Shown here one piece after another: positions 1 through 34,987 of a DNA stretch of 34,987 nt. The DNA comes from Parcubacteria group bacterium Gr01-1014_17 (GTDB taxonomy: Bacteria > Patescibacteriota > Minisyncoccia > Phycocordibacterales > UBA10002), in assembly GCA_007376285.1 (NCBI GenBank), contig VMFZ01000006.1, positions 1 through 34,987 on the forward strand, given 5' to 3'. The notes below the pieces were generated by a model that saw only the letters and a list, made by a program, of their open reading frames with translations, did not search any database and had not been told where the DNA came from. The translations under genes were made by a program, and so were the position numbers. Positions within the stretch are counted from its first letter, which is position 1, and each line of letters begins with the position of its first letter.

Positions 1-182
1 CTGACTATTTCACTGCCGGGCAGGTGCACTTACTTACTGGCTGTTTGCATGTCGGACATGTTTCTTCTGCCATATATATATACATTTATCTGCTAAAGCA
101 ATGGTTGCGACAACGCATTGCACGCAAAGTATAGCACATTTTGAACAGCCAAGCGCAAGTCCAATGTGTGTTGTAACGCTTT

Positions 183-256
183 TGCCGGAGGCAGGGCTCG
201 CACCTGCGACCTTCTCTTTATGAGTGAGATGCTCTAACTACCTGAGCTACTCCGGC
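183..256 (-). tRNA. tRNA-Met (CAU; tRNA-Ile2 not excluded)
   Basis: Minus strand reads GCCGGAG-TA-GCTC..GAGC-A-TCTCA-CTCATAA-AGAGA..GCAGG-TGCGAGC-CCTGC-CTCCGGC-A: full cloverleaf, anticodon CAT, no encoded CCA. Confidence 0.9.
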
Positions 257-280
257 GCACAAAAACTATACCACACAAGG

Positions 281-306
281 CAAAAAGGCGCATATGCGCC
301 TTTTTG
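281..306. terminator. Perfect palindrome / bidirectional intrinsic terminator
   Basis: caaaaaggcgcatatgcgcctttttg, A-tract/T-tract flanked GC stem between tRNA-Met and the 1807-aa gene. Confidence 0.65.
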
Positions 307-307
307 C

Positions 308-344
308 GACACCCGATGTTTGCCGCCTATCAACATCGGGTGTC
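308..344. repeat. Dispersed hairpin repeat, family H (TGCCGCCTATC loop)
   Basis: gacacccgatgtt-tgccgcctatc-aacatcgggtgtc, 13-bp perfect arms; 35 nt of it are present in exact inverted copy at 32790-32824. Confidence 0.85.
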
Positions 345-349
345 AAAAC

Positions 350-3300
350 TTATTCTCCTTTCAACCAACTTCCGAAAGCTTGCCAAATTGAAGCGCCTGC
401 CGTAGAAGTCACACAACTCGTCCCATTCCAAGTTTGTCCAGAAGAACAAGCAGAAACACAACTTGTTCCGTTCCAAGATGTTCCGGCAGCACAGGTGGTA
501 TAAGTAGAGGTACTGCCACAATCAGCCGGACATGAACTGGTGGTCTCGCCTGATTCACAGGAGTTGTTGCCGCATGTTGATGCCGATGATGAGGGAGAAG
601 ATGATACGCATGCGCTTCCGTTCCAGTATTGACCGGAAGAACAGGTGGTTCCAGAACCGTAATATGTTTCGCTTGTCCCACCGTTTTGGCACCCGGGGTC
701 AGCGGCATCAATAAAACTGTCTCCATCGTTATCTGTGCCGTCGCTACACTGATTACTGCTGGTGGTACCGCCGCCACCTGGTCCAGTACAACCTGATGTT
801 GTCGCAGAATCGCCGCTTTTGGCAGACTTCGTCATTGAACTATCGCAAAAAATGGTATTGCCGGACGAGTCGGTATACATTTGATGACATCCGTCGCCGA
901 GAAGCGTGATGAGTGCGCTACTGCAGGTTGTGGAAGTACCACTGCCACCGCCAGGTGGGACTATTTCGTCTGGGTCAGACGCGCTGTAGCATCCGGTATC
1001 TTGCGGGTAATCAATCAATCCATCACCATCATTATCTTTACCGTCGGAGCAGGCGGGAGAAGTAGTCGTACCTCCTCCTGTTGAACCGCAATCTACAGAA
1101 CAACTTGCCGAACTTTCGGAACTTTGACAAATACGGTCGCCGCAGTATCCGGCCGTTAGACCGCCTCCTCCAGCAACCCACACGGTAGTAAGTGCCGAAT
1201 CTTGAGAGCAAATTGTTGCATTGCATGCTTGTATTTGATAACTGACGGAACCGCTCGGTGCATTGGTGTCGTTGTAAGTTATTAACCCGCCCGTCGCCAA
1301 ATTATAAGCAGACGGCACACTCGTGAGAGACGACCATGAGCCCGATACTTGCCGCCAAACCTTAAAAGATGTTTCGTTTGTTGATGCGTCGGTCCAACTA
1401 ATAGTAACACCAGTCCCGTCTGTATTCGCATTTGAGGTAGCTGTTACACCTGTAGGTATTGCGGGCGTACCGCTTGAGCTACTGCCGCATTCTTTTGGAC
1501 ATGATGTAGCGCTTTCCCATGTGTCGCAGAAGTTGTTGCTGTTGCACGAACCGGAAGGTCCTCCAGTCCATCCGCTCTCGCACTGCGACGGCGCGCCGAG
1601 CGATACGCCTGTCAGAGAAATAGATGCTCCGCTCGGGCTTCCTTCATGGCAATCTACATAATCTGACTGACACCACACCGTGTAGCCGAGAGATGTGCCG
1701 CTTTTGGACGCATTAGGATAGAAACATTTTTGCATAGTGCTTGTGCCGCCACCACCTGTCGGATACGCCTCGTCAGTATCCGCAGGGCCATAGCACCCAG
1801 TATCTTGCGGATAATCAATTTGTCCGTCTCCGTCATTATCTTTACCGTCAGAGCAAGCGGAAGTGCCAGTTCCCGAACCGCCTGGCCCCGAACATCCGAT
1901 TGTGGTCGTCGTATCGCCGCGCTTGGCGGATTTTGTCATCGAGCTGTCGCAGAAAATGGTACTGCCGGACGAGTCGGTATACATTTGGTGGCAACCGGTT
2001 CCCAAAAGCGCGGTAAGGGCGCTGTCGCAAGTTGTTGAACCGCCGCCTCCTGTTCCTGTAGGAATCGTTTCGTCATTGTCAAACGCACTGTAACATCCAG
2101 TATCTTGCGGGTAATCAATTTGCCCGTCGCTGTCATTATCGCGGCCGTCAGAGCAGGAGGGAGTGCCTGTCGTAGTTGTTGCCGTACCGCCGCCGCTATC
2201 TTCAGCTGGACAATTTTCCGTTTTGTAATTTGGTCCGTATACGAGGTAGCTTGGATAGTTGTAGTCGCACTTGCGTTCTGTATTCAACTGGCAGTATCGC
2301 CTGCTAGAGGAATCCCACTTGCTGTATGCAAACCCAGGACACGAAGTTGCATCTCCGCGGTAGATCATGTCGCCTCCAGTTGTGCTGGTATTGGTCGCTG
2401 TGCCGGTGCAATCCGGAATGCCGAAGTTTTGCCAATTGTCGGCCGCATCATTGCCCGCCCCTACTTTCCACGCAAATTTATTTCTTGAAATCGTCTTGCA
2501 TTGCGCGTCAACCGAAGCGACAAACTCGGAGTATTCTCGGTCTATGCGCGACAAAATTGATGATGTTTCTGTGCCATCGGTAAAGCGCCAGGTATGCGAT
2601 ACCCATGAACCGCGCACCGCCGGCGCGCAGTATGGAGAACCACGCGTTGGCACATACCAATCGCACGCACTGCTCGCTTCGCAACTGTACGAACTCACAT
2701 TTGCACCACAATTTCCAAATTGCACACCAGTGGTCGTCGTGGAAGTCGTGTTTAAATCTCCCGTTACCAATTCGTTTGGACACAAAGACGGCGTGTAGGA
2801 ACTTTCGTATAAGAATTGCGGATAGGTGGCATTGCACGAATACTTATTGTTTAACTTGCAGTACCTCTTTCCTTTTGAATCAATGAGCTCATACGCAAAC
2901 CCAGGGCAGGAATACAGGTCTCCAACAGAGGTCCCACCTTTGCAGTCCTTGGAACAGCTGGACACTGTTTCTCCCAATTCGCAAATATTGTTTCCGCAAG
3001 TCGCGGGCGAGAATGCGCCGCCCGAACAATCAGGAATTCCGAAATTCTTCCAGTTGTCTGCCGAATCATTACCAGCTCCACGGCGCCACAAGAATTGCTG
3101 TTTCGGCATCAAGCGGCATACGATTTCAGTATTTTTAATATAACCAAGATATTCCGAATCGGTGCGATCCAGAATCATTGATGTCTCAACGCCGTCCGCA
3201 AACTTCCAGGTATGTTCCACCCACCGTCTCGCTTCCGTGTCCGGACGCTCTTCCGCGCGAATGCCTAATTCACACGCATCTTTTGTTTTATAAATAAATG

Positions 3301-5731
3301 GGTTGCTACAACCGCTCTGGCTCTGCCGCGCACACGCGCTACGCGTGGAATCGTAAACATACCCCTCAAAGTACGCCTGACAACTAATATCTTTCCTCTT
3401 CTCTATTTCTCCTTTGGCGACACATGAGCCATACACAATGCTTGCGTCGCCAACGACTGCAGGAACATATTTCGATGTAACGCACAACATATCTGATGGA
3501 CAGCTATATTGTTCTTTACCTCCGCACCGCCCTGATTTTGTCGGGTCTAAAACTGGCAATGGAATCGGTTTTTCCGGGTCAACCACTGGCTCTGGTTGCG
3601 GCACGATACGCTTTTCTGTTGGTCGGAACGCGACTGGCACGCTCACCGGAAATGCGTCTTTGTTTACCGTAAAAACGCGGTCATCTTCGTATGTGCACGA
3701 AAGCGCGTCAGAGAGAGTGCCTCCAAATGAAATACAGAACTTTTGGAATTCATAGCGGTTGTATAAGCGCCACTCGTTTGCGGAAACATCAGTTTTAGGT
3801 TTCTCTTCGCCGCTTCGCTTTCCCGATTTGTACCCGCGCGCGATATTGGCTCCGTCTCGCGCAGCAAACTCCGCTTCACGCGCTTCTCCGTAGGCAAGCC
3901 CGAATGCGCTTCGCGCGAGCGCGGCGCGAGCATTCGCAAGCCGCCGTTCCGCAGAACTCAAAAAGCGCGCCGCGTCTCTAATTGCGGGGTCAAACCCATC
4001 TTCACCGTAGCCCAAGTTAAGCGGTAATGAACCTGCCAACGCGGACAATTCGGAAACAAGCGTTGCGGCATCCGCGATTTTTTGTTCCGCTTTTTCACGC
4101 GAGCCGTACACATCGCGCTGTTCCGCGAAAAATGCAGAAAGTTCACCAGATGAAACGCCCGTTTCTCCGGAGGAAGCGCGGAGCGCTTCTTCGTACCTGC
4201 CGAACCGCGTTTCGTCACGGATGACTCCGGCGCGCGCTTTAATCTGTTCCGTCGTTGCGGAGCGAATGCCTTCTACCACCTCGTCTGAAATGCCGCCAAA
4301 TGACTCAAGCGCCGTAAACTCTTCCGGGTGGTCGCCTCCAAGCGCCTGATACAGCGCGCGGATCTCCGAGGCACCGCGAGCGCGTGAAATGTCTTTCTGA
4401 ATTTCCGCAGTTGCTTTCTGCCGAAGCGACAAAAATACCGCCTGTTGTTCCGGAGGAATGAGCGCCGCAATTTCGTCTAATACGGAAAGCGACTTAGCGT
4501 CATGAAAGCGTTCAACGGATTCAAGTAATTTCGCCTTTTCGCCGGAATCAGTAGCTGCATTCTCCACTCTGCGCGCAAAGTTTTCTTTTGCAGAAGATGC
4601 AATGTCCGTCACATCGGCAAGCGCCTCCGCGGATACATTTTTTTCAAGCTCCTTCACCACGCGCACATCTTCAATATTTCCTTCGTTCAAATGAGAGAGG
4701 AAGGAACGCTTGTCGTCTTCGGAGAGTCCGGAAAGGCGTTCCTCGGTTCGCGAAAGCACTTCTTCTTTTGCCGCAATGAGCGCTGTACGCGCGTCATCGC
4801 TCAATGGTCTTACTTCAAGCTCTTGGATAATTTCCAAATGCCGCGCTTCGTTGCCGCCTACATTCCGCAAGAAATCCCCGAACGCGGCGCGACTGCCGCT
4901 TTCGCCTGAAGAAATATTGTCTTCCAATTTTATGAGGGCACTTTCAGCAGCTGCCCGAATCGCTGGTCGCGCTGCTTCCGGCACGCTTTGCTCTACGGTT
5001 TTAAGCACTTCTATATTCTTAAAATCCCTAAAATCCGAACCCTGCTGGGCATCAAGCACTTCGGAAAGAGTGCTTGCGGCGTCTTCCTGCGGTACAAACG
5101 CAAATGCGGCGCCAAGCGCTTCCCCAGCACGCTCTTTCGCCTCTGTAGCGGCCTCTACTGCATTTCCACTCGTTCCTTTTTCAATTCTGCCGATAAGTTT
5201 CTGGTATTTAATAACAGCATCCATCATAGAGTGAGCAATTTCAGCGCCCGCCTCGCTCCCGCTCAGCTTAGCCGATGCGGCTTCAGCGCGCGCTCTGGCG
5301 CGCTCCACTTCGCTTCTGAAGCTATCAAGCGCGCTCGCGACCGCCGTCTCGCGTGCGCCTTGTTCAGAGAGTGTTTTTGCTTCCAGCAATTTTTCTGCCG
5401 CGAAACGCAGTGAGTTTTCAAGTTTTGCCTGCGGATTAGTAGTAAATACATCGGAAAACCCGCGACGCGCGGCTTTGAAGATATAGAGAGGATTGTTAGG
5501 CAAAAAGCCGACCCCAGTCAAGCCGAAATCTTCCGGAGAAAAATCTTCATCCAAGTCCGCTTGGTTGTTTTCTACATCTGTCGCGACTTCCTGCGCGAGC
5601 GCTCGCGCGAGCGCCGCCATATATTGCGGATGCGCTTCAGAAAATCGCACTGGGCGAGCCGCAGAAGCGGCGAGCGGTGCCGCAAGAGAGAAAGCGAGTA
5701 AAAACAACACGAGCCGTGAATGCGTGTACAT
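350..5731 (-). CDS. Large secreted modular Cys-rich surface protein (DUF5667-like N-terminus, coiled-coil, FnIII-like and DNDxDGxxD repeat modules)
   Basis: ORF to 5773; likely start MYTHSRLVLFLLAFSLAAPLAASA (signal peptide). FLPNNPLYIFKAARRG resembles DUF5667. Repeats: CSDGxDNDxDGxIDYPQDTGCY, CGNNxCExGE..C..DC, WVxHTWxFxDGxETS, HQMYTDSSGxTIFCDSSMTKSA. Confidence 0.85.
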   Translation of the reverse strand: MYTHSRLVLFLLAFSLAAPLAASAARPVRFSEAHPQYMAALARALAQEVATDVENNQADLDEDFSPEDFGLTGVGFLPNNPLYIFKAARRGFSDVFTTNPQAKLENSLRFAAEKLLEAKTLSEQGARETAVASALDSFRSEVERARARAEAASAKLSGSEAGAEIAHSMMDAVIKYQKLIGRIEKGTSGNAVEAATEAKERAGEALGAAFAFVPQEDAASTLSEVLDAQQGSDFRDFKNIEVLKTVEQSVPEAARPAIRAAAESALIKLEDNISSGESGSRAAFGDFLRNVGGNEARHLEIIQELEVRPLSDDARTALIAAKEEVLSRTEERLSGLSEDDKRSFLSHLNEGNIEDVRVVKELEKNVSAEALADVTDIASSAKENFARRVENAATDSGEKAKLLESVERFHDAKSLSVLDEIAALIPPEQQAVFLSLRQKATAEIQKDISRARGASEIRALYQALGGDHPEEFTALESFGGISDEVVEGIRSATTEQIKARAGVIRDETRFGRYEEALRASSGETGVSSGELSAFFAEQRDVYGSREKAEQKIADAATLVSELSALAGSLPLNLGYGEDGFDPAIRDAARFLSSAERRLANARAALARSAFGLAYGEAREAEFAARDGANIARGYKSGKRSGEEKPKTDVSANEWRLYNRYEFQKFCISFGGTLSDALSCTYEDDRVFTVNKDAFPVSVPVAFRPTEKRIVPQPEPVVDPEKPIPLPVLDPTKSGRCGGKEQYSCPSDMLCVTSKYVPAVVGDASIVYGSCVAKGEIEKRKDISCQAYFEGYVYDSTRSACARQSQSGCSNPFIYKTKDACELGIRAEERPDTEARRWVEHTWKFADGVETSMILDRTDSEYLGYIKNTEIVCRLMPKQQFLWRRGAGNDSADNWKNFGIPDCSGGAFSPATCGNNICELGETVSSCSKDCKGGTSVGDLYSCPGFAYELIDSKGKRYCKLNNKYSCNATYPQFLYESSYTPSLCPNELVTGDLNTTSTTTTGVQFGNCGANVSSYSCEASSACDWYVPTRGSPYCAPAVRGSWVSHTWRFTDGTETSSILSRIDREYSEFVASVDAQCKTISRNKFAWKVGAGNDAADNWQNFGIPDCTGTATNTSTTGGDMIYRGDATSCPGFAYSKWDSSSRRYCQLNTERKCDYNYPSYLVYGPNYKTENCPAEDSGGGTATTTTGTPSCSDGRDNDSDGQIDYPQDTGCYSAFDNDETIPTGTGGGGSTTCDSALTALLGTGCHQMYTDSSGSTIFCDSSMTKSAKRGDTTTTIGCSGPGGSGTGTSACSDGKDNDGDGQIDYPQDTGCYGPADTDEAYPTGGGGTSTMQKCFYPNASKSGTSLGYTVWCQSDYVDCHEGSPSGASISLTGVSLGAPSQCESGWTGGPSGSCNSNNFCDTWESATSCPKECGSSSSGTPAIPTGVTATSNANTDGTGVTISWTDASTNETSFKVWRQVSGSWSSLTSVPSAYNLATGGLITYNDTNAPSGSVSYQIQACNATICSQDSALTTVWVAGGGGLTAGYCGDRICQSSESSASCSVDCGSTGGGTTTSPACSDGKDNDGDGLIDYPQDTGCYSASDPDEIVPPGGGSGTSTTCSSALITLLGDGCHQMYTDSSGNTIFCDSSMTKSAKSGDSATTSGCTGPGGGGTTSSNQCSDGTDNDGDSFIDAADPGCQNGGTSETYYGSGTTCSSGQYWNGSACVSSSPSSSASTCGNNSCESGETTSSCPADCGSTSTYTTCAAGTSWNGTSCVSACSSGQTWNGTSCVTSTAGASIWQAFGSWLKGE

Positions 5732-5827
5732 AAAAGAAAGAGAGATTAGTTTATAAAAGACATTTACTGCCAATTATATACCTATGCCTCTCCGTTTGCG
5801 CAAGAGTTATCCACACATCACTACTTG

Positions 5828-6134
5828 TTGCGGGGGTTGGATTTGAACCAACGACCTCAAGGTTATGCGTACCACTTCGGTTTTCACCGCTCTATAAAAG
5901 ATTTGTGGTCTGGACTATATCTTGTCGCCTCTTCGGCGACCTCGCCGTCTAGTCTCTACACCTGCCTCCACTTGCTTGCAATCCGAAGCTTAAGCGAAGG
6001 ATTGGCTCGGTATTATCTGTCCCGCCTGTGGCGGGGTTTGGACTTCACCGAGTTTGACGAGTTATCAATATCACATTACTGCGATATCAGCCCATAATTG
6101 AGCCTTGCGAGCTACCAGGCTGCTCCACCCCGCG
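5828..6134 (-). tRNA. Initiator tRNA-fMet (CAU), interrupted by a group I intron
   Basis: Exons CGCGGGGTGGAGCAGCCTGGTAGCTCGCAAGGCT + CATAACCTTGAGGTCGTTGGTTCAAATCCAACCCCCGCAA; C1:A72 mismatch and A11:U24 pair are bacterial initiator hallmarks; no encoded CCA. Confidence 0.9.
5868..6100 (-). mobile_element. Group I intron in the tRNA-fMet anticodon loop (predicted between U33 and C34), no internal ORF
   Basis: 5' exon ends in U, intron ends in G (omega-G) before CAUAACC; R-like motif GTGTAGAGACTAGACGG and S-like motif AAGATATAGTCC pair as P7 (GACTA/TAGTC); 233 nt. Confidence 0.88.
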
Positions 6135-6236
6135 ATATAACTAACCTTGCAAGTATACCTTTTTGTTTGCGTAAAGCAAGATGTTGTGGATAACTTACTT
6201 ATGATATAATTACCTCATTATAACTATTCCAATAAT

Positions 6237-6917
6237 ATGGCGAAGATTTTAGAACGCGAAAAAGCGCGTGTATTAAGACGGCAAGGAGAAAGCATAAAAG
6301 TAATCGCACGCAATTTGGGTTTGGGTCCAAGCACAATAAGTTACTGGTGCAAAGATATTGTTTTGACTTCCAAACAAATCGAGCGATTACAGGAACGCCA
6401 GCGCCGCGCTGGTTCAAAAGCGATACTTAAATATGCGGAGTTGAAACGGAACGCGCGAATTGAGAAAGAAAAAGATTTATTGCGTCTAGGTAAAGGTGAA
6501 GTAGGAAAATTAAGTCGGCGCGATGTGTTTCTTGTAGGACTTGCATTGTATTGGGGAGAAGGATATAAAAGCGGAAATGGAGAAGTGGGCTTTACAAACA
6601 GCAATGCAGAGATGATTTTGTTTATCCTGCATTGGTTTCGAGAGATTTTCGGAATCCGTAATCAAGATTTTATTCTCCGAGTAAGCGTAAACGAACAACA
6701 TAGAGAGCGTATTAAGCTCATTGAGCGGTTCTGGTCTGACAAAACAGGTATTCCCCTTTTGCAGTTTAGCAAAATCAGTTTGATAAAAGTTAAAACAAAA
6801 AAGATATACGCGAACGCAGAAAATCATTACGGGACTTTGCGCGTAAAAGTGCGCCGCGGCACCGATTTGCGCCGGCGCATTCTTGGAGGGATTGAGGGGT
6901 TGAAATATAACGCTTGA
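6237..6917 (+). CDS. HTH protein with LAGLIDADG/WhiA-like fold candidate
   Basis: N-terminal HTH (ESIKVIARNLGLGPSTISYWCKDI) and VGLALYWGEGYKSGNGEVGFTNSNAEMILFILHWFREIFGI, resembling a LAGLIDADG-type core; family call from memory. Confidence 0.6.
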   Translation: MAKILEREKARVLRRQGESIKVIARNLGLGPSTISYWCKDIVLTSKQIERLQERQRRAGSKAILKYAELKRNARIEKEKDLLRLGKGEVGKLSRRDVFLVGLALYWGEGYKSGNGEVGFTNSNAEMILFILHWFREIFGIRNQDFILRVSVNEQHRERIKLIERFWSDKTGIPLLQFSKISLIKVKTKKIYANAENHYGTLRVKVRRGTDLRRRILGGIEGLKYNA

Positions 6918-6947
6918 TTTTAATTTTAATAAAATATGCTATGATTT

Positions 6948-7376
6948 ATGTATATGTGGGAAAGTAAAAATATAATTCTCTTTGTATTGATTGCCGTCCT
7001 AGTGGGAATGGGTTTCTCGGTTTGGGAAAAACCAACTTGGATAAAAACATACTATACACTTCTTTGTGCGGGTTCTACTGTGTCGTATTGTACAATAGAT
7101 GATATAGAGACCGCAAAACTTACTTACCTCGAGATAGATAAGAAAGGTCAAAAAATAATCTCGTGGGATAAAGAGGGGGTTAATAAACGATGGGAAGACT
7201 GCATAATTGCAAACAAAAGTAATTGGGGGTGCAACACCGAAAGAGAAACCATCCAATCTGGAAACGGTGAGATAACATATTTAAGTTACCCTTACGATCC
7301 AAAAGATTTACGCTTATTATATATTAAAAAGAGTGAATACTGGCTTGCAAAAATAAAATTGTGGTTCAAATCTTAA
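6948..7376 (+). CDS. Hypothetical membrane-anchored protein
   Basis: ORF with N-terminal TM helix (IILFVLIAVLVGMGFSVW) and Cys-containing ectodomain. Confidence 0.6.
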   Translation: MYMWESKNIILFVLIAVLVGMGFSVWEKPTWIKTYYTLLCAGSTVSYCTIDDIETAKLTYLEIDKKGQKIISWDKEGVNKRWEDCIIANKSNWGCNTERETIQSGNGEITYLSYPYDPKDLRLLYIKKSEYWLAKIKLWFKS

Positions 7377-8098
7377 ATCTCACCCCTAAAACGTTTTAAA
7401 CCCCACTCTAAAGGTATTAATAGTTTTTCTTCCTTCGGATATAATTTATAAAGTGTGAAGTATTTCATACTATCATTAAAGAACACAACAATTTCATCAA
7501 AAGTAATCTCATCTTTGAGAAAAATAAATTCGCGTGCAAGCTCCGTAAGGTTAAGTTTTGAAGACATAGAAAACCCGCTTGGTTGTAAAATAATCACAAG
7601 AATAGTTCCATTCATTTCTCCATAGTGTCTTCTTTTACTCTCAAACCATTTCATGAACGCCTCATTTTTGTGTTCTAAGTGCTTCTGTGGATATCGTTTA
7701 ATCTGAAAACTCATTTTTTTATCTCCATAAATTACAGAACAATCAACATAAGTGTTGTCCTCAAGGGCAGAAGTAAGATCTTGATAGGACTTAATAGCGA
7801 ATGGTGAGACATCGCTCCGTAACTCAAAGCAAATAGCTGTCTCATTGTACGGAAAATAGAAGTCAGATAATTGTAGAGCAGTGAGAACTTCGACATTCTC
7901 AGTTTTACTGGATGATAACTTACTGTTAGCCGCTATAGCATCTATAATCACGCCTTTTCCGTTATTGAGTTGCACTTCTATTTCTTCATAACTGTATCTA
8001 TCCAATGCCCTTTGAAACAAATCTTGTGCGAAATCACCCTTAAAAGAAAGAAATAGATGCTGTAAGCCACGCCGTGAAATACAAAATGGGTTCTTCAT
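7373..8098 (-). CDS. Hypothetical protein with PD-(D/E)xK nuclease-like motif
   Basis: YVDCSVIYGDKKMSFQIKRYP resembles the D..(Q)xK core of restriction-like nucleases; 241-aa ORF. Confidence 0.55.
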   Translation of the reverse strand: MKNPFCISRRGLQHLFLSFKGDFAQDLFQRALDRYSYEEIEVQLNNGKGVIIDAIAANSKLSSSKTENVEVLTALQLSDFYFPYNETAICFELRSDVSPFAIKSYQDLTSALEDNTYVDCSVIYGDKKMSFQIKRYPQKHLEHKNEAFMKWFESKRRHYGEMNGTILVIILQPSGFSMSSKLNLTELAREFIFLKDEITFDEIVVFFNDSMKYFTLYKLYPKEEKLLIPLEWGLKRFRGEI

Positions 8099-8288
8099 TT
8101 CCTCTTTATACTACTTGAAGACGGATTAAACAATATCACTGACCAGAAACATCTCAATGGAAACGCTCGTTCCAAAACAAAAATAAATTGCCGGTTTTAT
8201 ATTCTGATGTTCTCAAGAATATCAGAATCGATGTATACCGCAAAAAACTCGGCCGGCACGCCAGTTGAGCAAATTTTATCTATACAAG

Positions 8289-8414
8289 TATTTTGCAAAA
8301 TAACGGAATACACTATCTTTGGCGGTCGCTAAGTTTAGTGTATGTCAGTAATTTCTATCTTACTTGCAAGTAAGATAGAGGCACCAGATGTCTAAATTGC
8401 AGACATCTAGTGCC
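8289..8414. repeat. Modular intergenic palindrome cluster
   Basis: TATTTTGCAAAATA (8289-8302), ACACTA..TAGTGT module (8310-8341), perfect 26-bp palindrome TCTATCTTACTTGCAAGTAAGATAGA (8354-8379), family H hairpin GGCACCAGATGTC-TAAATTGCA-GACATCTAGTGCC (8380-8414). Confidence 0.75.
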
Positions 8415-8623
8415 GAACAAAACAAAAACAGAGCGAGCAAAACTCGTTGAGGCGCGCAGGTTTGAGAAAAACACGAAAGCGAGGAAGTACCTATGCCGAG
8501 ACGGCGAGGAGGCGAACGGCCACGGACTCCCGAGCGAAGCGAGGGAGGAGTGAGCCGAGCGGATAAGGCAAAATTCCTCGGAGGGGAATTTTGCCGGTCT
8601 CGGCAGAGGTAGCTTCCGAGCGG

Positions 8624-9220
8624 CTATATATATTGAAACTCCTTGAATACCTCCTCGTAGAGATTGACGACGCGACGGGCTTCGCGGTCGGAGAGCAGAA
8701 ACTCGCTCCCCTCGTGCGCGACTTGGTTGCGGATTTTGTGCGCCTCCCACGCTAGATTGAGTGTTGTAAAATCGCTCGGCTCTATTTTTTTAAGCTTTTC
8801 GCCAATTGATTCGCCGCGGTATTTCATTGCATCAAGCAGTTCGTCCAACATAATGTCGGCTTCAAGAATCGCAAGCCGCCAATCGCCCGCATTTACAGAA
8901 TTAATATGCTCCTGCACCTTTTCCCATTTCGGATTGCGCGGACCTTCGGCGCCCGTCTCCCGTAGGGAGACGGGCGCAATCTCCACGAGCCCTGCAAACG
9001 CCGCAACTTCGCGGGCACGAATCTGGCGGATGCGGATTATGGAATACCCGATGCCAGTCAGAAGCACGAGAGACATGCCGGTAGAAATTCCGCTTATTCT
9101 GTCAGCGAAATCGCGCAACCATTCTAAAAAGAATATCAAAAGCGACAAAAGCGTTGCCGCGTTTATTGCGTCATATACTTTCTTAAAAAGATACTCTGGA
9201 TTTAAAAAATTGATTTGCAT
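8624..9220 (-). CDS. Conserved hypothetical membrane protein
   Basis: Two TM helices then a soluble helical domain; contains in-frame palindrome encoding [10 protein letters not shown]; downstream of gatA on the same strand. Confidence 0.75.
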   Translation of the reverse strand: MQINFLNPEYLFKKVYDAINAATLLSLLIFFLEWLRDFADRISGISTGMSLVLLTGIGYSIIRIRQIRAREVAAFAGLVEIAPVSLRETGAEGPRNPKWEKVQEHINSVNAGDWRLAILEADIMLDELLDAMKYRGESIGEKLKKIEPSDFTTLNLAWEAHKIRNQVAHEGSEFLLSDREARRVVNLYEEVFKEFQYI

Positions 9221-10605
9221 ACATTAAACAGTTTCTCATCACCGCCAACCGGCGCCATTAGTTGAAGTCCCAGCGGGAGCCCTGCCTTTGTCTTGCCCGA
9301 CGGAACAGAAATCGCCGGTATCCCCGCAATGTTTGCTGTAACGGTAAAAATGTCGGCAAGATACATTGAGAGCGGGTCTGTTTTCTCGCCGATTTTCCAC
9401 GCTGGGGTTGGAGAGGTCGGCACTGCTATTATACCAACTTTATTAAACACATTCTCAAAATCCATGCGGATGCGCGAGCGCGCCGCGAGCGCCTTTCCAT
9501 AATACGCATCGTAATATCCGGCGGACAGCACATAGGTGCCGAGAAGTATCCGGCGTCGCACTTCAGGACCAAAAAGCGCACGGGTTTTGAAATAGTCATT
9601 GATACCGTTTGTACCTGAAATGCGCGGACCATATTTCACACCGTCAAACCGCGCGAGGTTCGTGGACGCCTCGGCGGGCATAATGATGTAATAGCATGCA
9701 AGCGCGTATTGCAAACTCGGCAAGTCCACATCAACTATTTTTGCTCCGGCTTTTTTCAAGCGCAGAAGTGACTCATTAAAATCTTTTAGCACCTCTGCAT
9801 CTATACCTTCTGTTTCAATAAAGTTACGCGGCACCCCAATTTTCAATTCTTTAATTGATCGTTGGAGGTTGATGGTTGATAGTTCGATAGAGGTGCTATC
9901 AAGAGCATCTTTGCCGCATATACAATCAAAAATTATTTCCGCATCTTCGGTTGTTTTCGCAATCGGGCCAACGCAATCAAGCGACGAGCCCATTGCGATA
10001 AGCCCATTACGCGAGACCGCGCCGTATGTCGACTTGAATCCGACGACTCCACAAAAGCTCGCGGGTTGCCGCACGCTCCCCCCTGTGTCCGAACCTAGCG
10101 CGGCGAGCGCGAGGTCTGCCGCGACCGCGGCGGCGGAGCCGCCGCTTGAGCCGCCAGTCACACGGCTGGTGTCGTGTGGATTTTTCGTCACGCCGTATGC
10201 AGAGTTCTCGGTTGAGCCACCCATAGCAAACTCGTCGCAATTCGTGCGACCCAAAAAAACCGCGCCTTTATCTTTTAATTTCTTTATAGCGGTTGCATCA
10301 TAGGGTGCGACATAGCCATCCAAGATTTTTGATGCCGCCCCAACGCGCCTGCCTTGTATCAAAATATTGTCTTTGATTGCGAGCGGAATCCCCGTGAGCA
10401 CCTCTGCCTTCCCTGCTTTTATTCTTTTGTCCGCTTCCTTCGCCTGTTCGCGCACGTCATTAAACACTTCAAGGTACGCATTCAGTTCTTTGTTTTTTGC
10501 CTCAATATTTTTCAGATACGCTTCCGCAAGTTCCAGTGCAGAAAAATCGCCTTTTGTGAGGTGTCCGTGGGCTTTTTTGATAGTGAGATTTTTGAGGTCA
10601 ATCAT
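9202..10605 (-). CDS. gatA: Aspartyl/glutamyl-tRNA amidotransferase subunit A
   Basis: Amidase signature GGSSGGSAAAVAADLALAALGSDTGGSVRQPASFCGVVGFKSTYGAVSRNGLIAMGSSLD. Confidence 0.96.
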   Translation of the reverse strand: MIDLKNLTIKKAHGHLTKGDFSALELAEAYLKNIEAKNKELNAYLEVFNDVREQAKEADKRIKAGKAEVLTGIPLAIKDNILIQGRRVGAASKILDGYVAPYDATAIKKLKDKGAVFLGRTNCDEFAMGGSTENSAYGVTKNPHDTSRVTGGSSGGSAAAVAADLALAALGSDTGGSVRQPASFCGVVGFKSTYGAVSRNGLIAMGSSLDCVGPIAKTTEDAEIIFDCICGKDALDSTSIELSTINLQRSIKELKIGVPRNFIETEGIDAEVLKDFNESLLRLKKAGAKIVDVDLPSLQYALACYYIIMPAEASTNLARFDGVKYGPRISGTNGINDYFKTRALFGPEVRRRILLGTYVLSAGYYDAYYGKALAARSRIRMDFENVFNKVGIIAVPTSPTPAWKIGEKTDPLSMYLADIFTVTANIAGIPAISVPSGKTKAGLPLGLQLMAPVGGDEKLFNVCKSIF

Positions 10606-10892
10606 AAAATCTTTTTCACTTTGATGTAATTCCCTTCCCGCTCGGGTGCGGCAGAAAGAAGTGCGTCCGAGTATGCGCCGGATTCGTGCGGAGCCGAATC
10701 TTCGCGCATAACATTCACTAGCATATGTTCTTTATGTTCTTCCAGTACTCCAGTCCCTCCAGCCACCTTCTGAACCAGAGTTACATATCCCAAAATCGCC
10801 TCAATATCTTTTGCAAGCGCCACCGTTTCTTCCTTCCCCACCTCAATCCGCGCGAGTTCCGCCAAATGTTCAATTTCTTTGGTGTCAATCAT
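10602..10892 (-). CDS. gatC: Aspartyl/glutamyl-tRNA amidotransferase subunit C
   Basis: MIDTKEIEHLAELARIEVGKEE...; precedes and overlaps gatA. Confidence 0.9.
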   Translation of the reverse strand: MIDTKEIEHLAELARIEVGKEETVALAKDIEAILGYVTLVQKVAGGTGVLEEHKEHMLVNVMREDSAPHESGAYSDALLSAAPEREGNYIKVKKIL

Positions 10893-10965
10893 ACGCACAG
10901 CATAACATTCACAATACAATTTCACATCTTATTGATTAAAATATGCGAGCGTGTATACTTATTTT

Positions 10966-11068
10966 GGATTTGAATTAGGAAAGGAATACTGTATTGAAAG
11001 TCTTCTAGATTATTAGGAAAGAGAGTTTCTTTTCGCAAGACGGGTCACGCAGTTGGCCCGTCTTTTTT
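10966..11068 (+). ncRNA. Candidate small RNA with promoter and intrinsic terminator
   Basis: TTGATT(10932-10937)-N16-TATACT(10954-10959), no ORF, ends at AGACGGG..CCCGTCTTTTTT (11038-11068). Confidence 0.5.
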
Positions 11069-11158
11069 ATGCCTGCCCTTATTTTTTCTTTCCTTTCTTA
11101 TCCCCACTTATGATTAAGATACGATCGTAGCTTAATAATAAATACGGGGGTTGATTAT

Positions 11159-13189
<2,031 letters not shown>

Positions 13190-13684
13190 CTAATACTTTA
13201 CCCGAATTGCCCGTTCAACGCGATTCGGATTTGGATTGTCCGTACAATCATTTTTGCCGCGCGATTCAATCTTAGTAGAGGAGATTTTATCTTTGTTGTC
13301 GTTATCGTCTTTGGTAATTGTCACATCCGCGCACGCTGTTCCGTCAAGCGGCATGCGGAAAGTAGACACCGCGGAAAATGCCGTGCGCGTTGACGCCACA
13401 CCGATATTACCATTGCGGCATTGAATGATTGTTGGATTGGGTATACTCAGCGAATTCGTGGAGGTCGCAAATACAGACGGACGCTTGCGGTCGTGGTAAA
13501 ACGCACACTCCCAGCCGGAATCAGCAGCATAAAACGCGAAGCGTGATTCGCGCGCGACAGACGACAAATCCAATTCGCGCAACACAATATTAAATGTCGC
13601 AATGCCAATCGCAAGAAGGAGCGACCCCACGAGTGACGCAAAGAGCAAGGTGAATCCGTTTTTTAGTTTTGTGTTACCAATCAT
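13190..13684 (-). CDS. PilX-like minor pseudopilin
   Basis: KNGFTLLFASLVGSLLLAIGIATFNIVLRELDLSSVARESRFAFYAADSGWECA; in the pilin cluster. Confidence 0.7.
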   Translation of the reverse strand: MIGNTKLKNGFTLLFASLVGSLLLAIGIATFNIVLRELDLSSVARESRFAFYAADSGWECAFYHDRKRPSVFATSTNSLSIPNPTIIQCRNGNIGVASTRTAFSAVSTFRMPLDGTACADVTITKDDNDNKDKISSTKIESRGKNDCTDNPNPNRVERAIRVKY

Positions 13685-14330
13685 ATATATATTCTCGCAT
13701 CACAATATCGCGCACAGGCAAATTTCCGGTTTGCCAGCGTACCTTAACTTCTACTTTCGCTTCTTTATCCGAAGTATTATCGCCACGCGGTATGGTTGCA
13801 ATTGTTACCTCTCGCACAAAACGAGTGTCTTCCCAATTTAATGTCTTAAATCCATACCGCCCGCCGCGCGCACCCTCAAACGCAAGAAAATAACAAGAAC
13901 TGCCGTATGGTTCTGGTTTTTTGTTATCGCACTTTTTAAACGCATTATCCGTGTCCTGTGTTGCATCTACCATGCACAATTTCCCAATGCATTGAGATAA
14001 CCCCTTAAGCCAATTATTATTTCTATTATGTTCATTTCCATCGCGCACACTCCGAATATACTCAATCGCTTCTTCTGCAAGAAAGCTAGCAGTCACTTGG
14101 TCGCGCGCGTACACCGCAGAGCGAATGCTTCGCTGGGCAAGGGTGAGCGGTCCAACTACCGCGCTCACTAAAATAACGACCGCAACTAATGTTTCTATGA
14201 GTGAAAATCCTCGAACCCGATGCGAATTCCGCGAATTCGGACGCGAATGATGTGAATAGAAAACAGCAGAGTTGTGTCTCTGTATTTGTAGATTCGCATG
14301 TAATTCGTAGATTCGCATCGAGGTTTTCAA
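13674..14330 (-). CDS. PilV/GspI-like prepilin
   Basis: RGFSLIETLVAVVILVSAVVGPLTLAQRSIRSA; true start likely internal, N-terminal extension overlaps a repeat-like segment. Confidence 0.75.
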   Translation of the reverse strand: MKTSMRIYELHANLQIQRHNSAVFYSHHSRPNSRNSHRVRGFSLIETLVAVVILVSAVVGPLTLAQRSIRSAVYARDQVTASFLAEEAIEYIRSVRDGNEHNRNNNWLKGLSQCIGKLCMVDATQDTDNAFKKCDNKKPEPYGSSCYFLAFEGARGGRYGFKTLNWEDTRFVREVTIATIPRGDNTSDKEAKVEVKVRWQTGNLPVRDIVMREYIYDW

Positions 14331-14857
14331 CTATCCAACAACCGCTGCGTAATAAAGGTCTGAATATCAAAGCGGGATTCCAGCTTCGTACCCACCCGCA
14401 TTACACCTCCGACAAGCATCAAGGCGTGCGGCTGGATATCGTCCCCCGCCTCCGTCCCTCCTAGCAAAAAGCAAAAACGGTCAACGGTTACTTCCGGCGC
14501 GGTGACGCCGATAGAATCTTTTCCATCTACTGTTCGGAAGATTCGTGCTTTGTCAAGATAATACGAGATCGATTTTCCTTCTTGCGATGCAAAAGAAATT
14601 CCGCTCATATATCCGCTTAAACAATTCCCACGCGCAAAACTCGTAGATGAATACGCAGAACCAGTACGGAGATTCCGCGCCACGCTCTCCAACGCAAAGT
14701 TCACATTATTTACAACCGACTTAAATGTCTGCGCCTTGCGGTTCGCATCCGCAATCGCAAGCAAAGCGCCAGCGGCAATCAACGCGACCACGGTAAATAC
14801 CGCCACAGACATAATCATTTCAATCAAGGTGAATCCACTTTGATAGTTTTTAATCAT
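14327..14857 (-). CDS. PilW/GspJ-like prepilin
   Basis: SGFTLIEMIMSVAVFTVVALIAAGALLAIADANRKA. Confidence 0.75.
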   Translation of the reverse strand: MIKNYQSGFTLIEMIMSVAVFTVVALIAAGALLAIADANRKAQTFKSVVNNVNFALESVARNLRTGSAYSSTSFARGNCLSGYMSGISFASQEGKSISYYLDKARIFRTVDGKDSIGVTAPEVTVDRFCFLLGGTEAGDDIQPHALMLVGGVMRVGTKLESRFDIQTFITQRLLDS

Positions 14858-15459
14858 TAATTATTCCTAATTGATATCTGCCCGGTTTCAAATACCTCAA
14901 CGGTTCGGCGTTCGCGCCCTCTCGGAGAAACAATTGTGATGCGCGCGCTTTGATAGCGTACAATGTTCGCATTATTTAAACCCGTTACGAAGGTTGCATC
15001 CGGCACGGGCCGCTTGAAGGTAATGTCGAGATGCGAAATGGCGCCTCCCACAACAACTTTTCCTTCAGCGTCAAATCTACGGCATTCAAGAGCGCCCGAA
15101 GCCGGTACTCCGCAAAATGACTCAATACGGCTCCCGCGTTCAAAACGGTACACCTTAAGAAATTCGGAGGTTCCCCCGTAGAGTCTATCTGCATTATCGC
15201 GGTCATTAAAAAAGACGAAGGAGTCGCCACCAGAAAAGTGCAACCCGTACGAAAACGAGAAAGTCCCAGCGCCAGACGACGGTTCGCGCACAGCTATGCC
15301 ATAACTCTGCGCTTCGCGAAACGAGAGCGCCACATCATACGCAAGATTCGTCGCCAAAATGCCTTCGCCAAACCTTGCGTGATTCATAAGCGCCGCGCCC
15401 GTGATAATGGTAAAAAGGGCGATAACAACCATCAGTTCCATTAAAGAGAATCCGCGCAT
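14857..15459 (-). CDS. GspH/FimT-like prepilin
   Basis: MRGFSLMELMVVIALFTIITGAALMNHARFG. Confidence 0.75.
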   Translation of the reverse strand: MRGFSLMELMVVIALFTIITGAALMNHARFGEGILATNLAYDVALSFREAQSYGIAVREPSSGAGTFSFSYGLHFSGGDSFVFFNDRDNADRLYGGTSEFLKVYRFERGSRIESFCGVPASGALECRRFDAEGKVVVGGAISHLDITFKRPVPDATFVTGLNNANIVRYQSARITIVSPRGRERRTVEVFETGQISIRNN

Positions 15460-15461
15460 AG

Positions 15462-16304
15462 TTAAAACAGAAAATATGTAATATTAAACTCAAAAAACCA
15501 CACTATAAACGCGCCGAGCGCAAGAAACGGTCCAAACGGTAATTCGCTTTTCATAGAAAAATTAAAACGGCTGCGCTTGTCCCGAACCCGTTGAGGGACT
15601 AATTTGCTTAATACAATAAGGCATACACCGATAAATGCGCCGAGCCAAAACGCAATTAACATTCCGGAAAGTCCGAGCGATAATCCCAAAAACCAGCCGA
15701 TGCCGAGTTCTAGCTTCGCGTCCCCAAGTCCCATCCATTTTCCACCAGAAAAAAACCAAAACGAGGCAAGTGGTAACGCAAGAAGTGGTCCCGCAACAAG
15801 GTGGGTCAGTGCAAATAGGTCTCCCGTATTTCCGTATAATAACGGAGAAAGAAATCCAAGTCCTGCAAGCGCATATGCCGCGCCGTTTGGAATAATTTTC
15901 GTGCGAATGTCGTAGACAGAAATCGCAATGATGGTACTCCAGAATAAGAGGACTGCTAGAGAAGAAAAATCAAAAATCAAAAACTTATACAAGACAAGTA
16001 CAAAAACAATACCGGTAATAAGCTCAACGAGCGGATACTGTAAAGAAATGCGACTCCTGCAAGCGCGGCACTTGCCGCGCAAAGCAACAAAACTCAAGAG
16101 GGGCACTAGCTCAAACCAGCGCAATTTTCGGCTACACGAAAAACAAGACGACGCGCTTAAAATAGAGCGACCAGTATCATGCCGAAACGACCATGCATTT
16201 ATAAAACTGCCGATAGAAAGCCCGAGCAGGAATGCAATACTAAGGAACCACATCATAGACCGTCGCCGGAGCTCCATCAAAGTCGGTACCAGTCGTACCA
16301 CCAC
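15462..16304 (-). CDS. pilD: Prepilin peptidase (type IV leader peptidase)
   Basis: GLSIGSFINAW, CFSCSRKLRWFELVPLLSFVALRGKCRACRSRISLQYPLVEL, MGLGDAKLELGIGWFLG. Likely start near MMWFLSIAFLLG. Confidence 0.93.
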   Translation of the reverse strand: MVVRLVPTLMELRRRSMMWFLSIAFLLGLSIGSFINAWSFRHDTGRSILSASSCFSCSRKLRWFELVPLLSFVALRGKCRACRSRISLQYPLVELITGIVFVLVLYKFLIFDFSSLAVLLFWSTIIAISVYDIRTKIIPNGAAYALAGLGFLSPLLYGNTGDLFALTHLVAGPLLALPLASFWFFSGGKWMGLGDAKLELGIGWFLGLSLGLSGMLIAFWLGAFIGVCLIVLSKLVPQRVRDKRSRFNFSMKSELPFGPFLALGAFIVWFFEFNITYFLF

Positions 16305-16722
16305 CCGGGCAACCAGTTGATACCGTTCCTGCTCCCTGCCCTTTCTTGCTATTTAACGCAATGTTACCGGTGTCCTCAAGCGTGGTACCGAGGTGGTAAG
16401 AAGTGCAACTGGAAAGTGGCGCATATTTGTAAGCAGTAACTCCATCAGGATCTTTCGGAACCTTGGGAATAAAACCGCCAGCCGCCACTGCGTCTAAGTT
16501 TGTCGGATATTTTCCGCCTGCCGCGCTGGAATCAAAATACAAATCAAGCGCGAGCTGGAGTTGCTTCACATCATCCACCCGCCGCGCGTCGCGCGCCTTC
16601 TTTCGCGCGCCGTTCAGCGACGCAACCACGACCGACGACAAAATTCCGATGATTGCAATCACGACCAAGAGTTCTATAAGCGTAAACCCGCCTCCTCGGC
16701 TGACAAGTCCTTGTCTTTTCAT
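16240..16722 (-). CDS. Type IV pilin
   Basis: GGGFTLIELLVVIAIIGILSSVVVASLNGARKKARDARRVDDVKQLQLALDLYF. Confidence 0.92.
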   Translation of the reverse strand: MKRQGLVSRGGGFTLIELLVVIAIIGILSSVVVASLNGARKKARDARRVDDVKQLQLALDLYFDSSAAGGKYPTNLDAVAAGGFIPKVPKDPDGVTAYKYAPLSSCTSYHLGTTLEDTGNIALNSKKGQGAGTVSTGCPGGGTTGTDFDGAPATVYDVVP

Positions 16723-16815
16723 AGTAATAAAAAATAAATAATAAAATGACTATTTTTTCAACTCCCCACAGTATAGCGCGCTCTATAAAGTGTGCAATGG
16801 GTATGTGGATAGCGG

Positions 16816-18024
16816 CTATATACTCGCCGAAATACTGTAAATCGGAATCAGCACCGCGGCAAGAAGCACACCCACACCGAGGCCGAGCCCCACAATGAGT
16901 ATCGGCTCTATGAGCCCGACAAGCGTGTCTACCGCCGCCGTCACTTCCCTGCGGTAAAAACGAGAGAGCGTTTCCAAGATATTGCCGAGCTCGCCTGCTT
17001 CCTCGCCCACCTTCACCATCGCGACCATAATGCCAGGGAACTCGCGGTGTGCGCCGAGCGAATCCGAAATCAACCGCCCGCCTTTTACGGACTCCGCGAT
17101 ATCGTCAAGCGCCGCGCCATATACAGGACTCCCCACCACATCTCGCGTAATCTCAATTGCCCGCACAATGGGTATCGCGGCTGAAAGCATAGTGTGCATA
17201 TTATCGGCAACGCGCGAAAGATACAATTTTCGCAAAAGCATTCCGAACTTCGGTATCGCAAGAACAAACCGGTCAGCTGCCATTCTACCCCCCGGCGTCT
17301 TCACGAAACGCCACAATGCAAACCCTCCACCAACCGCGAGTGCAAGGAGCACGACGCCGTATGCGACGAAAAAGTCGCTCATAGATACGACGATGCGCGT
17401 ATAAAACGGCACCTCCCTTCCCGATTCTGCAATCACATGCGAAAGTTGCGGGATAACGGTCGTCAACATTAAAATCATAACCGCAAAAAAAGTCACGATT
17501 ACAAAAATGGGATAAATGAGCGCGTTTTTCGCCTTGCTCGTTACTTCGTAGGTTCGTTCAAGATGGTCCGCAAGGAACTCAAAACTCTCCGAAAGCTTTC
17601 CCGCCTCTTCTCCGGCGCGCACCATACTGACATAAAAATTGGAGAAAATATGCGGATGCCGCGAAAGCGCGCGCGAAATAGCAGAGCCGCCCTGCACATC
17701 ATCGGCAATTGCAGTCAGCGCCTCGCGGAGCGCTGTTCCTTCCACTTCCCCAGACATCAGCCGAAAGATGCGGAGCGCCGACACTTGCGCCAGAAACAAA
17801 GTTGCGAGCTCTCGTGAGAGGAGTACTACATCGCGTGTCTTGACGCGGTCAAAAAACGCGAGTCGTTTCCCAAGAACCGTTCCCTCTCCACCCGCTTCCG
17901 TCACTACCGACACCGTGAGCCCGCGCCGTTGGAGAGACGACACGGCGGACTCGTACGAGAGTGCCTCAATCACGCCCGTCTCCGGCCGTCCGGTTTGGTC
18001 TATGGCTTGGTAGTTGAAAAGCAT
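16816..18024 (-). CDS. pilC: Type IV pilus inner membrane platform protein
   Basis: GspF-type repeats, e.g. FEFLADHLERTYEVTSKAKNALIYPIFV; start MLFNYQAIDQTGRPETGVIEA at 18024. Confidence 0.94.
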   Translation of the reverse strand: MLFNYQAIDQTGRPETGVIEALSYESAVSSLQRRGLTVSVVTEAGGEGTVLGKRLAFFDRVKTRDVVLLSRELATLFLAQVSALRIFRLMSGEVEGTALREALTAIADDVQGGSAISRALSRHPHIFSNFYVSMVRAGEEAGKLSESFEFLADHLERTYEVTSKAKNALIYPIFVIVTFFAVMILMLTTVIPQLSHVIAESGREVPFYTRIVVSMSDFFVAYGVVLLALAVGGGFALWRFVKTPGGRMAADRFVLAIPKFGMLLRKLYLSRVADNMHTMLSAAIPIVRAIEITRDVVGSPVYGAALDDIAESVKGGRLISDSLGAHREFPGIMVAMVKVGEEAGELGNILETLSRFYRREVTAAVDTLVGLIEPILIVGLGLGVGVLLAAVLIPIYSISASI

Positions 18025-18076
18025 GTTTCCATATTTTATAAGTATTCCCCAAACTACACAAACCCGTGAATTGTCT

Positions 18077-18785
18077 CCAAGGACAGTCCTTGGTAAGATT
18101 ATGAGATGCAACGAGAATTTTCATTCGCTCCCAACGAGTTTTATCACCTCTACAACCGAGGAACAGACAAGCGTACGATATTCAATAATAAACAGGATTA
18201 CAGTCGTTTTGTTCACTTACTCTATCTTTGTAACGGCACTATCCCCATTGTTTACAAAACACTGCCCCGTCATGATGTACTTTCTATTGAAAGGGGTGAC
18301 CAACTTATAGATATCGGCGCGTATTGTCTCATGCCGAATCATTTTCATATTCTAGTGCGTGAGCGAACAAAGCAAGGAAAAGGAATAAGTGCGTTCATGA
18401 AAAAGATTTTGACGGCATATTCAATGTATTTTAATAAAAAATACGACCGTACTGGCAGTTTGTTTGAAGGAACATTCAAAGCAAAACATGCCAACCGTGA
18501 TCAATATCTAAAATATCTTTTCTCTTATATACACCTTAACCCAGCAAAAATAATAGACGCATATTGGAAAACAAATATTCGAGCAAACCGTAAAAAGATA
18601 TTCGCCTATGTGCGTGAATACCGATATTCAAGTTTTCTGGACTATATAAGTGTGAATGATCCAAGAACAGAACTAGCTGTTCTCAATAAAGATGCTTTTC
18701 CTGATTATTTTCATAGGAAAAACTCTGCCGAGCGTGAACTTATTGAATGGCTCACTTTCCCTGTTTCCAAGGACTAACCTTGGAA
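18077..18785 (+). mobile_element. REPtron: RAYT transposase bounded by hairpins
   Basis: Left hairpin CCAAGGAC-A-GTCCTTGG (18077-18093), right hairpin TTCCAAGG-ACTAA-CCTTGGAA (18765-18785); the ORF lies between and its stop codon is in the right hairpin loop. Confidence 0.85.
18106..18777 (+). CDS. REP-associated tyrosine transposase (IS200-like Y1)
   Basis: EFYHLYNRGTDKRTIF, CLMPNHFHILVRE (HUH), GSLFEGTFKAKHANRDQYLKYLFSYIHLNPAK. Confidence 0.93.
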   Translation: MQREFSFAPNEFYHLYNRGTDKRTIFNNKQDYSRFVHLLYLCNGTIPIVYKTLPRHDVLSIERGDQLIDIGAYCLMPNHFHILVRERTKQGKGISAFMKKILTAYSMYFNKKYDRTGSLFEGTFKAKHANRDQYLKYLFSYIHLNPAKIIDAYWKTNIRANRKKIFAYVREYRYSSFLDYISVNDPRTELAVLNKDAFPDYFHRKNSAERELIEWLTFPVSKD

Positions 18786-18809
18786 GTCCTATGGCTCAAG
18801 AGAGTCGTA

Positions 18810-19877
18810 TTACAGCAGCCGCTCAAGCACTGCCGGATTCAGCGAATAAGAAAAAGCGACTTCGGGTGTGATTTCGCCGCGGCGCACAAGCTCGGCAAGC
18901 GAGCGGTCCATATCTATCATCCCCTGCTCCGCGCCGGTTTGGATGACAGTTTGAATCTCGTGCGTGCGCTTTTCACGAATCAGGTTTGCAACGGCGCTGT
19001 TGGAAATAAGGAGTTCGTACGCTGGTACGCGGCCGCCCGCAACGCGCGGCACGAGGCGCTGGGAGAAGATGCCCGTGAGCGACCCCGCCAGTTGGAGCCG
19101 TATCTGCTCCTGCTGACCCTGCGGAAACACATCAATGATGCGTTCAATTGTCTGCGCCGCGCTGTTTGTGTGGAGCGTTGAAAACACGAGGTGCCCGGTT
19201 TCCGCCGCGGTGACCGCGGCGGAGATGGTTTCAATATCGCGCATCTCGCCAATGAGCGCCACATCAATATCTTGCCGGAAAAGCGAAGTGAGCGCTGTGC
19301 GGAAGTCCTTGGTATCCAGGCGCACCTCGCGCTGGTCTATGATGGACTGTTTCTGTTCGTACACATATTCAATTGGGTCTTCAATCGTCATAATGTGCTC
19401 GGCGCGAGACGCATTTACCATTTCAATAAGCGATGCAAGCGTGGTAGATTTTCCGCTCCCGATCGGCCCCACGACCAGAAAGAACCCCTGTTGGCGCTTG
19501 GTAAAACTTTCCAATATCGGCGGCAATCCAAGTTCTTCAAGCGTCTGGATTTTGCGCGGAATGAGCCGCATCGCAAATGCAATGCCGCCCTGTTGGAAAT
19601 AGCCGTTCACACGAAAGCGCGCTTTGTCGCCGTACGCCCACGACACATCAACTTCTTTGTCTGCGAAAAACCGGTCCACCTCTTCTTTTTTTAAAAGCGC
19701 TTTCGCAAATCCTTCCGCATCCGTATGCGAAATCTTCGGCTGTTTCTCTAATGGAAGGAGAGTGCCGTTCACGCGAATTGCCGGCGGCTTGCCTTCGGAT
19801 AAATGCAAGTCCGACGCGCCTTCGCGGAGCACATAGTCCGCCAATCCCTCTAGTTCTTTTATATAATCAGAAGCCAT
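18810..19877 (-). CDS. pilT: Twitching motility/retraction ATPase
   Basis: GPIGSGKSTTLASLIEMVN, TIEDPIEYVYEQKQSIIDQREV, LIGEMRDIETISAAVTAAETGHLVFSTLHT. Confidence 0.96.
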   Translation of the reverse strand: MASDYIKELEGLADYVLREGASDLHLSEGKPPAIRVNGTLLPLEKQPKISHTDAEGFAKALLKKEEVDRFFADKEVDVSWAYGDKARFRVNGYFQQGGIAFAMRLIPRKIQTLEELGLPPILESFTKRQQGFFLVVGPIGSGKSTTLASLIEMVNASRAEHIMTIEDPIEYVYEQKQSIIDQREVRLDTKDFRTALTSLFRQDIDVALIGEMRDIETISAAVTAAETGHLVFSTLHTNSAAQTIERIIDVFPQGQQEQIRLQLAGSLTGIFSQRLVPRVAGGRVPAYELLISNSAVANLIREKRTHEIQTVIQTGAEQGMIDMDRSLAELVRRGEITPEVAFSYSLNPAVLERLL

Positions 19878-19888
19878 AATTGATTTTT

Positions 19889-20287
19889 TTATTTTTTCCT
19901 CCCATCAACTATTCTCTGCACCATCTCCACGACTTCAGAGGGAATGAGAGCGGCTTTCACTATATAGCCGTCAACGCCGAGCACCTTCACTTTCTCAATA
20001 CTCCCGTCCTCTTTGCCTTGGTTAGTGAGCGCAATCAGCGCGGCGCGCGGCGCGAGCTTTTCTTTTTTAAGCAAACTCAAAAATTCAACACCATCCACCC
20101 CTGGCATAATGATGTCAAACATAATCGCGGAGGGTTGGAGCCCGTCGCGAAGTTTCTGAAGCGCCTCGGTCGCGTTAAGCGACGCTTCCACCGTCCAGCC
20201 CGCTTTCCCAAACTTCGTCTGGTACATCGCGAGCAAAAACTTATCGTCGTCCACAATTAGTATTGTGTGTTTTGCATTTGAGTCCAT
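19889..20287 (-). CDS. Response regulator receiver domain protein
   Basis: HTILIVDDDKFLLAMYQTKFGKAGWTV...IMFDIIMPGVDGVEFL...LTNQGKED...GVDGYIVKA. Confidence 0.92.
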   Translation of the reverse strand: MDSNAKHTILIVDDDKFLLAMYQTKFGKAGWTVEASLNATEALQKLRDGLQPSAIMFDIIMPGVDGVEFLSLLKKEKLAPRAALIALTNQGKEDGSIEKVKVLGVDGYIVKAALIPSEVVEMVQRIVDGRKK

Positions 20288-20299
20288 ATTATAAGTATA

Positions 20300-22006
20300 T
20301 CAAAGTTTATTCACCTCCTCCCACGGAATCTCTTTGCGGAATGCTTTGAGGACCGCGTCTTCTTTCATCGTCAGCATACCCTGTGCGCGCGCCACTTTGG
20401 TAATTTCCTCCTCCGTGGGGCGCGAGAGAATCACGCGCTCCAACGCCTTATCCATCTCAATCACCTCAAATACCGCGCTCCTGCCGCGAATGCCTTTCGG
20501 GCAATCCTTGGTCGGTTCAATAAAAAGCACCTCTTTGGCATGCGGAATATTTTTTCGCACCCCTTCCGGCAAATCCGTGAACGAACGGTCAATCGTTGCC
20601 GCAACACTCCCGTCAACCGGCATGGGCTTCCCAGTACCCGGATTAATATTTCCAACAAGCCGCTGGGCAATCATCAGTGCCATCGTCGGCGCAATCAAAA
20701 ACGGGTCAACGCCCATATCTATGAGGCGCGGCACGACACCGGCGGCGTTGTTCGTATGGAGGGTGGAGAACACAAGGTGCCCCGTGAGCGCCGCCTGCAC
20801 GGCGAGTTGCGCGGTTTCTTTGTCGCGAATCTCGCCGACCATAATAATATCCGGGTCTTGCCGCAAGGTTGAACGGAGTCCAGTCGCAAAAGAGTAGCCA
20901 ATTTCAGGCCGCACCTGCGACTGGCTCATACCTGGTATGGTGTACTCAACCGGGTCCTCAAGCGAGAGTACATTGCGCGTTTCGCGGTCAAGCTCGTTTA
21001 ACATCGCGTAGAGGGTCGTTGACTTTCCGGAACCGGTGGGGCCCGAAAGAAGCACGAGGCCGTAGGGGCGCTTCAGAATCCGGCGAATTATTTCCACATT
21101 TCGCTCCGAAAGGCCCATTTCGGGAAGCGGTTTGACGCCCTTTTCCGTATCCAAAATACGCATTACCACTTTTTCGCCATAGTACGACGGGAAGGTAGAC
21201 ACGCGAAAATCAATCCGCCGCCCCGCAATACGCGCACTAAATCTGCCGTCTTGCGGCTTCCGTTTTTCATCCAAGCGTATGTTGGACAAAATCTTGATGC
21301 GCGCAACGGTCGCCGCATGCACCTTGGCGGGAAGCACCAAGCTCGTCCCGAGTATGCCGTCCACGCGGAAGCGCACACGCACGCGGTCCTCCTGCGGCTC
21401 AATGTGTATGTCGGACGCAAGTCCTTCGGTCGCATAATGGAGAATAGTCGCCACAATTTTCGTCACGGGCGCGTCTTCAATAATTTTCGTTTCGGATTCT
21501 TTCAAAGCGGGCCCCAGTTCCACATCCCCCTCCACATCAACGGCTCCTTCAAGTTCAGTGAGCGCTTTCGTTACCTCTCCAGAAAGCGACTGGTACGATT
21601 GCATCACGCGTTCAAAATCAGCGCCTGAAATGAGAAACAGCTTGTACGGCATTCCGAGTTTTCCCGCAATAAAGTTAAGCGCGTCCCGCGCTTCAAGATT
21701 GTCGGGATTTGTCACGCCAATTTCTAAAGCGCCGTCGCGCATTCCGACCGGAATAAACTTGTAATACAACGCTGACTCCTCTGGGATAAACCGCAACACA
21801 TCAAGCGGAATCTCCTGCCCTTCCAAGCTTTTCGCCGGAATGCCGAAAAGCTCGGCGCGCGACGCAAGCACATCGGAAAGCGCGACGCCGTGACGCACGA
21901 GCGTTTCGTCCATCTTGCCCGACGAATCTGCCTCCGCTTGAAGCGCAGGAATATCTTTTTTATCTATAACCGATTTTTCCGCCATGAGTGTTAATAATGT
22001 ATTCAT
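20300..22006 (-). CDS. pilB: Type IV pilus assembly ATPase
   Basis: GspE-II N-domain, SGPTGSGKSTTLYAML, SLEDPVEYTIPGMSQSQVRPEIGYSFATGLRSTLRQDPDIIMVGEIRDKETAQLAVQAALTGHLVFSTLHTN. Confidence 0.96.
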   Translation of the reverse strand: MNTLLTLMAEKSVIDKKDIPALQAEADSSGKMDETLVRHGVALSDVLASRAELFGIPAKSLEGQEIPLDVLRFIPEESALYYKFIPVGMRDGALEIGVTNPDNLEARDALNFIAGKLGMPYKLFLISGADFERVMQSYQSLSGEVTKALTELEGAVDVEGDVELGPALKESETKIIEDAPVTKIVATILHYATEGLASDIHIEPQEDRVRVRFRVDGILGTSLVLPAKVHAATVARIKILSNIRLDEKRKPQDGRFSARIAGRRIDFRVSTFPSYYGEKVVMRILDTEKGVKPLPEMGLSERNVEIIRRILKRPYGLVLLSGPTGSGKSTTLYAMLNELDRETRNVLSLEDPVEYTIPGMSQSQVRPEIGYSFATGLRSTLRQDPDIIMVGEIRDKETAQLAVQAALTGHLVFSTLHTNNAAGVVPRLIDMGVDPFLIAPTMALMIAQRLVGNINPGTGKPMPVDGSVAATIDRSFTDLPEGVRKNIPHAKEVLFIEPTKDCPKGIRGRSAVFEVIEMDKALERVILSRPTEEEITKVARAQGMLTMKEDAVLKAFRKEIPWEEVNKL

Positions 22007-22012
22007 ACTATT

Positions 22013-22519
22013 TTAGAAATCAAACTCTATATCCGAAAAATCCCATACATCCGCATCCGACGACGCGGATGAAGGTGGAGTTTGCGCAGAAGAAGCCGGT
22101 GGTGGTGTTTGCGGAGCCGTTGCTGGTTTCGTAGGTACTGTGGGAGGCTTCGCCGCTCCCGTAGCGCTTGGTTTTGCGCCAAGTGGCGCGAATGGGTTAC
22201 GCCTCCCAACTGGCTGTGGAGGAATTGCCTTTCCCCAATCCGACAAACTCTTAAAAAGCGGGTCTGCAAACACCGAAGTATCTAATTGTATGGTTTTCAG
22301 AAGCGCGAGTGCGGCAAGCAAATCTTGCCCAACCACTGCATCCGCCGAGGCCACCGGCGATACAGAAAGAAACGGCGCGGCAGGAGACGACGGACCGCTC
22401 GGTGTTCTCGCACTCCCACCAAACACCAAAAGTGCTCCAGCAATGAGCACAAACGCGGCAATCAACACGAGCACTTTTTTGTTTTGCAACACAGCGGGCA
22501 TAATATTATTCAGAGGCAC
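22013..22519 (-). CDS. PilP-like pilus protein (TM + Pro/Ala-rich)
   Basis: TM VLVLIAAFVLIAGALLVFGG, Pro/Ala-rich C-terminus, in pilO-pilB position. Confidence 0.6.
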   Translation of the reverse strand: MPLNNIMPAVLQNKKVLVLIAAFVLIAGALLVFGGSARTPSGPSSPAAPFLSVSPVASADAVVGQDLLAALALLKTIQLDTSVFADPLFKSLSDWGKAIPPQPVGRRNPFAPLGAKPSATGAAKPPTVPTKPATAPQTPPPASSAQTPPSSASSDADVWDFSDIEFDF

Positions 22520-23090
22520 TTGTTAATTTATAGGTGCGAAGCGAGATTCCATACACATAATCCGAGGCGTCCTTTGATTCGAAATCCACTCCCGCAATAT
22601 CTGCAAGCCGTATGCTCGCTTCAAGGTCGGCAAGAAACGGCATGAATTTTTCGTACGCGCCGATTGCGCTGAATGAAAACAAAAGTGGTTCATAGGTTTT
22701 TTCCTCTCCTTGCCTGCCTCCTCGGGAGGCAGGCGCTGCACCGGTTGAAACGCTTCTAAGTTTTAACCCATGCGCGCGCGCCACATTTTCAATATCAAGC
22801 ACGAGCCGCACTGAATCAACCATATCCGGCGCAATCTTTCCGAGCCGTGTTCTATTTTCTTCCGACACCGCATTGTATTTTGACGCAAGCCCCGTGCGCG
22901 CAAGCTCAATCTCGCGCATTTTACTGAATGCGTCGCCGTACACGGCTTCATCCGCTTTCAACTCTGAAATGCTTTTTGCAGAAAACTCCGTGGCGCCGGT
23001 CGCATCCCGCCATCGCGGCACGGTAAACCACGCCGTTACGGATGCGGCGAGCCCGAGAAACAAAACAGGGATAAAAAATTTTCCGTACAT
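22506..23090 (-). CDS. pilO: PilO-like protein
   Basis: TM then coiled-coil and ferredoxin-like region; syntenic; contains in-frame palindrome. Confidence 0.75.
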   Translation of the reverse strand: MYGKFFIPVLFLGLAASVTAWFTVPRWRDATGATEFSAKSISELKADEAVYGDAFSKMREIELARTGLASKYNAVSEENRTRLGKIAPDMVDSVRLVLDIENVARAHGLKLRSVSTGAAPASRGGRQGEEKTYEPLLFSFSAIGAYEKFMPFLADLEASIRLADIAGVDFESKDASDYVYGISLRTYKLTSASE

Positions 23091-23100
23091 ATGCTCAAAA

Positions 23101-23877
23101 TTAAAATAAAATATCGTCTCCGAACTCTACATCGCCGCTCGGCGGTTTAACTGCAGGCGGCTTCGCTGGTGCCCCGCCCACACCAGCCGCTTGCCCCGCA
23201 ACTCCGTTTTGCTTTTGCGGGGTTTGCGCAGACGGCTTTTTCATGCTCGCAAGATGCGAACGGTACAATACAAATTCAGGCGCCACGGTTGCCGTAAAAC
23301 TAAAATGCACCGTGCCGCTCTTGTCCACATCAAAATCGGAAAACACCGGGTCCAAGAAACTGCCGTTCTTGGCGAACACATCTGACTGAAGCGCGACCGC
23401 GTTGAAACTCGCCGCTTCGCCTCCCAGCGCAATGCGAACGCCACCCTCAGGCACTTCAGAAAAACCAAACTTCGTGAACCGCACAGTTGCAAGGGTTTCG
23501 CGCTCCAAAAGTACAAATAATGGCGACACGGCGCGGTGCTGTGCGAGGAGCGCCTTGGCGGATTCAAGCCGGGTGTCCATCCGTTGGAGCTCCTCAATAA
23601 ATGCGGGTTCAAACGCGGCGCGCGCCGCCACTAAGTCGTTATTCATTTTTACCAAACGGTTCGCTAAAATTTTCTGATAGAAAAAAACGCCTCCAGCCGC
23701 AAGAAGCGAAATCGCAAACGCGCCGGCGCTCAAGTAGAAAAACACGCTGACGCGCGCGTGGCGCGCCTGTGCGTTTTGCGCGGCAGCGGTCTGGCGCGGA
23801 ATAAATGTTGGGGGCATCTGAAAGTCCACGCTTCTATTATACAACATCCGCAAAACGAATAGATATGCACAGCGCAA
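23101..23877 (-). CDS. pilN: PilN-like protein
   Basis: N-terminal TM, coiled-coil LQRMDTRLESAKALLAQHRAVSPLFVLLERETLATVRFTKFGF; syntenic. Confidence 0.75.
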   Translation of the reverse strand: MRCAYLFVLRMLYNRSVDFQMPPTFIPRQTAAAQNAQARHARVSVFFYLSAGAFAISLLAAGGVFFYQKILANRLVKMNNDLVAARAAFEPAFIEELQRMDTRLESAKALLAQHRAVSPLFVLLERETLATVRFTKFGFSEVPEGGVRIALGGEAASFNAVALQSDVFAKNGSFLDPVFSDFDVDKSGTVHFSFTATVAPEFVLYRSHLASMKKPSAQTPQKQNGVAGQAAGVGGAPAKPPAVKPPSGDVEFGDDILF

Positions 23878-23879
23878 TC

Positions 23880-24152
23880 CTAATAGGTATGCGACCCACG
23901 CCGTTCAACACGATAAACAAAGATAGAATGTGTCTGTTGATAAACCTCGTAAAAAATACGATAGTGACCTACACGGCGTCGCCACGCATTGTTTTCTCCT
24001 TTGAGTTTCTCAATATCTCCCAAAAACGGGTTTGTCTGTAACTCTTGAATCACCGCGAAAATATCTCCAGCATTTTGTGCTGGAATCTTTCTTAATACCT
24101 TACGCACTTTACCTCTAACTTCTACGCTCCAAGTCGTGTTTGAGTACATCAA
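23880..24152 (-). CDS. RelE/ParE-family toxin
   Basis: WSVEVRGKVRKVLRKIPAQ...NPFLGDIEKLKGENNAWRRRVGHYRIFYEVYQQTHSIFVYRVERRGSHTY. Confidence 0.88.
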   Translation of the reverse strand: MMYSNTTWSVEVRGKVRKVLRKIPAQNAGDIFAVIQELQTNPFLGDIEKLKGENNAWRRRVGHYRIFYEVYQQTHSIFVYRVERRGSHTY

Positions 24153-24366
24153 TGGTTACGAAATCGCCACTGGCATAATCTCGCCGTGCGGTCTCAAGAT
24201 CGTGTTTCTGCGCTTTGGTCATAGAAACCTCCTTAAACACGCGCTGCGGCTCCATGCGTTTTAATTCCTCGTATTCCTCTTTTGGAATAAGGACGAGTTC
24301 TTTATTGTGTAAATGCTTTGGTATGGTAATGACAGCCATACGGGTAGTATAACAAAATACCGACAA
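24115..24366 (-). CDS. Cognate antitoxin-like protein
   Basis: Small ORF (likely start MAVITIPKHLHNKELVLIPKEEYEELKR) overlapping the start of the toxin gene. Confidence 0.78.
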   Translation of the reverse strand: MSVFCYTTRMAVITIPKHLHNKELVLIPKEEYEELKRMEPQRVFKEVSMTKAQKHDLETARRDYASGDFVTIDVLKHDLERRS

Positions 24367-24395
24367 AAATCAATTATGCATAACTATACACATCA

Positions 24396-25490
24396 TTAGC
24401 GCACCTCCTCAAGCCGACGGAGCGCGGCGCCGATTGCAACGGCAAACTCCGGACCTGCTCGCGCGAGGAGTGGAGAAAGGAACGCGGGCGCGGCGAGCTG
24501 TACCATTGGATCAATAAGTACGACGGGCAGTAAAAACACTTTTTCTGCTTCGGCAAGAAGCCCCGCCGAGAGCGCGCCGCCGCCGGAGAAAACGATGCCG
24601 CCGAGTGCGCGACCGGCGCGCTCTTCGTAATGCGCAAACACTTCCCGCGCCTCTCCGAAAATGCGCGCGGTAATCGCGGACGCGACTTGGTCTCCCTCGC
24701 GGAGTGCACCGCCTGTCTGCGCAGGCAGGCTTCTCTTGCGCGCCTCGGCTTCCGCGACGGGTATTCCGAGCGATGATGAAAGCGCGAGCGTCATATCTTG
24801 CCCGCCGCGATTGACGGTATGCGCATCGCGTAATACGCCAGTATCAACAATACTGATTTTCGCCGCGCTCGCGCCGATGTCTATAATTCCAAGCACGGCA
24901 TCCGGCGCGGGCGCAGCGGCGCGTGCAGTGCTAAACGACTCTATTTCAAAAAATGACGGCGCGAGCGCGGCGTCCGCACATACGCCCTTTAAGCGCTCAA
25001 GCGCATCGCGGTGAACAGCAGTAATTAGCACATCTGTTTTTTCTTGCTCTACGCTAGGCGCAACTCCAGGTTCGGACAACACGCGCCAATCGAGCTGTAC
25101 TTCTGAAATGGGCGTTGGAATATATTTCCGCGCTTCAATCGGAATAAGCGCAGACACATCCTGCCCTTGCCGCACCGGAAGGGTGAGCGAGGCAATCAAA
25201 CTTCCTGACATCGGTACCGCAACCCCGCATTGCGTTGCCGTAATTTTCGCTTCGCGCATAACATCTTGCAACGCTTCGCCAAGCTTTCCGCCCGAGAGGC
25301 GGACGGCGCGACCTGCTTCCGTCCCTACATACGGTCCGAGTGCAACCGCACCGTAGGTTTCTAGCACTGCTTGCCCATTTTTCTTTTTCAATTGAACCAC
25401 TTTAAGAGCAGACGAACCGAAATCAACGCCGCAAATACTTTCCGTGCCGCGCGCGAAAAGAGAGAGGATACCAGCAAACGGATTCTTCAT
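24396..25490 (-). CDS. pilM: Type IV pilus assembly ATPase-like actin fold protein
   Basis: ESICGVDFGSSALKVVQLKKKNGQAVLETYGAVALG...LGIIDIGASAAKISIVDTGVLRDAHTVNRGGQDMT. Confidence 0.93.
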   Translation of the reverse strand: MKNPFAGILSLFARGTESICGVDFGSSALKVVQLKKKNGQAVLETYGAVALGPYVGTEAGRAVRLSGGKLGEALQDVMREAKITATQCGVAVPMSGSLIASLTLPVRQGQDVSALIPIEARKYIPTPISEVQLDWRVLSEPGVAPSVEQEKTDVLITAVHRDALERLKGVCADAALAPSFFEIESFSTARAAAPAPDAVLGIIDIGASAAKISIVDTGVLRDAHTVNRGGQDMTLALSSSLGIPVAEAEARKRSLPAQTGGALREGDQVASAITARIFGEAREVFAHYEERAGRALGGIVFSGGGALSAGLLAEAEKVFLLPVVLIDPMVQLAAPAFLSPLLARAGPEFAVAIGAALRRLEEVR

Positions 25491-25510
25491 ACACCTATTA
25501 TAATACCACT

Positions 25511-26149
25511 ATGCTACGGTTTCTTCTCAATTTGCTTTTTCCACCATCGGCGCGTGTTGCTGAAGTGGAACAAATGAGCGCGGCGGCGTTCCGCGACGCC
25601 GTGCCACCGCTTTCGTTCCAACCGCGCGAATGGGCACTTCCGCTTTTTCCATATGAAAACCCGCTCGTCAAAACCGCCGTGTGGGAAGTGAAATATCGCG
25701 GTAATACATACATCGCGCGGCTTATGGGAGAGCTCCTTGCAAACGAACTCGCGGAATGGCTCATTGAACTTTCGGAAACCGAGAACTTCCGCGCGCCGCT
25801 CATTGTCCCCATCCCTCTTGCACCAAAGCGCCGCGCGGAGCGCGGCTTGAACCAATGCGAACTTCTGGCGCGTGAAATGATGCGCGAGCTTCAAGGGCTT
25901 GCGGAACTGAACGCGCTCGCGCTTATAAAAGTGAAGGAAACGGAAAGCCAGACCAAAAGCAAAAACCGGGATGCGAGAATAAAAAATCTTGAAGATTGCT
26001 TTGTTGTGAAAAATCCCGCTGAAATAAAAGGTCGTAATATCGTACTTCTTGATGATGTCACAACCACCGGTGCGACACTTGCGGAAGCGCGGCGCACCCT
26101 CCTCGCGCGCGGCGCGCGAAAAGTTATCGCCATTACATTCGCGCACTGA
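25511..26149 (+). CDS. comF: ComF-family phosphoribosyltransferase
   Basis: VPIPLAPKRRAERGLNQCELLA...IKGRNIVLLDDVTTTGATLAEARRTLLARGARKV. Confidence 0.92.
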   Translation: MLRFLLNLLFPPSARVAEVEQMSAAAFRDAVPPLSFQPREWALPLFPYENPLVKTAVWEVKYRGNTYIARLMGELLANELAEWLIELSETENFRAPLIVPIPLAPKRRAERGLNQCELLAREMMRELQGLAELNALALIKVKETESQTKSKNRDARIKNLEDCFVVKNPAEIKGRNIVLLDDVTTTGATLAEARRTLLARGARKVIAITFAH

Positions 26150-26157
26150 TTGAAACG

Positions 26158-26192
26158 GCACCAGATGTTTGCCACCCATCAACATCTGGTGC
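26158..26192. repeat. Dispersed hairpin repeat, family H
   Basis: gcaccagatgtt-tgccacccatc-aacatctggtgc, 9 bp after the comF stop. Confidence 0.85.
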
Positions 26193-26208
26193 CGCTTCTC
26201 CATCTCAC

Positions 26209-26241
26209 GCACCCGATGTCTGCAATTTAGACATCGGGTGC
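26209..26241. repeat. Dispersed hairpin repeat, family H (TGCAATTTA loop)
   Basis: gcacccgatgtc-tgcaattta-gacatcgggtgc. Confidence 0.85.
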
Positions 26242-26266
26242 GGTTTTTGATAAAGTAACAAACATT

Positions 26267-26353
26267 GGAGGGTTGGCTGAGCGGCCGAAAGCAGCACACT
26301 GCTAATGTGTTAGGGGAGAAATCCCCTCGTGGGTTCGAATCCCACACCCTCCG
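26267..26353 (+). tRNA. tRNA-Ser (GCU)
   Basis: GGAGGGT..CACACTGCTAATGTG..long variable arm GGGGAGAAATCCCC..GGGTTCGAATCCCACACCCTCC-G. Confidence 0.95.
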
Positions 26354-26365
26354 TTTTTACAAAAA

Positions 26366-26392
26366 AACACCCCGACACACAATCGGGGTGTT
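26366..26392. terminator. Intrinsic terminator after tRNA-Ser
   Basis: AACACCCCGA-cacacaa-TCGGGGTGTT followed by TG; A-tract on the other side. Confidence 0.75.
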
Positions 26393-26423
26393 TGTGAATA
26401 ACCCTTCAATAATACTTACACGC

Positions 26424-26996
26424 CTACCGACACGGAGCCATGCGTGGTTGAACATTCGGAAGCGATTGACCGACTGCTTGCGCGAAGCATACTTTGGAAC
26501 GCAGAAGCAGGGTGCCGAGGAATAAGTCGGCGAGAGGCAAAACCACATTGAAGTTGCGGTTCATATACCGATGATGGAGCAAATGATGCCCATTGAGACG
26601 GAAGAATATGCCCGAGCGTTCTACAATCCGTTTTTTCGGAAGGTGCATACACCAATGCAGATATTCGTACGCGCCGTAGTACGCGGCGCACACAACGCCG
26701 ACAATAGCGACCACCGACCAGCGCCCGATGAGCCACCCCACTGGAACAGAGGTAAGTGTTGTTGCAAAAATGAGCACGGGCCCATTCCACCACTTCATAG
26801 GAATCGTATTTTTATCCTCCTCTCGCTTGAGATGGTACGAATCATCCGCCCGAAAAATGCGGTGGTGCGTTTTGGCATGCGCCTCAAACGGATAGGTGAA
26901 TCCGAGCAACGGCCGATGCATCACAAACCGGTGAAGCATCCATTCCACAAGCGAAACATATGCAATACTTAAAAACAGTGCGACAACAAAAAACAT
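26424..26996 (-). CDS. Fatty acid hydroxylase / carotene hydroxylase superfamily membrane protein
   Basis: His clusters HRFVMH, HAKTHH, HWCMH, HHLLHH in TM protein. Confidence 0.85.
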   Translation of the reverse strand: MFFVVALFLSIAYVSLVEWMLHRFVMHRPLLGFTYPFEAHAKTHHRIFRADDSYHLKREEDKNTIPMKWWNGPVLIFATTLTSVPVGWLIGRWSVVAIVGVVCAAYYGAYEYLHWCMHLPKKRIVERSGIFFRLNGHHLLHHRYMNRNFNVVLPLADLFLGTLLLRSKVCFAQAVGQSLPNVQPRMAPCR

Positions 26997-27062
26997 ACAG
27001 TCCTTTCTTTTTGAAGGTTAACTGACAAAACAACTATTCTGTGAATAGTGTAACATTTTGCC

Positions 27063-27893
27063 GTGTTATACTATCCCCATCTTATGAGAAAAGAACTGAC
27101 TGCAATCGCCATCGGCGTCGGGTTTATCGCACTCGTAGGCCTTGCGGATACGGCGTTTCGCTTTTTGCCTTTGAATACGGAAAACGGTGCCGCAATTATC
27201 ACAAAATACGGAACTATGGACGAAACGATAGAGGCGGGGTTGAAACACTTCGCGGGACTCAACGCAAAAGTAGTGAATGTTCAAAAAAGGACATGGGGCG
27301 GGTATGTGTTTGAAACTGGTGTGCTCAAAACGCGGCAATACAGAACAGATGGAAACAAGACAATACAATTTACCGACACGGGGTGGTATGCACCAAGCTT
27401 TTCCATGCCGCGCTCCAAACTCCTGGATGTTAATTTGAATCAAAAGAATAAAGTACGGATTATCGGTACCTTTGAAGGTAAAATGGAAAGCCCGAACACA
27501 GATTGCACCGGACACTGTATGACGACCGAACGGTATCATTTTTCAGAATTTGCCATATACCTCATAGACGAAAACGGCCACAAGCAGGGCATGCGCGTAC
27601 TCGGCACGCGCAACAATGTCACGCGCGGAAACAACCGAAGCAAATACAAGTTTACAGAGCTGGCCGTTGAAAACACCGGAAAAGAAATTATCGTCATAGA
27701 CAACACTGGGGACTCGCTTGCCTATAGTATGAACTTCAAACAAGTAACCGCCGAGGGCAGCACGGAGCCGAATCGGGGCGGAAACTACGGAACGCTGAAC
27801 CCAAACCAAAAATGGGTGCTCGGCATCAACTGCCATGTAAACGGCGAAGGGTATTGCAAATTGGATATAAGAGATGTCGTCGCTGACAAATGA
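27063..27893 (+). CDS. Hypothetical membrane-anchored protein
   Basis: Likely start MRKELTAIAIGVGFIALVGLADT; single N-terminal TM, extracytoplasmic domain. Confidence 0.6.
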   Translation: MLYYPHLMRKELTAIAIGVGFIALVGLADTAFRFLPLNTENGAAIITKYGTMDETIEAGLKHFAGLNAKVVNVQKRTWGGYVFETGVLKTRQYRTDGNKTIQFTDTGWYAPSFSMPRSKLLDVNLNQKNKVRIIGTFEGKMESPNTDCTGHCMTTERYHFSEFAIYLIDENGHKQGMRVLGTRNNVTRGNNRSKYKFTELAVENTGKEIIVIDNTGDSLAYSMNFKQVTAEGSTEPNRGGNYGTLNPNQKWVLGINCHVNGEGYCKLDIRDVVADK

Positions 27894-27926
27894 ACTCGCG
27901 TTTCGTATAATGCAAACATTATTCGC

Positions 27927-28367
27927 TTGAATGAAAAGAATCTTATGAATATCAATTCGCAAAAAGGCGGAGTGGGAGTTTGGATACTTGTTATTATTGT
28001 CGTCGTTGCCGCTGGTATATTCTGGGTTGTTCAAAACAGTTCAACAGATTTATACATGCCGCCCCCTCCAGATTCCTCATTTGAATCGATGGAAGCAGTG
28101 GTCACTTACGATGTCAACGGATTCTCACCAAAAATAATAACAATTAAAAAAGGCGGGACCGTTATTTTCCGAAACAAAACTGGCGCGCGCGTATCCATTG
28201 CATCCGGTGCGCACCCAACCCACTTGCTCTATCCAGAGTTTGACCAATACAAAACCGACCAACGCGGAAAAGATGAGTTTCGCTTTTTGTTTGAAAAAGT
28301 CGGAGAATGGAAATACCACGACCACTTGAACGCAAATATGACTGGAACCGTGGTGGTCACTGAATAA
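27927..28367 (+). CDS. Cupredoxin-like protein
   Basis: TM anchor then VTYDVNGFSPKIITIKKGGTVIFRNKTGARVSIAS..HPTHLLYPEF..GEWKYHDHLNANMTGTVVVTE. Confidence 0.85.
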   Translation: MNEKNLMNINSQKGGVGVWILVIIVVVAAGIFWVVQNSSTDLYMPPPPDSSFESMEAVVTYDVNGFSPKIITIKKGGTVIFRNKTGARVSIASGAHPTHLLYPEFDQYKTDQRGKDEFRFLFEKVGEWKYHDHLNANMTGTVVVTE

Positions 28368-28372
28368 ACAAA

Positions 28373-28711
28373 ATGTCTCATCTCTTGCTCCGTATCGCGC
28401 TTGCGTTCGCTTTCCTCTACCCCGCATATGGTTTTTGGAAAAACCCGACTGACTGGATCGGCTATGTGCCGGTGTTTGTGCAACAAAGCGGTATTCCGGA
28501 AGGAACGCTCCTTTTACTCCTCGCTGTTTTCCACATCGCACTTGCCCTTTGGATTCTATCCGGCTGGCGCATCTTCCTCCCCTCGCTTATTGCCGCACTC
28601 TTTCTCGGAAGCGCCGTCTATTTCAACTGGAGCCAGATTGATATTCTCTTCCGCGACATCTCGCTTTCGCTCGCTGCGCTCGCGCTTGCACTCCAATCGC
28701 GGCACACCTAA
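28373..28711 (+). CDS. DoxX-like small membrane protein
   Basis: Four predicted TM segments, LLRIALAFAFLYPAYGFWKNP. Confidence 0.65.
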   Translation: MSHLLLRIALAFAFLYPAYGFWKNPTDWIGYVPVFVQQSGIPEGTLLLLLAVFHIALALWILSGWRIFLPSLIAALFLGSAVYFNWSQIDILFRDISLSLAALALALQSRHT

Positions 28712-29469
28712 ACTCCAGCAAAACGGGTAATTAAAAAGAGTGCGCCGATGCCGAGCACGGTGCTTATGGTCGTCCAGCGCACCGGGTGCGCGTGGTGGCT
28801 TTCCGGTAGAAGGTCGCTTGCGCCGATATAGAGGAACGAACCGGCGAAGAGCGCCAAGATAAGCCCGAGTAATTCCGCGCGGACAACAAAAAAATATGAG
28901 AGCGCGATACCCGCAACGGGCGCCAGCGCGTCAACGAGAAGCCAGCGGAGTGCCTTGGCGCGACTACCCGCATTTTTCAGAATCATACTGACCGTATTGA
29001 TGCCGTCCGAGAAATTATGCGCGAGCACCGCGAGCGCAACCACAAGCCCGATTGCAGGAGAAACCTTAAACGCAAGCCCAACCGCAAGACCATCAATAAA
29101 ACTGTGCGCGGACAAGCTTCCTGCGCCGAACGCGCCGCGATTGCCCGCCTCGTCGGCGGACAAGCGGCAATGCGCGGCATGCGCGTCTTCGTCCGTATGT
29201 TCGTGCCCGCCGTGTCCATGCAAGAAAAACAGACGGTCCAGCAAAAGATAGAGCGTGAACCCGAGCGCGACGATAAGAAACACAAACGACGGCTCGGTTC
29301 CCTCGCCCGCAAGTTCCACCGCTTCAGGCAACAAATCAAAGAATGCAACGCCGAGTACCGCGCCAGCGCTGAAGCCGAGTATCAAATGCAGACGGTCTTT
29401 GAGCCGTAGCGCAAACAGCCCGCCTAGCATAGTTGCCACAAAAGCCGCGATGGCGATGAGAATTAACAT
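28708..29469 (-). CDS. ZIP-family metal transporter
   Basis: SAHSFIDGLAVGLAFKVSPAIGLVVALAVLAHNFSDGINTVSMIL, HGHGGHEHTDEDAH loop. Confidence 0.93.
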   Translation of the reverse strand: MLILIAIAAFVATMLGGLFALRLKDRLHLILGFSAGAVLGVAFFDLLPEAVELAGEGTEPSFVFLIVALGFTLYLLLDRLFFLHGHGGHEHTDEDAHAAHCRLSADEAGNRGAFGAGSLSAHSFIDGLAVGLAFKVSPAIGLVVALAVLAHNFSDGINTVSMILKNAGSRAKALRWLLVDALAPVAGIALSYFFVVRAELLGLILALFAGSFLYIGASDLLPESHHAHPVRWTTISTVLGIGALFLITRFAGV

Positions 29470-29497
29470 ACTATTGATTATAGCGCATTTTTATGAA

Positions 29498-29531
29498 AAC
29501 AAAAATACCGCCCAATAGAGCGGTATTTTTG
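29498..29531. terminator. Bidirectional intrinsic terminator
   Basis: AAAAATACCGC-CCAATAGA-GCGGTATTTTT. Confidence 0.8.
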
Positions 29532-29634
29532 CTTCCGTGCCCCGCACAGCGCGTGAGGGCTGGACTTAGTAACATCACAAGTATACACGGTACCGTGTTT
29601 GAGTCAAGCATCTTATGTGGATATCTGTCTTTAC

Positions 29635-29702
29635 AGCCGATAGAGGGATTTGCACCCTCGGGGCACGGATTACTAAGTCCAGCCCCGCGCTACGCTACCG
29701 GC
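29635..29702 (-). ncRNA. tRNA-like RNA with canonical acceptor/T arms but mini-D arm and extended central arm
   Basis: GCCGGTA / GCGTAGCGC / GGGGCTGGA-CTTAGTAA-TCCGTGCCCC / GAGGG-TGCAAAT-CCCTC / TATCGGC; extended -10 TGCTATAAT just upstream. Confidence 0.6.
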
Positions 29703-29745
29703 TTACGATAATTATAGCACCGGAATTGATATACTAATTACCACG

Positions 29746-31953
29746 ATGAACTTGCAATCGCTTATTGCGGACCATTTCCGCCTCACGGAACCGGAGCGAA
29801 AGGGGCTGAAAAAACTCGGCGTTGAGACCGCGGAAAACCTGCTGTACCACTTTCCCTCCCGCTACGGAAGCGTTGCAGAAATGCGCGTGATTGCGAACCT
29901 CCAAAAAGGCGAGACCGCGACAGTGTTCGGGAGAGTAAGCAAACTGAAAGCGAGCAAAGCGTTCCGCACGAAAATGACGATGGGAACGGCGGAACTTGCC
30001 GACGATACCGGCACCATCAAGCTCATCTGGTTCAATCAACCATATCTTGCAAAAATGATTCCAGAGGGAGCGCTTGTCAGAGTGGAAGGAAAAACTTCCC
30101 AAAAAAGAAACGCAACGAGCGAACTCTATTTCTCAAATCCAAAAATTGAGCGGGTGGAAAAAATTCCTTTAAGCGCCGAGACCTCGCTTTTCGGAACCGA
30201 GAGCGACGCGCACCATTTGCATCCTGTGTATCCGGAAACGCGCGGCGTTTCTTCAAATTGGCTCTTCCACGCCATACAAAAAATCCTGTCCGCCGTAGTA
30301 GGCGGATCCGCCTCTGGCGGAAAATCTTACATGTTGGATTTTATTGAAGACCCAATTCCATCCGACATTCTCAAAAAATATTCACTCCCGAGCCGAAAAA
30401 CCGCACTCATCTGGATACACGCGCCGAAAAAAGAATCAGACGCGCGCGCCGCGCGCAAGCGATTTTCATTTGAGGAGATATTTCTCATACAACTGCAAAA
30501 ACAAAAAGAGCGGGTGCTTCTAAAACGCGAACCGTCGTTTGTGATAGAAAAGACAGAAGCGCAGATTGCGCGATTTACGGAGCGGTTTCCGTTTCCGCTG
30601 ACGCGCGCGCAGCAGCGCGCGATTGATGCGATTGCTGGCGATTTCAAAAAAGGAATACCAATGGCGCGGCTTCTGGAAGGCGATGTAGGGAGCGGCAAGA
30701 CCGCCGTTGCCGCAAGCACCGCGTACTCAATAGTTACTTCGAGTCCGTCGGGACAAAGTTTTGGAAATCTCCAAGTGGCGTATATGTGCCCGACTGAAAT
30801 ACTCGCCAAACAGCAATTTGAGAATTTTATTTCTTTCTTTTCGCATTTACCTGTCAATATCGGACTCATTACTTCCTCTGGTTGCAGAAAATTCCCATCA
30901 AAAGTAAATACGCACGGCGCCACCGACATTTCCCGCACTCAACTTCTTAAGTGGGTTGCGAACGGCGAAATCCCGATTCTCGTCGGCACTCATTCACTCA
31001 TCCAAAAAGCTGTCCGCTTCAAGCACCTTGCGTATGTGATTATTGACGAACAGCATAGGTTCGGCGTTGCTCAACGCAAAGCGCTTGTACACAAGGAAAA
31101 AATAATGCCGCACCTTTTAAGTATGACCGCCACGCCGATACCGCGCACGCTTGCGCTCACACTGTACGGAGACCTTGATTTGACGCTCCTTGACGAAATG
31201 CCCGCAGGGAGAAAACCGATACGCACCAAAATTGTTTTACCAAGCGAGCGAGCGGAAGTGTACGAGCATATACGGAAAGAACTGCAAAATGGGCGGCAGG
31301 TGTATGTTATTTGCCCGCGCATTGATGAACCGGACCCGACCAAGGCACTCGCCGTGCAGGCGCGCTCTGCGAAAAAAGAAGCGGAACGATTAAAAAAAGA
31401 AGTATTTCCCGAGTATGAAATCGCGGTTATGCACAGCAAACTGAAGGACTCTGAAAAAGAAGAGGTGATGGAGTGTTTTAGGGACGGGAAAATCAATATA
31501 CTCGTTTCCACTTCCGTCGTTGAAGTCGGAGTCAATGTACCGAACGCAACGCTTATTATTATTGAAGGCGCGGAGCGCTTCGGGCTTGCACAACTCCACC
31601 AATTGCGCGGCCGCGTATTGCGGAGCACTCATCAGGCGCACTGCTTCGTGTTTGCCGAGAGCACGGGCACAAAAACAGTTGAGCGCTTGAAAGCGCTCGG
31701 GCAAGCGAAAAACGGCTTTGAGTTGGCGGAATACGACCTAGCCCAGCGCGGCGCGGGGCAGCTTTCCGGGCGGGAACAGTGGGGCGTCTCGGATGTCGCG
31801 ATGGAGGCATTGCAAAACTTAAAAATGGTAGAAGCCGCGCGCGCCGAAGCGGCGCTGCTCATCGGAGAAGACGCGGCACTTGGCGCATACCCTCTGCTTT
31901 CTGCCGAACTTTCAAAACGCACTGGTGGTACCAAAGAGATTCATTTTGAGTAA
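29746..31953 (+). CDS. recG: ATP-dependent DNA helicase
   Basis: LLEGDVGSGKTAVAASTAYS, VIIDEQHRFGVAQRKAL, SMTATPIPRTLALTLYGDLDLTLLDEMPAGRKPI, RVLRSTHQAHCFVF. Confidence 0.97.
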   Translation: MNLQSLIADHFRLTEPERKGLKKLGVETAENLLYHFPSRYGSVAEMRVIANLQKGETATVFGRVSKLKASKAFRTKMTMGTAELADDTGTIKLIWFNQPYLAKMIPEGALVRVEGKTSQKRNATSELYFSNPKIERVEKIPLSAETSLFGTESDAHHLHPVYPETRGVSSNWLFHAIQKILSAVVGGSASGGKSYMLDFIEDPIPSDILKKYSLPSRKTALIWIHAPKKESDARAARKRFSFEEIFLIQLQKQKERVLLKREPSFVIEKTEAQIARFTERFPFPLTRAQQRAIDAIAGDFKKGIPMARLLEGDVGSGKTAVAASTAYSIVTSSPSGQSFGNLQVAYMCPTEILAKQQFENFISFFSHLPVNIGLITSSGCRKFPSKVNTHGATDISRTQLLKWVANGEIPILVGTHSLIQKAVRFKHLAYVIIDEQHRFGVAQRKALVHKEKIMPHLLSMTATPIPRTLALTLYGDLDLTLLDEMPAGRKPIRTKIVLPSERAEVYEHIRKELQNGRQVYVICPRIDEPDPTKALAVQARSAKKEAERLKKEVFPEYEIAVMHSKLKDSEKEEVMECFRDGKINILVSTSVVEVGVNVPNATLIIIEGAERFGLAQLHQLRGRVLRSTHQAHCFVFAESTGTKTVERLKALGQAKNGFELAEYDLAQRGAGQLSGREQWGVSDVAMEALQNLKMVEAARAEAALLIGEDAALGAYPLLSAELSKRTGGTKEIHFE

Positions 31954-32105
31954 TTTCTCCGACACTCCATATTTGAAGCCCATAACATCGGATGTCTATT
32001 CTCTAATTCGTGAGAATAAGAGAATAACGGTAATTTGACATATATAAATCGCGGTGCTACCCTTGTTTTGGAATTCCGAAAAATCTAAACAATAGAGAGG
32101 TTAGT

Positions 32106-32618
32106 ATGTCTGAAACATTAACGCCAAAGTTCCTTACCAAACAACTCGCAGAAAAAGCCATTCATTATTTCATTAACGGAATATTTTCAGCAAATATACC
32201 ATTCAAAAGAAAAGCGTGCTGTATTGTAGTCCTCGTGCCTGCAATGGAAGTCGGCCACGAGACAACAGATATGGATTATCCGAACTTCCCAACCAAGGCG
32301 CATTTTCTTTGCGAATACCAACTCTTAAAAGATAAGTGGACTGGAGATTATGACCAAATCGCACGGTGCAAGGCGCTTCAACTTTGGCACGGACGCAATG
32401 ACGACGGAACAAGCATCAAGCCACACCTCCTGTTCCCCAATGACACCGTGTACTGGGGCGGCGTGAAAAGGCACGGCATCGTCGTGGCATGTTCTGGGGT
32501 GCAACCTTGGTTTGATAAAATGCTTTCTGGTATGATTGCCGATTTGCTCGTCGGGCTTGCCCACAACGAGTGGGTAACAAGCAAAGACGCTGAAAGTAAG
32601 GTTGATTTCTTGACTTAG
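32106..32618 (+). CDS. Hypothetical protein
   Basis: 170-aa ORF with upstream TTGACA(32035)-N17-TACCCT and downstream intrinsic terminator. Confidence 0.7.
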   Translation: MSETLTPKFLTKQLAEKAIHYFINGIFSANIPFKRKACCIVVLVPAMEVGHETTDMDYPNFPTKAHFLCEYQLLKDKWTGDYDQIARCKALQLWHGRNDDGTSIKPHLLFPNDTVYWGGVKRHGIVVACSGVQPWFDKMLSGMIADLLVGLAHNEWVTSKDAESKVDFLT

Positions 32619-32641
32619 TGTGTGTCAAATAGCACATACAG

Positions 32642-32670
32642 ACACTCTGACACAAAATCGGAGTGTTTTT
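32642..32670 (+). terminator. Intrinsic terminator
   Basis: ACACTCtGA-cacaaaa-TCgGAGTGTTTTT. Confidence 0.75.
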
Positions 32671-32684
32671 ATTTTCCGTTCAGC

Positions 32685-32824
32685 TATTTTGCAAAATACT
32701 GAGATACACTAACTCTGACGACCGTTAAAGATAGTGTGTGCACAATTTAGCATTAAGATACGATCGTGGCTTAATGCTAAATCATAAGAACACCCGATGT
32801 TGATAGGCGGCAAACATCGGGTGT
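32685..32824. repeat. Modular intergenic palindrome cluster
   Basis: TATTTTGCAAAATA (32685-32698), ACACTA..TAGTGT module (32706-32737), ATTTAGCATTAAGATACGATCGTGGCTTAATGCTAAAT (32745-32782), family H hairpin (32790-32824). Confidence 0.8.
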
Positions 32825-33838
32825 CATTCTTTGACGGACTAACAAACGCCACTCTTCTACTTGCTTTCGTATCTGCTCATCCGCGCTCGGAAGCGCGGCA
32901 AATGAGGCGCGCGCGGCGTGCCCAAGTCGGGCGCGCAACTCCGTATCCTCAATAACGCGTCTCATCGCAGCAACGAGCGCATCTTCATCGCTGACCGGAA
33001 TCACGATTCCGTTTTCTCCATTTTTAATAAACTCTCCTGCACATCCGACATCCGTCATAATAATTGGAAGGCCGTAGGCAGCGGCTTCCGTCACGACAAC
33101 TCCCCATCCTTCTGAATCGGAGGTAAGCAAAAAGGCGTCTGCTTCTTGATAATACTTCTCTAGATTTTCCTGCCTCCCTTCAAACCTTATCTTCTCTTCT
33201 ACTTTTTCGCTTTTCGCTTTTCGCCCTAAGTTCTTCTGCTCCGGGCCATCTCCGACAATGACCAATCGCGCCTGCGGAAACTTTCTTACCACCTGTGCAA
33301 ACGCGCGAATCTGGAGCGCGATGTTTTTCACAGGAACAAGCCGACCAACGGTAAGAAATACAAAATCCCCCCCTTCCTCCCCCCCTTTACAAAGGGGGGG
33401 CTGGGAGGGGATTTGTGTATAAACAGGAAGCACATACGAGCGCGGAGAAATTTCGCGTCTTAATCTCTCACTCACGACTCTTATCTTATCCGCGTGGCGC
33501 AATACAAATCGCGCAAGCAATTTACGCACGCCGCGCAACTTCTCAAACCCGTGAACCTGCACTTCCAGTGGTATGCGAGATTTCTTTGCGAGCATATACG
33601 CAAGTAACGCCAAATACGAGGTGTCTTGAACGGTAATAAAGTCAAAAAGCTTTTCCGAAAGAACTTTTCTCGCTTGTTTCCACAACTTAAAAAACTTCGC
33701 GACCTTACTGCCGCTATGCGAAAATGGCGTTAATACAACAATTTCTCCAGCAGCGGCGGCAAGCGTAGCGAGCCGCTTTTGCACTAGCGTTCCTTCTTTC
33801 AACACCTCTTTATCTAAACTTAAATTAAGTACGCGCAT
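32777..33838 (-). CDS. GT4-type glycosyltransferase
   Basis: FVFLTVGRLVPVKNIALQIRAFAQVVRKFPQARLVIVGDGPEQKNL..DAFLLTSDSEGWGVVVTEAAAYGLPIIMTDVGCAGEFI; start MRVLNLSLDKEVL. Confidence 0.93.
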   Translation of the reverse strand: MRVLNLSLDKEVLKEGTLVQKRLATLAAAAGEIVVLTPFSHSGSKVAKFFKLWKQARKVLSEKLFDFITVQDTSYLALLAYMLAKKSRIPLEVQVHGFEKLRGVRKLLARFVLRHADKIRVVSERLRREISPRSYVLPVYTQIPSQPPLCKGGEEGGDFVFLTVGRLVPVKNIALQIRAFAQVVRKFPQARLVIVGDGPEQKNLGRKAKSEKVEEKIRFEGRQENLEKYYQEADAFLLTSDSEGWGVVVTEAAAYGLPIIMTDVGCAGEFIKNGENGIVIPVSDEDALVAAMRRVIEDTELRARLGHAARASFAALPSADEQIRKQVEEWRLLVRQRMTPDVCRLSTSGVLMI

Positions 33839-34814
33839 GGGTACTACTATAACTCGCCAGAATGCGTTTTTGTAGCGCAAATGTATTCCCATGTTTGCAC
33901 AAACCAACATAGGAAAAAAAATTATGCTCATTCACTCGTTTTAACATTCTCCGCCGCGTAGCCGTCCGCAAAACGCGATGATTCGGAAAATGCACCCAGC
34001 CGAGGAAGTCAACTCCGGAAGCAAGAGTGGCGATGGATATTTTGTCAGGATGTAGTGCAAGGCGGAGTTTTTCGGAAAGAAATCGGGATAGGAGTGAAAT
34101 AATAGAGTAGAGAAAGTCCTTGTTTTGTGAAAAGATGACGAAATCATCGGCATAGCGGATATAGTATTTGACCTTGAGTTCGTCTTTAACGAACTGGTCA
34201 AACTCATTCATATAGATATTAACGAAGAGCTGGGAAGTAAGGTTGCCGAGCGGGAGACCTTTTCCTGTTGTTTCGGAATTGAAACTGTTAATGATTTCTT
34301 TGAGAAGCCGGAGAATATCTGTATCGGGAATTGAGCGAGCTTGAATATTGAGGAGAATCGCATGGTCAATGTTAGCGAAAAACTTGCGGATGTCGCATTT
34401 AAGAATATAGCAGGTGCGTTTTCCATTTTCGCCAAGCCACGACGCAAAAGAGTAAAAACGGTTGAGTGCCAGATGTGTTCCTTTTCCAACACGACACGAA
34501 TATGAATCATATATAAATTCTTGGTCAAAGAATGGGTAGAGTATGCGATACAGTGCGCGATGCAAGAGGCGGTCACGAACCGTTGCTTTGTGAATATCTC
34601 TTTCCTTTGGTTCGTAAATCTTAAAATGCCTATAAGAATCGTGTCGGTATGTTCTGTTGCACAGACATTCGTGAAGCGTTAGGATGTGTTCCATTAGCCG
34701 CAGTTGAAACTCTTGCACATCGTGTCTTCTCCGTTTTCCTTTCACAAACTCTTTCCACGCCGCGAGCAGGTTTTCAACAGAAATAACTTCGCCAAAGGTA
34801 TGAATGAATTTCAT
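33825..34814 (-). CDS. Reverse transcriptase, DGR-type motif 4
   Basis: ILKCDIRKFFANIDH, GLPLGNLTSQLFVNIYMNEFDQFVKDEL, YYIRYADDFVIFSQ; LGNLTSQ in place of QGxxxSP is typical of DGR-type RTs. Likely start MKFIHTFGEVISVENLL. Confidence 0.88.
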   Translation of the reverse strand: MKFIHTFGEVISVENLLAAWKEFVKGKRRRHDVQEFQLRLMEHILTLHECLCNRTYRHDSYRHFKIYEPKERDIHKATVRDRLLHRALYRILYPFFDQEFIYDSYSCRVGKGTHLALNRFYSFASWLGENGKRTCYILKCDIRKFFANIDHAILLNIQARSIPDTDILRLLKEIINSFNSETTGKGLPLGNLTSQLFVNIYMNEFDQFVKDELKVKYYIRYADDFVIFSQNKDFLYSIISLLSRFLSEKLRLALHPDKISIATLASGVDFLGWVHFPNHRVLRTATRRRMLKRVNEHNFFSYVGLCKHGNTFALQKRILASYSSTHART

Positions 34815-34845
34815 AAAAAAGATTCTATGAAGACCCCCCCCCCAA

Positions 34846-34987
34846 CGGGTTTTGCCAGTGTTGGAGAAAATGAAGAAAGCATACCAATTATGGCGCCTCA
34901 TCCACGAGCGATTACCGAAAACACAACGATACACTATCGGTAACCGCATAGATAAACTCTTCGTTGAGAGCATAGAGGCAATCGTTA
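34846..34987 (+). CDS. Partial four-helix-bundle (Avd/S23-like) protein running off the window
   Basis: Plus frame from 34846: RVLPVLEKMKKAYQLWRLIHERLPKTQRYTIGNRIDKLFVESIEAIV; the nearby ATG at 34827 is out of frame across a C10 tract. Confidence 0.7.

Follow-up and report, generated by a model that had tools for sequence, protein, structure and literature searches.

Why should a diversity-generating retroelement (DGR) carry an accessory gene whose core is out of frame with the nearest start codon, and why should this gene face the reverse transcriptase (RT) gene at a distance of a few bases? These questions are raised by the right-hand end of the stretch of DNA analyzed here, the window, which has a length of 34,987 nucleotides and comprises the entire contig C21 of a 610-kb host genome (96% complete).

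Reverse transcriptase and avd at the contig end

On the minus strand, positions 33825..34814 encode an RT of 329 amino acids with a YADD motif and a GLPLGNLTSQ motif, the latter being invariant or nearly invariant. The best relative in the PDB is the DGR RT of Bordetella phage BPP-1 (8ub7, E=2.6e-44), followed by a group II intron RT (1e-21), and the named relatives almost all stem from Patescibacteria (Nomurabacteria, Zambryskibacteria, Kaiserbacteria, Yanofskybacteria, and others). These matches identify the protein as a DGR-type RT, in agreement with the preliminary description of this locus. Several RTs from the same genus (L018/L023, L025/L027, L020/L028, and L026/L029) were found as two-piece matches in different frames and appear to be encoded by broken or frameshifted genes.

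The plus strand carries the start of avd. The ATG closest to the C tract (34827..34829) is separated by 12 bp from the RT start at position 34814, and the tract itself, exactly 10 Cs at 34834..34843, begins 20 nt from that start, on the upstream side of the RT gene. The Avd core (RVLPVLEKMKKAYQLW...) follows with its 5' part at 34846..34987, where the contig end cuts it. Translation from ATG 34827 yields MKTPPPTGFASV..., while RVLPVLEKMKKAYQLW... sits in a different frame; only tracts with a length divisible by three place start codon and core in one frame, and the 10 Cs present here do not. Moreover, a TGA (34828-34830) lies in the frame of the Avd core just 5' of the tract, and Avd, as assembled, is therefore closed off from any upstream start. 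A second ATG at 34800..34802 (plus strand) is in phase with ATG 34827 and antisense to codon His5 of the RT gene; many relatives have an ATG at the equivalent place. Internal TTG, GTG, or ATG codons at 34852, 34858, 34861, and 34870 may yield truncated Avd in the OFF state. The frameshift at the C tract and the head-to-head arrangement with the RT gene had both been proposed earlier, and both are confirmed by the sequence. In the whole 610-kb genome there are only three C runs of at least nine bases, two of which are located at avd starts (C21 and C13); the C run at this position is far beyond chance.

The four-helix, Avd-like nature of the gene had likewise been suggested before. The piece present in the window matches profile NF033474 with E=1e-4; its continuation on contig C29 matches the same profile with 2e-10, a score that does not reach the curated threshold of this model (80 bits), and PHROG 3206, 'Avd protein of DGR', with 1e-8. 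The structural model for Avd from a relative is a four-helix bundle (pLDDT 96) that matches Avd of BPP-1 (4DWL) with a TM score of 0.84. Profile matches and the predicted fold thus concur in assigning the peptide at the contig end to Avd, the four-helix bundle accessory protein of DGRs.

Remaining parts of the element

Both an extension of the contig to the right and a search for pairs of template repeat (TR) and variable repeat (VR), which the preliminary description had proposed as checks, were carried out and were successful. The final 99 bases of C21 (34889..34987) recur unchanged at the end of C13 and at the beginning of reverse-complemented C29, as in an assembly-graph branch at a repeat. 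C29 completes avd (L009:5409 down to 5080, minus strand, with the stop at L009:5080). Because C21 and C13 share the end of C29, we infer that both continue into the 3' part of avd; in many relatives, the whole arrangement is found on a single contig. On C29, the avd stop is immediately followed by the TR, which lies on the RT strand, and then by a target gene (L009:3991-4659), an open reading frame of 222 amino acids whose end is encoded by the VR. A family search with the target protein gave no match. All 18 differences between this VR and the TR fall on TR adenines. A second VR (G000:C14:41473-41598, L032) is located far from any RT, sits at the end of a relative of the C29 target gene, and differs from the TR at 22 positions, 17 of which are TR adenines; it is read as a distant target that draws on the same TR. 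A-biased repeat pairs are present in 196 of 226 relatives. Sequence features characteristic of DGRs, i.e., a TR/VR pair with changes at adenines and a VR at the C-terminal end of the target, are thus recognizable in addition to the RT.

Another RT (74% identical) is encoded on C13, again head-to-head with an avd start; the tract at this start is C11, and avd is likewise out of frame. The second RT gene (L010:10345-12135) is located directly upstream of rpsH (uS8) of the spc ribosomal-protein operon on the same strand, which points either to an insertion into this operon or to a broken gene order at this place.

Repeats at the start of avd in Patescibacteria

The interval from the RT start to the Avd core was compared in 239 distinct head-to-head loci from Patescibacteria, from which duplicates had been removed, as the phylum sample fetched a few loci of the order again. 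Tract lengths represent the assembly consensus, with one genome per species. A simple sequence repeat is present at the avd start in 215 of the 239 loci and absent from 24. The unit is C in 183 cases, a dinucleotide in 26 (20 CT, 3 AC, and 3 AG), a tetranucleotide in five, all with different units, and a pentanucleotide, ACAGG, in one. Units of three or six bases do not occur among the 215 repeat-bearing loci. Homopolymer tracts on the avd strand always consist of C and never of G. With 216 repeats in 31 kb versus 22 in 900 kb of flanking DNA, repeat density is about 280-fold that of the flanks; a frame-shifting 5' repeat, as is typical of contingency genes, is therefore present beyond chance. 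Related loci retain a repeat while its unit changes, as exemplified by AACC in L040, CAAT in L143, and ACGA in L222.

Viral contigs, mostly distant phage DGRs, served as controls, and none of 62 same-strand phage DGRs has a repeat at avd. Three IMG/VR contigs (L288, L289, and L290) carry head-to-head DGRs of the clade studied here that are repeat-free with avd in frame; the proposed switch may thus be peculiar to copies encoded by cells. In three other such contigs (L291, L293, and L309), a repeat is present at avd.

Reading frames of avd

A locus was scored as ON when the avd frame reaches an upstream ATG. This applies to 61 of the 215 loci with a repeat, the other 154 being OFF, versus 23 of the 24 loci without (Fisher p ~7e-11, with loci treated as independent and relatedness ignored). 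The sole OFF locus without a repeat (L158) has an N gap at the expected tract position. As a yardstick for this scoring, 46 of 62 same-strand phage avd genes are ON; the remaining 16 may use other start codons or represent clipped matches. The ON fraction of repeat loci is statistically indistinguishable from one third (p=0.13), and loci with non-homopolymer repeats behave similarly (10 of 32 ON, 22 of 32 OFF). For 213 loci, the phase of the nearest open ATG relative to avd was recorded: 53 are in phase, 98 are one base over, and 62 are two bases over. The excess of the one-base-over class (98/213) has a chi-square p of 3e-4 when kinship is ignored; such p-values are too small, because related loci are not independent. 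A search for near-identical alleles differing in tract length yielded only L123/L124, where L124 has an N gap, and the paralogues on C21 and C13.

The OFF genes are not decayed: avd is open over at least 90 residues in 148 of 151 of them. Among the 154 OFF loci, 11 have a GTG or TTG in frame with avd on the 5' side of the repeat. ON and OFF lengths across species, together with undecayed OFF genes, are what characterizes contingency genes. Furthermore, TR/VR divergence is the same in both groups, with a median of 17 adenine changes each and about 94% of all changes at adenine. If Avd is needed for diversification, OFF loci must have been ON before, which is suggestive of switching; equal VR divergence would, however, also be expected if Avd leaks or is dispensable.

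Proposed switching of DGR activity

Taking these findings together, we consider it very likely that the window contains a Patescibacteria-type DGR in which avd is a translational contingency locus. This reading draws directly on the DGR anatomy, the conservation of the repeat, the mixed frames, the intact OFF genes, and the diversified VRs at OFF loci. Slipped-strand mispairing during replication would alter the length of the C tract just 3' of the avd start codon. Lengths that are multiples of three would join the ATG to the Avd core, Avd would be made, and the cells concerned could perform mutagenic retrohoming from TR to VR. All other lengths would lead to an early-terminated peptide, and target genes would stay fixed. 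Slippage in the living population and the loss of full-length Avd from OFF cells are steps that we infer from the sequences. In BPP-1, nonsense mutations in avd reduce retrohoming to ~1e-9 (PMC12875486); by analogy, toggling of Avd should gate mutagenic retrohoming, and a loss of retrohoming without Avd would be expected in the clade studied here, as the need for Avd is known from BPP-1. Over longer times, a slippery repeat appears to persist while its unit turns over (C, CT, CA, AG, tetranucleotides, ACAGG), which argues for a DGR activity that is toggled stochastically and reversibly. It is also likely that throughout the Patescibacteria the repeat at avd acts as a stochastic, heritable ON/OFF gate on DGR hypermutation, with only a minority of cells diversifying at any time. 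Against the contingency reading speak the uneven distribution of the three phases, the 24 of 239 loci that have no repeat, the internal start codons from which OFF cells could make a truncated Avd, and the equal VR divergence at OFF loci.

Alternative explanations

Programmed frameshifting or transcriptional slippage at the tract would provide every cell with a small, fixed fraction of full-length Avd, such that Avd would be low and not switched. Poly-C is slippery for proline tRNAs, the one-base-over phase is the commonest, the VRs at OFF loci are as diverged as those at ON loci, and the first eight loci with an ATG adjoining the tract were all out of frame. This last argument is weakened by the larger set, in which all three phases occur. 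In addition, CT, CA, AG, and tetra- or pentanucleotide repeats are found at the same place and are ON in 10 of 32 cases, although no suitable slip of ribosome or polymerase would be expected on them, and repeat-free loci are in frame in 23 of 24 cases. Both processes are therefore unlikely explanations.

We regard it as very unlikely that the repeat acts mainly on the RT gene. The tract is part of the RT leader wherever the genes are arranged head-to-head, as in the window, where it starts 20 nt before the RT gene, and its length could determine how strongly the RT is expressed or what shape the TR-RT RNA adopts. However, the total absence of three- and six-base units points to a role in the reading frame, the distance between the repeat and the RT start varies widely, and units unrelated in sequence substitute for one another. 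A side effect of the tract on the RT leader, in addition to the proposed translational switch, is possible.

Even less probable is an assembly or sequencing artefact, i.e., genes that are truly in frame with miscalled tract lengths. Homopolymers are error-prone, and of six N runs in 179 loci, three (L105, L124, and L158) fall within the ~130-bp tract region. Tracts that are mixed in length or difficult to assemble would give such a pattern, which is thus also suggestive of the proposed switch. On the other hand, 72% OFF exceeds what rare miscalls would give, and the repeat itself is present in 215 of 239 independent assemblies. Homopolymer miscalls are not the cause, because non-homopolymer repeats are OFF as often (22/32) and ON in only 10 of 32 loci; a single miscalled homopolymer is thereby ruled out as a general cause. 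A fixed sequencing error in the C10 tract of the window is possible, although it fails to explain the phylum-wide pattern.

An inversion or a chimeric contig join as the origin of the head-to-head pair, for which the location of the contig end within avd at a repeat could be quoted, has a practically negligible probability and is rejected, because avd lies upstream of the RT gene on the opposite strand in all 124 RT loci of the same order with a detectable avd, and the two genes are head-to-head in 63 of 64 loci of the phylum sample and in 75 of 76 named genomes. The head-to-head layout is thus normal for this DGR clade. Among the three origins considered in the preliminary description, a phase-variable start is strongly supported by the comparative evidence, while inversion and chimeric assembly are both discarded. 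In two same-strand exceptions, L200 and L216, avd is located 706 and 1891 bp upstream of the RT gene, respectively.

Relation to known systems

The DGR of BPP-1 (mtd, avd, TR, brt) and that of the window have homologous RT and Avd proteins, similar in sequence and fold, a TR/VR pair, and adenine-specific changes in common. In BPP-1, avd, TR, and brt are all located on one strand (PMC12875486), whereas in the window DGR avd is inverted, is head-to-head with the RT gene, and bears a slippery repeat at its start, and the TR, on the RT strand, comes after the avd stop. The window DGR very probably belongs to DGR clade 2 of Roux et al. 2021, which is restricted to Patescibacteria (PMC8144416) and, like the present set, comprises cell-encoded DGRs. 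The words Avd, accessory, orientation, and homopolymer are absent from the main text of that study, which left undecided whether tighter control of DGR activity or stronger selection accounts for the slower turnover of targets in cell-encoded DGRs (PMC8144416).

With the simple sequence repeat (SSR) contingency loci of Campylobacter, Haemophilus, Neisseria, and Helicobacter, the avd loci share mono-, di-, tetra-, or pentanucleotide repeats close to the start of the coding sequence, the occurrence of both ON and OFF frames, and OFF genes that are intact. Textbook loci of this kind mostly switch surface structures or DNA methyltransferases, whereas the gene switched here belongs to a machine for targeted mutagenesis. 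The second-order logic, in which a slippery repeat governs a system that is in turn a source of variation, is that of phasevarions and mutator switches; in contrast to these, there is neither an epigenetic regulon nor a global mutator, and mutagenesis is aimed at VR-bearing genes. In searches of openly licensed papers, which also covered contingency loci in Patescibacteria, no title or abstract linked DGRs to slipped-strand phase variation. DGRs and SSR phase variation are each known; their combination appears to be new. If true, an Avd slippage switch would represent a concrete mechanism by which cells keep a hypermutation machine from constant running, one that needs no regulator and suits tiny genomes. 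Many Avd genes of Patescibacteria would then look frameshifted and might escape gene callers.

Further observations

The third C run of at least nine bases in the host genome (L368:1796-1805, i.e., C27:1796-1805) is a C10 tract on the minus strand, followed by GTGA and then TATAAT, about 50 bp upstream of a gene for a large secreted or surface-like protein (L368:1-1746, minus strand). It looks like a phase-variable promoter spacer, although a consensus scan found no promoter at this run. In the window itself, a C-rich/G-rich palindrome, cccccctttacaaaggggggg, is located at 33360-33420 within a glycosyltransferase gene (32777-33931); it stays in frame, encodes PPLCKGGEEGG, and resembles an inserted repeat element.
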